DNA of 64,000 nt, taken from the NCBI GenBank assembly GCA_016865015.1, contig CP018226.1, positions 4,677,501-4,741,500 of the forward strand, in the 5' to 3' direction. This DNA is from Rhizobiales bacterium IMCC20636. Lineage in GTDB: Bacteria; Pseudomonadota; Alphaproteobacteria; Rhizobiales; GCA-2746425. This document shows positions 1-64,000 of the stretch, in pieces. Positions within the stretch are counted from its first letter, which is position 1. The number at the start of each line of letters is the position of its first letter. The position numbers were made by a program, and so were the translations under genes. The notes under the pieces are model-generated. The model ran no database searches. It had not been told where the DNA came from and was given only the letters and a program-made list of their open reading frames with translations.

Positions 1-245
1 GCCGCGACCAGTGCCACCAGGCGGCTTTCGCTGCGGCGCAAGGTCTGACCCGCGCTGGACGGGCGATAGCCAAGATCAGAGACGGCTTTCTGAACGCGGG
101 CGATCGTGTCTGCAGAAGCCTTGTTCGTCACCCCATTGACAATCCGCGAGACGGTCGCGGTAGATACCCCGGCCTGGCGCGCCACCGTTGCGATTGACGG
201 GCCTTGCGACCGCGCCCGTCGTCCGGTTTCTGAATTACTCGTCAC
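1..245 (-). CDS. LacI-family transcriptional regulator (partial, N-terminal part)
   Basis: This is the first 81 codons of a LacI/GalR-type repressor; the rest lies beyond the left window edge. Reading the minus strand from a GTG at 243-245 gives a classical LacI helix-turn-helix at about residues 17-40 (SIATVARQAGVSTATVSRIV), then the hinge-proximal segment with LGYRPS. The effector-binding domain is not in the window. It is divergent from the sugar ABC transporter operon that starts at 426, with an operator-like palindrome in between, so local control of that operon by a sugar-type effector is the natural inference. The GTG start is chosen because it directly precedes the HTH and no ATG fits. 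Confidence 0.88.
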   Translation of the reverse strand, partial: MTSNSETGRRARSQGPSIATVARQAGVSTATVSRIVNGVTNKASADTIARVQKAVSDLGYRPSSAGQTLRRSESRLVALVA

Positions 246-319
246 GCCTGGTTCTCCGGATTATGCGTAGGTGATCCACTTTTCATTTGCACTATCGCGC
301 AAAATAAGGCAATCACAAC

Positions 320-339
320 TTGGGTAAACGATTACCCAA
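320..339. promoter_or_regulatory. LacI-type operator palindrome
   Basis: The 20-bp sequence TTGGGTAAACGATTACCCAA is an inverted repeat matching its own reverse complement at 18 of 20 positions, with a central CG. This is the usual shape of LacI/GalR-family operators. It lies in the gap between the divergent regulator and the transporter operon, about 87 bp before the start codon at 426. Binding by the neighbouring regulator is inference. Confidence 0.6.
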
Positions 340-425
340 TTGATCCAATGACCGGTTTTTCGAGGTTTATCTGGCCATCGCCAGGCGTCTTCGTACCGGA
401 TCGGACGTCTCAGGGAGGAGAACAC

Positions 426-1703
426 ATGAAGACGATTACGCGCACGATTGCGTTGCTTATGACGACTACATTGGCCGGGATGGCCAATGCAGAGGAACTG
501 GTGATCTGGCACGACCTCGGCGACAATGGAATAAACTGGTTCCAGGCGGCCGGCGAGGAATTTGCCAAGACCCATCCTGGTGTCACGGTAACTTCGGTTT
601 CCTATCCGACCGACCAATGGTTCGGACGGGTTATCAGCAGCATCAACACCGACACCGCACCGGACTTGATCTATAACAATTACGAGCGGGTCATTCGGAT
701 CGAGTCACAGACCGAACGTCTGATGGATCTGGCAGACGTGCTGGCCGGAGCGGGAGACACCTCGTTTTTGACCGATGCAGACAAGAGCGTGGCGAGCTAC
801 GGCGGAAAGATGATCATCCTGCCAACACAGCGCGTCCAGATGGGCTTTGGTGTGCGGACATCCTGGCTGGAGAAGGTCGGCGAAAGCTTCCCCGCAACAT
901 GGGAAGACGCCAAGCGCGTCGCTGCCAAGTTCCAGACCGATGACCCGGACGGCAATGGGCAAGCCGACACTTTCGGCTTTGCACTTGAGGCGGCCAAACC
1001 ACGGGACCTGATCCATATGCTGGATCTGTTCATGTTTGGCTCGGGCCTGCGGCATACTCTGATCGATCAGGATGGCGAAGTTGTGATCGACGAACCACAG
1101 CATGCCCAAGTTCTGGTTGAGTTCATGAAGACATTTACCGAATACGGCTTCGTGGCGCCTGACACCATCAACCATTCCTTTGGCGAGATGTATCAGGTGA
1201 TCGAAGGTGGCCGGGCCGGCATGTTCCGCGTCGGCGACTGGAACGTCAAGAAATGGGACGCCGAGGCGTTGAACGGTGACTTTACGGTTGGTCCCTGGCC
1301 TGCACATTTCAGCGACCGCGAAAGCGCAGTGGTGATTGGCGGCATGCGCGGCGTAGCGGTGCCGGAAAACTCTCCGCACAAGGACCTGGCTGTGGAATTT
1401 GCCCAGTTCCTGCTGACAAATCCGGCTCAACAGGGTGCCTTGGAGAATGTCGGGGCAGCTGTCAGGGACGATCTCGACATTGCCGATCTGTCTGAACGGC
1501 GGCAGTATTTTGCCGGTGCCAAAGGCAATTTGAACGCTTATGATTTTCCGGAATCAATTGCGGCCTGGTATCCTGAGTTGGAAGCAAGCTATCACCGCGC
1601 TCTGCTCGATGCGATCTCCAATCCGCCGTCAGACTGGAATGCGTTTGTGAGCGAGATTGCAGCGCAGATGCGTGCAGAAGCAGAAGAGCTCGCCAAAGGC
1701 TGA
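426..1703 (+). CDS. Sugar ABC transporter substrate-binding protein
   Basis: Periplasmic binding protein of the family-1 (MalE/UgpB-like) solute-binding class, 425 residues. The ATG at 426 follows a strong GGGAGGAG ribosome site and begins a Sec signal peptide (about residues 1-23, ending ANA before EELVIWHD); an upstream in-frame start at 348 has no signal peptide and is rejected. The mature part starts with the beta-strand typical of these proteins, and repeated aromatic residues (W, Y, F) would suit a sugar site. It is first in an operon with two permeases, a toroid protein, a GH2 glycosidase and an ATPase. The ligand cannot be read from sequence; an oligosaccharide or glycoside cleaved by the downstream GH2 enzyme is inferred. 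Confidence 0.9.
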   Translation: MKTITRTIALLMTTTLAGMANAEELVIWHDLGDNGINWFQAAGEEFAKTHPGVTVTSVSYPTDQWFGRVISSINTDTAPDLIYNNYERVIRIESQTERLMDLADVLAGAGDTSFLTDADKSVASYGGKMIILPTQRVQMGFGVRTSWLEKVGESFPATWEDAKRVAAKFQTDDPDGNGQADTFGFALEAAKPRDLIHMLDLFMFGSGLRHTLIDQDGEVVIDEPQHAQVLVEFMKTFTEYGFVAPDTINHSFGEMYQVIEGGRAGMFRVGDWNVKKWDAEALNGDFTVGPWPAHFSDRESAVVIGGMRGVAVPENSPHKDLAVEFAQFLLTNPAQQGALENVGAAVRDDLDIADLSERRQYFAGAKGNLNAYDFPESIAAWYPELEASYHRALLDAISNPPSDWNAFVSEIAAQMRAEAEELAKG

Positions 1704-1727
1704 TCTGTCGCGCTGATTGACATCCAA

Positions 1728-1755
1728 GATACCCGGCGCCTATGCGCCGGGTATC
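1728..1755 (+). promoter_or_regulatory. Strong intercistronic stem-loop after the binding-protein gene
   Basis: A perfect 12-bp GC-rich stem (arms GATACCCGGCGC and GCGCCGGGTATC) with a 4-nt loop CTAT lies between the binding-protein stop (1703) and the permease start (1774). There is no T run after it, so it is not a standard terminator. Such stems between binding-protein and permease genes are known to protect the upstream mRNA 3' end and allow unequal expression. That role here is inference. Confidence 0.65.
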
Positions 1756-1773
1756 CCCAACCGGAATAGTAAT

Positions 1774-2670
1774 ATGTCCCAAACCGCAGTCCCGACCAGC
1801 GCCAGCAAGGTGTGGGTGTTCTATGCATTTGCCCTGCCCTTTGCGGTGCTGACCATCGTGTTCGGGCTGTGGCCCATCGTGCTGAGTTTGATCGTGTCGC
1901 TCACCGATTCAGCGACCGCATTGCGCCCCGAACCGCGCTATGTCGGCCTTGAGAATTACCGCGACGTGTTTGGAGATCCGATCTTTCTGAGGTCTCTGGT
2001 TTCGACCGTAATCTATACCGTTGCAGCCGTAGTCTTGAATCTGAGTTTTGCGCTGTTCTATGCATTGTTGCTCAATTCCACGCTGATCGGCCCTGGACGA
2101 ACCTTTTTGAAAGTGGCGATGTTTTTGCCTGTGGTCACGCCTGATATCGCCGGATATGCCGTCTGGCGCTGGCTGTTTGATTCCAGTTTCGGAGCGATCA
2201 ATGCGGGCTTGTCCTTGCTGCATCTGCCACCCTTTGGCGGGATTGCGTCTCCCGATACGGTGATGATCGCCGTGCTGGTCGCAGAGTTGTGGCATCATGC
2301 TGGCTTCTACATCCTGATTTTTCTAGCCAACCTCGCCATCTGCGACCGGGCGCTGGAAGAAGCGGCGGCCATCGACGGCGCCAATCGCTGGCAGCGCAAG
2401 TTTTTCATTGTGCTGCCGCAGTTGCGTCCGGCCCTGCTGATCAACGGGATCTATGCGCTGATCCAGTTCCTCAAGACATTTACGGTCGTCGTTGTGATGA
2501 CCAAGGGCGGGCCGAACGGCTCCACCAATTTTGTAAGCTACTACGCCTATAATCTGTTTGATCAGGGCCGCTACGGTGAAGCGACGGCGATGGCCTCGAT
2601 CCTGTTTTTCATCGTCGCTGCAGTGGCGCTGGTGGCCTACCGGATCGGCGACAGAGGATCCGCAAGATGA
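1774..2670 (+). CDS. Sugar ABC transporter permease (MalF-like)
   Basis: Inner-membrane subunit of the carbohydrate importer, 298 residues with about six hydrophobic helices. The cytoplasmic EAA loop is visible near residues 206-232 (EEAAAIDGANRWQRKFFIVL), which docks on the ATPase. The ATG at 1774 is preferred over 1717 because 1717 would place the strong hairpin inside the coding region and give a non-membrane N-terminus. It overlaps the next permease by 4 bp (ATGA), so the two are translationally coupled. The family is the MalF type of the CUT1 group. Confidence 0.88.
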   Translation: MSQTAVPTSASKVWVFYAFALPFAVLTIVFGLWPIVLSLIVSLTDSATALRPEPRYVGLENYRDVFGDPIFLRSLVSTVIYTVAAVVLNLSFALFYALLLNSTLIGPGRTFLKVAMFLPVVTPDIAGYAVWRWLFDSSFGAINAGLSLLHLPPFGGIASPDTVMIAVLVAELWHHAGFYILIFLANLAICDRALEEAAAIDGANRWQRKFFIVLPQLRPALLINGIYALIQFLKTFTVVVVMTKGGPNGSTNFVSYYAYNLFDQGRYGEATAMASILFFIVAAVALVAYRIGDRGSAR

Positions 2671-3500
2671 AACAGCCTCTCGGGTTGCGCCTGCTCGCCT
2701 ATAGTGTTGCCATCCTGGTCAGCATTTTCTTTTTATATCCCTATTGGTGGATGCTGCTGGGCGCATTTCGCCCGACAGAGGCTGTGCTGACCAATCCGCT
2801 GCAGCTGTGGCCAGAAAGCCTTGATTTTTCAGCCTTTGAGAGCATTGCCCGCGTAAGTGGTGTGCCAATCTGGCGCTATATTGTGAACTCGATTTTCATC
2901 ACGGCAGCATCGACTGTGATCGGCGTCGCCATCACGGCCCTGGGAGCCTATGCCCTGACTCGAAGGCCCGATCTACTTGCTTTCAAAATGCTGCGCTCCG
3001 GATTTCTGCTGACGATGATGTATCCCTATATGCTGCTGGTGATCCCGGTCTATATCGTGATCTTCAAGCTGGGCCTTTTGGGCACCTATACCGGCATCAT
3101 TCTGTTTCTGGCGCTCGGTCCGGTGCAGTTCTTTCTGTTCGAGCAATTCTTTCGTTCTATTCCCGGTGAGATCATCGAAGCTGCAATCGTCGACGGGGCA
3201 TCGGAAGCTCAGGTCTTTCTGATGGTTGTCATGCCAGTATCGATGCCGGTGGTGGCAACGGTAACCATCATCACATTTCTGCTGAACTGGGCACAATGGT
3301 TCCCCGTTCTGGTGATTTCCCGCTCGCCCGACACCTATACGTTGCCCGTAGCCCTGCTGAACATGACCGGCGAGCTCGGGGTCAATTTTCAAGGCATCAT
3401 GGCCATTGCCATCATCACCACAGTTCCGGCAACGATCGTGTTTCTGATCGCTCAGCGCCGGGTGATGCAAGGCATGGCAGACGGTTCGGTGAAGGGATGA
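2667..3500 (+). CDS. Sugar ABC transporter permease (MalG-like)
   Basis: Second membrane subunit of the same importer, 277 residues, about six transmembrane helices. The EAA motif is at about residues 171-195 (IEAAIVDGASEAQVFLMVVM). It starts in an ATGA overlap with the upstream permease and ends in an ATGA overlap with the toroid gene, so all three are read as one unit. The N-terminal helix with FFLYPYWWMLLGAFRP is typical of MalG-type CUT1 permeases. It pairs with the upstream permease as a heterodimer and with the ATPase encoded at 6412. Confidence 0.88.
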   Translation: MKQPLGLRLLAYSVAILVSIFFLYPYWWMLLGAFRPTEAVLTNPLQLWPESLDFSAFESIARVSGVPIWRYIVNSIFITAASTVIGVAITALGAYALTRRPDLLAFKMLRSGFLLTMMYPYMLLVIPVYIVIFKLGLLGTYTGIILFLALGPVQFFLFEQFFRSIPGEIIEAAIVDGASEAQVFLMVVMPVSMPVVATVTIITFLLNWAQWFPVLVISRSPDTYTLPVALLNMTGELGVNFQGIMAIAIITTVPATIVFLIAQRRVMQGMADGSVKG

Positions 3501-4642
3501 AAATCGTGGAGAGGACCCCCGACACGGTGCTGCAGGCCGAGATTGATGCGGCGCGGAAAAGAACACTGCACTGGTTTGACGGACTCGCGGCGGTCAATGG
3601 CTGCCCCGCGGGCGTCATGCGGATCGATGCCGCTCAGGATTCTGCAATCTGGCCGGGGATGCTGATCCCGGGCACCTATAACGGAATACTCTGCCTGAAC
3701 CTGCTGGACGGATTGCACGGATGGAGCGTGGAACAGCGCCAGGCTCTGGCGAACTGGTTTTACGGGTTCCAGCAGGCCGATGGTGCATTTCGGCTGCCGG
3801 GCCTGACCGCAGAAAATGCTTACAAGAAGTCGGACCCCGCCGAAACCTGGCGCTATATCGACTTTCACGTCACCAATTATACGATGGGCGCGCTGGAAGC
3901 TCTCGGCGCAGAGCTTGCTGCCCCTGAGTTTGTGCGGCCCTATCTTGAGCCGATGGTGCTGAAATCCTGGCTTTCCGACCGGGACCTTCGCGACCCCTGG
4001 CAGGAAGGAAACAACATCGTCAATCTGGCGAGTTTTCTTCTGGTGCTGGACCGGCATGCCGATGCATCGACCCGAACCCGCATCGCCGAGGCGCTGCGCA
4101 TCCTGTTTGACTGGCACGACCGGCACCAAGATCCTGACACCGGCTTCTGGGGGGCGGGTCAACACTGCGATCCCACGCGGCTTTTGCACGCAATGGCCGG
4201 ATCCATGCATAATTATCACCTCTATTACGCCTGTGACCGCCCATTGCCGTATCAGTCGCGGGCTGTGGACTATGTGCTAAGCCGACCCACCACATGGCAC
4301 TCTGCCTGCATCGACGTGGACGAGGTTGACCTGCTGATTCATGCCGCCCCAAAACTGCCAGACCGACAGGCGGCCATCGGCCAGTGGCTGAGGGGCAAGC
4401 TGCACGGCTTGCTGGATCATCAGAACCCGGACGGAGGGTTTGCTGATACACTCAAGTCCGGCTGGCGACAGGATGGCTGGATTGGCGGCTATGAAGTTGC
4501 GCCGGGTGTATCGACCACTTTTGCCACCTGGTTCCGATGGATCGCTATCGCCATGATCGATGATCATCTCTGGCCGGGCCGGAGACAGTGGAATTTCCGC
4601 CGGATGATCGGCATTGGTTACAGAAAGTCGCTCCATGATTGA
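3497..4642 (+). CDS. Alpha/alpha-toroid (prenyltransferase/squalene-cyclase-fold-like) protein in sugar operon
   Basis: A soluble protein of 381 residues without a signal peptide. Its start ATG overlaps the permease stop (ATGA), which is why it is preferred to the much longer upstream frame. Repeated helical units are punctuated by glycine-rich turns such as HQDPDTGFWGAG (about 208-219) and QNPDGGFAD (about 310-318). These resemble QW/PFT-type turns of alpha/alpha toroid enzymes. Position between permeases and a GH2 glycosidase suggests a cytoplasmic role on the imported sugar, for example an (alpha/alpha)6 lyase- or hydrolase-like enzyme. I do not recognise a catalytic signature and do not assign a reaction. 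It overlaps the next gene by 8 bp. Confidence 0.6.
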   Translation: MKIVERTPDTVLQAEIDAARKRTLHWFDGLAAVNGCPAGVMRIDAAQDSAIWPGMLIPGTYNGILCLNLLDGLHGWSVEQRQALANWFYGFQQADGAFRLPGLTAENAYKKSDPAETWRYIDFHVTNYTMGALEALGAELAAPEFVRPYLEPMVLKSWLSDRDLRDPWQEGNNIVNLASFLLVLDRHADASTRTRIAEALRILFDWHDRHQDPDTGFWGAGQHCDPTRLLHAMAGSMHNYHLYYACDRPLPYQSRAVDYVLSRPTTWHSACIDVDEVDLLIHAAPKLPDRQAAIGQWLRGKLHGLLDHQNPDGGFADTLKSGWRQDGWIGGYEVAPGVSTTFATWFRWIAIAMIDDHLWPGRRQWNFRRMIGIGYRKSLHD

Positions 4643-6407
4643 CGCACATGATCCATTCGAGCATCTGCACGACGAGGCCTTCGAGGCGCCCTTCATGAAA
4701 CCCCGGTTGACGGCGGAAGATGCGATCTTCATGCCCGGACGAGAAACGCGTTCGCTCAACGGCGACTGGTGTTTTACCATCGACCCGATGCGCGAAGGCT
4801 TACGGCAGCGCTGGTTCGCAAATGACGACCAGCCGGTCGAGGCGTGGTTGATCCCGCGCGATTATGACAATGGGGCCTGGCAGACTGTGCCAGTGCCGGG
4901 CTGCTGGACGATGCAGCGCGATGAATGGCGACACTATGAGGGCGCGGCCTGGTATTCACGCAGTTTCGACGCCGATCCGCGACAAGATGGCAGCCGCTTG
5001 CTGCTGCGCGTGGGCGCTGCGAATGAACGCGCACGGGTGTTCCTGAACGGCGCGTTCTGCGGTCTGCATCTGGGTGGGTCCACCCCGTTTTTTGCCGATC
5101 TCACGCCGCATCTGCGGGCGGGCGGAAACCGGCTGATGATCGAGGTGGACAACACCCGGCGCGCGGATGCCGTGCCGATGAACCACTTCGACTGGTTCAA
5201 CCATGGTGGCCTGCATCGTGATGTGGAACTGGTCCAGGTTCCAGCGGTGTGCATCACCCGGCTGTTCCTGCGGCTGACCGAGAGTGGGATCGCGGTGGAT
5301 GTTGCCCTGTCGGCCGGAACAGACGGCACAGCGCAGCTGGATATTCTCGGTCTTGGCCAGGCCGATATTCCTGTGCGTGCGGGGCAAGGCACGGCTGTTG
5401 TCGACTGGTCACCGGAACTCTGGTCACCCCGGACCCCGCGCCTGTACGACGTTGCTGTGCGGTTCGGCGCAGACCATGTCACCGACCGCGTCGGCTTTCG
5501 CCGGATCGAGCGCAACGGCACCGAAGTGATACTCAACGGCAGGCCGCTGGCGTTGCGCGGGCTGTGCGTCCACGAGGATGACCGCGACACGGGCCGCTGC
5601 ACGTCCGAACCCGACATCCGACAGCGCTTTGCCGATCTGCGTGCGTTGGGGGCCAATGTTGCGCGGCTATCCCACTATCCCCATCACGAGATGGTGGCGC
5701 GCATCGCCGATGAAGAGGGGATGCTGCTGTGGGAGGAGATCCCGGTCTATTGGGCCATCGCCTTTGACAATGAGCAAACCTATGAAAACGCCCGGAATCA
5801 GCTGTTTGAATTAATCCACCGTGACGCCAATCGCGCCAGCGTTATCCTGTGGGGCGTCGGAAACGAAAATGCCGATACCGAGGCCCGGCTGGCCTTCATG
5901 CGGGGGCTGGCGCAGGCAGCGCGGGCAGAGGATCCCTCGCGGCTGATTGCGGCCGCCTGTCTGATCAATCGCGCAACCTTCCGCATCGAGGACCGGCTGA
6001 CCGAACATCTCGACGTCATCGGCCTCAACGAATATTTCGGCTGGTACGAGACCGGGTTCGAGGGGCTGGAGCGGCTGCTGGCCAATTCCACCCCTGACCG
6101 GCCCGTGGTAATCTCCGAAACCGGTGCCGAAGCCGCGACAGGCCTGCATGGTCCCGAAAGTCAATTGTTCACCGAGGAACGGCAGGCCCTGGTGCTGACC
6201 CGTCAGGTGGAGATTGCTGCTTCTGCCCGTTACGTGGCGGGTGTGTTCGTGTGGCTCCTCTATGATTTCCGCAGCGACCGGCGGCAGACCGCGCATCAGC
6301 GGGGGTGGAACCGCAAGGGCGTGATCGCCGAGGACAAGACCACTCGGAAACTGGGGTTTGACGCCCTGACCCGCGCCTATGCGCAGCATTTCAAAGACAA
6401 GGAATAA
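4635..6407 (+). CDS. Glycoside hydrolase family 2 enzyme (beta-galactosidase/beta-glucuronidase type)
   Basis: Retaining exo-beta-glycosidase, 590 residues from the ATG at 4635. N-terminal jelly-roll sugar-binding domain (about 35-195), immunoglobulin-like sandwich (about 195-285) and a TIM barrel. The acid/base glutamate is E411 in ILWGVGNEN and the nucleophile E495 in VVISETGAE, both in the GH2 context. No signal peptide is seen, so it should act in the cytoplasm on glycosides brought in by the adjacent ABC importer. The start overlaps the toroid gene by 8 bp; a TTG at 4614 is an alternative. The exact sugar (galactoside, glucuronide or other) is not decidable from these motifs. Confidence 0.87.
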
Positions 6408-6411
6408 GACC

Positions 6412-7479
6412 ATGGGTTCGGTTCAACTGCGCGACGTCCACAAGAGCTATGGGGCAGTCCCGGTTCTCAAGGGGATTGACCTCGACATTACAGATGGCGA
6501 GTTCGTCGCGCTTGTCGGCGCATCGGGCTGCGGCAAATCCACCCTGCTTCGGATGATTGCAGGGCTGGAGACCATTACGTCGGGCGAGATCAGCATAAAT
6601 GGGAAAGTGGTGAATGATGTTGCGCCCAAGGAGCGCGACATCGCCATGGTGTTCCAGAACTACGCGCTGTATCCGAACATGACCGTGGCCGAGAATATGG
6701 TGTTTTCCCTGCGGCTGAAGAAAGCGCCGATGGAAGAGCGCAAGGCGGCCGTGGCGAAGGCGGCGGCCGTGCTGAACCTGGGAGATCTGCTGGATCGCTA
6801 TCCCCGCGAACTGTCCGGCGGACAGCGCCAGCGCGTTGCCATGGGGCGCGCCATCGTGCGTGATCCGCAGGTCTTCCTGTTTGATGAGCCCCTGTCGAAC
6901 CTTGATGCCAAATTGCGGGTTCACATGCGCAGCGAAATCAAGGAACTGCATCAGCGTCTTGGGACAACGATGATCTATGTCACCCACGACCAGATCGAGG
7001 CGATGACGATGGCCGATCGGATCGTGGTGATGAATGGCGGGGTGGTTGAACAGGCAGGCGCACCGCTGGACATCTATGACCGGCCAAAAAACATATATGT
7101 GGCGGGGTTCATCGGGTCTCCTTCGATGAACATCTTTGAGGCGACCGTGGTTGGCGTGGGGCCGGAAACGCGCCTGTCGATCGGGAACGGCGTGACCCTG
7201 CCATTGCCACCGGGCTGCGAATTGCAGGCCGAGACCATTGTGAAATGTGGAATCCGCCCCGAACATATGGTGCCGGCCACCGACGGTGTTCCGGCCCGCG
7301 TTATTGTGACCGAGCCGACCGGATCGGAGACCCAGTTCACGCTTCGCATGGGCGACCAGACCGTGGTCTGCCTTGTCCACGAGCGATTGTCAGCGGTGCC
7401 CGGGAGCGAAATCGCAGTCACAGTCGATGCCCGACACATACATGTTTTTGATCAGCACACCGGTCTCGCGCGGTCCTGA
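6412..7479 (+). CDS. Sugar ABC transporter ATP-binding protein (UgpC/MsmK-like)
   Basis: Energising ATPase of the importer, 355 residues. Walker [10 protein letters not shown] at 36-44, signature LSGGQ at 134-138, Walker B with D158-E159 (VFLFDEP), D-loop SNLDAKLR and the switch histidine in YVTHDQIEA. The C-terminal third carries the TOBE-type regulatory domain usual for CUT1 ATPases (GIRPEHM). The ATG at 6412 starts 5 bp after the GH2 stop, so it is in the operon; an upstream in-frame ATG at 6379 lies inside the GH2 gene and is less likely. Proteins of this class can serve several CUT1 importers, so sharing is possible. Confidence 0.92.
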
Positions 7480-7514
7480 TGGACAAATGCCGCCAAAGCT
7501 TCAACTCATGCGCT

Positions 7515-7542
7515 TGCCACAGTGCAAACGCGCTGCATAATG
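7515..7542 (+). promoter_or_regulatory. Candidate sigma-70-like promoter for the lactonase gene
   Basis: TTGCCA (7515-7520) and CATAAT (7537-7542) are spaced by 16 bp and lie about 41 bp before the start at 7583. This suggests that the propeller gene has its own transcript in addition to readthrough from the sugar operon. It rests on motif match only. Confidence 0.35.
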
Positions 7543-7582
7543 ATGCCAATCATATAGAGTGATTTAACTGGGGAGACGTCAC

Positions 7583-8716
7583 ATGTCGCAGCACTATGCT
7601 TTTGTTGGATGCTATTCAGGATTTGCGCCGGGCGAACTCGGCTGGGTCGGCTCAAAAAATCCCGGCGCGGGAATCCTCTGCTTTTCATTCAACAGTGCTG
7701 ATGGCGCACTATCCCCGACAGGCAAAGTTATGAAGCAGGATTCACCGACCTGGCTGGAGATTCACCCAAACCAGCGCTTTCTTGTGGCCACACATGAGCT
7801 GTCCCACCACACGGGCACGCCCGCCGGTGTCGGGTTTGTCACATCCTATCGGATAGAGGCTGATGGGTCGCTGGAGAAGATCTGCACCCAGGAAACCGGC
7901 GGTCGGGGCAACACCTGTGCAGCCTTTGACCGGACCGGGCGGTTTCTGCTGGTGACGCGATATTGGGAGGGCGGCATCTCGGTGCTGCCATTTGACCCTG
8001 AGACCGGACTGATCGGCGCAGTCACAGCGGCGCCTGACCACAGCGGCGCGGGACCCGATCCCGTGCGCCAGTCGATGCCGCACCCACACGGCATCCACGG
8101 CGATCCCCGATCGGACCGGGTCTATGCCATGGATCTGGGCACGGACAAGGTGCACCAATATAGGCTTGACCCGGCGACGGGCGCGTTGTCGCCGCAGGAA
8201 GACGTGGCGCTGACGCCGGGCTGCGGCCCGCGCGGCATCAATTTTCACCGCTCATTGCGGGTGGCCTATGTGAATTGCGAGCTGGATGGCACCGTCGTGG
8301 TCTGCGCGGTGGACGATGACACCGGGCTGGTGCCGATACAATCCATTTGCTGCTATCCGGACGGTTTTGCGGGGCGCGACCATCCGGAGAATTTCGGCAT
8401 GGCCGATTTCTGGGGCGCCGAAGGCTGTTTGTCGGCCAGCGGATCACATTATTACTATATCTGCCGGGTCGACCAGAGCATCGCCGTGTTCACCGTGGAC
8501 CCGGCCGATGGCAAGCTGACATTTTCCAGCCGCCACGCTCTTGCGCCTCACGCCAATGCCCGAAACCTCACGCTGGACCCAAGCGGCCAATATGTGCTTG
8601 TGGCCAGCCAGGACGCCGACTGCGTTGAATGTTTTCGCATTGATCCCAGCACTGGCGCGCTGGAGCTGGCCGACACGCAGTTTGCGCCCTGTGCTGCTGA
8701 CGTTGCGGTTGTTTGA
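7583..8716 (+). CDS. Lactonase-family beta-propeller protein (6-phosphogluconolactonase-like)
   Basis: A 377-residue protein of the seven-bladed beta-propeller lactonase family (Pgl/YbhE-like). Blade-like repeats show the recurring pattern of a hydrophobic strand, then D-P-x-T/S-G-x-L (for example DPETGLIG, DPATGALSP, DPSTGALEL). The family hydrolyses sugar lactones such as 6-phosphogluconolactone; the substrate here is not shown. A GGGGAG ribosome site precedes the ATG. It follows the sugar ABC operon in the same direction after a 103-bp gap, which fits a role in oxidising the imported sugar through a lactone. The first residues are not a clear signal peptide, so a cytoplasmic location is assumed. 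Confidence 0.75.
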   Translation: MSQHYAFVGCYSGFAPGELGWVGSKNPGAGILCFSFNSADGALSPTGKVMKQDSPTWLEIHPNQRFLVATHELSHHTGTPAGVGFVTSYRIEADGSLEKICTQETGGRGNTCAAFDRTGRFLLVTRYWEGGISVLPFDPETGLIGAVTAAPDHSGAGPDPVRQSMPHPHGIHGDPRSDRVYAMDLGTDKVHQYRLDPATGALSPQEDVALTPGCGPRGINFHRSLRVAYVNCELDGTVVVCAVDDDTGLVPIQSICCYPDGFAGRDHPENFGMADFWGAEGCLSASGSHYYYICRVDQSIAVFTVDPADGKLTFSSRHALAPHANARNLTLDPSGQYVLVASQDADCVECFRIDPSTGALELADTQFAPCAADVAVV

Positions 8717-8855
8717 TGGGGGGGCGACTGGGCTGGTGCTGATGGAAGCTGGACCAGAGTTTGCTGAAATACGGGGATAATCATGTGAGTTCGTCACGAT
8801 GTCGCGGAAATAATCTGACTTGAGTAATCCCTAATCGCAACCGAGATAATGAGGC

Positions 8856-11800
8856 CTAGTTCACCTCCAGAATTCGGACCTCTTTTATTTCAACCCCCAC
8901 TTGGTACTCAATCGTATCTCCCACCTCGCAATCGATCAATGCGCTGCCAAGAGGCGCATGCACACTGAGTTTGCCGTTATCGAGGTCATTGCCCTCGTTA
9001 ACTAGCGTGAATGCTAACCTGCGGCCCTTTTCTGACAGATTTTCAATTTTCACATTGCTTCCAAGCCGGATTGTCTCAGACCCATTTGGTGCTGCAGGTA
9101 CGGGCGAAACTTCCCGATTGGCGTTTTCATCTTTGTCAAAAAGGCCACGTTGGGTGGTTAGTTCGCCAGGCAGGAGCATATCAATCGTTTCAATCGGCTC
9201 TCGTGCTGTCTCAACGTCCTCCTCCTCCTGATACTTAGCCGCAACAGCTTTTTTGTTCCGAGCTTCCTTTGTAGCTTGTTCCGCCTGCGCAGCCGCCAAT
9301 GCGGCGCCGATCGCTTCTTTCAGCCTCTCTACCTGTGTTCTGGTGTCATTGAACCAATCTGTTGACCAAATTCGATGAAACCGCCACCCGAGGCCTTCGA
9401 GAACCTCCTGACGCAGACGGTCTCTATCGCGGCTGGAACTTGAAGAGTGGTAGCTCGCACCGTCGCATTCGACACCCAACAAGTAGCCATAGGGCCAGTC
9501 CGGATGGCGCACACCGATATCTATCCGGTAACCGGCAGCTCCAACCTGCGGAACAGCCTCGCAACCAAGCGCCTCGATCTGGCTGATGACATAATCCTCG
9601 AACGGATTTTCCGCAACTCCGCCGCCTATATCGGCTTTGTCCGGAATATTGCCCGTGGCACAGTACTCCAACCACGCCCGGAACATCTGGACGCCCCGAT
9701 TCTTGCCCTCGCTCACCAAGATGTCAGTGGGCCTGAGTGATGTGAAGGTTACGATCTTTCGCTTGGCACGCGTGAAAAGAACATTCAGCCGACGGTGCCC
9801 GTGGGCAGAGTTGATCGGGCCGAACCGCTGGTGGGTTCGCGCGCCAACCGCTTCGGGGCCATAGAGTGTAGAGATGAACATCACATCGCGTTCATCGCCC
9901 TGAATGGTTTCAAGGTTCTTGATGAAGAATTCCTCAAGGCTGTCATTGCGCTCCTGCCATTCGCGCACATAGGTCTGGACGTGGGGGTTGCGTTCCAGTT
10001 CACGCTCAAACTCCTCTCGGATAAGCTCTTTTTGGTCCGAGTTCATGGTGCAAACTCCGAGGGAGAGATCCGGCGTCTCCTTCATATGGGCTACAACCGC
10101 CATCACAACAGCGCGCGCCTCAATCTGATTAGTGCGCGCCCTATAGACACCGTGGACTTCTTCAAGGTGGACGCCGAAATCCAGATCATCCTCTCGCGCC
10201 GATGGGAAAATTGTCAACTTACCATCATACATCCATTCGTTCGAAAAACGAATGAGCGCCGAATGACGTGATCGGTAGTGCCAGCGCAGCTGGCGGACTG
10301 GACGAAAAGCCATATTGGCCATCTCGAGCACGCTTTCGCTGTCCTCGCGTAGGTCTTCATCAACATCGGCGTCATCTAGAATTTTCTGGAAGAAGCTTGT
10401 GGGCGGGAGCTGCTTGGTGTCCCCAACGACCACCGCCTGTCTGGCACGGCTGAGCGCACCAATGGCATTTTCCGGCGTCATCTGGGAGGCCTCATCGATG
10501 ACCACCAGATCGAAAGTCATACCGTCGTGGAGATAATTGGCCACGGCTAACGGTGACATCATCCAACAAGGCTTGAGCTCTAGCAAAGCCCGCCCTGCAC
10601 GACGCGTCAGCTCTCGAACACCTATCTGGTTGCGTTTTTTCCCCATCTCATTGCGTATCAAACTCATATCAGTAAATGTCGATTTCCGGCCGATGCCGTT
10701 ACCCATAGGCGGATTTGCAGAACTGACTAGATAGTTGCGTACCACTTCGCGGGACATTCGGACCAAAAGCCGGTCCTTTTCAACGAACTCAGCGCGGATC
10801 CGGTCAAACTCTTCACCATCAATACCCTGAAGGCTCGCGTCGTGGATCTCATAAGCCCTGTCGGCCATCGACTTGGCAATAATGGATCGCACGATAGAAC
10901 CAAGCCGCGTCAAATCGAAAGCCTCGCCTTCCGACAAAACCCAGTCCACCAGCTTGGTGAATCCTTGATCGCGCAGCGTGTCTTCAGCCTTGCGCAGGCG
11001 AGCTCGCTCCATGAGCCCGGAAGGATCAGCGGCCGCAGCGCGCATATCCGATAAGCGGTCAAACAGCGCATCAGGCGTTGCTAGATTTCCCGGCAACTGC
11101 AAAATCTGGCTGATTCGTGCCGTTTCGGCATCAATCGCCTCCCGCTCCGCCGTTAGTCCCCCCACTTCGGTGACAAGCGAACCTATTGTGCCTAACTTCA
11201 ATGCTGAAAGGATGAATGCAGGTTCAGGGGCTCTGGCCACGAGTTCCGCAACCGAGCATTCAACAATGAGCGTATCGGTGGGCGTTCTGGTACCGGCGAA
11301 CCGCTCACCCAAAAATTCTGCAGCCACTGACTGCTCTATTGAATCCGTCAACTCCTGCTCGCGCTCCTTGCGCTCCAGGTTTTCCGCAATTGCCTCCAGC
11401 GGCACCGCGGTCACATCGGCAAAGAGATCGAGATGTGTCTGTGCTTCTTTTTTCAGTACCTCCTCACAGGCGAACCGCGCTTTAAGAAGTTCAATCCCGC
11501 CCTTTAACTCACTCAGAGAAAACTTCGACCGGCCCGAATATCCCACAAATTTTTTAACACTGGAAAGATCGGCCTCCTCCAAAGCCATGTAAAGTTTGGT
11601 ATCTCCCCCAGCGATCTCATGGCAGAGATCATGCAATGCCACCAATTCATCAATCTTGTTTAGATTTGTAGATAGGCCTGCGAAATTCTCTCCAAAGCTC
11701 TCCCAGAAGTCAGAATCCTGAGCAAAAGTTCGTTTCTTGGCAAGCCAGTCCGCGTAAGTATTCAGGCGACTTGCCATGATCTCACAATTGTCTTTCTTGT

Positions 11801-14366
11801 GTCCACCAAGACCATTCACATAGGTATTGCGCGCCGCTTTAAACTCGCCTGACATGAAGCGGAAAATTCCTGCATCGGCAATCGTTGCAGCCGCGCGACG
11901 CATAGTACTCTCATCATGAATACCGGCTTGAGGCAGACCCCGCCGGATATGGTCTAGTTCAAAGTTGAGATCTCGTACCAACTTTTTTAGTTCGTCAGCG
12001 CGCAAGCTAGCCAACCGTTTAGAGTCTGCCTTGCGGAACGCCAGCGCGTGATCTGAGTATGCCAGTAAACGACTTGCTTCACTATGAATGACCGACAGCG
12101 GTTGGGCTGACCGCGCCGCCCAGTCACCCGGCAGATCTGACGCAAGGCTGAGTTGCTGTTCTAGGTCCGCCATCTTTACTCGAAGCTCTTCGATACGCCG
12201 GCTATGAATCGAAGGATCAATTATGTCTCCATGCGTTTTTGCAAAACTGGCTGCGCCGCGCAACTGATCCAATAAGCCCCAAGCTTCTGGTTCATTCATA
12301 TAGCGCATCAACTGGGCTGTCAGTGTCTGGCGCTCTCTAATCTGGCTGCAGAGTTCTTCAACGGCCCGCCGGACTGCCAAATCTGACAGTCTTTCGACCA
12401 TGTCTAAATCGACCTCAGAGCCCCGAGCTTCGATCTCTCGAAGAAAACCGAGAAGATGGGGGAAATTGGAGACAAAGAAATCCTGCCCAATTAGCGGTGC
12501 CGCCAAAGATTCGTCGACCTGGAAAACGAAGGCTTCCATCCGAGTGGCGAGAGCATCTAGGCTTTCACAAATGTCTTCGGCGTCATCGCGGTTCAGGATC
12601 ATGGCCGTCGAATCAAGCCAGAGCGTAGGCATCCCCTTAACCCGCTCCAGCCGCTCGGCCAGGCTTTCCGCGTAACTAACAATTGTCTCGATTTGCGCCA
12701 TCCCCAATTTTTCACAGTCCGGTAGGGATATCCGTCGAACCGGCTTGGGAACACGGTCACGCTCATCACTAGTCGAGATGCCGTAGCCGATTACATCATA
12801 GACCGAATATCCGGAGCTGCCGAAATTCGCTGACAGCGCATCAAGATAGTCCTGCAACACCTTAAGGCGCTGCTCAAGTGCACCCCGCCGCGATGCAAAT
12901 TTCCGTTGGGGGCCTTCGTCTACTGGTCCCATCGACAGTCGCTCTTCGAGACTATGGTAGATTTTCTCCTTCGTGCCTCGACCGGCCTGAAGCGGTAAGA
13001 TGAACTCCCCCAGGTTCGCGGCCTCCAATCGGTTCTTAACAACGTCTAAGGCTGTCAATTTTTCCGCGACGAAAAGAACTTTCTTGTTATCCGCAAGGGC
13101 GGCAGCAATGAGATTAACGATTGTCTGACTCTTACCCGATCCTGGCGGACCTTCGATGCTGACATGAGCGCCGTCAGCAACATCCACCAACGCGGAATAC
13201 TGAGAGGCATCCGCATCCATCACAAGGTAAGGAACCTTGCGCATAGTCTGTGGGTCATCTGTGCTGTAGATATCGGCATAAGCAGCTTTGCCGCTGCCAG
13301 TGGTCGCCAATAGGCGACCAACAACTTCACTTTCCGCCACCGGGCGCCTGGCGGGGTCAAGATCGTGATACATGGCTATCTTAGATGATGGAAAAATCCC
13401 AATCACCACTTCTCGGCGCACGGACCATTTCCAACTGGGAGGAGCAGTATTAGCAACTTCCGAAAAATAGTTCTCTACACTGCCCGAACTGTATTCAGGC
13501 AGGTCTAACCTGTGCTCGCTCAGAAGCTTCTGTTTAAGAGTTGTATTTACCGAGACGGCACCTTCCCCGACCAAGTGAAACTCCGATCCCCGCGGCGATT
13601 GCTTTCGAGTCAGACGAATTTCCATTAAAAGCAGCGGGCTGACATAGTTGTCGCGATCGTCAGGGCTTTTCCATTCCAAAAGACCAAAGGCGACATGCAG
13701 CACGTTGACACCTGTCTCCCGCTCGAAACCACGCCCCTTTTCCAAGATTCCTTTCGCAATCCGGGTAAGCCTGTCGGGCAATACCAAGGTCTGGATGTCG
13801 GCATCATTGTGCCTCCCATCGTCATGTTCATCCTCGGGCAGGGGAAGACTGTATGACGGTGAAATTCCATGAGCCTTTGCATGCTCTGTCAGAGAAAGAT
13901 TCTCCTTGGTCTGGCGCTCCGGCAGACCAAGGTCCGCGCGCAAGCGATCTTTCAATGTGCGCTCAAGATCAAGCGTCTTCTGTTCAATATCGTCAGTCTC
14001 AGAGTTAAGCGCCGCGATTCCTGCCAGGTATTCCTTGTCTTCGTTTCGCGCCCTGTAAAGCACGTCTAGAAAGACGTCCGTCTGTTCATCCGGCAGTTCC
14101 ACCTCGAGGGCTGGCAGCGGAACCAGACGCATTGGCGTACCACTTGCAAGATTGAAGCGCAAAACGTCAGGCAGTTCATCCACAACACGTAGTATGTTTG
14201 TGGAGTTCGGTCTAAAAGGAATTGATACAAGAGGATTCCTGCGGGACCCATCCAACAGGCGTTTACGCAGTTCCTCAAGGCGTTCCGCTACAAGTTCAAT
14301 GATTGACGGATCTGCTAAATTCTTATCGGCGGCTGATGATTGCGGCACTTGATTGTACTCTTTCAA
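8856..14366 (-). CDS. DUF4011 / SF1 helicase / PD-(D/E)XK-like nuclease with GreA/GreB-like C-terminus
   Basis: A giant cytoplasmic protein of about 1,836 residues. DUF4011-type region about 25-290 (RLEELRKRLLDGSRRNP, NVLHVAFGLLEW). Superfamily-1 helicase core split by a long helical insert: Walker A GPPGSGKS with K412, motif II VVIDEAS with D1291-E1292 and motif III GDTKQLPP, then C-terminal helicase motifs (QGDERDVMFIS, RLNVLFTRAK). A PD-(D/E)XK/MTES_1575-like nuclease follows, with D1616 and E1633-C-D1635 (RIDIGV, GVECDGASYH). The last 70 residues resemble the GreA/GreB C-terminal domain (HAPLGSALIDCEVGD). The first in-frame start is TTG at 14366; a GTG at 14348 has the better GAAAGAG ribosome site. 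Defence against foreign DNA is inferred. It stands alone. Confidence 0.82.
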   Translation of the reverse strand: MKEYNQVPQSSAADKNLADPSIIELVAERLEELRKRLLDGSRRNPLVSIPFRPNSTNILRVVDELPDVLRFNLASGTPMRLVPLPALEVELPDEQTDVFLDVLYRARNEDKEYLAGIAALNSETDDIEQKTLDLERTLKDRLRADLGLPERQTKENLSLTEHAKAHGISPSYSLPLPEDEHDDGRHNDADIQTLVLPDRLTRIAKGILEKGRGFERETGVNVLHVAFGLLEWKSPDDRDNYVSPLLLMEIRLTRKQSPRGSEFHLVGEGAVSVNTTLKQKLLSEHRLDLPEYSSGSVENYFSEVANTAPPSWKWSVRREVVIGIFPSSKIAMYHDLDPARRPVAESEVVGRLLATTGSGKAAYADIYSTDDPQTMRKVPYLVMDADASQYSALVDVADGAHVSIEGPPGSGKSQTIVNLIAAALADNKKVLFVAEKLTALDVVKNRLEAANLGEFILPLQAGRGTKEKIYHSLEERLSMGPVDEGPQRKFASRRGALEQRLKVLQDYLDALSANFGSSGYSVYDVIGYGISTSDERDRVPKPVRRISLPDCEKLGMAQIETIVSYAESLAERLERVKGMPTLWLDSTAMILNRDDAEDICESLDALATRMEAFVFQVDESLAAPLIGQDFFVSNFPHLLGFLREIEARGSEVDLDMVERLSDLAVRRAVEELCSQIRERQTLTAQLMRYMNEPEAWGLLDQLRGAASFAKTHGDIIDPSIHSRRIEELRVKMADLEQQLSLASDLPGDWAARSAQPLSVIHSEASRLLAYSDHALAFRKADSKRLASLRADELKKLVRDLNFELDHIRRGLPQAGIHDESTMRRAAATIADAGIFRFMSGEFKAARNTYVNGLGGHKKDNCEIMASRLNTYADWLAKKRTFAQDSDFWESFGENFAGLSTNLNKIDELVALHDLCHEIAGGDTKLYMALEEADLSSVKKFVGYSGRSKFSLSELKGGIELLKARFACEEVLKKEAQTHLDLFADVTAVPLEAIAENLERKEREQELTDSIEQSVAAEFLGERFAGTRTPTDTLIVECSVAELVARAPEPAFILSALKLGTIGSLVTEVGGLTAEREAIDAETARISQILQLPGNLATPDALFDRLSDMRAAAADPSGLMERARLRKAEDTLRDQGFTKLVDWVLSEGEAFDLTRLGSIVRSIIAKSMADRAYEIHDASLQGIDGEEFDRIRAEFVEKDRLLVRMSREVVRNYLVSSANPPMGNGIGRKSTFTDMSLIRNEMGKKRNQIGVRELTRRAGRALLELKPCWMMSPLAVANYLHDGMTFDLVVIDEASQMTPENAIGALSRARQAVVVGDTKQLPPTSFFQKILDDADVDEDLREDSESVLEMANMAFRPVRQLRWHYRSRHSALIRFSNEWMYDGKLTIFPSAREDDLDFGVHLEEVHGVYRARTNQIEARAVVMAVVAHMKETPDLSLGVCTMNSDQKELIREEFERELERNPHVQTYVREWQERNDSLEEFFIKNLETIQGDERDVMFISTLYGPEAVGARTHQRFGPINSAHGHRRLNVLFTRAKRKIVTFTSLRPTDILVSEGKNRGVQMFRAWLEYCATGNIPDKADIGGGVAENPFEDYVISQIEALGCEAVPQVGAAGYRIDIGVRHPDWPYGYLLGVECDGASYHSSSSSRDRDRLRQEVLEGLGWRFHRIWSTDWFNDTRTQVERLKEAIGAALAAAQAEQATKEARNKKAVAAKYQEEEDVETAREPIETIDMLLPGELTTQRGLFDKDENANREVSPVPAAPNGSETIRLGSNVKIENLSEKGRRLAFTLVNEGNDLDNGKLSVHAPLGSALIDCEVGDTIEYQVGVEIKEVRILEVN

Positions 14367-14994
14367 ACGAGAGTTAACTGTAGTGATTGCATTGCTAGAT
14401 CATCGGAAGCAACGGCATGACAGCTCATTGCTTCTAAGTCCCAACCCTCGCCCCTCTGCATCGCAAGCAAGACCTCCAAGCGCAGCGTGTTCGCCCTTAG
14501 AGCATCCAGACCAAATCTCAGGAACATTTCACGACCATGCTACAATTGGATGCGAAATTGAGAAGCTCTTGCTACAAATTTAACTTTAATCGTTTCAGAC
14601 CATATCCAACAGGACCGGCGAATCAACCATTAAGTTGTTATTAACGGATTCTACAATCCATTTTCCGCATTAGGCTAACATACGTTCCAGTATATGCTTT
14701 GGGATCTGGTCCCGAGTTGGACCGGTTTATGCTTGCCTGTCCTCTGTGTGATCTTGCTGACAAGCGCAGACATTCTCATGGCCACGATTGAGAGAGATCA
14801 TCGAGTAGATTTCGAGCGTACGCGTCTTTTATTTGGCCGCAAATAGACCCACCTAACGCTCAAACGTTCTTCGATTGACGTACCAAAAAAGACATTGCAT
14901 CGAGCAATACTGGACCCCATCCGCCCTAAATGGCTGTTTTCTGCGATTTATGTTGAATTCTGAGGGGTTTTCTGGACGCTCTGAAACGAGCCGA
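14367..14994. other. Gene-free stretch between helicase-nuclease gene and tRNA-Leu
   Basis: About 630 bp with no convincing coding frame or ribosome site on either strand, and visibly more AT-rich than the core genes. It must hold the promoter of the helicase gene (minus strand). I see no integrase remnant and no repeat of the tRNA 3' end. Confidence 0.5.
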
Positions 14995-15079
14995 TGGTGC
15001 CCCCTCCCGGAATCGAACCGGGACTCCCGAAGGAACGGGATTTTGAATCCCGCGCGTCTACCAGTTCCGCCAAAGGGGC
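14995..15079 (-). tRNA. tRNA-Leu (anticodon CAA)
   Basis: On the minus strand an 85-nt class II tRNA can be folded. The acceptor arms GCCCCTT and AGGGGGC pair with one G-U; the D-loop is AACTGGTAGACGC; the anticodon arm is CGGGA-TTCAAAA-TCCCG with anticodon CAA. A variable arm GTTCCTTCGGGAG is followed by a T-arm with GGTTCGATTCC and an encoded CCA. It reads UUG codons. Its 3' end faces the gene-free stretch and the helicase-nuclease gene, the side on which tRNA-integrating elements insert. Confidence 0.95.
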
Positions 15080-15180
15080 CCTTGAGCAGTGTCTTGCAAC
15101 TGGTGGGCACTGATTAACCGAAAGTGCGGGTGGTGCACAAGTCCCTTTCTTTGCTTCGTGACGTTTGATACAGGAGCGTC

Positions 15181-15807
15181 ATGACAGATCAAAACATTTC
15201 CCCACCGCCAACGCCGCTGCCCTCTCCCCTGCGCCGGCTGTATGACTGGACACTGGACCTGGCTGCAAAGAAACATGCGGCCTGGGCGCTGTCGTTTGTG
15301 TCGTTCATTGAAAGTTCGGTGTTTCCGATTCCGCCGGATGTGCTGCTGATACCGATGGTGCTGTCGAACCGGGCGAAAGCCTGGTGGTATGCGCTGTTGT
15401 GCACCATCGCCTCGGTGCTGGGGGCGCTGCTGGGCTATGCCATTGGCGCCTTGCTGTTTGACGCGGTGGCGCAGCCGATCCTGAGCTTTTACGGCTATGC
15501 GGACAAGTTTGAAGAATTTGCCGGGCGCTACAATGAATGGGGCGTCTGGGTGGTGCTGATTGCCGGGCTGACGCCATTTCCGTTCAAGGTGATCACCATT
15601 GCCTCCGGGGCCACCGGGCTGGGTCTGCCGGTGTTCATACTTGCCAGCATCGTGGCGCGGGGCATCCGGTTTTTTGCCGTGGCCGGGCTGATCTATGTGT
15701 TCGGGCCGCCGGTGCGGGCCTTTGTGGAAAAGCGTCTTGGCCTTGTTTTTGCCGTATCTCTGGCGGTTCTGGTGGGGGGCTTTGTTGTGGCCCGCTATAT
15801 GATTTAA
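15181..15807 (+). CDS. DedA/YqaA-type VTT-domain inner-membrane protein
   Basis: An integral membrane protein of 208 residues in the SNARE-associated/VTT (DedA) superfamily, close to the YqaA branch. It shows an early segment AWALSFVSFIESSVFPIPPD with the conserved E and proline-rich turn, then VVLIAGLTPFPFKVITIASG, the re-entrant half typical of the family, and three further hydrophobic helices. DedA-type proteins are linked to lipid (undecaprenyl phosphate or phospholipid) movement; the substrate of this member is unknown. It is followed after 13 bp by dsbB in the same direction, so the two are probably co-transcribed. Confidence 0.8.
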   Translation: MTDQNISPPPTPLPSPLRRLYDWTLDLAAKKHAAWALSFVSFIESSVFPIPPDVLLIPMVLSNRAKAWWYALLCTIASVLGALLGYAIGALLFDAVAQPILSFYGYADKFEEFAGRYNEWGVWVVLIAGLTPFPFKVITIASGATGLGLPVFILASIVARGIRFFAVAGLIYVFGPPVRAFVEKRLGLVFAVSLAVLVGGFVVARYMI

Positions 15808-15820
15808 GGAATTTCACACT

Positions 15821-16369
15821 GTGAGTGACAAGCCGCTTCGACACGATAACAGCGCCGCTGCGCGCCTGGGGTTTGGCTATCTTGCCCTGGTGTTGGCGCT
15901 GGGTGCCATTGGCGGCGCGTGGAGCTTTCAGCTGATCGGCGGCTATATTCCCTGCGCGCTGTGTCTGGAGCAACGCATTCCCTATTATATCGGCATTCCA
16001 TTGCTGGTGGCGGCGCTGATTCTGACAAAACTCAATTCCCGCTCAAAACTGGCGCGGCTGCTGTTTTTCAATTTTGCGCTGTGCATGGCCTGGGGCCTGT
16101 ATCTGGCGATCTATCATGCCGGTGCGGAATGGGCCTTTTGGCCCGGCCCGACCGATTGTGGCGGCAACGCGGTTCTGTCGAATGATACCAGCACGCTGCT
16201 GGCCCAGTTGGAAACCGTCAAGCTAATCAGCTGTACCGAACCCGCCGGGCGGTTCATTGGCCTGTCCTTTGCCGGATGGAATGCGGTTTCAACGCTGATT
16301 CTGGGCGGGCTTGGCCTGCTGGCCGCTTTCCTGCCGCCGAAAATGGAAGTGCTGGATCCGGACGCCTGA
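15821..16369 (+). CDS. dsbB: Disulfide bond formation protein B
   Basis: Inner-membrane quinone reductase that reoxidises DsbA-type thiol oxidases; 182 residues with four hydrophobic helices. The first periplasmic pair is C45-x2-C48 (PCALC, followed by EQRIPYY) and the second pair is C113 and C138, matching the family plan. The GTG start is preceded by TAAGGA at ten bases. It follows the VTT-domain gene by 13 bp. Several secreted Cys-rich proteins in this window (33886-35757 and 36851-37438) would need such an oxidation system, although no functional link is shown. Confidence 0.88.
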   Translation: MSDKPLRHDNSAAARLGFGYLALVLALGAIGGAWSFQLIGGYIPCALCLEQRIPYYIGIPLLVAALILTKLNSRSKLARLLFFNFALCMAWGLYLAIYHAGAEWAFWPGPTDCGGNAVLSNDTSTLLAQLETVKLISCTEPAGRFIGLSFAGWNAVSTLILGGLGLLAAFLPPKMEVLDPDA

Positions 16370-16395
16370 TTGACCGTCCGATCAGGTGCTGAGTC

Positions 16396-16953
16396 TCAGG
16401 GCTCCAGCTCGGCATCCCAATACAGATAATCCATCCAGCTTTGATGCAGATAGTTGGGCGGAAAATAACGGCCATTATTGTGCAACTCATGCACAGTGGG
16501 TTGCACCGCCCTGCTGCGTGCCGACATGCCGACCTGGCGCAATGTCTTGTTGGCCTTGCGCAGATTGCAGGGCGCGCAGGCGGTGATGACATTTTCCCAG
16601 GTCGTCTTGCCGCCCTTGGAGCGCGGGATGACATGGTCAAACGTCAAATCCCCGCCGGAGCCGCAATATTGGCATTCAAACCGGTCGCGCAGGAAAACAT
16701 TGAACCGTGTGAAGGCGGGATAGCGTGAGGGCCGGACATAATCCTTCAGGCTGACAACGCTTGGCACCCGCATTTTTGTCGATGGACTGTGCACATAGAC
16801 ATCGTATTCGGAAACGATGTTCACCCGATCCAGAAATACCGCCTTGATTGAATCCTGCCAGCACCACAGTGACAGAGGATAATAACTCAACGGCCTAAAA
16901 TCCGCGTTCAGCACCAATGCCGGATGGGCATCGAGTGACACATGTCCAGTCAC
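16396..16953 (-). CDS. HNH endonuclease family protein
   Basis: A 185-residue protein with a complete HNH/zinc-finger core: FECQYCG, LTFDHVIPRSKGG and ACAPCNLRK, giving two CxxC zinc pairs around the DH catalytic motif. The family includes nicking enzymes of many roles. Single-copy relatives of this size are common in alphaproteobacterial chromosomes without an attached system, so it is more likely a resident gene than a mobile-element nuclease. It is convergent with dsbB, 26 bp apart. Its biological role is not established by the sequence. Confidence 0.85.
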   Translation of the reverse strand: MTGHVSLDAHPALVLNADFRPLSYYPLSLWCWQDSIKAVFLDRVNIVSEYDVYVHSPSTKMRVPSVVSLKDYVRPSRYPAFTRFNVFLRDRFECQYCGSGGDLTFDHVIPRSKGGKTTWENVITACAPCNLRKANKTLRQVGMSARSRAVQPTVHELHNNGRYFPPNYLHQSWMDYLYWDAELEP

Positions 16954-17117
16954 ACCAGGCTCCTCAACATCGCGGCGGCACAGCGCCGACGCTCTGCATT
17001 ACACCGGCATAATGTATAATCACTATGTCAGTCTTGTGAAGCGCTTTTACGTCGCACACCACATATGGTTGTGTCTGGTGGTGTTTTGGAGGTGATCTGT
17101 CAGTGTCTTATCTGGGC

Positions 17118-17780
17118 TCAGGCGTGGTTCAGAACCTGCTGACAATGGGCCGCGCCCATGGCAAGGCCGGTCCCGTCAATGCCGTGGCCCATGCTCTGGG
17201 CGGCGTGGCTGGTCACTGGAACAGACGCTGCCTTCAAGGCTGATTCGGCGGCCCCCATCAGGGCAAAGGGCACGATTTCATCATGGGTGCCATGGGCCAG
17301 AAACACCGGTGGCTTGCCGGTCAGCTCTGCCTGAAGATGTTCCGGGCCAGCCAGCAGGCCGGAATAGGCAACAATACCGGCTGGCGGGGTTTTGCGGCGC
17401 AGGCCCACATGCATGGCCATCATCGAGCCTTGGCTGAACCCGACCAGAACCATTTCCTTGTCGGTGAGGCCGAGCCGGGCGAGTTCCGCATCCAGAAACG
17501 CGTCCAGGGCTGGCCGTGCGGCCACAACGCCGCGCCAATATTCCGACGGATCGCGCAAAGTGAGGTGAAACCATTGCCGCCCGACCGGTGCCATGGCGCA
17601 GGCTTCCGGCGCGTGGGGCGAAACGAATGCCGCGTCCGGCAAATGTGCGCCCCATTGATCGCCAATGCCAATCAGATCATTGCCATCTGCTCCATAGCCA
17701 TGGAGAAAGACAATCAGTTGCTTTGCCGCGCCACCGGATTTCGGGGCAAGGCGTGGTCCGTCGAGAAGCGCTGTGGTCAT
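17118..17780 (-). CDS. Alpha/beta-hydrolase, phospholipase/carboxylesterase type
   Basis: A 220-residue serine esterase of the carboxylesterase/YpfH group. It shows an early oxyanion motif FLHGYGADGNDLI, the nucleophile elbow GFSQGS, a late aspartate in HGTHDEIVPF and the catalytic histidine in QSMGHGIDG. No signal peptide is visible, so it is cytoplasmic. Substrates in the family are short acyl esters or lysophospholipids; the true substrate is unknown. It lies 12 bp downstream of the AlkA-type glycosylase gene on the same strand, so the two are probably one transcript. Confidence 0.85.
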   Translation of the reverse strand: MTTALLDGPRLAPKSGGAAKQLIVFLHGYGADGNDLIGIGDQWGAHLPDAAFVSPHAPEACAMAPVGRQWFHLTLRDPSEYWRGVVAARPALDAFLDAELARLGLTDKEMVLVGFSQGSMMAMHVGLRRKTPPAGIVAYSGLLAGPEHLQAELTGKPPVFLAHGTHDEIVPFALMGAAESALKAASVPVTSHAAQSMGHGIDGTGLAMGAAHCQQVLNHA

Positions 17781-17792
17781 ATTACAAAATTC

Positions 17793-18452
17793 CTAGATTG
17801 GGAGGCGGCTGGTGGCGGCGTTGTTACCGGATGTGGATTTCTGCAGCCCGTAATAAGCCCAGAGGAGGCGCGCTGCAACCGAGCGATAGGGCAGCCAGCG
17901 CTGCACCAGCACGGCGAGTTGTTTTTGCGTTGGTCGTTGCTGCAGATCAAGCACCTGCTGCGCGATGCTTTGCAGCGCCACATCGCCGACCGGGAAAATA
18001 TCGGGATGCCCAGCACAAAACATCAGAAAAATATCAGCCGTCCAGGGGCCAATGCCATGAATGGCGGTCAGCGCGGCGCGTGCGTCTTTGGCCGGCTGCT
18101 GCGCCAAAAGCTCCACATCCAGCCCGGCCAGACAGGATTGGGACAGCGCCCGCATGGTTTTCAGTTTTGGTCGGGACAGGCCCGCGCCGAGCAGATCCGC
18201 GTCGGACAAAGCATGCAACATTTTCGGGGTGAACGGATCGACCAGCGCATTGAGGCGCTGCCAGATGGCATTGGCGCTGGCAACGGATATCTGCTGGGAA
18301 TTGACGATACGCGCCAACCCTTCAAAGCCTGGCTCACGCAGGCGCAGCGGCACGGTGCCAACCTGATCTGCGAGAATTTGCAGGGACGGGTCTTTCGCCA
18401 ACAGCGCTTCCAGCGCCTTATTCACATCTTCCTGGCAGCAAATCGGTTGCAT
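17793..18452 (-). CDS. DNA-3-methyladenine glycosylase II (AlkA-type HhH-GPD)
   Basis: Base-excision-repair glycosylase that removes alkylated purines, 219 residues from the ATG at 18452. The helix-hairpin-helix is LTAIHGIGPWTADIF and the catalytic aspartate follows in FPVGDVAL, the GPD signature. No iron-sulfur cysteines follow, as expected for AlkA rather than Nth. The longer frame to 18530 would run into the divergent gluQ start and adds residues foreign to the family, so the ATG at 18452, preceded by AAGG, is preferred. It shares the short divergent promoter region with gluQ. Confidence 0.82.
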   Translation of the reverse strand: MQPICCQEDVNKALEALLAKDPSLQILADQVGTVPLRLREPGFEGLARIVNSQQISVASANAIWQRLNALVDPFTPKMLHALSDADLLGAGLSRPKLKTMRALSQSCLAGLDVELLAQQPAKDARAALTAIHGIGPWTADIFLMFCAGHPDIFPVGDVALQSIAQQVLDLQQRPTQKQLAVLVQRWLPYRSVAARLLWAYYGLQKSTSGNNAATSRLPI

Positions 18453-18521
18453 GTCGCATAACACCTTGGCGTTTATCGGGAAGTGCGCCATGTTGGCGGC
18501 CCAATCAAGAGGCTTTCCGTT

Positions 18522-19397
18522 TTGTCCCAAAATACATCTGACTTACAACCCGTTTTCCGCTTTGCGCCCAGCCCCAATGGAGAGCTGCATATCGGCCATG
18601 CCCTGTCTGCGCTTACCAATCAGCACATGGCACAGCAAATCGGCGGCGTGTTGCTGTTGCGGTTTGATGATACGGATCGCGGCCGCGTGCGCCCGCAATT
18701 TGAAGAGCAGATACTGGATGATCTGCGCTGGCTTGGTGTCAGCTGGTCGGGCGATCCGCTGCGCTTTACAACTGCGCGCGGCGAAATTGATGCCTGCCTG
18801 AAAACCCTGCGCATGAAAGAGCTGACATTTCAGGCGCGCCTGTCACGCAAGCAGATCAAGGATGCGGCAGCGGCCCATGAACGCGAGACCGGAACCCCCT
18901 GGCCGAAAGACCCTGACGGGGCACCTTTCTATCCGAAAAGCGAGCTCGACACCGCCACCAATGGCGATGCGGCGGAGCGGTTGCGGATGACTGCGGCAGC
19001 ACAGCTTCTGGGCACGGATACAATTTCGTGGACAGAGTTTGATGAAACCGGCGCCACCACGCAACAGGAGCGGCCAATTGCCAGTTGGAGCGATGTGGTG
19101 CTGCGCGCCAAATCCGGCGATGATGTCTATACATTCGCCACCGTAGTGCATGACCAGCTTGTCGGCGTCAGCCATATTGTGCGCGGCATGGACATCCAGG
19201 AAAACACCACCGTGCAGCGTGTGCTGCAGGAATTGCTGGGCCTGCCAGCGCCGCTCTATCATCACCACCGGCTGGTGCTGGATGACAATGGCAAGAAATT
19301 GTCAAAATCCGACAAATCGGTTTCGCTGAGAACATTACGGGCAGAAGGCATGACCCGCGATCAGTTGTTTGAGAAAATCGGCTGGACCCATGGCTAG
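18522..19397 (+). CDS. gluQ: Glutamyl-Q tRNA(Asp) synthetase
   Basis: A truncated glutamyl-tRNA synthetase paralogue of 291 residues that, in the family, attaches glutamate to queuosine in the anticodon of tRNA(Asp). It has the class I signature FAPSPNGELHIGHA near the N-terminus and the KLSKSDKS loop near residue 265, but no anticodon-binding domain. A TTG at 18522 preceded by AAGAGG at nine bases is chosen; the in-frame GTG at 18483 lacks a ribosome site. Queuosine-pathway gene queG also lies in this window at 61.9 kb. It is divergent from the glycosylase gene and followed by an EamA transporter after 23 bp. Confidence 0.85.
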   Translation: MSQNTSDLQPVFRFAPSPNGELHIGHALSALTNQHMAQQIGGVLLLRFDDTDRGRVRPQFEEQILDDLRWLGVSWSGDPLRFTTARGEIDACLKTLRMKELTFQARLSRKQIKDAAAAHERETGTPWPKDPDGAPFYPKSELDTATNGDAAERLRMTAAAQLLGTDTISWTEFDETGATTQQERPIASWSDVVLRAKSGDDVYTFATVVHDQLVGVSHIVRGMDIQENTTVQRVLQELLGLPAPLYHHHRLVLDDNGKKLSKSDKSVSLRTLRAEGMTRDQLFEKIGWTHG

Positions 19398-19420
19398 GCC
19401 AACCACCCCAAACGCATGAA

Positions 19421-20326
19421 ATGTTAGCGGTGGAAGCGCAAACAAAGCAGACCTCATTTCTGTTTGCAGTTGCAACCATGTTGCTGGCGATCATGCTCTA
19501 CGATGTCATGGGCGCGATCATCAAGCATCTGGGTGAGGCCTATCCCGCCCAGCAGCTATCCCTGTTTCGCAATTTGTTTGCGCTCATCCCGACCCTGCTA
19601 ATTTTGCTGTGGAACAAGAACTGGGTTCAGGCCGGCAGGCCGTTGGTGATACGGCAATGGAAGCTGGGGATCCTGCGCGGCGGGATCGGCACTTTTGCCC
19701 AATTGTTCTTTTATCTTGCGGTGCTGCATCTGGAATTTGCAACGGCCACCACCATCGTATTTGCCGGCCCATTATTCGTCACTGCGCTGTCAATTCCCCT
19801 GCTGGGTCACCGGGTTGGTCCTGCGCGCTGGCTGGCGGTACTGATCGGGTTTACCGGCGTTTTGCTGGTGGTGCAGCCGACAGCGCCCGACTTTACCTGG
19901 TACGCAATCCTGCCGCTGTGCGCCGCCGTCGGATATGCCAGCATCAGCACATCCGCCCAATTGTTCGATAAATCCGTACCGACAGCCCTGATCAATCTTT
20001 ACTACAATGCCGGGGCGCTGGTCGGGGCCTTTGCGCTGGTGATCCTCAGCGGAAATTTTGTCCCGATCGGCAGTCTGGAAGACTGGCTGTGGCTGGGCGT
20101 TATGGGAACTGCCGGCGGCAGCGCTGCCTTCTGCATGATCGCGGCATACCGGTCAGCGCAACCCAGCAGCCTCTCTCCGTTTGAGTATTTCGCCATTCCG
20201 TTTTCATTTTGCCTGGGGTGGCTGTTCTTCTCGGAAACACCGTTTGATCGGTTGTTCCCCGGCGTTCTGCTGATCGTCGGTGGCGGGCTGTTCATCATAT
20301 GGCGCGAGCGTTCTTCGAAAGTTTGA
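19421..20326 (+). CDS. EamA/DMT-family transporter
   Basis: An inner-membrane exporter-type protein of 301 residues with about ten hydrophobic helices in two EamA repeats (first half with LRGGIGTFAQLFFYLAVLHL, second half with LGVMGTAGGSAAFCMIAAYR). DMT proteins export amino acids, nucleosides or other metabolites; nothing in the sequence fixes the substrate. It starts 23 bp after gluQ on the same strand. Its 3' end overlaps the convergent small gene at 20295-20558 by 32 bp. Confidence 0.85.
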   Translation: MLAVEAQTKQTSFLFAVATMLLAIMLYDVMGAIIKHLGEAYPAQQLSLFRNLFALIPTLLILLWNKNWVQAGRPLVIRQWKLGILRGGIGTFAQLFFYLAVLHLEFATATTIVFAGPLFVTALSIPLLGHRVGPARWLAVLIGFTGVLLVVQPTAPDFTWYAILPLCAAVGYASISTSAQLFDKSVPTALINLYYNAGALVGAFALVILSGNFVPIGSLEDWLWLGVMGTAGGSAAFCMIAAYRSAQPSSLSPFEYFAIPFSFCLGWLFFSETPFDRLFPGVLLIVGGGLFIIWRERSSKV

Positions 20327-20558
20327 AATTTTTCGACCCATTCGTCGCTGTGTTGGCGATGACATGGGCCAACTGACTCGACCAACGGCGTGCGAGAGCC
20401 CCGCCAGACGCCAATCCGCAGCCAATTGCAAAAATCAGACGGCTGCCGGTTCCGCCATGCAATTGCATGAAGGCATCTTCTTCACGCAGGGCCTGTGACG
20501 GTCTGGCATGCGGAAATGGTTTTGCCCTTGCCCCCAAATTCAAATTGTTGATCTGCAT
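20295..20558 (-). CDS. Small hypothetical protein (87 aa)
   Basis: A small frame with an excellent ribosome site (AAAGGA, seven to eight bases before the ATG on the minus strand), which sets it apart from shadow frames. The product starts with a polar segment, has a short hydrophobic stretch at about residues 40-57 (LIFAIGCGLASGGALARR) and ends in a basic tail. I do not recognise the family. It is divergent from the LysR-type regulator at 20652, so the regulator could control it. Its end overlaps the convergent EamA gene by 32 bp. Confidence 0.5.
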   Translation of the reverse strand: MQINNLNLGARAKPFPHARPSQALREEDAFMQLHGGTGSRLIFAIGCGLASGGALARRWSSQLAHVIANTATNGSKNFKLSKNARAI

Positions 20559-20651
20559 GTCTGGTTCCTTTCAAATACGGGCTCTTGACTTGACCGGACC
20601 TTAATGGCTCGTTTGCTGCTATGAAATGAAACGGTTTGAAAGGATCTTTGC

Positions 20652-21473
20652 ATGAATGAAAAGATCGACAATTGGGACGACCTTCATCTGTTTCTGGCGG
20701 TGGCACGGGAGGGTGGCCTGTCGGCTGCAGCCCGGACGAGCCAACGCAGCGCCGCGACTTTGGGCCGGCGCATGCTTGCGCTGGAGCGCGCGATGGGGCG
20801 TGAATTATTCGTCCGGCATGACCGTGGCTATGAATTGACAGCTGAGGGACGCAAGCTGCTGGATGATCTGACCGAGATCGAAACCCGCCTCATCCGGCTG
20901 ACCACTGTGCCTCGTGAAAGGGAGCGTCCACTGGTCAAGGTATCGGCGGGCACCTGGACAACTTTGGTTCTGCTGGACCATCTGGACGCCATCACCGGAA
21001 CGCCTGCGGATATTCGGCTGCGCTTCCTGTCAGCTGAGAACATTCTTGATATTCCGCACCGCGAAGTGGTCATCGGGTTCCGCAACCGCCGCCCGACCGA
21101 AGACAGCCTTGCCGGTCGTAAATTGTCGCGGGTCGAGTTTGCGCCTTATGCCAGCAAAACCACACAGGAGCGCTGGATCAAGGTGCTGGCAGATACGCCC
21201 TCGGCGCGCTGGCTGGAGAAAACAATTGGCAATGATGCCGTCTGCGAGGTGAATGCGCCGCGCAACAGCCTTGACCTAGCGCTGGCAGGCAAGGGCATCG
21301 CCCTGTTGCCGACCTTTATTGGCGACCGGCAGGCCACCCTGCAACGCACCGGCAACACCATTCCCGAACTGGCTCATGACCAGTGGATTGTAACGCATCA
21401 GGATGACCGTCATCTGCCCGAAGTCCGGCGTACAATTGATCGGGTGTGCCGCGTGCTGGAGGGGCATAAATGA
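20652..21473 (+). CDS. LysR-family transcriptional regulator
   Basis: A 273-residue DNA-binding regulator. The winged helix-turn-helix covers about residues 8-66 (DLHLFLAVAREGGLSAAART, then ALERAMGRELFVRHDRGYEL), followed by a periplasmic-binding-like effector domain that is shorter than usual. An AAAGGA ribosome site sits eight bases before the ATG. LysR proteins usually act on the divergent gene, here the 87-residue small protein; the downstream AEC permease gene is convergent. The effector is unknown. Confidence 0.85.
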   Translation: MNEKIDNWDDLHLFLAVAREGGLSAAARTSQRSAATLGRRMLALERAMGRELFVRHDRGYELTAEGRKLLDDLTEIETRLIRLTTVPRERERPLVKVSAGTWTTLVLLDHLDAITGTPADIRLRFLSAENILDIPHREVVIGFRNRRPTEDSLAGRKLSRVEFAPYASKTTQERWIKVLADTPSARWLEKTIGNDAVCEVNAPRNSLDLALAGKGIALLPTFIGDRQATLQRTGNTIPELAHDQWIVTHQDDRHLPEVRRTIDRVCRVLEGHK

Positions 21474-21508
21474 TGCCTCAAACGGCAGCGACAGCCCGCA
21501 GCAAAGTA

Positions 21509-22468
21509 TTACACCACCAACTCGACGATATAGAGCCACAGCGCGATGGTTCCCACGCTTATGGCGGTTGAAATTGCAATCGTGTTGGAGGCCAGCGCCT
21601 GCCCGGTCTTGAAATAATCTGCCATCACCAGCGTATTGACCCCGACGGGACAGGCAGCTGTCGCGACCATGGCTTTCACCCAGATGGGCGGCAGCGGAAA
21701 GATGTAGAGTGCCATCACCAGAACAATGGCAGGCATAATGCTCAGCTTGATGAGTGACAGATAGATGGCTGGCAGGATCTGGCCGGAAATCTCGTATCGT
21801 CTCAGCGACATGCCCATGGCAAACAGCGCCAGCGCTCCGGCCACATTGGCCAGATAGCCAATCACCGTCTCGGGCAGGCCGCTCAGCGGCAGGCCGAGCA
21901 GATACCAGATGCCGCCAACGACGATGCCGACAATGATGGGATTGGTGATCAGGCCCTGCAGCACCGCTTTTAGCGAATCTATAAGACTGACTTCCTTGTC
22001 CAGCAGACCATCCTGGCGCATGGCCCGCTGCTGCAGAATTGTGCAGGTCAGCATCATCAGGGGCAGATGAATGGAAATCAGCAGAAACACTGCGGCAACA
22101 CCCTCATCGCCATAGGCGCGCAGGGTCAGGGGAATGCCAATCAGAACCGTATTGGAAAAGGCCGAGGAGACCCCGGCAACAACACCGGCGCGTGCATCGC
22201 GCTGAAAAATGCGGCGGATCACCAGGGTTCCAAGTATCCAGGCGATCAGAGCCCCGGAAAAATAGCTCGCCCAAAGGCTCCAGGGCTGCGCACCGGAGAA
22301 ATCTGCGGTGGCAATGGTGCGAAAAATCAGCAGCGGAATGCCGATGCGAAAGACAAAATCCGTCAATCCATCGCCGGTTTCACTTTTCAAATAGCCAAAA
22401 TGCGCCGACAGCCAACCAACACCGATCAGGCCGAACACCGGCAAAACGATTGAGAATACAAGTTCCAA
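21509..22468 (-). CDS. AEC-family permease (auxin-efflux-carrier type)
   Basis: An inner-membrane protein of 319 residues with about ten hydrophobic helices. N-terminal FSIVLPVFGLIGVGWLSAHFG and the central FSNTVLIGIPLTLRAYG are typical of AEC/MleP-type permeases, which in bacteria move small organic acids such as malate or malonate. The substrate is not determined. It is convergent with the LysR gene and divergent from the NAD-glutamate dehydrogenase, from which it is separated by about 280 bp holding both promoters. Confidence 0.85.
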   Translation of the reverse strand: MELVFSIVLPVFGLIGVGWLSAHFGYLKSETGDGLTDFVFRIGIPLLIFRTIATADFSGAQPWSLWASYFSGALIAWILGTLVIRRIFQRDARAGVVAGVSSAFSNTVLIGIPLTLRAYGDEGVAAVFLLISIHLPLMMLTCTILQQRAMRQDGLLDKEVSLIDSLKAVLQGLITNPIIVGIVVGGIWYLLGLPLSGLPETVIGYLANVAGALALFAMGMSLRRYEISGQILPAIYLSLIKLSIMPAIVLVMALYIFPLPPIWVKAMVATAACPVGVNTLVMADYFKTGQALASNTIAISTAISVGTIALWLYIVELVV

Positions 22469-22748
22469 GGGAGAGCCTTAATGTGCGTGGAACCTCTGTT
22501 TATTCCGTTTCCTGCATCTGTGACAAGCGCTTGCTGTCAATCGCCCGGGCTGTGTCAGCTATGGATATGATCGCACTAACCGAGTTGTGAATTGCGTCCG
22601 CTGCCAATGTGCCCTCATACTCGTCTTCATCTATCTTTCACGATAGGCTGTGTAAAAACATGCGAGGAAATCGCAGGGATTGCACTGCGACGTCGGACCT
22701 GAAACCAGTTTCAGGCGGACACCGGGAAGCGCACATCAGGGAGCCAAC

Positions 22749-25700
22749 ATGACACTGGCAAAAGACAAGACTCGCGACAGCATCATCCGAACTGTCAAAT
22801 CCGCCCTTACAAAGACCAACGAAAAGCTGCTTGCCGAGTTTGCCGGCCTGTTGTTTGAAAATGCGGCTCCGGAAGATATGTCCGCATTTTCCACTGAGGC
22901 GCTGATTGCGATTGCCCGCAATGCCCATGAACAATTGTCCCACCGCAAGGCGGATACGGAAATTGTCTCGATTCACCCATCCAAATCACGGCCCGGCGGC
23001 CTGACCGTCCATGTGGTCAATGACAACATGCCCTTCCTGTTCGACAGCGTGATGTCTGAACTGCAGAAGACCAGCGCAGATATCGCGCTTGTTCTGCACC
23101 CGGTCCTGTCCGTGACCCGCGACAAGAACGGCGCTCTGGAAGGATTGAAGGCACAGCACAAGAAAGGCCCCCAGTCCCGCGCCATTCGCGAGAGCCTGAT
23201 CCATATCGAGATCAATGCCTTTGCCGATCCGGATACGGCGCAAGAGCTGAAAGAAAACCTGCATCTGATGCTGAAGGATGTGCGCATGGCGGTGAAGGAC
23301 TGGAAGTCCATGCTGCTGCGCCTGGAAGAAACCATCCTGAATTACAAGACCAGCCCGCCCCCTCTGCCAGCGGGCGAAGTTGATGAGGCCGTTGCCTTTC
23401 TGCAATGGCTGGTGGATCAGAATTTCACGTTTCTGGGCATGCGCAATTATGCCTTTTCCGGCGGCCCGAAGCGCGGCACTCTGAAACGCAACACTGATGA
23501 TGGTCTTGGCATCTTGCGCGACCCGAATGTGCGCGTGCTGCGCCGTGGCCGCGAACTGGTTACCATGACACCGGAAATCCGCGAGTTCTTCATGGCACCG
23601 GAGCCGCTGATCATCACCAAGGCCAATGTGAAATCCCGGGTCCACCGGGCCACCTATATGGATTATATCGGCGTCAAGACCTTTGATGACAAAGGACGCC
23701 TGTCCGGTGAGTTGCGCATTGTCGGTCTGTTCACCTCCACCGCCTATACGCGCTCGGTGAAGCAGATCCCGATGCTGCGCAAGAAGGTGGACAGGCTGCT
23801 GGAGGCGTCGGTTTTCGACAAGGACAGCCATGCAGGCAAGGCCCTGCTGAATGTGGCGGAAAGCTACCCACGGGATGAATTGTTCCAGATTGATCTGGAA
23901 ACCCTGTCCGATTTTGCCGACAAGATTCGCCAGCTTGATGAACGCCCGCGCCTGCGTGTGCTGTCGCGGCTCGACAAGTTCGACCGGTTTGTCTCGGTCC
24001 TCGTCTTCGTGCCGCGTGACCGCTACAACTCCACCGTCCGCTCGCGCATCGGAGACTATCTGAAGACGGTCTATCAGGGCCGTCTGTCGGCCTATTACCC
24101 TGCCTTCCCTGAAGGCAATATGGCACGGGTCCATTTCATTATCGGCCGCTCTGAAGGCGAAACGCCAAAGCTGGACCAGGCTGAACTGGAAGCACAGATC
24201 ACCGAAATCGTGCGGACCTGGGATGATGTCCTGCGCAGCGCCCTCGGTTCAGCCGGTGCCGGCATCTATGAAGGGGCCTTTCCGGCTGCCTATCAGGATG
24301 CGTTTTCCGGAACCCAGGCCGTGGCCGACATTGCGCGGCTTGAGGCCATGGACGAACGCGATGACATTTCGATTTCCTTCGACCGGGAAGACGGCATGCC
24401 GGATGAGCGTGTCAGCCTGAAGGTCTATGCAGCCGGACAAGCGCTGGCGCTGTCAAAACGTGTTCCGTTGCTGGAAAATATGGGCTTTGCCGCGCTCAAT
24501 GAGCGAACCTATCAGATCAATCCGACCGACCGTCCAACCGTGTTTTTGTATGACATGACGCTGCAGGCCAATTCCGGTGCTGTGGATCTGGCGGCGCTGG
24601 GCACCAAACTGACCGACTGCTTTCTGGCGATCTGGCAGGGACGTGCGGAAAATGACGGCTATAATTCCCTGATCCTGAATGGTGGTCTGGCGTGGCGCGA
24701 CATTGCCCTGCTGCGCACCATCTCGCGCTATCTGCGGCAGGCACGCATTCCCTTTTCGCAAGATTACATGTGGTCGACCCTCAACCGCTACAGCGCCATT
24801 GCCGGTGAGCTGGTGGCCCTGTTTCATGCGCGTTTCGACCCGGCCCATGCCGACCCTGTTGCCGAAGAAGCCAGCTTCCAGCGCTTTTTGTCGGCGCTGG
24901 ACGGGGTTGTCAGTCTGGATGATGACCGGATCTTGCGGCGGTTTGCCAATGTCATCAAAAGCAGCGTGCGGACCAATTTCTATCAGGTCGATGAAGAGGG
25001 TGCGCCGGAACGCGTGATCTCGATCAAGATCAACTCGCGCCAGGTGGAAGAACTGCCGGAGCCGCGTCCATTCCGGGAGATCTTTGTCTACAGCCCGGAG
25101 GTGGAAGGCGTGCATCTGCGCTTTGGCAAGGTTGCCCGTGGTGGTTTGCGCTGGTCGGACCGCGCGCAGGATTTCCGCACCGAAGTTCTGGGTCTGGTGA
25201 AAGCACAGCAGGTCAAGAATGCGGTCATCGTGCCGGTTGGCTCGAAGGGTGGATTCTACCCCAAGCAATTGCCGGACCCGGCGGCCGGACGTGAAGCCTG
25301 GTTTGAAGCGGGCCGCGATGCTTACAAGATTTTCATCAGCAGTCTTCTGGATATCACCGACAATCTTGATGGTGATACGGTGGTGCCACCGAAAAATGTG
25401 CTGCGCCATGAGCCGGATGACCCCTATCTGGTGGTTGCGGCTGACAAGGGCACGGCGACCTTTTCCGATACGGCCAATGGCATTTCCGAAGACCATGATT
25501 TCTGGCTCGGCGATGCCTTCGCATCCGGCGGGTCGGCCGGCTATGATCACAAGAAGATGGGCATCACCGCCCGTGGTGGCTGGGAAGCGGTCAAGCGCCA
25601 TTTCCGCGAGATGAACCGCGATATCCAGACCGAGCCTTTCACCGCCTGCGGCGTGGGCGACATGTCGGGTGATGTGTTCGGCAATGGCATGCTGCTGTCG

Positions 25701-27527
25701 AAGCAGACAAAACTGGTGGCAGCGTTTGATCACCGGGACATCTTCATCGATCCGGACCCTGATCCGGCCAGCTCGTGGGAAGAACGCAAGCGGTTGTTCG
25801 ATATGGGCCGGTCTTCGTGGCAGGATTACAATACGAAACTCATCTCCAAAGGCGGCGGCGTGTTTCCGCGCAGCGCGAAATCGATTCCCCTGTCCGCTGC
25901 GATGAAAAGCCTGTTGGGCCTGACCGCCGACAAGGCTGCGCCCAATGAAATCCTGACCGCAATTCTGAAACTGGACACCGATCTGCTGTGGTTCGGCGGC
26001 ATCGGCACCTATATCCGCGCCACCACCGAAAGCGATGCAGATGCCGGCGACAAGGCCAATGATGCGATTCGCATCACCGCGCTTGAGGTGCGGGCCAAGG
26101 CCATTGGCGAAGGTGCCAATCTGGGCGTCACCCAGCGTGCGCGCATCGAGTATGACCGGCAGGGTGGCCGGGTGAACACCGACGCGATTGACAATTCGGC
26201 GGGCGTGAATTCCTCCGATATGGAGGTCAACATCAAGATCGCGCTGGGCGCTGCCATTCGCAGCGAGCGGCTGGATCTGAAAAAGCGCAACCGTCTGCTG
26301 GCCTCGATGACCGAGGAAGTGGGCGATCTGGTATTGCGCAACAATTATCTGCAGACCCTGTCCCTGTCTCTGACAGAACGTGAGGGCATGGATGATTTCG
26401 GCTTTCAGGCGCGGCTGATGGATCAGCTGGAAGATCGCGGTCTGCTGAACCGGGTGGTGGAATTGCTGCCCGATGATGCTGCGATGAAAGAAAAACAGGC
26501 CAATGGCGAGCCGCTGTCACGGCCGGAAATTGCCGTGCTGCTGGCCTATGCGAAAATTGTGCTGTTTGACGATCTGCTGGCGTCCGATGTGCCGGATGAT
26601 CCTTATCTGGCCAAGGAACTGTTCCGCTATTTCCCCAACAAGATGGCGAAATCCTATGTGGATGAGATTTCAGCGCACAGGCTGCGCCGGGAAATCATTG
26701 CCACCATGCTGGCCAACTCGCTGATCAACCGGGGCGGTGCAACTGTGCTGACACGGGTGGCCGATCAGAGCGGCGCTGCGCCCGCTGAAATCACCCGCGC
26801 CTTTGCCATTGTGCGCGACAGTTTCGGCCTGACCGATCTCAACACTCAGATTGATGGTCTGGACGCCAGGATCGATGGCCAGTTGCAGCTTGAATTGTAC
26901 GCTACTGTGCGTGAGTTGCTGACCGAACGCATCATCTGGTTCCTGAAGAATGCGGATATGAGCCAGGGCATTGCCAGTGTGGTGGAGAAATTCACCTCGG
27001 GCATCAGCACCTTGCGCGGGGCCATCACGCCGTTTCTGCCGGATTATCTGAAAGAGCAGGTTGCGAGCGCCAGAACCCGGTTCATTGAAGGCGGTGTACC
27101 GGACGCTCTGGCTGACCGGATTGCCGGTCTGCCACTGGAAGCGATGTTGCCGGATATGGTGCAGATTGCCCAGAACAGCGGACGCTCTCTGGACCATGCG
27201 GCGCAAGCCTATCTGGAGGTCGCGGGCCTGTTCAAGCTGGGCCGTCTGGATGCGCTGGCGCAGGATATTCCGATCTCGGATTATTATGATGGCCTGGCCG
27301 TGCAGCGGGCGCGTCAGGTGCTGGGAGAAGCCCATAGGGCGATCACAGCCGATGTGCTGGCTGCCAGCCCTGCGGACGCGGTTGATATTGCGGTTTGGAG
27401 TGTCGCGCAGGGCGCAGGCATCAGCCGCACCAGTCATGCTGTGGAAGGTGTTGTGGAAAGCGGCACCTTGACGGTTTCGAAAATTGCGGTTGCCGCCGGT
27501 CTGTTGTCGGATCTGGCTGACAGCTGA
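22749..27527 (+). CDS. NAD-specific glutamate dehydrogenase, large (180-kDa) type
   Basis: A catabolic enzyme of 1,592 residues that deaminates glutamate to 2-oxoglutarate with NAD. The N-terminal third holds the regulatory ACT-like region found only in this class. The catalytic core includes GGLRWSDR (about 798-805) and VGSKGGF (about 831-837), and the nucleotide-binding stretch GVGDMSGDVFGNGMLLS lies near 967-983. Full length for the family. The ATG at 22749 has AGGGAG just upstream; 23 extra upstream codons are in frame but lack a ribosome site. It is followed after 55 bp by an MFS gene on the same strand. Confidence 0.93.
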   Translation: MTLAKDKTRDSIIRTVKSALTKTNEKLLAEFAGLLFENAAPEDMSAFSTEALIAIARNAHEQLSHRKADTEIVSIHPSKSRPGGLTVHVVNDNMPFLFDSVMSELQKTSADIALVLHPVLSVTRDKNGALEGLKAQHKKGPQSRAIRESLIHIEINAFADPDTAQELKENLHLMLKDVRMAVKDWKSMLLRLEETILNYKTSPPPLPAGEVDEAVAFLQWLVDQNFTFLGMRNYAFSGGPKRGTLKRNTDDGLGILRDPNVRVLRRGRELVTMTPEIREFFMAPEPLIITKANVKSRVHRATYMDYIGVKTFDDKGRLSGELRIVGLFTSTAYTRSVKQIPMLRKKVDRLLEASVFDKDSHAGKALLNVAESYPRDELFQIDLETLSDFADKIRQLDERPRLRVLSRLDKFDRFVSVLVFVPRDRYNSTVRSRIGDYLKTVYQGRLSAYYPAFPEGNMARVHFIIGRSEGETPKLDQAELEAQITEIVRTWDDVLRSALGSAGAGIYEGAFPAAYQDAFSGTQAVADIARLEAMDERDDISISFDREDGMPDERVSLKVYAAGQALALSKRVPLLENMGFAALNERTYQINPTDRPTVFLYDMTLQANSGAVDLAALGTKLTDCFLAIWQGRAENDGYNSLILNGGLAWRDIALLRTISRYLRQARIPFSQDYMWSTLNRYSAIAGELVALFHARFDPAHADPVAEEASFQRFLSALDGVVSLDDDRILRRFANVIKSSVRTNFYQVDEEGAPERVISIKINSRQVEELPEPRPFREIFVYSPEVEGVHLRFGKVARGGLRWSDRAQDFRTEVLGLVKAQQVKNAVIVPVGSKGGFYPKQLPDPAAGREAWFEAGRDAYKIFISSLLDITDNLDGDTVVPPKNVLRHEPDDPYLVVAADKGTATFSDTANGISEDHDFWLGDAFASGGSAGYDHKKMGITARGGWEAVKRHFREMNRDIQTEPFTACGVGDMSGDVFGNGMLLSKQTKLVAAFDHRDIFIDPDPDPASSWEERKRLFDMGRSSWQDYNTKLISKGGGVFPRSAKSIPLSAAMKSLLGLTADKAAPNEILTAILKLDTDLLWFGGIGTYIRATTESDADAGDKANDAIRITALEVRAKAIGEGANLGVTQRARIEYDRQGGRVNTDAIDNSAGVNSSDMEVNIKIALGAAIRSERLDLKKRNRLLASMTEEVGDLVLRNNYLQTLSLSLTEREGMDDFGFQARLMDQLEDRGLLNRVVELLPDDAAMKEKQANGEPLSRPEIAVLLAYAKIVLFDDLLASDVPDDPYLAKELFRYFPNKMAKSYVDEISAHRLRREIIATMLANSLINRGGATVLTRVADQSGAAPAEITRAFAIVRDSFGLTDLNTQIDGLDARIDGQLQLELYATVRELLTERIIWFLKNADMSQGIASVVEKFTSGISTLRGAITPFLPDYLKEQVASARTRFIEGGVPDALADRIAGLPLEAMLPDMVQIAQNSGRSLDHAAQAYLEVAGLFKLGRLDALAQDIPISDYYDGLAVQRARQVLGEAHRAITADVLAASPADAVDIAVWSVAQGAGISRTSHAVEGVVESGTLTVSKIAVAAGLLSDLADS

Positions 27528-27582
27528 GCAACTTATGGGTGGGCGGGTTCACCGGCCACCCGGCACCCATCAGGAGAATTCC

Positions 27583-28935
27583 ATGACTGTGTCCAGGCGG
27601 GATATTTTCGGCTGGCTGATGTTTGACTGGGCCACGCAGCCTGTCTTTACATTGGTCACCACTTTCATTTTTGCGCCCTATTTCGCCGGGCGCTTCATGG
27701 AGGATGGTGTCGCCGGGCAGGCCTATTGGGGCTATGCCACCGCCACTGCGGGAATCCTGATCGCCATATTGTCACCGGTGCTGGGGTCAATTGCCGATAT
27801 CACCGGCCGCCGCAAACCCTGGATCGCCAGCTTTTCCGCGCTGCTGATTGTCGGCGCAAGCCTGTTGTGGTTCTCCGCGCCTCTGGCACCGCAAGGCTCT
27901 CATACAACGGCCATTCTGCTGGTGCTGGCGGCCTATGTGCTGGTCACCATCGGCGCGGAATTTGCCACCGTCTTCACCAATGCGATGATGCCCGATCTGG
28001 TGCCGCCGGAGCGTCTCGGTCGCCTCTCCGGCACCGGATGGGCCATCGGATATGCCGGTGGTCTGGTGTCGCTGATCATCATGCTGGGCTTTCTGGTGGC
28101 ATCGCCGGAAACCGGCACAACCCTGTTGGGCATGGTTCCGCTGTTCGGGCTCGACCCGGCAGCAGCGGAAGGCACCCGCGCAACCGGTCCGCTGACGGCG
28201 CTGTGGTATCTGGTGTTCGTTTTGCCGCTGTTCCTGTTCACACCGGACAGTGCCAAACGGCAGAGCATCTCCTTTGCCAAAGCCGCGCGGCAGGGCATCG
28301 TTGATCTGATCACGCGCATCAAACAGGCGCAGCAGGACAAGCCTTTGTTCCTGTTTCTGCTGGCCCATATGCTGTATGTCGACGGGCTGATTGCGCTGTT
28401 CGCCTTTGGCGGCATCTACGCCCAAAGCGTGTTTGGCTGGGACACCACCAGGCTGGGCCTGTTCGGCATTTTCCTGACCATCACCGGCGTGGCCGGCGCG
28501 CTGATCGGCGGACGGCTGAATGACCGGCTCGGCTCGATTGCCGTCATCAAGGGCAGCATCATCATTCTGATTGTTGCCTCGATTGCCATTCTGTCTGTCG
28601 AGCAATCGGTGATTCTGTATGTTGTGCCGGTGTCGACCAGCATCGCTGAACTGAGCTATTATCTGATTGGCGGCGTGATTGGCGCAGCCGCTGGCCCGCT
28701 GCAATCGGCCAGCCGCACCTATCTGGCCGAAATCACCCAGCCCCACGAGCGCACCGGGGCCTATGGCCTCTATGCCATGGTTGGCAAGGTGACCAGTTTT
28801 TCAGGCCCGCTGGCTGTGGGTATTCTGACCGCCCTGTCGCAATCGCAACGCATCGGCATCAGCGCGCTGATCGTGTTTCTGCTGGCCGGATTTGTGGTGC
28901 TGGGCCTTGCAGCGCGCAGCAGAGCGCAAATGTAG
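27583..28935 (+). CDS. MFS transporter, UMF1/Atg22-like
   Basis: A 450-residue major-facilitator protein with about twelve hydrophobic helices. N-terminal FGWLMFDWATQPVFTLVTTF is the hallmark of the UMF1 (Atg22-like) group, and the cytoplasmic loop GSIADITGRRKPWI is the MFS signature. The ligand of bacterial UMF1 proteins is unknown; the yeast relative exports amino acids from the vacuole. An AGGAG site precedes the ATG at 27583. It lies just behind the NAD-glutamate dehydrogenase gene, which may hint at amino-acid metabolism, but that is inference. Confidence 0.85.
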   Translation: MTVSRRDIFGWLMFDWATQPVFTLVTTFIFAPYFAGRFMEDGVAGQAYWGYATATAGILIAILSPVLGSIADITGRRKPWIASFSALLIVGASLLWFSAPLAPQGSHTTAILLVLAAYVLVTIGAEFATVFTNAMMPDLVPPERLGRLSGTGWAIGYAGGLVSLIIMLGFLVASPETGTTLLGMVPLFGLDPAAAEGTRATGPLTALWYLVFVLPLFLFTPDSAKRQSISFAKAARQGIVDLITRIKQAQQDKPLFLFLLAHMLYVDGLIALFAFGGIYAQSVFGWDTTRLGLFGIFLTITGVAGALIGGRLNDRLGSIAVIKGSIIILIVASIAILSVEQSVILYVVPVSTSIAELSYYLIGGVIGAAAGPLQSASRTYLAEITQPHERTGAYGLYAMVGKVTSFSGPLAVGILTALSQSQRIGISALIVFLLAGFVVLGLAARSRAQM

Positions 28936-28942
28936 GGCTTTT

Positions 28943-28968
28943 GGCTCAGCCGGGCACCGGAGCCTTTT
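28943..28968 (+). terminator. Possible weak terminator between convergent genes
   Basis: Outer stem GGCTC/GAGCC and inner stem CGG/CCG with a GCA loop, then TTTT, lie just after the MFS stop and overlap the end of the convergent aldo/keto reductase gene. The stem has a 3-nt bulge and the T run is short, so efficiency is doubtful. Confidence 0.35.
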
Positions 28969-29974
28969 CGTCCAACAGTCCTTCGGCGCGCAGTTCGGCC
29001 CACAGATCAGCGGGAATGTCATGGCTCATCAGGGCCACATTGCGCTGAACCTCCTGCGCTGAAATCGCGCCCGGGATCATGCTTGTCACCGCCTCATGGC
29101 CAAGTGGGAATTGCAGCGCGGCGGCGGCAATCGGCACATTGTGGCGGGCGCAGACGGCTTCGATCCGGGCAACGCGCTGCAGGATCTCGGGCGGTGCATC
29201 CTGATAATTGTATTTTGCGCCCTTGACTGCCCCGGTGGCAAGGATGCCGGAATTATACGGCCCACCCAGCATGATGCCGATGCCACGCGCCACACAAAGC
29301 GGCAGAAAATCATCGAGAGCGCCCTGTTCCAGCAAGGTGTAGCGACCGGCCAGCAGGAAGAAATCAAATTCTCCAGCCTGGGCAAACTCCATGCAGACAT
29401 CCACCTCGTTGACGCCAACGCCGATGGCCTTGATCACACCCTGGTCGCGCAGCTCCTGCAGCACCTTGTAGGCGCCATCCATGGCCTGTTTGAAATAGAA
29501 TTGATAGGCCTCGCGGGTGCCGTGGGTCCAGACATCACAATCATGAATGATCAGGCAGTCAATGCTGCTGATCCCCAGCCGCGCCATGCTTTGATCGATG
29601 GCGCGCAAGGTGCCCTCGCGCGTGTAGTCAAACACGCGGTTGAATTCCAGCCCCCCGGCAAACTGGTTGCGCTCCAAAGGCCGCTCGGCAGTGGGTGGCA
29701 CCAGATAGCGGCCCACCTTGGTGGACAGACTATAGCTGTCGCGCGGCTTTGCGCGCAGCGCAGCCCCGACGCGATGTTCTGACAGCCCACTGCCATAATG
29801 CGGCGAGGTATCAAACAGCGTCAGCCCGGCCTCATGGGCAGCGCTGACAGAGCCAATCGCCTGAGCATTGTCATGCCGCGTATACTGATCCCCGATCGGG
29901 CCACCGCCATAGCCCAATATGGACACATCCAACCCGCTTCTGGCGCTGAGTTTTCTCGTGGATTTCGGATTCAT
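28946..29974 (-). CDS. Aldo/keto reductase (D-threo-aldose 1-dehydrogenase type)
   Basis: A 342-residue (beta/alpha)8 NAD(P)-dependent oxidoreductase. The catalytic aspartate and tyrosine lie in LTLFDTSPHYGSGLSEHRVG, the lysine in LSTKVGRY and the histidine-bearing strand in CLIIHDCDVW. The overall pattern matches the aldose/fucose dehydrogenase branch rather than the general-stress branch. It is convergent with the MFS transporter with only 10 bp between stops. The substrate is not determined; a sugar or pyridoxal-like aldehyde is typical for the family. Confidence 0.85.
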   Translation of the reverse strand: MNPKSTRKLSARSGLDVSILGYGGGPIGDQYTRHDNAQAIGSVSAAHEAGLTLFDTSPHYGSGLSEHRVGAALRAKPRDSYSLSTKVGRYLVPPTAERPLERNQFAGGLEFNRVFDYTREGTLRAIDQSMARLGISSIDCLIIHDCDVWTHGTREAYQFYFKQAMDGAYKVLQELRDQGVIKAIGVGVNEVDVCMEFAQAGEFDFFLLAGRYTLLEQGALDDFLPLCVARGIGIMLGGPYNSGILATGAVKGAKYNYQDAPPEILQRVARIEAVCARHNVPIAAAALQFPLGHEAVTSMIPGAISAQEVQRNVALMSHDIPADLWAELRAEGLLDEKAPVPG

Positions 29975-30238
29975 GTTTTGCCCCCCGGATTCGCTGTCAA
30001 AGGCCCTTGGCCGATGCGTGGCGGATACTATGGGGCGGGCGGAGCGATGGCAAGGAAGGAGGAGCGGGTGAGGTGGAGTAGATGCGGGGGCATGGTAATC
30101 TGTTAGCTACGCTGTCTGCACCTGTTTCTGGTGGCCAGCCTCATAGTCCTGAGCCTTGCAGCGGTCCGTAAGACGCTAGTGCAGCTTCCGCATTGCGGCC
30201 TTCCATGCATAGTGCGACATTTTAATTGATTACCAACG

Positions 30239-30919
30239 CTACCGGCTGACCACCGACTGTCTTGGGTCAAGGATGCAACTGAGCATCGACGTAACCTTAA
30301 ATACTCCAAAGAACCTATGAACAATCGTGATGCTGGATAAGAAATCAGCAATGCCAAAAATTTTGACGTTGTAAATCCGTTTATTTTTTAGATCTGGGCG
30401 GCCAAAATCGAAAATGGCCATGGGCTGCCCCGAATAGAACTCTTCAATGCACTCGATGATTAAGTGCCGCTCAGGACTATAGTTACCTTTTAAATTATGA
30501 TAAATATGAGATATATTGTATTTACTGGGCAATGAAGACCCACAAGTTTTATAGATTAGTCCACACGATAGAGCTGAAAAGAATTCATCAAGACGTGTGG
30601 TGTCAACACGATAGGACACTGAGCCGTCAGGTGATGCTATTGCATCCTTTATCAATGCTTTACGCAGAGCCCCATTTCCGTAATGAAGCTGAGGGTAGAT
30701 CGACTTTTTGAAGACTTCTCTCGCTCGATTAGATGGAGAAGCGTTCATACAAATTTGCGCCAATGCGTAAAGATCGTTTTTCGACTTTAAATTGTTGTGT
30801 CTTTCGCACGATTTTACCGTCAAAAGCTGATCTTTTTCTCCATCTGGGAAAAACGACCGTGGCGGTATATGTTCTTTTGTGATGCCCTTCTCACAGCAAC
30901 CCTGAAAATAACAACTCAT
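30239..30919 (-). CDS. HNH-like zinc-binding protein, function unknown
   Basis: A 226-residue protein from an ATG at 30919 with AGGGA about ten bases upstream. The N-terminus shows C3-x4-C8, then TKEHIPPRSFF with H17, then C38-x2-H41-N42 and LKSKND. This is the treble-clef arrangement of a family of HNH-like proteins (zinc ligands around an EH motif). The remainder is not recognised. The DNA is AT-rich against the flanking genes, and gene-free AT-rich DNA lies upstream, so recent acquisition is likely. Nuclease activity is possible but the usual second catalytic His/Asn of an HNH is not clear. Confidence 0.6.
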   Translation of the reverse strand: MSCYFQGCCEKGITKEHIPPRSFFPDGEKDQLLTVKSCERHNNLKSKNDLYALAQICMNASPSNRAREVFKKSIYPQLHYGNGALRKALIKDAIASPDGSVSYRVDTTRLDEFFSALSCGLIYKTCGSSLPSKYNISHIYHNLKGNYSPERHLIIECIEEFYSGQPMAIFDFGRPDLKNKRIYNVKIFGIADFLSSITIVHRFFGVFKVTSMLSCILDPRQSVVSR

Positions 30920-31328
30920 GACTTGATCTTCCCTGTATCTAAACCGGAACTTTGGAGTTAGCAATAGAATCGTCAAAAGCAGATTTTATACGTCTTAACG
31001 AAAATTTGGCTCAAATTGGGCATTGTTCGCCGATTCTGTTTTGATGTACGGCTCACCGTTCGGGCTTTCCTTACAATGGAAGAAATTGAAATTTAACTGT
31101 AATTTTAATCGTATTTTTCGTATTTTACTTCATTTTTGCTTTCTAAATATCACGCAGATAAGTGTGCATTGATGCATACTGATTTGGTTGTAGGCTCCCA
31201 TAACGAAGGCTGCTTAGGTGCCTGCGCGTCAAAAGCTTTAACTCCTTGTACTAGTCGCAACCAGTACCGATTCCTAGTTTAGTTTCTAGCGAAGGTTATC
31301 TTCAAAAATATCGGATTCCAAACATACA
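30920..31328. other. AT-rich gene-free stretch
   Basis: About 410 bp with no supported gene. It contains conspicuous A/T-rich runs near 31080-31150 and should carry the promoter of the HNH-like gene. No inverted terminal repeats or transposase remnant were recognised. Confidence 0.5.
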
Positions 31329-32015
31329 TTATGTATCGTTCGATAGGATTATCTTGAGCTCTTCGAGGCTCAAACCTCTTCCGATCAGTTTTGCCCGAAT
31401 GGGTTCAAACTTGCGAACCATTGCCAAATAACGAACTAAGACAGGCATATGTGAATTCAAACCCATTCTATGGTTCTTGAAACGCTGAAAACGTTCCATG
31501 TGATCGATCAAAAAACGGGCAATACCCATATGCTCGGTTTCATTGTTGCCATCAAAACCCAAGAAAGTGGTTTGCGAGAAATCTTTGTTGTCTTTCAATT
31601 CTTTTGCTTGTTCATCTGGCAGTACTTCCATTGCCTCCTCAATGAAGCTCCACATATCCAAGATATCGACGACTTCTCGCAAAGAGGTAGGAGCATCAAT
31701 GTGATCGTGAAATATACCATGCATCCGCCAACTGAGCGCCCAGTAATGCCCACCAGCTATGACATTCTGAAGAAAATTCGGATCAATATCATAGTCCTCA
31801 CCGCTTTTCTTCATTAACTCTGAAAGCATAAACATCATCAGCTTTTCGGTGTTGGTTGGATAAATCTCATTGGGCTGGGCCACAGACAGTCCAACATCGA
31901 GCAACCGGCGTACAGCTTCAGCCCGTGAAGGTTTGTCTTTCTGAGACTCTTTCCAAAGATCAATCCTACTAGCTGTATTCTCATCAAGTCGCATTTCAAA
32001 TCGTTCGGTTTTCAC
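31329..32015 (-). CDS. Ribbon-helix-helix plus YfbU-domain protein
   Basis: A 228-residue two-domain protein. The first 45 residues form a ribbon-helix-helix DNA-binding unit (MKTERFEMRLDENTASRID, with RAEAVRRLLDVGL). Residues about 50-228 match the YfbU family by DILDMWSFIEEAMEVL and TFLGFDGNNETEHMGIARFL and the following aromatic-rich segment. The start is GTG at 32015 with GGAG eight bases upstream. E. coli YfbU lacks the RHH and has been linked to toxin-like effects, so the fusion could be self-regulating. It sits in AT-rich DNA with the HNH-like gene and probably arrived with it. Confidence 0.75.
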   Translation of the reverse strand: MKTERFEMRLDENTASRIDLWKESQKDKPSRAEAVRRLLDVGLSVAQPNEIYPTNTEKLMMFMLSELMKKSGEDYDIDPNFLQNVIAGGHYWALSWRMHGIFHDHIDAPTSLREVVDILDMWSFIEEAMEVLPDEQAKELKDNKDFSQTTFLGFDGNNETEHMGIARFLIDHMERFQRFKNHRMGLNSHMPVLVRYLAMVRKFEPIRAKLIGRGLSLEELKIILSNDT

Positions 32016-32248
32016 CTTTTTAACTCCGTAATGTAATCGTTATGACCGTAACTATGTACGTATTTACGTATAAAGTCAAGCGCATTTGGAAATGGTTTAT
32101 AACTGATAACTCCGGTCGCCTTCAGAAAATTGATTGAACACCCGCTCTCCACCTGTCTTCTACATCGAGACACAATCCACCCACGTTTCCCGATCAACCC
32201 TCTCACCCAAACTTGATCTGCATCAAGATTGGTGTTTAGACCCTCCAT
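32012..32248 (-). CDS. Doubtful small ORF coupled to the YfbU gene
   Basis: A 78-codon frame whose stop overlaps the GTG of the RHH-YfbU gene (GTGA), the layout of a coupled operon. No domain is recognised. Its first codons fall inside repeat copy A and read through the FNR-type box there, which argues against the annotated ATG. A later start, or no gene at all, is as likely. Confidence 0.25.
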   Translation of the reverse strand: MEGLNTNLDADQVWVRGLIGKRGWIVSRCRRQVESGCSINFLKATGVISYKPFPNALDFIRKYVHSYGHNDYITELKR

Positions 32249-32300
32249 GATAGATCACGGTTCCCGACGGTATTTTGGTGATGTTGTCGTGCAGCGCAGG
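32202..32300 (+). repeat. Upstream-segment repeat, copy A (diverged)
   Basis: About 100 bp resembling copies B (33676) and C (35938): CTCACCCAAACTTGATCTGC, a GTGTTT block, TGATAGATCA and TGATGTTGT..GCAGCGCAGG, at roughly four fifths identity by eye. No start of a DUF2182 gene follows. Similarity to copy C also extends some 20 bp to the left. Confidence 0.7.
32213..32226. promoter_or_regulatory. FNR-type box, copy A
   Basis: TTGATCTGCATCAA, a perfect TTGAT-N4-ATCAA anaerobox. It lies about 190 bp upstream of the RHH-YfbU start on the minus strand. In the plus direction only the 3' end of the DUF998 gene follows. Confidence 0.65.
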
Positions 32301-32353
32301 GTGTTGGGCCTCTTGAATCCGCCATGCTCCCGTGAAGCACTTGCACTCAATCT

Positions 32354-33061
32354 TCAGGATTGTCGCTGCAAGGCGCGGGCACGGCGAATGAAGATACTAG
32401 CCATTGTTATGGTGATTACAAAGGCAACAAGCCCCAGATAACGCTCGTAAATTCCATCGATGCTGTCCGGGAGGAAAAAGAAGGTCGGTGCGGATATGAT
32501 CCAGAGTACGGACAGGCTGATGAGCAGGCGCGCATTGCCGCGCCCTATGCGGTCCATGTCGCGCGCCATGGCCAGTGGCAATGCGGCGAAGAGAAAGCCG
32601 AGCGCGTAGACGAGATAAATATGGATGACGACGCCATCACTGTCGGCATCGCCATATTCGTTGCGTGCACCGACCAGAAATACGATGAGGCCAAGGGCTG
32701 CGAAGCCGACTACCCCGACGCTCCAGGGCCACCGGCCCAGATGAATGTGCGCTGCCAGCAGGGCAATCGAGATCAGCGATGCCGAGAAGGAGTAGATCCC
32801 GATATCGACGATGAACTCGAACCTGCCAGCACCAAGATCGCTGATGGTATCGGCAATCCAGTCATGGTCGGGCACAACGAAATCAGCCACCAGAATCGAG
32901 ATGGCAAAGATCGCACATCCAAGGATTGCATACCAACCAAGGACCATGGTCAGTACGGGGCTCTCGCGGCAATCCTGCAACCCGGTCTGTCTTGACATAA
33001 CTCCGCTCAACTTTTTCTCGGGAACAGAAGAGGCAAAGGCACGGGGAGGATCGTCTCTCAC
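32354..33061 (-). CDS. DUF998 family membrane protein
   Basis: An integral membrane protein of up to 235 residues with about six hydrophobic helices from residue 40 onward, and the DUF998 hallmarks DHDWIADTISDLGAGRFE and VGARNEYGD. The first 35 residues are polar. The GTG at 33061 with AAGG five bases upstream is taken as start; an ATG at 32998 is an alternative. It follows the DUF892 gene by 13 bp on the same strand, so the two are one operon, possibly under the FNR-type box at 33687. Function of DUF998 is unknown. Confidence 0.75.
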   Translation of the reverse strand: MRDDPPRAFASSVPEKKLSGVMSRQTGLQDCRESPVLTMVLGWYAILGCAIFAISILVADFVVPDHDWIADTISDLGAGRFEFIVDIGIYSFSASLISIALLAAHIHLGRWPWSVGVVGFAALGLIVFLVGARNEYGDADSDGVVIHIYLVYALGFLFAALPLAMARDMDRIGRGNARLLISLSVLWIISAPTFFFLPDSIDGIYERYLGLVAFVITITMASIFIRRARALQRQS

Positions 33062-33074
33062 CCGTGCCTTGCGA

Positions 33075-33569
33075 TCAGGCAGCGGCTGCGTTGATGCCGC
33101 CGGTTGCGATCGCCGTCATGCGGCGGTCACCGTCATAGGTCTCGTCCAGACATTCCTGGAGTATGGCACCGTCCTCGTCGTGCCCCAGGCGGTTTGCGAA
33201 GGCGACAAGGCATCCATATCCGGCTAGCGCGTAGTGAACCATTCTCTGATACTGCGTTATGATCATGGCATCGCGCACGTCATCGTCGCCGAATTCAGCG
33301 TCCAGCACGTGCGCCTGGGCTTCGGCGACCAGGCCTTCCATGCCCTTGCAGTGCTCGCCTGTGGGCTTGATACCGTGGGCGTTGCAGATTTCAGCAACTT
33401 TCTGAAGGCCATCGCTGATGCCATTGGACCCGTCGATCAGAGCTTCGGACAGGTCCTTGTCCTGAGCCGCGCGGCCCAGCGCAACGACGATATCGAGAGC
33501 TTGCTTGTTCGCGCTCCAAATGTCTTGCAGCTGATCGTAATAGACGTCTTTCAGGGAATTCATGGGCAT
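33075..33569 (-). CDS. DUF892 (YciE/YciF-type) ferritin-like protein
   Basis: A 164-residue four-helix ferritin-like protein. LKDVYYDQLQDIWSANKQAL is the start of the DUF892 domain; a later CKGMEGLVAEAQ and YQRMVHYALAGYGCLVAFAN supply the helix-borne Glu/His of the di-iron site. Members are stress-induced and their activity is unclear. The ATG at 33569 has AAGGAA six bases upstream; the frame extends back to 33680 without a ribosome site. It heads an operon with the DUF998 gene and lies downstream of an FNR-type box centred about 124 bp before its start. Confidence 0.82.
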   Translation of the reverse strand: MPMNSLKDVYYDQLQDIWSANKQALDIVVALGRAAQDKDLSEALIDGSNGISDGLQKVAEICNAHGIKPTGEHCKGMEGLVAEAQAHVLDAEFGDDDVRDAMIITQYQRMVHYALAGYGCLVAFANRLGHDEDGAILQECLDETYDGDRRMTAIATGGINAAAA

Positions 33570-33675
33570 ATCGGGTTCCTTCATATCTGGTTGCGATACA
33601 CCGACAACGTGCAAAACCCGTTTGTGTTCCAATACGATCTCGCAGCCCTTTCCAACCGGCCATGCCCCCTCCTCT

Positions 33676-33868
33676 CTCACCCAAACTTGATCTGCATCAA
33701 GGCTGGTGTTTCCATCATCCGTGATAGATCATGGTTCCGCACCGGTATTTCCATGATGTTGTGATGCAGCGCAGGATGGTATGTTGAACGAACTGGCTTT
33801 TATTTCCAACAGGCGGCAGGCTATCAAGAGCGCGCAATCCTTCCTGCAATTTCTCGGTTGACTGATTG
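33676..33868 (+). repeat. Direct repeat, copy B (nearly identical to copy C)
   Basis: About 190 bp repeated 2,262 bp downstream at 35938-36130. I count about five mismatches in the first 186 positions. It spans an FNR-type box, promoter-like TGATAGAT, a leader and the first 26 codons of the DUF2182 gene. Weaker protein-level similarity continues to about 33890. Confidence 0.88.
33687..33700. promoter_or_regulatory. FNR-type box, copy B
   Basis: TTGATCTGCATCAA, a perfect TTGAT-N4-ATCAA match. On the minus strand it lies upstream of the DUF892-DUF998 operon. On the plus strand it faces the truncated DUF2182 remnant. A regulator of the FNR/FnrN/FixK class is the expected binder. Confidence 0.7.
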
Positions 33869-33890
33869 CCACTCCCGCTAACAAATCACC
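33781..33890 (+). pseudogene. Truncated DUF2182 gene remnant
   Basis: From the ATG at 33781 the first 26 codons are almost those of the intact gene at 36043 (MLNELAFISNRRQAIKSAQS). Then a G-to-A change turns the tryptophan codon TGG into a TGA stop at 33859-33861. Similarity continues weakly (L-I/V, then a T/S-P-A-N/K pattern) to about 33890, where the convergent large gene begins. A 26-residue peptide could still be made. Confidence 0.75.
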
Positions 33891-35757
33891 GCGCAGGCCC
33901 AAATGGCAGGATCAGGCGCATGCCGATTTCCATTTGGGTGTCGATATCGAACCCGCCTTCATAATCGAGATTATAGGTTGCCGTGGTGCGGCGGAAGGTT
34001 TCTTCGGCGTCGGGGAACCATGTGACCCGGCCATAGGGTGCGATGGCTGCGCCGCACTGAATATCGATGAGGGCGCATAGGGGCATGGAAAGCGCTGCGC
34101 CAACTGAGACACCCCATTGGGTGTGGTCAAATGTATAGCTATTGCGCTCGCCACCGCCGCCGGTTTCGTCGGTTATGAATGTCGTTTCCAGATGCTCCAG
34201 AACAACGCCGCCGTCTACATCCACGAGGAAACAGGCCGATCTTGAAATACAGCCACCTTCAATCGGCACGGTGACACCGATGGATACGCGGCCTGCCCAG
34301 ACGGCGCGGCCTTCCGCTGTTGTGTCATCCTCCGGCCCCGGATGCAGATTGACGCTGTAAAAACGACCTTCATTGCCGGCAAACACCATTCCCTCTGCCG
34401 ACAAAAAGATGGGCAGTCCAGAGAATGGATAGGCTATCAGGCCGAAGGAAAAGGCGGCAGAACTGACCGCTGCATCACCATCGGCCTGCTCCGAGCCGGA
34501 AATATAATCCAGATCAGCTGACATCTGGCTGCTCTTGAACGCCAAACCGGCAAATGCAGCAAAAGTTTGCGAAACCCGGTCAGTGGCCATCACATCGTCT
34601 GTCGGCTCGATTGCCTCATTGATTGCCACATTCGCATCAGCGCATGGTTGCTGATCGCACTCCAACAGAGGCTTGTCGAATTTGTCGATCTGCTGCTTCA
34701 GCGTTTTCATTTTGGCCAGCAACGCCCGGGAACTGGCAAACTGTGCGTTTGCCTGACTCAGCAGGCGCCCATCTTCGCGAAGACGTGCGACATTGCGCTG
34801 ATCGACATAGGCATCCGGGTTGGCCACATTAGGTGGGGCGATCAGCGCCCTGATGCGCTGGGATTCGCTTTCACGGGCGAGATGAAGTTCAAGCAGGCGG
34901 GAACCTTCATAATACTGCGAAGCAGCCTGCTCTCGCTGTGTGTTGTATTTTTCCACCAGCGCGTTGCGCCGTGCCGCCATAGCGCGGCATTGCGGGCAGA
35001 TGACCGACACAAAGCGTTCCAGGCTTGGGAAGCTGGCCGGGAGCAAATCAGAGGCCTTGGACGAGCCATCAATCGCCTGTCTGGTCAATGAGGGGTCAAG
35101 CTCATAGAGATCACGCGGCAGAAGCCCGAGTTGATCAGCTGTCAGAATGGAACTGACGATTTCATTATTGAACAGAGTTGCAGATTTGCGAACCGCACCA
35201 CCGTTCGCTTTCCAGTTCTCTGCCTCATTCTGATTCTCCGGGCAGCAGATGCAAGGCCCCGAAAGCAGCGTAAAATGGATTGCTTTTGCACGTCCATTGG
35301 CCAGTTGTGACCGGGCGATGCGCTCGCTGGTCGGCGACCATGGCGTCTGGATATAGGTCGAACTTCCACTTGTGGAAAAATCGTAGCCCTCGCCCAAATC
35401 GCCAGTGACCCTCAAAATTTCATTGCCCATCGCCCGGTCATAAACGGTGACGATGCTTAGTCGGCTTGCACGAATGCAATCTTCACAATTGGGGAGGCTG
35501 TCTACCAGTGCCAAAAGTCTTGGCGGGACGCCAGCGATTGCCATTTCACGCTTCAGACCGGCTTTCAGGCTTGCTGCTTTTTCCAGATCAACGCATGCAC
35601 CCGGCGGGCAGTTTGGTGCAGCAGCCTGAACCGGTGATGCGCTCAGAAATACGGCTAACAACAAAGTGCTGATTGCACTGAATACAGCGTATGATGCTCG
35701 TTCAAACCTGCTTCTTGTAAAAAATTCAACCCAAGACGACACACTTGCGAAACTCAT
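33886..35757 (-). CDS. Large secreted Cys-rich protein with barrel-like C-terminus
   Basis: A 623-residue protein not assigned to a known family. An N-terminal hydrophobic segment (about 24-45, ending SPVQAAAPNC) is a signal peptide or anchor. The N-terminal half carries CxxC-like pairs (NCEDC, CICCP, ICPQC) and a long helical stretch at about 270-350 suited to coiled coil. The last 220 residues alternate hydrophobic and polar residues in strand-like segments (FSFGLIAYPF, GVSVGAALSM, MEIGMRLILPF), suggesting an outer-membrane barrel. The ATG at 35757 follows AAGAG. It lies between the two near-identical direct repeats. Confidence 0.65.
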   Translation of the reverse strand: MSFASVSSWVEFFTRSRFERASYAVFSAISTLLLAVFLSASPVQAAAPNCPPGACVDLEKAASLKAGLKREMAIAGVPPRLLALVDSLPNCEDCIRASRLSIVTVYDRAMGNEILRVTGDLGEGYDFSTSGSSTYIQTPWSPTSERIARSQLANGRAKAIHFTLLSGPCICCPENQNEAENWKANGGAVRKSATLFNNEIVSSILTADQLGLLPRDLYELDPSLTRQAIDGSSKASDLLPASFPSLERFVSVICPQCRAMAARRNALVEKYNTQREQAASQYYEGSRLLELHLARESESQRIRALIAPPNVANPDAYVDQRNVARLREDGRLLSQANAQFASSRALLAKMKTLKQQIDKFDKPLLECDQQPCADANVAINEAIEPTDDVMATDRVSQTFAAFAGLAFKSSQMSADLDYISGSEQADGDAAVSSAAFSFGLIAYPFSGLPIFLSAEGMVFAGNEGRFYSVNLHPGPEDDTTAEGRAVWAGRVSIGVTVPIEGGCISRSACFLVDVDGGVVLEHLETTFITDETGGGGERNSYTFDHTQWGVSVGAALSMPLCALIDIQCGAAIAPYGRVTWFPDAEETFRRTTATYNLDYEGGFDIDTQMEIGMRLILPFGPAR

Positions 35758-35937
35758 AGTCACTCTTACGCCAAGTCAAATACTCGGCGCCCCCCTCAAC
35801 GTTTCCCATAAGATGTTAGGCATTTGTTAACTAAAAAGTCCAGACTCGCCATCCATGCGATACTTGTGTGAGCAGAACTCCAGAATTTCCGCGCGTAGAC
35901 TGACACCATGCTCAGGACAAGTTTCCGGGTACACCCA

Positions 35938-36130
35938 CTCACCCAAACTTGATCTGCATCAAGGCTGGTGTTTCCATCATCCGTGATAGATCATGGTTCC
36001 GCACCGGTATTTCCATGATGTTGTCATGCAGCGCAGGATGGTATGTTGAACGAACTGGCTTTTATCTCCAACAGGCGGCAGGCTATCAAGAGCGCGCAAT
36101 CCTTCCTGCAGTTTCTCGGCTGGCTGGTTG
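35938..36130 (+). repeat. Direct repeat, copy C (intact, in front of DUF2182 gene)
   Basis: The copy that is joined to the full-length gene at 36043. It pairs with copy B (33676-33868) in the same orientation and thereby brackets the 623-residue secreted protein gene. Homologous recombination between the two would delete that gene and leave one intact DUF2182 gene. Confidence 0.88.
35949..35962 (+). promoter_or_regulatory. FNR-type box, copy C, with -10-like element
   Basis: TTGATCTGCATCAA lies 81-94 bp before the DUF2182 start. A TGATAGAT element at 35984-35991 stands where a -10 would be if the box sat at -41.5, the activating position of FNR-type regulators. Low-oxygen activation of the gene is the inference. 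Confidence 0.7.
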
Positions 36131-36840
36131 ACAGCCCGGCCAAGCAGGTCACGGTTGTTATCTGCCTTGGATGCTGGATTGCACTGTTCAAAATCTCGCC
36201 GCAGGCCTCCTTCGGGGCGCTGTGCATTGGCAATGCGGTGTCCAATTCCACCAGCCTGTTTCAAAGCGCGGCCCTGCCCTATATCCATGCCGGATTGATG
36301 GCGATTGCGATGATGGTGCCTTTTGCCCTGTCGCATTACCGCCATATCAGGGACAGCGTTGCACCTGCGCTCAAAGGGACTGCGATTTTCAGCTTTGCGG
36401 TGATCTATGGCGGTCTTTGGGTGCTGGTCAGCTGTACGCTGGAGTTCATCAATCAGGAGGTGTTGGCATCCCTCCCGCGCCTGCCGCTGTTATTGCTGAG
36501 TGTGGTGTTTGCCGCTGCCTGGCAGATGACCGGTATAAAGGCTGCCGCGCTGGCGCGGTGCCAGCTCAAGGCTCCGCTGGCCACAAGCGGGCTGGCGGCG
36601 CTGCGCACATCCGCCGCCTTTGGCGTGCGCCATTCCGGCAATTGCATGAAAGCCTGCCTGCCGATGATGGCGATTTCCACCGTCTCGGGCCATGCCTTCG
36701 GGCTGATGATCCTGCTGGCGTTCCTGATGGGCGTCGAGCGCTTTTCGGCGCGCCCAAAGGTTCTGATCATCACCTGCACATTGCTGGCGCTGTTTGCAGC
36801 CCTGCTGGCAAGCGCGCTGCTTGGCTATCTGCCGCTTTGA
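36043..36840 (+). CDS. DUF2182 family integral membrane protein
   Basis: A 265-residue membrane protein with about six or seven hydrophobic helices. The DUF2182 pattern is present as MAIAMMVPFALSHYRHIRD in the first half, then WQMTGIKAAALARCQLKAPL, and a final HSGNCMKACLPMM with the helix ending at GVERF. In many relatives the last motif reads C-x-G-C-C-W and is thought to bind metal; here the cysteines are C-x3-C. The ATG at 36043 has AGGA upstream. It is downstream of a perfect FNR-type box, so induction in low oxygen is likely. Confidence 0.75.
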   Translation: MLNELAFISNRRQAIKSAQSFLQFLGWLVDSPAKQVTVVICLGCWIALFKISPQASFGALCIGNAVSNSTSLFQSAALPYIHAGLMAIAMMVPFALSHYRHIRDSVAPALKGTAIFSFAVIYGGLWVLVSCTLEFINQEVLASLPRLPLLLLSVVFAAAWQMTGIKAAALARCQLKAPLATSGLAALRTSAAFGVRHSGNCMKACLPMMAISTVSGHAFGLMILLAFLMGVERFSARPKVLIITCTLLALFAALLASALLGYLPL

Positions 36841-36850
36841 ACCAGCAAGA

Positions 36851-37438
36851 TCAGTTGTTGGTGCGCGTTGGCGTGCCACACAATCCGGCTTTGCGCAGGG
36901 CCGTGCAATTGACGCCATAATCGGCTGCAAAATTGCCACCGCCGTAGAAGGATTTTGAACCGGTCCGGTTCGGCCCGCAGCCCTTGTCACCGCTTCCGAC
37001 CCATCTGACATGAACGGTGCCGGGGCTTTTCAGGCCGTCGGCGCGGCAGCAGGCTTCATACTCAATACGATCCTTGAAGCTGTTATTGCCATTGGGCAGT
37101 TTTGGAAAAATGCCGTTCCATTGCAGGCGCGCTCCGGTGCGTGCGCCTGACAAATTGGTGCAGGATTGCGGCACGGTGTGGGTCCAGCGCGCCGCCCATA
37201 AATCGCTGGCGCAGCTTTTGCCGGCATTATAGGCGCGGGATCGACACTGGTTGGCTTTGGTTCTGTTCTGGCACGACCCCTGTGTCTTGATCGTTGCCAG
37301 CGTTTTGTGCGTTGGCGAAAAAGCGGGATTGCTTGAGAATATCACAAACTCGCAACCGCGCGTGATATCGGCGCGGGCAAGTGTGGGCGCAAATGCGGTG
37401 AGACACAAGGCGAGGCTGGCGGCGAGAACATGTTTCAT
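36851..37438 (-). CDS. Secreted Cys-rich hypothetical protein
   Basis: A 195-residue protein with a clear Sec signal peptide (MKHVLAASLALCLTAFAPTL, cleaved after ARA) and a mature part with ten cysteines, rich in Asn, Arg and Gly, likely folded by disulfides in the periplasm. The ATG at 37438 is preceded by GGAGTAGG. I do not recognise a domain. It is convergent with the DUF2182 gene, 10 bp apart. Confidence 0.7.
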   Translation of the reverse strand: MKHVLAASLALCLTAFAPTLARADITRGCEFVIFSSNPAFSPTHKTLATIKTQGSCQNRTKANQCRSRAYNAGKSCASDLWAARWTHTVPQSCTNLSGARTGARLQWNGIFPKLPNGNNSFKDRIEYEACCRADGLKSPGTVHVRWVGSGDKGCGPNRTGSKSFYGGGNFAADYGVNCTALRKAGLCGTPTRTNN

Positions 37439-37568
37439 CAAAACCTACTCCGGACAAAAAACTGTACGACCACAGGGTGTATAGCAGATTTGGCGGCAAT
37501 CTTGAAATTCACATTGTCAGCGATGGTTGCCAGAGCATAAAGGTGACGCGGCAGTTCTTAAGCTGAGG

Positions 37569-37590
37569 GCGGGCCATCGCGATGGTCCGC
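37569..37590 (-). terminator. Hairpin downstream of purH
   Basis: A 9-bp stem (one G-U pair) with loop CGCG just after the purH stop, read on the minus strand. No U run follows, so it may be an mRNA 3'-end stabiliser rather than an intrinsic terminator. Confidence 0.4.
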
Positions 37591-37610
37591 ACCTTTGATG
37601 ACACGGCTTA

Positions 37611-39227
37611 TCAATGGCGGAAGTGGCGAACCCCGGTGAAGACCATGGCCAGGCCTGCGCCGTCTGCCGCGTCGATGACTTCCTGATCACGCATCGAGCC
37701 GCCGGGCTGGATCACCGCTGTTGCGCCGGCTTCGGCTGCGGTCATCAGACCATCCGCGAAGGGGAAGAACGCGTCGGATGCGACCACCGAGCCATTGGTC
37801 AAGGCGTGTTTGATGCCCATGGCTTCTGCTGCATCTTCCGATTTGCGTGCCGCAATACGGGTGGAATCAACCCGGCTCATCTGGCCTGCGCCAATGCCCA
37901 CGGTCGCGCCATCCTTGGCGTAAACAATGGCGTTGGATTTGACGTGTTTGGCAATGGTGAAGGCAAAGCGCAGATCGGCCAGCTCTTCCGGTGTCGGCGC
38001 GCGTTTGCTGACCACTTTCAGATCCAGATCAGCGGCGCAAATATTATCGCGGCTTTGCACCAGCAGGCCACCGGCGACGGATTTGACCATCTGGCCAGCA
38101 GCGCGCGGGTTGGACAGGCCCCCGGTGACGAGAACGCGAATGTTGGGTTTGCGGGCCAGAATGGCTTTGGCCGCCTCATCAATCTGCGGGGCAATGATGA
38201 CTTCGGTAAACACCTTTAAAATCTGCTCGGCGATATCGGCGGTCAGGGGCTGGTTCAAGGCAACAATGCCGCCAAAGGCCGAGACCGGATCACAGGCCAG
38301 CGCCTTGCCGTAAGCATCCAGCAGATTGCTGCCGGTGGCAACGCCGCAAGGGTTGGCATGTTTGATGATGGCGACAGCCGGTGTCTCTGCCGGATCGAAT
38401 TCGCTGACCAGCTCAAACGCGGCGTCGGTGTCGTTGATGTTGTTGTAGGAGAGTTCCTTGCCCTGCAGGGTGGTGGCCGTGGCCACACCATTGCGGGTTT
38501 CATCGCTGAGATAGAAGGCAGCCTTCTGATGCGGGTTTTCACCATAGCGCAGCGCCAGATGCCGCGTGCCGCCAAAGGCGCGTTCGGTGCCCAGCTCATT
38601 GTCGAGCTGACCGGCAAACCATGTGCTGATGGCCGCATCATAGCGCGCGGTGCGGGCATAGGCGCGGGCCGCAAAGCTCTTGCGCGCAGCCAGTGTCAGG
38701 CCACCCTTTTCGGCAATGGCTGTTCCAACGCTTTCATAATCGGCTGCATCGGTGATGATGGAGACATAGCCGTGATTCTTGGCGGCGGCACGGATCATCG
38801 CCGGGCCGCCAATGTCGATATTCTCGACGCAATTGGCATAATCGGCGCCGGAGGCCACGGTTTTTTCAAACGGGTAGAGATTGACCACAACCAGATCGAT
38901 CGGCGCGATGTCGTGCTCGGCCATGGCGGCCTGATGCTCGGGATCGTCGCGCAAACCCAGCAAGGCGCCGTGAATGGACGGGTGCAGGGTCTTGACCCTG
39001 CCATCCATGATTTCCGGGAAATTGGTCACCGACGAGACGTCGTGTACCGGTATACCGGCATCAGAAATGGCCTTGAAGGTGCCACCGGTGGAAATCAGCT
39101 TCACACCGTTTTCATGCAGGGTTTTAGCAAAGGGAATGAGGCCTCTTTTGTCAGACACAGACAGGAGGGCGGATTTGACCGGAACAATATCCGGAAACGA
39201 GATCGCTTTGGCGATGGGCGCAGACAT
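37611..39227 (-). CDS. purH: Bifunctional AICAR transformylase / IMP cyclohydrolase
   Basis: Catalyses the last two steps of purine synthesis, formylation of AICAR and closure to IMP; 538 residues from the ATG at 39227. The N-terminal MGS-like cyclohydrolase begins [20 protein letters not shown]. The transformylase carries KHANPCG with the catalytic Lys/His, and DAFFPFADG near the C-terminus. The frame continues upstream to 39416 but without family residues. It is preceded by the heparinase-like gene after 40 bp and by rsmB and htpX further upstream on the same strand. Confidence 0.95.
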
Positions 39228-39267
39228 GGGGAGACTCGCGATAGAAGGGGTGGAAACTGCGCCCTGC

Positions 39268-41121
39268 TTACTTGAGCTGGTCGTCTTTGCCAACCTCTTC
39301 ATCATCATCATCGGCAAATTGCGGTGACGGAGCCAGATCTTCCTCATCCAGGCGCAGGGTGACTTCGCGATCTGCTTCCGACAATGGCCGCGAGCGCGCG
39401 CTGCCGGTCTGGACAAAGGACCAGGTGACCGAGTTCATCTTGCTGGCATTGCCGTAGATCACGATCTGCTCGCTGCGGCGATGGCCGAAGGTCTCGGACA
39501 TGTAGATGCTTTCTTCCAGTGCAATCTCGACACCGGGGGTGGCTTCGAATTCCCAGGCATCACCCGTCGGCAGAGTCAGGAACACGCTTTCGCCGCTGGA
39601 GGTCATGCTGGCGGAAACGCCAGGGTGAATATGGAAGCGGATGGCGTATTCATCATAATCTTCGACAGGCCGACCGGACAGGGTGTCGACGCCAAACAGG
39701 CTCTTGCCGTCCTGCTCCAGAATGAGCGTGCGTTCATGCACCAGGCCAAACAGCGCACCATAGCCATCATGGCTCATCACCAGCTCATGGCCGCGCTCAT
39801 TTTCGTAAATGCTCGATCGGACATCTTCCGGCCCCGAAATGACCACCGGCCCGAGCCATTTTTCGGCACTGGAATCGGTCAGGAAGCGCGAGGAGGAGGT
39901 GTCATTCAGGCCAAGGGTGCTGTGGGCTGCCGTGGACCGGGTCATCTGACGCCATTCTGGCAAATGCGCAGAGGGCGCACCGCAATTGGTGATGATGCGC
40001 TGGCGATCGCTGGAAAATTCGAAGGACAGCGTGCCGGCATGGGCCTTGTCACTGAGGCGCATCGGCGGTGTCGTCCCGGTGTCTGCAATGATGATCGCAT
40101 TGCCGGCTTCCATGCGGCTGTAGCCGGTATATTTGGCCTGCAGAACCGGTTTTCCGCGGGCATCATCATAGGCCAGCAAGGTGGCGATCAGATCGGATTT
40201 GGTGCCACCCATGCCATTGAAATGGGCAAAGGCCCCATCGCCATGACGGAAGAAGCGCAGCATTGGCATCATCCGGTCAATCGCGGTCATGATGGCTTTG
40301 GTTGGCTCCAGACCACGGGCCGTGAAGGCCTGGCGAAGCGGCAGAAGGTCGGTCAGAATATCAATGATCACAGCCGGTGAGCGGCTGATATGGCCGCCAT
40401 CGGGCAGGATCTGCGCGTTCAGCTCTTCATCCAGACGTTTGGCACTGGAGCGCGAATAGCGTTTTTGACCGGACATCGACAGAGTTGCCGCTGCCAGCGC
40501 GATGGAGGCGTTGAGCCGCCCGACACCGGGGGGCAAGTCACCGACGATGCGGCGCAGAAAACGCACCTGCCGATTGAGCGATTTCAGAAACATATTGTAG
40601 AATTCATGGTCACTGCCCTGCAGAATCAGCGGGGATTGTGCCAGCCAGGCCAGAATGCGGGTCGATGTGACCTCATGATCCCAGGCGATATCATTCCACT
40701 TGCCGTGAATTTCGATCCAGTCTTCGACCATTTCCCGCGCAACCTGACGCGCCGCCGGATTGTCGGTGGCCTTGAGATGGCGCAGCCAGGAAAAGCCGTG
40801 GATTTCACGTCCCCAGGCCAGGGTCGGTGGAATGACTTCAAAGGGCGAGTAATTGGGTGCCTCGACCACTTCACCGGCAAACACGAATGTGCCGTTGATC
40901 AGTTCTGTGGCGATTGTGGGATCGGCAGTGCGCACATCGGGCGGCGCAATCAGCAGCCGCTCCGGTGCCGGGCCATTATAGGTCCAGCGGTAAATCGGGC
41001 TTGAATGGAAACTGCGTTTCAGGGAGTGATACGCTGCGCGCGCCACAATGCTGGACAAACGAAACTGCCCGGCAAAGGCTCCGGGTATTTTCACTTCCAC
41101 CATTCTACGCGCGTCTAACAA
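39268..41121 (-). CDS. Heparinase II/III-like family protein
   Basis: A 617-residue protein with an N-terminal (alpha/alpha) toroid region and a C-terminal beta-sandwich region as in heparinase II/III-like proteins. Landmarks are [28 protein letters not shown], and in the second half [17 protein letters not shown]. No signal peptide is evident, unlike secreted polysaccharide lyases. Cytoplasmic members at the rsmB-purH locus are common in Rhizobiales and their substrate is unknown. The TTG at 41121 has AGAGGA eight bases upstream; an ATG at 41103 lacks a ribosome site. Gene order htpX-rsmB-this-purH suggests one long transcript. Confidence 0.8.
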
Positions 41122-41208
41122 CCGCGAATTCCTCTGAAACTAAAACAATGTGGTTCTTAAACAGCGTCTGAAACTGTATCCAGCGATCCACATATATAGC
41201 ACTGAACA

Positions 41209-42603
41209 TTAAGGGCGCATTAACCTTAGGATGAAGAATCCATCCACATTTGGCACCATGTCTGGGGTGCTTCTAAAGACACCATCTGCAACGGTCAACG
41301 GGCTGCACAAATTCGTCTCGCCGCTGAGGATCGGATCGACAACGAGACCAAGCTCATCGCGGACATAATCCAGATGGGCTTCGCCCTCTTCGGCCAACAG
41401 CGAACAGGTGCAGTAAATCATGGTTCCGCCCGGTTTCAGAAGACTGGCCGCCTTGGCCAGCATGTTGCGCTGCAGGGTCACCAATTCCTTGATCTGCGCG
41501 CGGGTTTTCAGCCAGGCCACATCCGGATGACGGCGAATGGTTCCGGTGGCCGAACAGGGCGCATCCAGAAGGATCGCGTCATAGGCTGGCTGATCATCCA
41601 TGGTCAGCAAATCTGCGGTCACAGTTTTCGCTGACAGGTTGAGCCGGTCGAGATTTTCCGCAAGCCGCTTCACACGGTGCTCGGAAATATCCAGTGCGGT
41701 GACCTGCAGCCCGGCTGCCGCCAATTGCGCCGTCTTGCCACCGGGCGCGGCACAGGCATCCAGCACCTGCAGATCAGCGAGGGAGCCGCGACGCTGCAGA
41801 CTGCTGATCAACAGTGTTGCCGGTACAGACGCTGCGGCATCCTGAACCCACCAGTCACCTGTCTTGAAACCATCCAGTTCAAACACCTTGCTGACTGCGT
41901 CGAGGCGCACCGTGTGCTCACCCACCAACACGCCATTCAGACGGGTTACCCAGTCCTGGGCATCGCCACGGACCGTCAGATCGAGCGCGGCACGCTGCAT
42001 GTTGGCCAGCATGATGTCATGAGCCTTGTCAGCGCCATACTGGCTGACCAGCATTGTGCGCAGCCAATCCGGCGTGTTCAGCGTGGCATCCGGCTCAAAC
42101 GCATCGCGCTCACGCAACAGACTGCGCAGCACACCATTGACCAGAGGCTTGAAATGGCGCGCCTTCGGATCGGAGGCAGCGGCATCCACAGCCAGCGAGA
42201 CAGCGGCATGATCGGCCACATCCATGAACAGGATTTGGGCAACAGCGGTGTATAAAACGCCGGGAAGATAGGGTGCTGAGGCGGGCAGACTTTTGGTCAG
42301 ACGCTGCTTGATGATGGCCTGGATTTCACCGAAATGGCGCAAGGTGGTGGAGGCAATGGCTCTGGCCAGCGCCTTGTCCTGCGGCTGCAGATTGGCGTAG
42401 CCGCTGTCCTTGCCATCCTCGAGCAGTGTTTCCAGCGCCTTGCGCTTGCTGATGATCTGACTGATCAGATTGGCGGCCACCTTGCGCGGTGCCAGACCGG
42501 GGGCGTTGCGCTGGTTGGGTTTGCCCCGGCTGTTGCCGGAACCTTGATGTTTGCGACCGTGCTTGTGGTCTTTGGATGCGCCGCCAGCGTTGGGGTTACT
42601 CAC
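41209..42603 (-). CDS. rsmB: 16S rRNA (cytosine-967-C5)-methyltransferase, RsmB/Fmu family
   Basis: A 464-residue RNA methyltransferase with an N-terminal NusB-like domain (about 45-190) and a C-terminal Rossmann domain. SAM-binding motif I is [17 protein letters not shown]. The two catalytic cysteines are C350 in DAPCSATG (motif IV) and C400 in YCTCSLL (motif VI, nucleophile). The first 40 residues are polar and rich in His, Lys and Asn. The GTG start overlaps the htpX stop (GTGA), indicating coupling. It targets C967 in E. coli numbering. Confidence 0.9.
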
Positions 42604-43508
42604 CCCCAGGGCCCGGCATTCTGCGATCCGTCGTCGCCATAATCATCGACCTCATCATAAGTCCCGTCCCAGTTCTGTTCCATGGCGCGCAAAGCGGCTA
42701 TGCGGTTTTCCGTGCTGGGATGCGTGGAGAACAGATTGTCCATCCGGGCACCTGACAACGGGTTTATGATAAACATGTGGGCCGAGGCAGGATTGCGTTC
42801 GGCATCCATGTTTTCAAATTTGCCAACCCCACGGGAAATCTTGCCAAGCGCCGAGGCCAGCCACAGGGGATGATCACAAATCTCGGCGCCGCGTCTGTCA
42901 GCGGCATATTCCCGTGTCCGGCTGATCGCCATCTGTACGATACCCGCTGCCATCGGCGCAATGATGGCGGCGAGAATGGCACCGACGATGCCAATACCAT
43001 TATTATTGCGGTTGCCACCAAAAAACAGGCCGAAATTCGCAATCATCGAAATCGCACCGGCAATGGTTGCCGTCATTGTCATGATCAGCGTGTCGCGATT
43101 CTGGATATGGGCCAGTTCGTGGGCCATCACACCCGCGACTTCTTCCGGCTCGAGAAGCTCCAGCAATCCGGTGGTGGCCGCCACAGCGGCATTTTCCGGG
43201 TTGCGGCCGGTTGCAAATGCGTTGGGTTGCGGATTCTTGATCAGATAGACAGCGGGCATCGGCAGATCTGCAGCTTCCGCCAGACCGCGCACGATGGCAA
43301 AAAACTCTGGCGCATTGTCCTCATGGGCTTCCACCGCATGGTGCATGCGCAGCACCATCTTGTCGGATTTCCAGTAGCTGAAAAGGTTCATCGCCAAGGC
43401 AATGAAGAATGCAATCAGCGCTCCGCCAGTCCCGCCCAGCAAATATCCGATCCCCATGAAAAGGGCCGTCAGAGCGGCCAGTAACATGGCCGTTTTGGTG
43501 TAGTTCAT
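42600..43508 (-). CDS. htpX: Membrane zinc metalloprotease HtpX
   Basis: Inner-membrane quality-control protease, 302 residues from the ATG at 43508. Two N-terminal hydrophobic helices, then the zinc motif HELAH at residues 130-134, two further helices in the middle and the third ligand in [10 protein letters not shown]. The C-terminal tail ends in an acidic stretch with [12 protein letters not shown]. It overlaps rsmB by 4 bp. HtpX is typically heat- or envelope-stress-induced; no such promoter was read here. Confidence 0.93.
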
Positions 43509-43597
43509 AGCTCTCAACTTTCCAAAGTCGTGTTGCGCTCAAATTGGGCACATAAATGCGGCTTTGCAAGTGGATCAGCCTGCCTTATATCAACGCA

Positions 43598-43828
43598 ATG
43601 AGCGGAAACACTGAAAATATCGACCCAAACAGCACTGACGGTACTGACAACGCGTCAGACAAGGTGTTGTCCCCCGAAGCACAGCGGGCACTGGCCGAGG
43701 CCGAGGCACGTCGCCTGAAGGCACAGGCGGAGGCGGATAATCTGCCGAAGGAACAGGGTGGCCGAGGCGGCCCCGACCCCGCACGCTATGGCGACTGGGA
43801 AATCAATGGTCGCGCCATCGATTTCTGA
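43598..43828 (+). CDS. Succinate dehydrogenase assembly factor 4 (DUF1674)
   Basis: A 76-residue protein ending in GGRGGPDPARYGDWEINGRA, followed by IDF, the conserved signature of DUF1674/SdhAF4, which binds the FAD-loaded SdhA subunit before complex II assembly. The ATG at 43598 starts the family-type acidic N-terminus; an upstream frame to 43556 is unlikely. It is divergent from htpX and converges on acs. Confidence 0.9.
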   Translation: MSGNTENIDPNSTDGTDNASDKVLSPEAQRALAEAEARRLKAQAEADNLPKEQGGRGGPDPARYGDWEINGRAIDF

Positions 43829-43877
43829 ATTCGGGCCTCCGGAGAAACTCCGAAAACCCTATTCTTGAAAAGCCGCG

Positions 43878-45821
43878 CTACCGGTTGGCGCGATTGGCGA
43901 TCAGATCATCCACCACTGACGGATCGGCCAGTGTCGACGTGTCCCCCAGCGAGCCGGTTTCATTTTCAGCGATCTTGCGCAGAATACGGCGCATGATCTT
44001 GCCGGAGCGGGTTTTGGGCAGGCCGGGTGCCCATTGCAGCACATCGGGCTTGGCAATCGGTCCGATTTCCTTGCGAACCCAATTCTGCAGCTCGACGCGC
44101 AACTCATCTGATGGCTCGTCGCCCTCCATCAAGGTCACATAACAATAGATGCCCTGACCCTTGATATCATGGGGATAGCCGACAACAGCGGCCTCGGACA
44201 CTTTTGGATGCGCCACCAATGCTGATTCCACCTCAGCCGTTCCCATGCGATGGCCGGAAACGTTGAGCACATCATCGACACGGCCGGTGATCCAGTAATA
44301 GCCATCCTCATCGCGGCGACAGCCATCGCCGGTGAAGTAATAGCCTTTGAAATGCTCAAAATAGGTGGACACAAAACGATCATGGTCGCCCCAGACAGTG
44401 CGCATCTGACCTGGCCAGGAATCCTCCATCGCCAGAATGCCTTCCGCAGTGCCTTCCTGTATTTCGCCATGCTCGTTGAGAATCACCGGCATGACACCGA
44501 AGAAAGGACGGGTGGCCGAACCGGGCTTGGTGGCGGTTGCGCCGGGCAAGGGCGTGATGAGAATGCCACCGGTTTCCGTCTGCCACCAGGTATCAACAAT
44601 CGGGCAATTGCTGTTGCCGACCGTCTTGTCGTACCAGTTCCAGGCTTCCGGGTTGATCGGCTCGCCAACCGAGCCAAGCAGTTTCAGGGATGACAAATCA
44701 CACTTGTCGACAAAGTCATTGCCCTTGCCCATCAGGGCGCGGATTGCGGTGGGTGCCGTGTAGAACTGATTGACCTTGTGCTTTTCACAAACCTGCCAGA
44801 AACGCGACGCGTCCGGATAAGTCGGCACACCTTCAAACATCAGCGTGGTGGCGCCATTGGCCAGCGGACCATAGACAATATAGGAGTGTCCTGTGACCCA
44901 GCCGACATCAGCCGTGCACCAGTAAACGTCGCCATCCTGATAGTCGAAGACATATTGATGGGTCATGGAGGCGTAGACGATGTAGCCGCCGGTGGTGTGG
45001 ACCACACCCTTGGGCATGCCGGTGGACCCGGAGGTGTAGAGGATGAACAGCGGATCTTCCGCATTCATCGCTTCAGGTTCACACTCATCGGACACATTCG
45101 CTTCTGCTTCATGGAGCCAGACATCACGGCCAGCCTTCATGGTCACATCACCGCCGGTGCGTTTGACCACGAGCGCCTTTGTGCTCCCCGATGCCTGCTC
45201 CAGTGCCGCATCGACATTGGATTTCAGCGCCGTATTGCGGCCACCACGCGGTGCTTCATCGGCTGTAATGACCAGTTTGGCCTGACACCCGACGATTCGG
45301 TCTGCCAGCGCATCGGGTGAAAAACCGGCAAACACGATGGAGTGGATCGCCCCGATCCGGGCACAGGCCAGCATGGCATAGGCGGCTTCCGGAATCATCG
45401 GCATATAGATGATGACGCGGTCACCCTTGCCGATGCCCATGTCTTTCAAGACATTGGCAAAGCGGCAGACATGGCTGTGCAATTGCTTGTAGGTGATGTG
45501 CAGCGCTTCATCATCAGGATTGTCCGGCTCCCAGATGATCGCCGTCTGGTCACCACGAGTGGCGAGATGGCGGTCGACGCAATTGGCCGAAACATTCAAT
45601 TCGCCATCTTCAAACCATTTGATCGAGACGTTGTGATAATCAAACGAGGTGTGCTTGACCTTGGTGAATGGCTTGATCCAGTCAACCCGCTTGCCATGCT
45701 CGGCCCAGAATGCATCGGGATCACTGATGGATGCCTGATACATTTCCAGATATTTTTCATTGTTGATATGTGCAGAATTCGCCCAGGCATCGGGTACGGG
45801 GTGAAGGTCAGTATTACTCAT
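43878..45821 (-). CDS. acs: Acetyl-CoA synthetase
   Basis: AMP-forming acetate-CoA ligase, 647 residues from the ATG at 45821 ([13 protein letters not shown]). The adenylation P-loop is [27 protein letters not shown] follows. The catalytic lysine, known to be controlled by acetylation, is K608 in [11 protein letters not shown]. The longer frame to 45872 lacks family similarity. It converts acetate plus CoA and ATP to acetyl-CoA. It is convergent with the SdhAF4 gene, 49 bp apart. Confidence 0.95.
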
Positions 45822-45959
45822 GAATCGTCCTCCCAGACGGAATGAAATCGAGTCGCAGTCAATTGCGGCCATTATGCAAAGCTGAGCGGCATAATCCAGT
45901 CATGTCACTCGAAATTGTGGTTTGGCAGTGCTTGAAGAGAATCAGAAATCTCTAGCCGG

Positions 45960-46373
45960 TCAAAGCCCGCCCATCTTGCACACCAGCGCCCATTCTTCAG
46001 GACGAACCGGCTGAACAGACAGGCGCATGGATTTGACCAGCGCCATCTCGGCCAGCTCCGGTGTGGCCTTGACATCCGCCAGAGTGACCGGCTTCGGCAT
46101 GTCCTTGACGGCTTTGATATCGACACACTCCCAGCGCGGGTCATCTACGGTGCTGTCAGGATGGATTTCCTTGCAAACTTCCACAATGCCGACAATCTCT
46201 TTTCCCTCATTGGAATGATAGAAAAACCCCTGATCACCAATCTTCATATCACGCATGAAATTGCGCGCCTGATAATTGCGGATGCCGTCCCACTCCTCTC
46301 CTGCGTCACCTTTGGCCTTCTGCATGTCCCAGGACCATTTGAAGGGTTCGGATTTAAAGAGCCAGTAGGCCAT
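45960..46373 (-). CDS. EVE (PUA-like) domain protein
   Basis: A 137-residue single-domain protein of the EVE family. N-terminal AYWLFKSEPFKWSWD and the following WDGIRNYQARNFMRDMKIGD with GFFYHSN are diagnostic. EVE domains recognise modified nucleotides; in alphaproteobacteria this stand-alone form is encoded next to YciI, gpsA and tsaD, as here. It lies 23 bp downstream of the YciI gene. The exact ligand of the bacterial housekeeping form is not established. Confidence 0.9.
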   Translation of the reverse strand: MAYWLFKSEPFKWSWDMQKAKGDAGEEWDGIRNYQARNFMRDMKIGDQGFFYHSNEGKEIVGIVEVCKEIHPDSTVDDPRWECVDIKAVKDMPKPVTLADVKATPELAEMALVKSMRLSVQPVRPEEWALVCKMGGL

Positions 46374-46396
46374 AGATTTCTCCTGAGATTATGTAG

Positions 46397-46681
46397 CTAT
46401 GCTGTCGGTGCGCCCAGCGCCCAGATCCACGGATGAACTTCAACACTGTCAAACAGACCGGCTTTTGCATAGGGATCATTGGGCAGCAATGCCTCCACAT
46501 CGGCCCGGCTGTCGGCTTCGACAATCAGCATCGACCCGATCATGGTTTCATTATCATCTGCCAACAAAGGGCCAGCGACCGGCACGGTGTTGGCTTTCAA
46601 CCATGCAACATGGTCCGGGCGATTGCTTGCGCGCATCTCGGTGTGGCCGGGTTTGTCTTTTGCGTAAACGATAAAATACAT
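46397..46681 (-). CDS. YciI family protein
   Basis: A 94-residue protein of the YciI/DGPF-like alpha-beta fold. It begins MYFIVYAKDKPGH, with the conserved histidine in RPDHVAWLKAN and the later NDPYAKAGLFDSVEVHPW. Function in the family is unclear. It is part of the run tsaD-gpsA-YciI-EVE on the minus strand. Confidence 0.9.
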   Translation of the reverse strand: MYFIVYAKDKPGHTEMRASNRPDHVAWLKANTVPVAGPLLADDNETMIGSMLIVEADSRADVEALLPNDPYAKAGLFDSVEVHPWIWALGAPTA

Positions 46682-46707
46682 GTGCGTGTCTCCTGCGCGC
46701 TTTATAA

Positions 46708-46735
46708 TTTTCAGTTTTCAGTTTTCAGTTTTTAG
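46708..46735. repeat. 7-bp tandem repeat across the end of gpsA
   Basis: Three units of TTTTCAG plus a fourth reading TTTTTAG run from 46708 to 46735 on the plus strand. They contain the last codons and stop of gpsA (minus strand). Gain or loss of a unit would change the frame and move the C-terminus. Confidence 0.7.
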
Positions 46736-47719
46736 TGGTCGATCCAACAGACGGTGAATCGCCGCATCAACGCTGATGGTTCCGTCGAGTATTTCAGATA
46801 CTGTCTGAAGGATCGGCAAATCAAGGTTTTTCATCCGCGCCGTTCTTGCGGCAATGCCGGCGGTAAAGGCACCTTCTACCAGCGGCACCCGCCCTTCCAG
46901 CGCATCCGAGATGCTTAATGTGCCTGCGCCAAGACCAAATCCGAATGAGAAATTCCGCGACTGGGTGCTGGAACAGGTCAGCACAAGATCTCCAAAACCA
47001 GACAGTCCCATAAAGGTTTCGGCGCGTGCGCCATGGGCAAGGCCGTAGCGCACCATTTCGGAAAAGCCACGCGCCATCAACGCTGCGCCTGCGCTGGCGC
47101 CCAATTGGCAGCCAGCGGCAATGCCGCAACACACAGCAGTAACATTCTTCAAAGCACCGCCGATCTCGACACCCACCAGATCATCCGCTGCATAGGGACG
47201 GAACAGCGGGCTGGCCAGCATCCGGCAGAGGGCTTCCGAGTGCTCGATTTGATCGGCTGCCAAGGTCACTGCGGTGGGTTTTCCTGCAACCACGTCCACG
47301 GCAAAGCTTGGACCAGACAGAACTGCCAGATCCTGACTGGGGCGCAAATCCCTAATGATGCCAGCGGGCAGAAGACCGGTTGTCTGCTCGATTCCCTTGG
47401 CACACAGAATCAGGGGCTTGTCTTCCGGCCAGATTGTCATCAATTCGGCAAATACCGCGCGCAATTGCTGTGTCGGGATCACTATCAGAACCGCATCGCT
47501 GTCAGACAGGTCGCGCAGGGAAGTGGTCGCCGCCAGCGAATCGGGCAGTTTGATTTTTGGCAAATAGGCCTGATTCTCGTGATGGGTGTTGATGCTGTCC
47601 ACAATCGCTGCATCGCGCGCCCACACTCTGGTTTGCGCGCCGGCATTCAGGGCTGCGACGCCCAAAGCGGTGCCCCAGGCACCGCCGCCGACAATGCCGA
47701 TCCGTTTGGATGCGCTCAT
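46718..47719 (-). CDS. gpsA: Glycerol-3-phosphate dehydrogenase [NAD(P)+]
   Basis: Reduces dihydroxyacetone phosphate to sn-glycerol 3-phosphate for phospholipid synthesis; 333 residues. Rossmann motif [17 protein letters not shown] at the N-terminus, [14 protein letters not shown], and the catalytic lysines in CAKGIEQ and [16 protein letters not shown]. The ATG at 47719 overlaps the tsaD stop (ATGA), so the longer frame is rejected. The C-terminal codons lie in a 7-bp tandem repeat. Confidence 0.93.
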
Positions 47720-48828
47720 ACTTTGGGCCCCGCCTTGCCATGGCCGATCATGGTTTGCGCATTCATATCCAGCGGCCATCTGGCGCGGGGTGCCAGGTCG
47801 AAATCATGTGCTTCACCGGCAGAAAACCGTTCCAGCCCGGCCCAGGCGATCATGGCACCATTGTCACCACACAGATTGAGGGGCGGCGCGACAAGCATTG
47901 TGCCCAGCCTGTCGGCCAGACCGGCCAGATGAGTTCGCAGAACCTTGTTGGCCGCAACGCCGCCAGCCACCACCAAAGGCAGGGATCTGCCCTGCAAAAT
48001 TTGCTGAACATCACTGCGTGATGTGGCCAGTTCAAACGCGCGAATCAGCCGGTCTTCAATGATGGCCGCCACTGTTTTTTGAAAACTCGCACAAATATCC
48101 GCAACACCCTGATCCGAGAGGGAGCATTCCTGCAAAAGCGCCTGCGCCTGCTGCCGGACCGCTGTCTTCAGTCCCGAGAAGGAGAAATTGGGTGGCATTT
48201 TTCCGCGCAGAGGCATGGGAAAATTGAACCTGTCAGGATCGCCCGTCAATGCGGCACGTTCAACGGCAGGCCCGCCCGGATAGCCAAGACCGAGCAGTTT
48301 CGCAGTCTTGTCAAATGCTTCGCCCAGGGCATCATCAATCGTGCTGCCGAGCCGATGATACTGGCCAAGCCCGCTGACCAGCAGAATTTGAGAATGGCCA
48401 CCAGACACCAAAAGCAGCAGATAGGGATAGGCAAGTTGATCACTGAGACGCGCGGTCAAAGCGTGTCCTTCCAGATGATTGATGCCGAGAAATGGCAAAT
48501 CATGGGCAAGCGCGATGGATTTGGCCGCCATCAGACCCACGATCAGACCGCCAACCAGGCCGGGACCTGAGGACACAGCCAGCGCGTCGAGATCGGAAAA
48601 TTCGCAATCCGCGTCCTTCATTGCAGCCAATATGACGCTGTCAATTGCCATCACATGTGCCCGGGCGGCAATTTCCGGCACCACGCCACCAAAGGCTTCG
48701 TGGTCCTTCTGACTGAGGACGATGTTTGAGAGAATCTGCCCCCGAGGCGTGCCATCGGGAGAGATGCTGCCATCAACGATAGCAGCGGCAGTTTCATCAC
48801 AACTGGTTTCAATGCCGAGTAGGCGCAT
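47716..48828 (-). CDS. tsaD: tRNA N6-adenosine threonylcarbamoyltransferase
   Basis: Transfers the threonylcarbamoyl group to A37 of ANN-decoding tRNAs; 370 residues of the Kae1/YgjD family. It starts [20 protein letters not shown]; metal ligands are H118 and H122 in NHLEGH, with VSGGHSQIL and [10 protein letters not shown] in the ATP-binding part. It heads the minus-strand operon tsaD-gpsA-YciI-EVE and is divergent from hemC, with about 100 bp for both promoters, the common alphaproteobacterial layout. Confidence 0.95.
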
Positions 48829-48928
48829 GGCAAATTTCCAAAATTGCGCTTGGGGCCACTGTCACAATAGTCTATGCAACAACGCGAAAACAGTCTGCGC
48901 ATATGCGCTATCACCTAGCATTGCCCCT

Positions 48929-49933
48929 ATGACCCTGCAAACAAAAGCTGACACAGTTCTGAAACCCACCAGCGCAAAGCCCATTCGCATTGGCACGCGT
49001 GGAAGCATTCTGGCGTTGGCACAGGCCAGCGAACTGCGTGCCCGGCTGATGGCTGCCCATGATCTGGATGAAAATTGTTTTTCCATTGACGTTGTCAGTA
49101 CTGCGGGCGACCGAATCCAGAACCGGGCGCTGAACGAATTGGGTGGCAAGGGCCTGTTCACCGAAGAAATTGAAGAGCGGCTTCTTTCTGACGATCTGGA
49201 TATTGCCGTGCATTCCTCCAAGGACATGCCGACAGTTCTGCCAGACGGGCTGGAGCTTTCCACGATCTTGCCGCGCGAAGACCCAACAGATGCCTTTCTC
49301 AGCCACAAGGCGAGCCGACTGGAGGATCTGCCCCATGGTGCGGTGGTCGGGTCTGCAAGCCTGCGCCGTCAGGCCATGATCAAGCGCTTGAGGCCGGATC
49401 TGCAACTGGTCAATCTGCGCGGCAATGTAGATACCCGCATTCGGAAGCTGGGCAGAGGGGTCGTGGATGCAACCTTGCTGGCCACGGCCGGTCTCAACCG
49501 CACCGGTCTTTCAGAGCACATTACAAGCAGGCTTCCGGTTGAGACCTTTCTGCCGGCTGTGGGCCAGGGTGCTGTTTGTGTGGAGGTTTGCTGCCGGCGT
49601 ACCGACATCAAAGACTTTCTTGCACCGATTCATCACCGTGAAACCGGCCTTTGCCTTTGGGCCGAGCGCGCCTTTTTGCGGGAACTGGATGGGTCCTGCC
49701 GGACACCGATTGCCGCATTTGCCAGCATCGAAGACGACATAATGTCGTTTCGCGGCATGGTGCTGTCGACCGATGGCCAGACCGCTTTCGAGACGTCACG
49801 CACTCTGGCCGCGCCCGATACTGCCAGCGCAACGGCACTGGGCCGTGAAGCGGGACAGATCATTCGCGAGGAAGCCGGTGAGGACTTTCTGGCAAATATC
49901 ATCCACAATCAGCACATTCTGGAAACACGTTAG
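48929..49933 (+). CDS. hemC: Hydroxymethylbilane synthase (porphobilinogen deaminase)
   Basis: Joins four porphobilinogen units into hydroxymethylbilane in haem synthesis; 334 residues. It begins IRIGTRGSILALAQASELR, has VHSSKDMPTVLP, and carries the dipyrromethane cofactor on C257 in ELDGSCRTPIAA. The ATG at 48929 is chosen over a frame start at 48722 inside tsaD. It is followed after 12 bp by hemD. Confidence 0.95.
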   Translation: MTLQTKADTVLKPTSAKPIRIGTRGSILALAQASELRARLMAAHDLDENCFSIDVVSTAGDRIQNRALNELGGKGLFTEEIEERLLSDDLDIAVHSSKDMPTVLPDGLELSTILPREDPTDAFLSHKASRLEDLPHGAVVGSASLRRQAMIKRLRPDLQLVNLRGNVDTRIRKLGRGVVDATLLATAGLNRTGLSEHITSRLPVETFLPAVGQGAVCVEVCCRRTDIKDFLAPIHHRETGLCLWAERAFLRELDGSCRTPIAAFASIEDDIMSFRGMVLSTDGQTAFETSRTLAAPDTASATALGREAGQIIREEAGEDFLANIIHNQHILETR

Positions 49934-49945
49934 GCCGGGAGTGAG

Positions 49946-50749
49946 ATGACGCATAAGGGTTCGAACCGGCACAAATTTGTCTGGGTAACACGACCCCGAC
50001 CTCAAGCTGACGATCACGCCAGCGCAATTGCCAAGGCTGACCTGACACCTTTGCTCTGCCCGGTGATGCATATTCGGGCCTTGCCTGCTCCCATTTCGCC
50101 CCCTGTCGCACCACCCGACGTTGCCGGCCTGATTTTCACCAGTATCAATGGATTGTTGAATTTTCCAGAAAGCTGGCAATCGGTTTTTTTGAACCACCCG
50201 GTTTTTGTTTCCGGTACCACCACGCTCACCCTTGCCCGGGATATGGGATTTCAGAATATCGTCTGCTCACCGGATCAGGGCAGTCGCGGAATGGTGGGGC
50301 TGATACGCAAGGCACTGCCAGTATCAACGGACGCGAGTCCACCACAGCTGTTATACGTTGCAGGAACCTCCCGAACTCCAATTCTGGAGGAGGAATTATC
50401 GCCTGATTTTGAACTGACATTGACCGAGCTATACGCTGCGGAACTCAACACCCAGCTTTCAGACGAAGCCACACTTGCCTTTAAAAACAAACAAATTGTG
50501 GCGGCAACTTTCTTTTCCAGCCGCACCGTAATCCACGCAGCAACATTGCTGAAAAACCAGTTTGGCGTGCATGCAAAATCGATCTTCGATGAGATGCTGG
50601 CCGTGTGCATTTCCCAGGTTGTTGCCGAACGGGCACGTGAATCCGGGTTCACCAAAATCGCAATCGCGCCCATGGAATCATCGGATTCCATGGTAAAAAA
50701 GTTAGTTGATCAACTTAAAATTTACAGTATTTCATCCAAAACCAACTGA
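49946..50749 (+). CDS. hemD: Uroporphyrinogen-III synthase
   Basis: Cyclises hydroxymethylbilane to uroporphyrinogen III; 267 residues. The sequence is poorly conserved, as usual for HemD, but the pattern VWVTRPRPQADDHASAIA at the start, GLIFTSINGLLNF, and AATFFSSRTVIHAA and IAIAPMESSDSM near the end fit the family, and the position after hemC settles it. A 24-bp perfect inverted repeat lies in its last codons. Confidence 0.88.
   Translation: MTHKGSNRHKFVWVTRPRPQADDHASAIAKADLTPLLCPVMHIRALPAPISPPVAPPDVAGLIFTSINGLLNFPESWQSVFLNHPVFVSGTTTLTLARDMGFQNIVCSPDQGSRGMVGLIRKALPVSTDASPPQLLYVAGTSRTPILEEELSPDFELTLTELYAAELNTQLSDEATLAFKNKQIVAATFFSSRTVIHAATLLKNQFGVHAKSIFDEMLAVCISQVVAERARESGFTKIAIAPMESSDSMVKKLVDQLKIYSISSKTN
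50670..50693. repeat. Perfect inverted repeat inside hemD
   Basis: Arms CCATGGAATC and GATTCCATGG with loop ATCG, followed by TAAAAAAG on the plus strand. It could form an mRNA hairpin near the hemD 3' end. No T run follows, so it is not a terminator. Confidence 0.6.
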
Positions 50750-50880
50750 ACTCTCTGAATCCTGACTTGCGCTCCTTGTGATACCCGATTGCAACTGCTT
50801 ATATCTACCTTATGTAGCTATCTGGGCGTGACGAACGATTGGTCATCCCAGCCAGAGAATGCGCGAAAAGGGACACCAGA

Positions 50881-52890
50881 ATGGTAAAATCACCACAACG
50901 CCCGACCTCTAAATCCAGGTCCACAGGTTCCAGTCGATCCCGCGCATCCAAAGCTGCCACACCATCAACTGGCAAGCCCGCCGACACGTCCAGCGCCACA
51001 CCCACGGGTGCCAAGCCGTCAGAGACAGCATCGCCAAGCGCGAAAGCCAGTTCAACAGCGACAAACCCCACTGGCAGTGCCGCCCAGCTTACGCCGAAAC
51101 CAACCACCATTGATCTGACGCCAAATGCCGTGAAGAAGACGGCAGCGACGATTCCGGATACCGGCGCAGCAACAGGTAAAGTTGGTGGCGCAGACAAACC
51201 GAAATCATCAGCAAACGAAACCCAGGCCAAGGCACCACAACAGCCAGCGGCTGAAACCGTCAAACCAAAAACCGATACGCCAGGTTCAGATGAGAAACCG
51301 GCTGCTGCGGCGACGTCCACCTCAAATGCTGCCGGATCGCCAAAAGCCTCACAGACGTCGACAAAGCCATCCCAGCGCTCGGAACCAGCCACGTCTGCGC
51401 GGACGCAGTCTCAAAGAGGCGGAGGCACAAGCATTTTGGCCATGGTTCTGGCCGGTGGCGTGGGTGGTATCATAACACTGCTGGGTGCCTATGCCCTGCT
51501 GGGCTCCGGTCTTCTGGCGACACTGCAGAATGACGGGACTGACGAAACGCAGGCTCAATTGTCTGAACTGTCCAATTCAGTCACCGGATTGTCAGAGCAG
51601 TCGGCCTCCCTGTCTGCAAGTCTGGCTGATCTGGACACAAGGATGACGGCACTGGCCGACCAGCCTGCTGATACAGGTAGCACCGATGCATTGCAGGCTG
51701 ATATTGAGACGCTTCGGGGGCAGATTGATGAAGCGCTTGCTGCCAGTCAGTCAAGCCTGACAGCTGACAATGCCGCACTGACAGAATTGAGGGAATCCTT
51801 TAGCTCGCTGGAAACCCAGATGAGCGGCCTGTCCGATGCGATGGCATCGCAAAATGAAACGCTTTCAGGCGAATTGTCCAAACTGGCTGAACAACAAAGC
51901 GCACTGGAAACCTCAATTGCCGGTGGAGAGGCCGGGGACGGCCCTGCCCTGGCCGCGCTGGAAGCACGTTTGACAAATCTGTCTGAACAGATGGCCACTC
52001 AGGCGGATCAGATCAACACACAGATCAGCGCCCTGGGCACGGAGATTCCGACTCCGGTCCGTGAGGAGCTGAACACAATTGGTGAAATCGTCACCAATCT
52101 GCAGGCCCAGCTGTCGATCATGGAAAGCCTGCAACTTACCTCACAGCAACAGCAGATAGATTTGCAATCGCTGACAGATACTGTGGAAGGCGTGGCCGGG
52201 ACGGTGAAGCGGGTTGCCGGAAAAACCGATCGCCTGGAAGCCACCGTTGCCACACCGGCCGAAGCGAAAACAGATGTGGCTCTGGATGGTGCCAAGCTGG
52301 CCTATGTGCAAAGCGCCCTTCAAACGGCCGTGTCTGAGGGAACACCATTCGCCGGCCTGCTTGCCCAAGCGCAAACTCTAATGGCTGACAATGGCAGCGC
52401 TGTCGCCCTGCCGGACGACTTCCTGCAGGCGGCACAGTCAGGCCTGACGCCTGTGTCCGTACTGGCCAGCCAGATTTCCGAAGCACGCGCGGCTTATGAT
52501 GCGACACTGACGCAAGCCACCCCAGAAGCAGAAACGGCACCCGGTGATGACAGTGTAACCGCCAGGGGGCTGCTCGACGGAATTCTGAAAGGTGCCAAGG
52601 GATTGGTCACCGTGCGCAAGATTGATGAGACAGAGGCGGTGCCACCCGACAGTCTGTCCGGTCAATTGGCAACTGCGCAAGCGGCTGCCAATGCTGGCGA
52701 TCTTGGGCAATTGAGCACATCGCTTGAAGATATTGCCAGCAATGCTGCCACTTCGGAGAATTTGCAACAATCTGCTGCGCTCTGGCTGGTCCAGACGCGG
52801 CACCACCAGACTGCAGCCGGTTTGCAGGATCAGCTTGATGCCGTTCAGCAATCAATCTGGGCTGACGCCAGCAAGGGAGATCCTTCATGA
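50881..52890 (+). CDS. Mic60/mitofilin-domain inner-membrane protein of the haem operon
   Basis: A 669-residue protein with a long Pro/Ser/Thr/Ala/Lys-rich cytoplasmic N-terminus (1-180), one transmembrane helix at about 184-212 (SILAMVLAGGVGGIITLLGA), a coiled coil over about 215-445 and a mitofilin-type domain from about 460. This is the layout of alphaproteobacterial Mic60, the ancestor of the mitochondrial cristae protein, and its place between hemD and hemY is the one known for it. It is expected to bend or tether the inner membrane. The ATG at 50881 is preferred to an earlier frame start. It ends in an ATGA overlap with hemY. Confidence 0.85.
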   Translation: MVKSPQRPTSKSRSTGSSRSRASKAATPSTGKPADTSSATPTGAKPSETASPSAKASSTATNPTGSAAQLTPKPTTIDLTPNAVKKTAATIPDTGAATGKVGGADKPKSSANETQAKAPQQPAAETVKPKTDTPGSDEKPAAAATSTSNAAGSPKASQTSTKPSQRSEPATSARTQSQRGGGTSILAMVLAGGVGGIITLLGAYALLGSGLLATLQNDGTDETQAQLSELSNSVTGLSEQSASLSASLADLDTRMTALADQPADTGSTDALQADIETLRGQIDEALAASQSSLTADNAALTELRESFSSLETQMSGLSDAMASQNETLSGELSKLAEQQSALETSIAGGEAGDGPALAALEARLTNLSEQMATQADQINTQISALGTEIPTPVREELNTIGEIVTNLQAQLSIMESLQLTSQQQQIDLQSLTDTVEGVAGTVKRVAGKTDRLEATVATPAEAKTDVALDGAKLAYVQSALQTAVSEGTPFAGLLAQAQTLMADNGSAVALPDDFLQAAQSGLTPVSVLASQISEARAAYDATLTQATPEAETAPGDDSVTARGLLDGILKGAKGLVTVRKIDETEAVPPDSLSGQLATAQAAANAGDLGQLSTSLEDIASNAATSENLQQSAALWLVQTRHHQTAAGLQDQLDAVQQSIWADASKGDPS

Positions 52891-54629
52891 TCCGTGTTTT
52901 CAGTATTGTAGCGGTCTTTCTGGCATTTGCGGCCGGGTTTGCCTGGCTTGCGGATAATCCGGGCACGGTTCAGTTTACCTGGGCCGGGCGCGAGATCGAA
53001 ACCAGCCTGATGCTGTTTGCCATCGCCTTTGTGGTGCTGATGATTGTGCTCGCCTTGATCTGGGCAATTTTCCGCACGATCTGGCGGTCCCCACATATGC
53101 TGAAAGGTTATTTTTCTGCGCGGCGGCGGGACAAGGGCTACAGCGCCTTGTCCAATGGCCTGATCGCCGTTGGCGAGGGTGACGCAAAGCGCGCCCAGAA
53201 GGCTGCCAGCAGTGCCAATAAATTTCTCAAGGATGCGCCTCTTGCGCAGTTGCTGAAAGCCCAATCCGCCCAATTGGCGGGTGAATATGAAACCGCGCGC
53301 AAAACCTTCCATTCCATGTTGGATGACCCGGAAACCAAATTGCTGGGTCTGCGCGGCTTGTTCATGGAAGCCGAGCGCACCAATGATCCTTCAGCGGCGT
53401 TGCAATTGGCGTTGAGTGCGATGGATGAAGCCGCCAAGCACCCGGCACGCCCCAATGATGGCGCAACTGTTGCCAGTTGGGCCGGACCGGCTGTGTTGCG
53501 CTACCAATCCGCTGCAGAAGACTGGGATGGCGCATTGAAAACCATCTCGGCCAATAATGCCGCCGGGCTGACGGACCGTTCGGAAGTCAAACGCAAGCGC
53601 GCCATTGTGCTGGTTGCCAAAGCCCTTGGCCATGAAGATCGCGAGCCTCAGGAAGCGAAGCTGGCCGCTTTGGAAGCCCATAAGCTGGCGCCGGACCTGG
53701 TGCCAGCCGCCGTGGTGGCAGGCCGTGTCCTGTCCCGTCTGGGCGAGTTGCGCCGCGCAGTCAAAACGCTGGAATCCACCTGGAAACTCAATCCGCATCC
53801 TGATCTGGCGGAAACCTACGCACATGTGCGTCCGGGCGATTCACCACGCGATCGGGTGAAGCGTATCAAAACCCTGACCCGCCTGCTGCCGGACCATCTG
53901 GAAAGTGCTATTGCGCTCGCCAAGGCGGCCATTGAAGCACAGGATTGGGATACGGCACGCGCAGCGCTGCTGCCGCATCTGACCACGCCAACACAGCGGG
54001 CCTGTCTGTTGATGGCCGATATTGAAGAAGGCGAGCATGGCGACAAGGGCCGTGTCCGCGAATGGTTGTCCAAAGCCGTTCACGCGGCCGCCGATCCGGT
54101 GTGGATTGCAGATGGCGTCGTGTCGGATCACTGGGCACCTGTATCGCCGGTGACCGGTCTGCTGGATGCCTATGAGTGGAAAGTGCCACAAACGGCGCTG
54201 GGGAAACCGACCGTCATCATCAGCGAAGATGATGTGTTGCTCGCACCACTGGAAATCGAACCACCCAAGCCTGTCGACCCGCCAATGCCCGCGCCCAAGG
54301 AAGAGAAGCCAGCAGCGGCCGCAGAGCCTGAAATGGTTGAAACGAAGTCAGCGCCAGAGCCAAGAAAACCGGTGGTGGAGACTCCGCCAAAAGCAGAGCC
54401 AGAAGCTGCCACCAAAGCCGAGCCGGACACAAAACCTGAGCCGACCAAGGCTGAGCCCCCAGAGGCCAAGCCGGCTGAAACGGACAGTCAATCAAAACCG
54501 GACAAAGCGCCTGAGACTGCAAAATCCGAGCCGAGTTTCGTATCGCCGGAAACGATGCCTCCTATTCCGGATGATCCGGGCCCTGCCGACGAGGACGCTG
54601 ATTCAGACAAACGCTTCCGGCTGTTTTAG
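52887..54629 (+). CDS. hemY: HemY-type TPR inner-membrane protein
   Basis: A 580-residue protein of the HemY (HemY_N) family, found in haem operons with an unsettled role in late haem metabolism. Two N-terminal membrane helices (about 1-20 and 42-65) are followed by HMLKGYFSARRRDKGYSALS and a TPR-rich domain to about 440. The C-terminal 140 residues are very rich in Pro, Glu, Lys and Ala. It is coupled to mic60 by ATGA and followed by the YiiX-like gene after 8 bp, so all five genes hemC to 55489 may be one transcript. It is not the protoporphyrinogen oxidase also called HemY. Confidence 0.88.
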   Translation: MIRVFSIVAVFLAFAAGFAWLADNPGTVQFTWAGREIETSLMLFAIAFVVLMIVLALIWAIFRTIWRSPHMLKGYFSARRRDKGYSALSNGLIAVGEGDAKRAQKAASSANKFLKDAPLAQLLKAQSAQLAGEYETARKTFHSMLDDPETKLLGLRGLFMEAERTNDPSAALQLALSAMDEAAKHPARPNDGATVASWAGPAVLRYQSAAEDWDGALKTISANNAAGLTDRSEVKRKRAIVLVAKALGHEDREPQEAKLAALEAHKLAPDLVPAAVVAGRVLSRLGELRRAVKTLESTWKLNPHPDLAETYAHVRPGDSPRDRVKRIKTLTRLLPDHLESAIALAKAAIEAQDWDTARAALLPHLTTPTQRACLLMADIEEGEHGDKGRVREWLSKAVHAAADPVWIADGVVSDHWAPVSPVTGLLDAYEWKVPQTALGKPTVIISEDDVLLAPLEIEPPKPVDPPMPAPKEEKPAAAAEPEMVETKSAPEPRKPVVETPPKAEPEAATKAEPDTKPEPTKAEPPEAKPAETDSQSKPDKAPETAKSEPSFVSPETMPPIPDDPGPADEDADSDKRFRLF

Positions 54630-54637
54630 AGAAGGCG

Positions 54638-55489
54638 ATGTCCGGAGATAAAAAGAACCGCTCTGCCTTTGAAAAAATTAAACTTCCGGCAGATACGCTG
54701 CTGGACCGGATCGGGCATTGGATTGCCGACCGGTTGCACAGTGAGTCCAGCGGCTACGAACCCTACACGCCTTCGGACACCGAGACACTGGAAGCCTGTT
54801 TGCGCCCCGGCGATATTCTTCTGGTTGAGGGCAACCAGAAGATTTCAGCTGCGATCAAATATCTCACCCAGTCGACCTGGTCTCACGCCGCGCTTTATGT
54901 GGGCGATGCGGTGGATGTTCATGAACCCGATGGCGAGCGCCATCGTCTGATCGAGGTCAATATCGGCGAAGGCTGTGTCACACAGAAACTGTCCAAATAC
55001 AGCGATTTCAACACCCGCATCTGCCGTCCTGTTGGCCTGACGGAAGAGGATGTCGAGTCGCTGGTTCAGTATATGGTGGCACGGATTGGCCTGAAATATG
55101 ATCTGAAAAACATTTTTGACATGCTGCGCTATTTCTTTCCAACACCCCCTGTCCCGGTGCGGTGGCGGCGGCGCATGCTGGCGCTGGGTTCGGGAGATCC
55201 GACACGGGCCATCTGCTCAACCTTGATTGCACAGGCCTTTCAGGCCGTACACTACCCCATCCTGCCGCGGATTGAACTTGTCACCAACAAGGCTGTGACC
55301 CGCGACTGGCGCGGCCAGCACATGTATTATACCCGTCGCGAGATTCTGCATATCCGCCACTATTCCCTGTTTGCGCCACGCGACTTTGATCTGTCGCCCT
55401 ATTTTTCAATCATCAAACCAACGATCGAGCGTGGGTTCGACTACCAGACCCTGCACTGGGGCCATGCAAAGGCAAAATCGCCTGAATAA
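54638..55489 (+). CDS. YiiX/YebB-like NlpC/P60 cysteine hydrolase (C92-like)
   Basis: A 283-residue permuted NlpC/P60-type papain-like enzyme. RPGDILLVEGNQKISAAIKY at about 56-75 with D59, then H83 in TWSHAALYVGDA, and the nucleophile C193 in RAICSTLIAQAF. Members act on lipids or peptides at the membrane; the substrate here is unknown. No signal peptide is seen. An AGAAGG lies just before the ATG, 8 bp after hemY, so co-expression is likely. Confidence 0.82.
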   Translation: MSGDKKNRSAFEKIKLPADTLLDRIGHWIADRLHSESSGYEPYTPSDTETLEACLRPGDILLVEGNQKISAAIKYLTQSTWSHAALYVGDAVDVHEPDGERHRLIEVNIGEGCVTQKLSKYSDFNTRICRPVGLTEEDVESLVQYMVARIGLKYDLKNIFDMLRYFFPTPPVPVRWRRRMLALGSGDPTRAICSTLIAQAFQAVHYPILPRIELVTNKAVTRDWRGQHMYYTRREILHIRHYSLFAPRDFDLSPYFSIIKPTIERGFDYQTLHWGHAKAKSPE

Positions 55490-55562
55490 ATCTGTTTACA
55501 GGGACGCTGAATTACGCACTAATTCGAACATCATTTCGCTGAAATCCATACGGGAGCATGTC

Positions 55563-56675
55563 ATGTCTGACACTGATTCAAAGCTTAACGTTTCACGCCG
55601 CAAATTCCTGGCAAGCGGCGCCGCTGCGACAGCTGCCACTGCAACGCTTGCCACGCCAGCCCTGGCGCAAAGCGCGGGTCGGAACTGGAAAATGGCAACA
55701 AGCTGGCCCAAGAATGCACCTGGCGTCGGCGTGAATGCCCAACGACTCGCCAACAAGATTACAGCCATGTCGAATGGCGAATTGACTGTGGAGCTGTTTG
55801 CCGCTGGTGAACTGGTCCCCCCCTTCGAGGTGTTTGATGCAGTTTCCACGGGAACCGCACAAATGGGCCATGCCACTCCGTATTACTGGCAGGGCAAAGA
55901 CCCGTCCTTCCACTTCTTTACAGGTGTTCCCTTTGGCCTGATGGCCAATGAACATGCGGCCTGGGTGCAATTCGGTGGTGGTCAGGCGCTATGGGAAAAA
56001 GCCTATGAGCCATTTGGCGTGCTGCCATTTTATGCGGGCTCATCCGGCCCTCAGGCCGGCGGCTGGTTCACCAAGGAACTCAACTCACTGGATGATTTCA
56101 AGGGCATCAAGATGCGCATCGCCGGGCTGGGTGGTGAAGTCATGCGGCGGATCGGCGTCAACACCGTGTTGCTGCCGCCCGGTGAAATCTTCCCGGCCAT
56201 GCAATCCGGCGCGATTGATGCAGCCGAATGGATCGGCCCCTGGAATGATCTGGCATTCGGTCTCTACAAGGTGGCAAAATACTACTATATGCCAGCCTTC
56301 CACGAGCTTGGCCCTGCACTGGAATTGCTGGTCAACCGCCAGGAATTCATGGATCTTCCCGAACATCTGCAAGCCATTGTTCGCAATGCAGCCATGGCCT
56401 CATCCTATGAGTCGCTGGCAGATTTCACCTACCACAACATCATTTCCTACAAGCCATTGCTGGAACAGGAAGGAGTGGAGGTCAAATTCCTGCCCGATGA
56501 TGTGGTGAATGCGCTTGGTATCGAAGCCGAAGTGGTGCTGCAGGAACTGGGCGACAGCAGCCCGCTGGCTGGCGACATCTTCAAATCCTTTACCGATTTC
56601 CGGGCTGAAGCAACGGCCTATTCAGCTGTGTCCGACAAGCGGGCCATGGGCATGCGCGAACAGGTTCTGAAATAG
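55563..56675 (+). CDS. TRAP transporter substrate-binding protein (TakP-like), Tat-exported
   Basis: A 370-residue DctP-family periplasmic binding protein. The N-terminus VSRRKFLASGAAATAATATL is a twin-arginine signal. The mature start NWKMATSWPKNAPGVG and later TPYYWQGKDPSF, GGWFTKELNSLDD and GAIDAAEWIGPW match the TakP branch, which binds 2-oxo acids. No small (DctQ) or large (DctM) membrane subunit is adjacent, so it is an orphan binding protein. The ATG at 55563 follows a GGGAG site. Ligand identity is inferred from the branch. Confidence 0.85.
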   Translation: MSDTDSKLNVSRRKFLASGAAATAATATLATPALAQSAGRNWKMATSWPKNAPGVGVNAQRLANKITAMSNGELTVELFAAGELVPPFEVFDAVSTGTAQMGHATPYYWQGKDPSFHFFTGVPFGLMANEHAAWVQFGGGQALWEKAYEPFGVLPFYAGSSGPQAGGWFTKELNSLDDFKGIKMRIAGLGGEVMRRIGVNTVLLPPGEIFPAMQSGAIDAAEWIGPWNDLAFGLYKVAKYYYMPAFHELGPALELLVNRQEFMDLPEHLQAIVRNAAMASSYESLADFTYHNIISYKPLLEQEGVEVKFLPDDVVNALGIEAEVVLQELGDSSPLAGDIFKSFTDFRAEATAYSAVSDKRAMGMREQVLK

Positions 56676-56677
56676 TC

Positions 56678-57100
56678 TTGCGCGCGCTTACCCCCTTCCA
56701 TCTGGCCTTTCCGGTCACCGACCTCGCGGCGGCAGCTGCGTTCTTCGAGAACGTTCTTGGCTGCCGCCGTGGCCGGGAAGCCGACACCTGGATTGATTTT
56801 GATCTGTTCGGACATCAGCTCTCGCTGCATCAGGGCCGATCGATGATGAGCGACAGCGGCACAGGTGCCGTTGACAACACATCCGTGCCAATGCCGCATT
56901 TCGGTGTGGTGCTGGCTTGGGATGACTGGCACGCATTGGTGGAAAAGCTGCGGCGTGCCTCCATTGCCTTCCGGCTGGAGCCACAAATGCGGTTCGAAGG
57001 TGAGCCCGGCGAACAAGGCACATTCTTCGTCGATGCACCGGGCGATGTGGCGCTGGAATTCAAGACATTTCGCGATTTTGACCGGGTGTTTGCCAGTTAG
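56678..57100 (+). CDS. VOC family (glyoxalase/dioxygenase-like) protein
   Basis: A 140-residue paired beta-alpha-beta-beta-beta protein. FHLAFPVTDLAAAAAFFENV, LGCRRGREADTWIDFDLFGH, MPHFGVVLAWDDWHALVEKL and a final DVALEFKTFRDFD show the three metal ligands H, H and E of vicinal oxygen chelate proteins. The TTG start at 56678 begins only 2 bp after the TRAP gene stop, so it is translated in the same transcript. The substrate is unknown. Confidence 0.82.
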   Translation: MRALTPFHLAFPVTDLAAAAAFFENVLGCRRGREADTWIDFDLFGHQLSLHQGRSMMSDSGTGAVDNTSVPMPHFGVVLAWDDWHALVEKLRRASIAFRLEPQMRFEGEPGEQGTFFVDAPGDVALEFKTFRDFDRVFAS

Positions 57101-57104
57101 AATT

Positions 57105-57659
57105 TCAGACCGGTCTGCGCCAAATCGTCATGCTGATACGATTTTCCTGATCAAGCCATCTTGTGGGGTCCGGTTGCAGGCCGTGGCCGGCCAGCAAGTC
57201 TTCTGGCGTCTTGTCTTCCAGGCCGGAGAACAGCTTTGTGCCCCCCGGCACTTGGGCTCCTTCGGCGCGCGCCAGATGAAAGCTGGTATAGCCCGGCTGC
57301 AGGAACAGATCGAACACATCACGCCCACCGGGAACAGCAATCGCGCCGCCTTCAGGCGCGACCTGCTGCAGAACATTGGCCCAGTCCTGCCCGGCCGGAT
57401 TCCACCACCAGCCATCCGGGCGCTGCTCAAGCGCGGCCAGCGAGCGTGACAGGATCAACCGCCTGCGGTTCTTGTGGTTCGGATTGGCCTCGTGGCCCTT
57501 GCGCCCGACCACAGTCAGGGTTGCGGCATCCAATGCGGCCTGAAAATAGGCCCAGTCCGCATCGTTTTTCAAACACTCCGGCATGTTGCCATCGGCATCG
57601 GCAATGCAATGATTGTCCGAGACAATGGCATAGCCATCGATGCTGTGATTCGGCATCAT
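57105..57659 (-). CDS. Dihydrofolate reductase-like / RibD C-terminal-like protein
   Basis: A 184-residue protein of the DHFR/RibD_C fold. It opens with MMPNHSIDGYAIVSDNHCIA, continues through LTVVGRKGHEANPN (the nucleotide-binding turn) and IAVPGGRDVFDLFLQPGYTS, and ends ENRISMTIWRR. These are reductases of pteridines or riboflavin intermediates; this member's substrate is unknown. Its ATG overlaps the SDR stop by 4 bp. Confidence 0.75.
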   Translation of the reverse strand: MMPNHSIDGYAIVSDNHCIADADGNMPECLKNDADWAYFQAALDAATLTVVGRKGHEANPNHKNRRRLILSRSLAALEQRPDGWWWNPAGQDWANVLQQVAPEGGAIAVPGGRDVFDLFLQPGYTSFHLARAEGAQVPGGTKLFSGLEDKTPEDLLAGHGLQPDPTRWLDQENRISMTIWRRPV

Positions 57660-58558
57660 CCGCGTGCCTTCAGCGATGTTAAAGCCCGTTTCATGCCGGT
57701 GCGATAATCCGGAACGCTGTAACGCAGACCCAGTTCTGTTTTCGACTTTGCGTTGGAAACCCGCTTGTTCTCGCCGTAAAAGGACCGTCCCATGGGCGAC
57801 AGATCCGCGTCGTCAAATGGAATCAGCGGTGGCACGTCAACTGCCAGCAGATTGGCGGCAAAGGCCACCACATCCTGCGGCGGGGCCGGCTCATCGTCAG
57901 TGATGTTGAAGATGCCACCCTTGTGCTGCGCCACGGCAAGCGCCAATGCTGCTGCGATATCGTCGACATGAATGCGGTTGAACACCTGTCCAGGCTTGTT
58001 GATCCGGCGTCCTTGGCCGCGCGCCACCTTTTCAAGCGGATTGCGCCCCGGCCCATAAATGCCGGAGAGGCGGAAAATCCCCAAGGTGAGCCCTGCCGCA
58101 GCGGCCGCCTTTTGCCAGGCTGTTTCGGCAGCAATACGGGCTTTTGACCGACGGGAGACCGGGTGGCACTGGGTGGTTTCATCCACCCATGCGCCATCGT
58201 GATTGCCATAAACACCAACAGTTGAGAGGTAGCCCAGCCACGGTTTTTTCGGCAGAGACGTCAATTCTTTTGCAAAATCCTGCAACACTGGATCGCCGCC
58301 AAATTCAGGATCGGCTTCTGCTGCGTCCGGATCAGGTGCGATGGATATCAAGATGGCATCCGCAGCGCGCAGTGCCGCTGTCAGTTCGTCCGAAACCCCG
58401 CCGCTATAGAGCAGCGGATGGAACCCTGCTTTCGCCAAATCAGCTGCTTTTTCGGCACTGCGTGTTGTCCCCGTTAACTGCCATCCCTCAGCACGCATAT
58501 GCTCGGCAAAGACGCGGGCGGAATAGCCCAGTCCGAAGATGAAAAGGTTTTTTGTCAC
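57656..58558 (-). CDS. NAD(P)-dependent SDR/epimerase-like protein (YeeZ type)
   Basis: A 300-residue extended short-chain dehydrogenase-like protein. N-terminal Rossmann FIFGLGYSARVFAEHM, LGYLSTVGVYGNHDGAWVDE, FRLSGIYGPGRNPL and RIHVDDIAAAL are the family motifs. The usual YxxxK catalytic pair is absent in its standard form. Its stop overlaps the DHFR-like start and its start overlaps the GNAT stop, so GNAT-SDR-DHFR-like form one coupled unit. Confidence 0.8.
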   Translation of the reverse strand: MTKNLFIFGLGYSARVFAEHMRAEGWQLTGTTRSAEKAADLAKAGFHPLLYSGGVSDELTAALRAADAILISIAPDPDAAEADPEFGGDPVLQDFAKELTSLPKKPWLGYLSTVGVYGNHDGAWVDETTQCHPVSRRSKARIAAETAWQKAAAAAGLTLGIFRLSGIYGPGRNPLEKVARGQGRRINKPGQVFNRIHVDDIAAALALAVAQHKGGIFNITDDEPAPPQDVVAFAANLLAVDVPPLIPFDDADLSPMGRSFYGENKRVSNAKSKTELGLRYSVPDYRTGMKRALTSLKARG

Positions 58559-59034
58559 TGTGTGCCAATCGGAATGGAGTAGAGGATAAAATCGGATTTG
58601 GTGCTGTAACTGTCATAGAGGCGGCGGGCATCATGATTGAAGTCCTGTGTCAGCCAACGCACATTTGCAATCTGCTTGGCTTTGGCAAAGCCGATCACAT
58701 GATCAATCAGAGCGCGGCCCGCGCCACTGCCACGGCAGTCAGGCCTGACATAGAGATCGCTCAGATAGCACACCTTGCTGCCGCCCAGAGACCTGAGCAT
58801 GAGTTGGTACTGGGTGAAGCCGATCAGCTTTCCGTCTGCGTCTTCCACAACGTCACACAAGAAATCTGTCGCAGGATCATAGATCCAGCGCCAGACTGCA
58901 TCATGGCCGCCAGCCGGCACTTTGGTTTTGTAAAACGAGGCATACTCATCAAACAAAGCGCGCCAAACCGGCTGATCAGTCTCGGCAACGGGCCGAACTC
59001 TTACGGGCATCTCAATTCCTTTTTCACACCACAC
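58555..59034 (-). CDS. GNAT-family N-acetyltransferase
   Basis: A 159-residue acyl-CoA-dependent transferase. The CoA-binding motif is DLYVRPDCRGSGAGRALIDH, with R/Q-x-x-G-x-G/A spacing, and the C-terminal WLTQDFNHDARRLYDSYSTK is the family's last strand-helix. The substrate is unknown. It overlaps the SDR gene by 4 bp and lies 27 bp after the racemase gene. Confidence 0.83.
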   Translation of the reverse strand: MWCEKGIEMPVRVRPVAETDQPVWRALFDEYASFYKTKVPAGGHDAVWRWIYDPATDFLCDVVEDADGKLIGFTQYQLMLRSLGGSKVCYLSDLYVRPDCRGSGAGRALIDHVIGFAKAKQIANVRWLTQDFNHDARRLYDSYSTKSDFILYSIPIGTQ

Positions 59035-59061
59035 AAACCCGGTCAGTCCGGGAATTGCTGA

Positions 59062-59751
59062 CTATAGAGCAAAATCCAAAGCAGCCTTCGCATGAAGCGC
59101 CGTGGTATCAAAGGCTGGCAGATCAAAATCTGCCTGACTGATCAGCAGGCCGACCTCTGTGCAACCGAATATGACGCCATCGGCACCCTCCGCCTGCGCC
59201 TGTCGAACCACCTCCAGATAGGCCTGCTTTGACCCCGGTTTGATGATGCCTTGGCACAATTCATTGTAGATGATGTCGTGGACCAGCGTTCGTCCGGCCT
59301 CATCGGGCACCATGGTTTCGATCCCATGCTTGTCCCGCAAATGGCCTTTGTAGAAATCCTGCTCCATGGTGTAACGGGTCGCCAACAGCAAAGGGCGAAC
59401 CGAGCCAGAGGCCTTGATCGCTGTGGCGGTGGCATCGGCAATATGGATTAGTGGAATCTTGACCGCCTGCTGCACCGCATCCGCCATTTTGTGCATCGTG
59501 TTGGTGCAGATGACGATACACTCCGCGCCGCCACGTTCCAACGCTCGGGCGGCGTCCGTCATGGCCTTGGTCGCACCATCCCAATCACCCTTGGCCTGCA
59601 TCGCTTCGATCTCGGCGAAATCGAAGGACCACAGCAATAATCTGGCGGAATGCAAACCACCGAGTTGCTCGCGCGCCATGCGGTTGAGCAATTGGTAATA
59701 GACAGTTGTGCTTTCCCAGCTCATGCCACCGATCAGGCCAATGGTTTTCAT
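59062..59751 (-). CDS. Aspartate/glutamate racemase family protein
   Basis: A 229-residue cofactor-independent amino-acid racemase. It begins MKTIGLIGGMSWESTTVYYQ. Catalytic cysteines lie in CIVICTNTMHKM and GVIFGCTEVGLL, giving the two-thiol mechanism of the family. The ATG at 59751 is chosen over 59772, whose first codons overlap the upstream DUF930 gene. It belongs to the minus-strand run DUF930-racemase-GNAT-SDR-DHFR-like. Confidence 0.85.
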   Translation of the reverse strand: MKTIGLIGGMSWESTTVYYQLLNRMAREQLGGLHSARLLLWSFDFAEIEAMQAKGDWDGATKAMTDAARALERGGAECIVICTNTMHKMADAVQQAVKIPLIHIADATATAIKASGSVRPLLLATRYTMEQDFYKGHLRDKHGIETMVPDEAGRTLVHDIIYNELCQGIIKPGSKQAYLEVVRQAQAEGADGVIFGCTEVGLLISQADFDLPAFDTTALHAKAALDFAL

Positions 59752-59758
59752 GGTGTTT

Positions 59759-60628
59759 TCAATCCTCTTCACTCACTTTGACTTCCACCACGTCCTCTTC
59801 AGAAAATGCAGGTCCGATCAGAAAATCAAATGCAATGAGTTCTTCTTCAAAGGGATCAGCTTCACAGCGGAACTTGAAATTATACCAGCGCCCCTCACTG
59901 CGAAAGGCTGCCCCATTGGCGACAATGATGTTGGCAGCAGTCTCAGAGGGAATAGTTGCTGAGGAAATGACAACATCCGGTTTGAATTCCGGCCGCGATT
60001 TGGTGACCTCAGATCTGGCCGCATCATGGCACAGCGCTTCGCGCTTGCGGTCGCCGACCAGAACCTCCTCTTCCTGCGGCACAACACGCTTGCGAGGAAT
60101 GACGATGGGCTGACCGGGCGCTGGAATAGTCGGTGCTTTTTGCGCGCGCTGACCAGGTTCTGCATCTGATTTTGGACCTGATGCGGCTGGTCCAGCGGAG
60201 CCAGCGCGTGGCTTTAACTGTTCAGACTGTTCAGGTTCCGGCTTATCAGTTGTTTGCTCTGTCAGTTGCTCGTCATCGGTTTCCGGTTCCGGCGCTGCAT
60301 CAGCTTTGAGCGCGTCTGCGGGTGCTGCTTCGGTGTCAGCGTCTGCCTCCTCCTTGGCATTCACAACAGGCTCGGGTGGCGGTTCCAGGAAAGATGGATC
60401 CAATTCCGGATCCGGTTGCTTGGGCTGCTCAAGACGCGCTTCTTCGATGATCTGCTGCAATTCCTGCGACGTGATCACCTCGACGGACACTCGCTCCTCG
60501 TCCGTCACGTCGGGTTGGGCAAGTGCAGGAAGCACCAGAACCATGGCGACAGCCAAGGCATGAGCCGCGACAGACGCCAGCAAACACCACACTTCAAACC
60601 CGATCTTGGAAAGGCTGGACATATTCAT
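59759..60628 (-). CDS. DUF930 family membrane-anchored protein (TonB-like layout)
   Basis: A 289-residue protein with one N-terminal membrane helix (about 15-37), a long periplasmic spacer rich in Pro, Glu, Asp, Ala and Gln (about 60-185) and a C-terminal DUF930 domain with EALCHDAARSEV, GAAFRSEGRWYNFKFRCEAD and FDFLIGPAF. The layout recalls TonB/TolA, but the C-terminal domain is different. DUF930 is mostly found in Rhizobiales and has no known function. It ends 7 bp before the racemase start. Confidence 0.8.
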   Translation of the reverse strand: MNMSSLSKIGFEVWCLLASVAAHALAVAMVLVLPALAQPDVTDEERVSVEVITSQELQQIIEEARLEQPKQPDPELDPSFLEPPPEPVVNAKEEADADTEAAPADALKADAAPEPETDDEQLTEQTTDKPEPEQSEQLKPRAGSAGPAASGPKSDAEPGQRAQKAPTIPAPGQPIVIPRKRVVPQEEEVLVGDRKREALCHDAARSEVTKSRPEFKPDVVISSATIPSETAANIIVANGAAFRSEGRWYNFKFRCEADPFEEELIAFDFLIGPAFSEEDVVEVKVSEED

Positions 60629-60902
60629 CGCTGAAACTGGCTTTGGCGCGGCATATGGGGTTGGGTTGATCGTGAACTCAGACTGCTGTTGGCTTATGGC
60701 CGATTTGTGTCCGCCAGAAGTACAAGCGTCAGGTTAACACGCTGTAGGGGCGGCATGAAAGCCCGATCAATATTGCGCTGATATACAATTCCATGAAAAG
60801 CGAATCAGCGCAGTTTTTGACGATAATCTGGTTGAGCCTGAGTTTGGGATGATGCACTCTGCGGACTGGACTGAATTGCGCTGCATTAAAAGGACGGATC
60901 TC

Positions 60903-61895
60903 TTGAAACAACGTCGACTTCTGACTGACGGAACCATGGTGTCCGAAATTGGTTTGGGCTGCCTCAGCTTTGCAGGCTTCTATGGCCCGACCAGCGAAGT
61001 GGCCTCCCACGAGACACTGGCAAAAGCGTTGGATCTGGGCATCAACTTTATTGATACTGCCAATGTCTACGGCATGGGCAAATCGGAATCGATGATCGGC
61101 TCCTTTCTGAAAGGCAATGCAGACAAATTCGCCATTGCGACCAAAGCCGGCATTGCACGGGACCCCAAGACCGGCGTGCGCGGTTTCAACAACAAACCCG
61201 ACCATTTGCGTGCCGAATTGGAAAAATCCCTGAAACGGCTCGGGGTGGATCATGTTGCGCTGTACTATATCCACCGCCGCGATCCGGATCTGGAAATCGA
61301 AGAGGTCATGGAAACGCTGCTGGCGCTCAAGGCGGAAGGCAAGATTCGTGGCATCGGGTTTTCGGAAATCTCTCCTGCGTCCCTGCGCCGTGCGGCCAGT
61401 GTCGGCCCGGTTGATGCGGTGCAAAGCGAATATTCCCTGTGGACCCGCACGCCTGATCTCGGCATGGTTCAGACCTGCGCGGAGCTGGATGTTGCATTTG
61501 TTCCATTCTCTCCGCTTGGACGCGGTATCTTTGCAAGCAAGACACCCGATCCCGGCCAGTTTGAAGATACGGATTTCCGCATCGCAAATCCCCGCTTTAC
61601 CGAGCCGAATTTCAGCTTCAATGTTGCGATGGTCGAGGGCTTCAAAGCCTATGCGGCTGATCTTGGCACCACGCCGATTGCCCTGTCACTGGCCTGGTGT
61701 CTGGCACAGGGCGGCCATCTGCTGCCCATTCCCGGCACACGCAGCGCAGATCATCTGGCCGAATGCGCTGCGGCCAGTGAGTTTAAAATGACTGATGACA
61801 TCAAGGCCGAAATTGAGCGCATCCTCCCCGTCGGCTGGGCGCATGGCGACCGCTATACGCGCGCACAATGGGTTGGCGTGGAGAATTACTGCTAG
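60903..61895 (+). CDS. Aldo/keto reductase (YajO/IolS-like)
   Basis: A 330-residue NADPH-dependent oxidoreductase. [20 protein letters not shown] has the catalytic D and Y, IATKAGI the lysine and [20 protein letters not shown] the histidine. The cofactor part near the C-terminus is [18 protein letters not shown] at 60903 preceded by AAGGA at eight bases is chosen over in-frame starts at 60849. It is convergent with queG, overlapping by 4 bp at the stops. Confidence 0.85.
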
Positions 61896-62935
61896 GCTTT
61901 TTGCTTTGCCTGATCGAGCGCCCATTCTGCGGCATCGCGCACCACCGGGTCCGGATCTTCCAGATGCGAGCGCGCAGCCTCCATCAAGGCGACGTCAGAT
62001 GAGTTGCCAATGGCAATCAGCACGTTTCTGAGGAAGCGATTGCGGCCAATGCGCTTGATTGGTGAGCCGGAAAAATGCTTGCGGAAAGCGGCATCGTCCA
62101 ATCCGGCGAGAAATCCCAGATCCGGGTGTTTCAGATCATCGCGTGCCTGCAATTTTGCTTCACGCGCCTCGGCGGCAAATTTGTTCCACGGGCACACTGC
62201 CAGGCAATCATCGCAGCCATAGATGCGGTTTCCCATGGCGTGGCGAAATTCTTCCGGGATCGGCCCCTTATGCTCGATCGTGAGATAGGAAATGCAGCGT
62301 CGTGCATCGAGCTGATAGGGCGCCGGAAAGGCGTTGGTCGGACAGATATCAAGACAGGCGCGACAGGAGCCGCAATGATCCACCTCCGGCGCATCCGCCG
62401 GCAGGTCCATATCGGTAAAGATTGAGCCGAGAAACAGCCATGAGCCAAATTCGCGGGACACAAGATTGGTGTGTTTGCCCTGCCATCCCAACCCGGCCTG
62501 CGCCGCCAGTGGTTTTTCCATCACCGGGGCAGTGTCGACAAACACTTTTACATCCGCCTTGTTGCGGCTGGCAAAACGGCCGCCAATGGTTTTCAACTTG
62601 CCCTTGATGATGTCGTGATAATCGCGGTTTTGGGCATAGACGGAGATCGTGCCTTCAGTTGTGCGCTGCAACTGGGGCAGCGGATCGTCTTGCGGACCGT
62701 AATTCATCGCCAGCATGATGACGCTCTTCGCCTCCGGCCAAAGGCTCTGCGGGTTGGCGCGGCGCACCGCCGTCTCGGCCATCCACGCCATCGACCCATG
62801 GCGCTCATCATCCAGAAAAATCGTCAGATTTTCAGCGATCTGGTCGGGTAGATGCGCAGGGCAGATCGCCATGGCATCAAAGCCGTATTCCTGTACGTCT
62901 TGTCGAAGATCGGACAGGATTTTTTCCATGGACAT
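61892..62935 (-). CDS. queG: Epoxyqueuosine reductase
   Basis: Last step of queuosine synthesis in tRNA, reducing epoxyqueuosine with cobalamin and two [4Fe-4S] clusters; 347 residues. The first cluster motif is [16 protein letters not shown], the second [13 protein letters not shown], with [12 protein letters not shown] and the active-site region [18 protein letters not shown] upstream. A HEAT-like repeat forms the C-terminus. Together with gluQ at 18.5 kb it shows that this organism handles queuosine. Confidence 0.93.
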
Positions 62936-62996
62936 CAGTCAGGGCCGCTCTGGGTATGAGAGAACAGGCGCAAACCTAGTACGTTTCCTGAAAAAC

Positions 62997-63686
62997 TCAA
63001 AAATCCAGGTCGGTGTAATGAGCGGGCGGTGGAATGCCGCGCATTTTATCGGCGAGAATTTCGCGGAAAGCGGGGCGGCACTTAATACGGGCATACCAGG
63101 TTTTCGCGGCTTCATGTTCAGCCCAGGGCATTTCGTTGAGATAGTCGATGACGGAAATTGCAGCAGCAGCGGCAAAATCGGCATAGGACAATTGATCGCC
63201 GCCCAGCCAGTTCCGTTCGGCGGCAAGATATTCCAGATAGCCCAGATGATTGCGCAGATTGACCCGCGCGGCCCGCAACACGCTGGATTCAGGCGCGCCA
63301 CCACCGGCATCTCGTGGTTTTTCCCGCTTGGTCACTTTTTCGCTGACGAAATATTGCGTCGCCTCGGTGTCCATCTTGACCAGAAACCAGTGCATCAGGC
63401 GGCGCACTTCGGCGCGCGCCAGTGGATGGCTTGGCATCAGACGGCGGTCTTCCAGCGTAAAGCCACGAGTCTCGTCGAGATATTCGCAAACGGTGCCAGC
63501 GCCGGAAATCGGCACATCGCCCTCATCTATCAGAACCGGCAAAGTGCCCTCGGGGTTCAGCAGCAAGAACGCTTCGCGGCGTTCCCAGGTGCGCTCCAGA
63601 ATGTACTCAGCGCTTGCGCCGTATTCACCAATGGCCATGCGCACCAAGCGCGAACCGGCAGACATGGGATGATGATATAGCTTCAA
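62997..63686 (-). CDS. Glutathione S-transferase family protein
   Basis: A 229-residue GST with an N-terminal thioredoxin-like domain (KLYHHPMSAGSRLVRMAIGE; LLNPEGTLPVLIDEGDVPIS, where the cis-Pro lies) and an all-helical C-terminal domain (AERNWLGGDQLSYADFAAAA with the N-capping aspartate). It may act in detoxification; the substrate is unknown. It lies 61 bp upstream of queG on the same strand. Confidence 0.88.
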   Translation of the reverse strand: MKLYHHPMSAGSRLVRMAIGEYGASAEYILERTWERREAFLLLNPEGTLPVLIDEGDVPISGAGTVCEYLDETRGFTLEDRRLMPSHPLARAEVRRLMHWFLVKMDTEATQYFVSEKVTKREKPRDAGGGAPESSVLRAARVNLRNHLGYLEYLAAERNWLGGDQLSYADFAAAAAISVIDYLNEMPWAEHEAAKTWYARIKCRPAFREILADKMRGIPPPAHYTDLDF

Positions 63687-64000
63687 TTGTGGCTCTTCTT
63701 GGCAGGTGGGGGAACGGGGAGTCAGGACAGTTTGTAAAATGAGTTAAACAAAAAAACTTTCCAAACCATTGATAGGCGACATGCGGGGAGATCGGTGACC
63801 GCTTGGTGCCGCGCCAATGCGGGCAAAATTGGGCAGATCTGGAGGCGCTGTGCAAAAACAATCGGTTTTCTGACTGCCGAATGGTAAAAATTTACGCTTT
63901 TTTCGCTATAGAGCTGTCACATTGGCATGTTCTACAAGCCTGAAGCGTCTCCGCTTGCCTCGCCATCTCAAATCATGAAAAGCCCGACATGGATCAACAG
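63687..64000. other. Intergenic end of the window
   Basis: About 310 bp without a supported complete gene. Frames beginning near 63933 or 63975 on the plus strand run off the edge and could be the first codons of a gene, but no ribosome site supports them. The stretch should hold the promoter for the GST gene. Confidence 0.4.

Follow-up and report, generated by a model that had tools for sequence, protein, structure and literature searches.

A single gene of Rhizobiales bacterium IMCC20636, lying within the 64,000-nucleotide stretch of DNA analysed here (hereafter the window), encodes a very long helicase-nuclease that ends in a domain of the kind found at the C-terminus of the transcription factors GreA and GreB. 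A function in defence, regardless of the tail, is in our view quite likely, and on balance we favour the fuller interpretation that the protein is a single-gene defence helicase-nuclease of the Hhe/PDC-S37/ProA group, which would be docked to RNA polymerase via its Gre tail and would have DNA as its target.

The gene is a single intact open reading frame on the reverse strand (Table 1), which when read from a TTG comprises 1836 codons. The true start is probably the GTG at residue 7, as the equivalent GTG in G002, the genome of a sister species which shares the GTG-CCG with the window gene, is directly preceded by an in-frame TAA. A sequence-only reading of the window had described a polypeptide of about 1,836 residues joining a DUF4011 region, a split SF1 helicase and an MTES_1575 nuclease, with which the reading frame and the Pfam calls agree: the helicase halves are recognized as AAA_11 and AAA_12, and every called domain scores above its curated cut-off. 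The catalytic residues it had named are likewise all found in their motifs, namely K412 in GPPGSGKS, D1291-E1292 in IDEASQ, and D1616, E1633 and D1635 in the nuclease motifs. Nearly all Gre-tailed homologues keep the helicase motifs and the E..D nuclease motif, a few diverged rows being missed by the strict regular expression used for the nuclease. Outside the Gre domain, a structure model of residues 1220-1836 matches UPF1, IGHMBP2, Sen1/Senataxin and Dna2, on which basis the motor is predicted to be a UPF1-like SF1B helicase. Helicases of this kind translocate 5'-3'.

Table 1. Positions of the features discussed, in window coordinates unless a locus is named.
Feature	Position	Strand	Remarks
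Whole ORF, 1836 aa from TTG	8856..14366	-	likely start GTG 14348 (1830 aa)
DUF4011, residues 36-281	13524..14261	-	Pfam PF13195, 86.6 bits (cut-off 22.2); dN/dS 0.10
Helicase motif I region, residues 385-460	12987..13214	-	GPPGSGKS with K412; dN/dS 0.034
Large insert between helicase halves, residues 461-1220	10707..12986	-	fast evolving, dN/dS 0.26
Helicase motifs II-VI, predicted UPF1/Sen1/Dna2-like, residues 1221-1545	9732..10706	-	IDEASQ, QGDERD
MTES_1575 (Vsr-type PD-(D/E)XK) nuclease, residues 1589-1686	9309..9602	-	PF18741, 119.4 bits (cut-off 38.2)
Disordered tether, about residues 1722-1762	9081..9203	-	pLDDT 31-47
GreA/GreB C-terminal (FKBP-like) domain, residues 1763-1836	8859..9080	-	PF01272; HAP loop with P1805
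Conserved upstream region, presumably promoter and leader	14367..14662	-	blastn alignment to G002 (about 83%) runs through
tRNA-Leu(CAA), integration site	14995..15079	-	3' end faces helicase-nuclease gene
ORF downstream of Gre-tailed gene	L056:7786-9075	+	TIR-domain protein, 74.8 bits
ORF homologous to the L056 downstream ORF	L079:12985-14148
ORF homologous to the L056 downstream ORF	L088:10205-11185

By its core, the protein belongs with known and candidate antiphage systems. DUF4011, a split SF1B helicase and an MTES_1575 nuclease, the combination that defines the Hhe-like superfamily, occur together in one chain with intact motifs. We regard the protein on its profile scores as Hhe-like rather than as Hhe, because its best matches are antiphage models but the scores against the Hhe equivalog (NF042953; 1053.5 bits, cut-off 2000) and the ProA equivalog (NF058533; 922.1 bits, cut-off 1500) lie below the cut-offs. 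Hhe, a single-gene antiphage system in PADLOC, shares with it DUF4011, the split UPF1-class SF1 helicase and the MTES_1575-type nuclease; identity between the two is about 28%, and the Klebsiella Hhe compared lacks a Gre domain. The best PADLOC match is PDC-S37, a candidate phage-defence single gene whose profile (1036 bits, E 0, no cut-off given) matches most of the core, and also matches homologues with other tails. In other members, the last 160-180 positions of this model fall on the DUF3320 tail; the window protein, whose Gre module they do not cover, leaves them unmatched. Similarly, the anti-phage protein ProA has the same overall core, and the C-terminal end of its profile is matched by DUF3320-tailed homologues but not by the window protein.

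The sequence-only reading had likened the tail of the protein to GreA/GreB, a resemblance that holds at the levels of profile and of predicted structure. Residues 1764-1835 score 48.3 bits against GreA_GreB (PF01272; cut-off 26.9), and the tail sequence scores best with Gre families. An AlphaFold2 model of the tail, for which 41 related tails served as input (mean pLDDT 80), retrieves Gre/Gfh1/Rnk structures first in Foldseek (E 1e-6); in structural comparison the best match has a Z of 12.5 (rmsd 2.7 over 76 residues), and the first 11 matches are Gre, Gfh1 or Rnk without exception, followed by FKBP chaperones with Z below 8. In the longer model the Gre domain is predicted with a pLDDT of 88-94, and is parted by about 40 disordered residues from a long helix that follows the nuclease. 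By profile and modelled fold, then, this is a genuine Gre C-terminal domain. Pfam and the model place only this domain, and the N-terminal coiled coil of GreA, with its acidic tip, is absent from both; a GreA/GreB transcript-cleavage factor is ruled out because a tether and a nuclease precede the C-terminal domain and there is no coiled coil. Comparison of the window gene with its G002 ortholog yields dN/dS values of 0.034 and 0.061 for the helicase halves, 0.009 for the nuclease and 0.065 for the Gre domain; the linker (residues 1690-1762) stands at 0.92. The Gre domain is thus as constrained as the helicase while its tether drifts, which in terms of substitution rates is the pattern of a tethered functional domain. 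Profile score, fold and dN/dS together exclude a chance or spurious Gre match.

Surveying homologues places this tail in an exchangeable position. To the 73 loci found by a genome scan were added loci from relatives and plasmids, and a Gre tail was found in about 43 distinct loci, mainly in Alphaproteobacteria, the others being gamma- and deltaproteobacterial or from Nitrospinota, Dadabacteria and Binatota MAGs. When the helicase-nuclease cores are arranged in a tree, most Gre-tailed loci fall in one fully supported clade of 59 rows, 41 of which have Gre. Across this clade the C-terminal slot holds Gre alone, Gre then DUF3320, Gre then a weak DUF4357-like match, DUF3320 alone, TerB-like plus BRCT, a topoisomerase zinc ribbon, or nothing. 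The core tree requires several gains or losses of the Gre label. In the Gre-domain tree, which has few columns and is weakly resolved, the tails are largely separate from GreA/Rnk and the number of captures is unsettled. The simplest reading of these distributions would be that a targeting module has been exchanged on a constant effector. TerB-like plus BRCT tails (BRCT called by Pfam, TerB-like by eye) form one fully supported clade, sister to the group of the window protein; in its members L030, L054, L057 and L060 these domains occupy the C-terminal 400 aa in place of Gre, and the near identity of their cores across different genera suggests recent transfer. A domain following Gre in L037 (6291-7010, +) and L122 gives a weak DUF4357-like match (Pfam was run on L037 only), an order that recalls some restriction-associated proteins, and a Candidatus Omnitrophota MAG homologue ends in topoisomerase-type zinc ribbons (L081:7413-7871, +; PF01396, 40.9 bits).

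Sequence and precedent both bear on a possible tethering of the protein to RNA polymerase by its tail. Of 41 tails, 39 retain P1805, which in our own alignment and numbering corresponds to P125 of E. coli GreA, in the loop that holds S121. The substitution S121P impairs binding of GreA to RNA polymerase, and in isolated GreA both domains seem to be needed for specific binding (PMC7527559), so that binding by a lone Gre C-domain may be weak and depend on avidity. It may also be that P1805 and the other conserved positions are kept for the fold alone. As to precedents, EAD10-TPR-GreA/B-C-PIN is a stand-alone conflict protein which GreA/B-C is predicted to bring to polymerase on invader or viral DNA (PMC8195603). 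It resembles the window protein in standing alone with GreA/B-C, but its chassis is unrelated, with TPR, a PIN RNase and variable N-terminal effectors in place of a helicase-nuclease; Pfam detected no TPR or PIN domain in the window protein, which thus falls outside this type. PcrA/UvrD binds RNA polymerase through a C-terminal Tudor domain on a disordered linker, and PcrA limits R-loops (PMC8318588); the likeness extends to an SF1 helicase, a small C-terminal beta domain and the disordered linker, but PcrA/UvrD is an SF1A, 3'-5', core housekeeping enzyme without a nuclease, and uses a different domain and polymerase surface. Given the fold, the purifying selection, the loop proline and these two precedents (PMC8195603; PMC8318588), tethering to RNA polymerase appears plausible; it is weakened by the apparent need of GreA for both domains, and by a C-terminal slot that also accepts DNA-binding-type modules. 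Sister proteins have no such module, DUF3320 or BRCT in place of the Gre domain, which is therefore not essential to the core activity of the family.

The main alternative keeps the defence function, and makes of the Gre-like domain a generic FKBP-like module for contacts with proteins or nucleic acids, for example in self-assembly or in binding a phage protein. A slot filled elsewhere by DUF3320 wHTH, BRCT, a Top1 zinc ribbon, a DUF4357-like domain or nothing would suit such a module, as would tails largely separate from GreA/Rnk in a weakly resolved tree, and FKBP-fold chaperones as the next structural matches. We nonetheless think it unlikely, since Gre and Gfh1 are closest in fold by a clear margin, Gre families give the best sequence scores, and the loop has retained its proline.

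The genomic setting of the gene is that of mobile cargo. Its G+C content is lower than that of its flanks, which are a tRNA-Leu(CAA) gene and a lactonase-like gene (7583-8716). The 3' end of a tRNA gene is a typical integration site. Upstream of the gene, a sigma-70 promoter scan gave no consensus and nothing above chance, and the tRNA was the sole Rfam match. Two of five genomes in the genus have the gene, as do 14 of 61 relatives at E<=0.001, a count which includes partial matches and two matches to a GreA/Rnk-type domain only. G003 has an empty site, about 270 bases separating the tRNA from the lactonase-like gene, and beyond the latter lies an HsdM-type methyltransferase gene (L110:4578-6083, +). 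At the same tRNA-Leu, G002 carries an island of about 22.6 kb, with a tyrosine integrase adjoining the tRNA and, bordering it on the other side, 18 bp that repeat the tRNA end. Besides the ortholog of the window gene (83% identical), the island encodes a second recombinase, a type IIG restriction-modification enzyme of the MmeI type, a GmrSD_N-AlbA protein and a DEAD-box helicase. The same recombinase module is found at the same tRNA in G001, without the helicase-nuclease. With the HsdM gene of G003 next to the same locus, the tRNA-Leu site is a repeated landing place for defence genes. Variable tRNA occupancy, an integrase and a flanking repeat together identify the gene as integrative-island cargo in G002. 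In the window the integrase is absent, a repeat search and short blast near 8717 gave no credible copy of the tRNA end, and the immediate neighbours look ordinary, such that this copy looks like cargo that outlived, or was separated from, its integrative element. Copies of the tRNA-Leu 3' flank occur in G002 (L109:16194-16220) and G003 (L110:4490-4516) beyond the lactonase-like gene, which was not found in G001 and G004; that gene may itself have arrived in an earlier integration at this tRNA. Further along the window is a 1615-aa reading frame (22680-27527, +), possibly a large NAD-specific glutamate dehydrogenase, a guess made from size only. More broadly, homologues occur on one mobilizable and one conjugative plasmid, and Rhizobium johnstonii 3841 has one as well (L047, NC_008380). 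Phage records gave no close relative, and the sole viral contig in the collections searched was a Paracoccus contig that is also listed among the genomes. A housekeeping or core position is excluded by the patchy presence and the empty site in G003; a tail without structural match to Gre factors and homologues at fixed core positions had been named in advance as refuting the sequence-only reading, and neither was found: the tail matches Gre structures, and the gene is patchy and in G002 resides on an integrative island with defence genes.

No partner gene accompanies the helicase-nuclease. The sequence-only reading had rightly stated that none is adjacent in the window, yet had left unused the tRNA-Leu(CAA) alongside, and its suggestion of a one-gene system gains support from 37 Gre-tailed loci with no conserved partner among them. 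An integrase-like ORF, identified by sequence reading, recurs in 6 of the 37, and the other recurrences are an ABC-transporter paralogue cluster and an unnamed ORF family, the latter in four loci at varying distance; apart from these and a homologous downstream ORF in three Deltaproteobacteria none recurs, and a partner-gene reading is rejected. A tRNA lies <=0.8 kb upstream in three Gre-tailed loci, the integrase-like ORF being present in two of these as well. Matches to SoFic, GmrSD, AriA and restriction enzymes were seen among neighbours no more than two genes away from the Gre-tailed genes, and a small control from one genome gave two single-member families in 48 genes. The three Deltaproteobacteria MAGs (L056, L079 and L088) have homologous ORFs directly downstream of a version of the gene with Gre plus a C-terminal extension.

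These surroundings bear on two further alternatives. The protein might serve the integrative element itself, through inter-element competition, plasmid exclusion or transfer control, and not protect the host from phage. In its favour are the residence of the gene in G002 on an element that bears an integrase, and the homologues on a mobilizable and a conjugative plasmid. Such a role is, however, compatible with phage defence; the related Hhe proteins carry an antiphage annotation, and in the window genome the gene has persisted although the integrase of the element is gone. We consider this alternative rather improbable. A role in host genome maintenance or transcription-coupled repair, with PcrA/UvrD- or Sen1-like clearance of R-loops or stalled polymerase, is brought to mind by a UPF1/Sen1/Dna2-like motor with an RNA-polymerase-type tail, recalling the R-loop limiter PcrA (PMC8318588), but is very improbable against the patchy presence, tRNA-island location and empty site, the defence neighbours and signs of horizontal spread, and the fused nuclease, whose MTES_1575 type is associated with defence.

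Returning to a defence nuclease docked to RNA polymerase, the interpretation favoured above would work as follows. The antiviral or anti-mobile-element helicase-nuclease would arrive as cargo of an integrative element at tRNA-Leu. The Gre C-domain, on its flexible tether of about 40 residues, would dock at the secondary channel of the host RNA polymerase by way of the beta' rim helices, holding the UPF1/Sen1/Dna2-like 5'-3' motor beside the transcribing enzyme; the motor could then load on exposed single-stranded DNA or RNA, after which the Vsr-type nuclease would cut the transcribed (foreign) DNA. How foreign template might be told apart is a matter for speculation, R-loops, stalled or backtracked polymerase, and unusual transcript load being candidate cues. 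We tentatively go one step further, to a possibility that we rate somewhat short of even: a transcription-coupled immune nuclease, with a Sen1/Dna2-like helicase, that would inspect active transcription from its dock on the polymerase and destroy foreign template, Gre being but one in a set of exchangeable targeting modules. Swapping these may point the same effector at different signs of invasion, with Gre directed at polymerase, DUF3320 or the zinc ribbon at DNA, and BRCT at phosphoproteins or DNA ends. Among giant MTES_1575 proteins, which likewise fuse an SF1 helicase to a Vsr REase without a modification enzyme, HEPN, transglutaminase and two wHTH (DUF3320) tails have been described, the last proposed to recognise DNA (PMC3710099). 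Polymerase targeting by GreA/B-C in conflict proteins has already been predicted, for a different family (PMC8195603). We found no published description of a DUF4011-Gre fusion in the freely accessible literature searched, and the window protein joins the themes of these studies (PMC8195603; PMC8318588; PMC3710099) in a combination new to that literature.

How single-gene helicase-nucleases of the Hhe type find foreign DNA is a question for which the literature searched offers no answer. Strong selection on a captured domain for docking to RNA polymerase suggests that transcription is the guide in one lineage or more, and the natural module swaps provide ready-made comparisons. If the protein binds polymerase and protects in a tail-dependent manner, it would stand beside PcrA/UvrD and Sen1 as a counterpart that carries a nuclease, and transcription surveillance would become an experimentally tractable principle of bacterial immunity.
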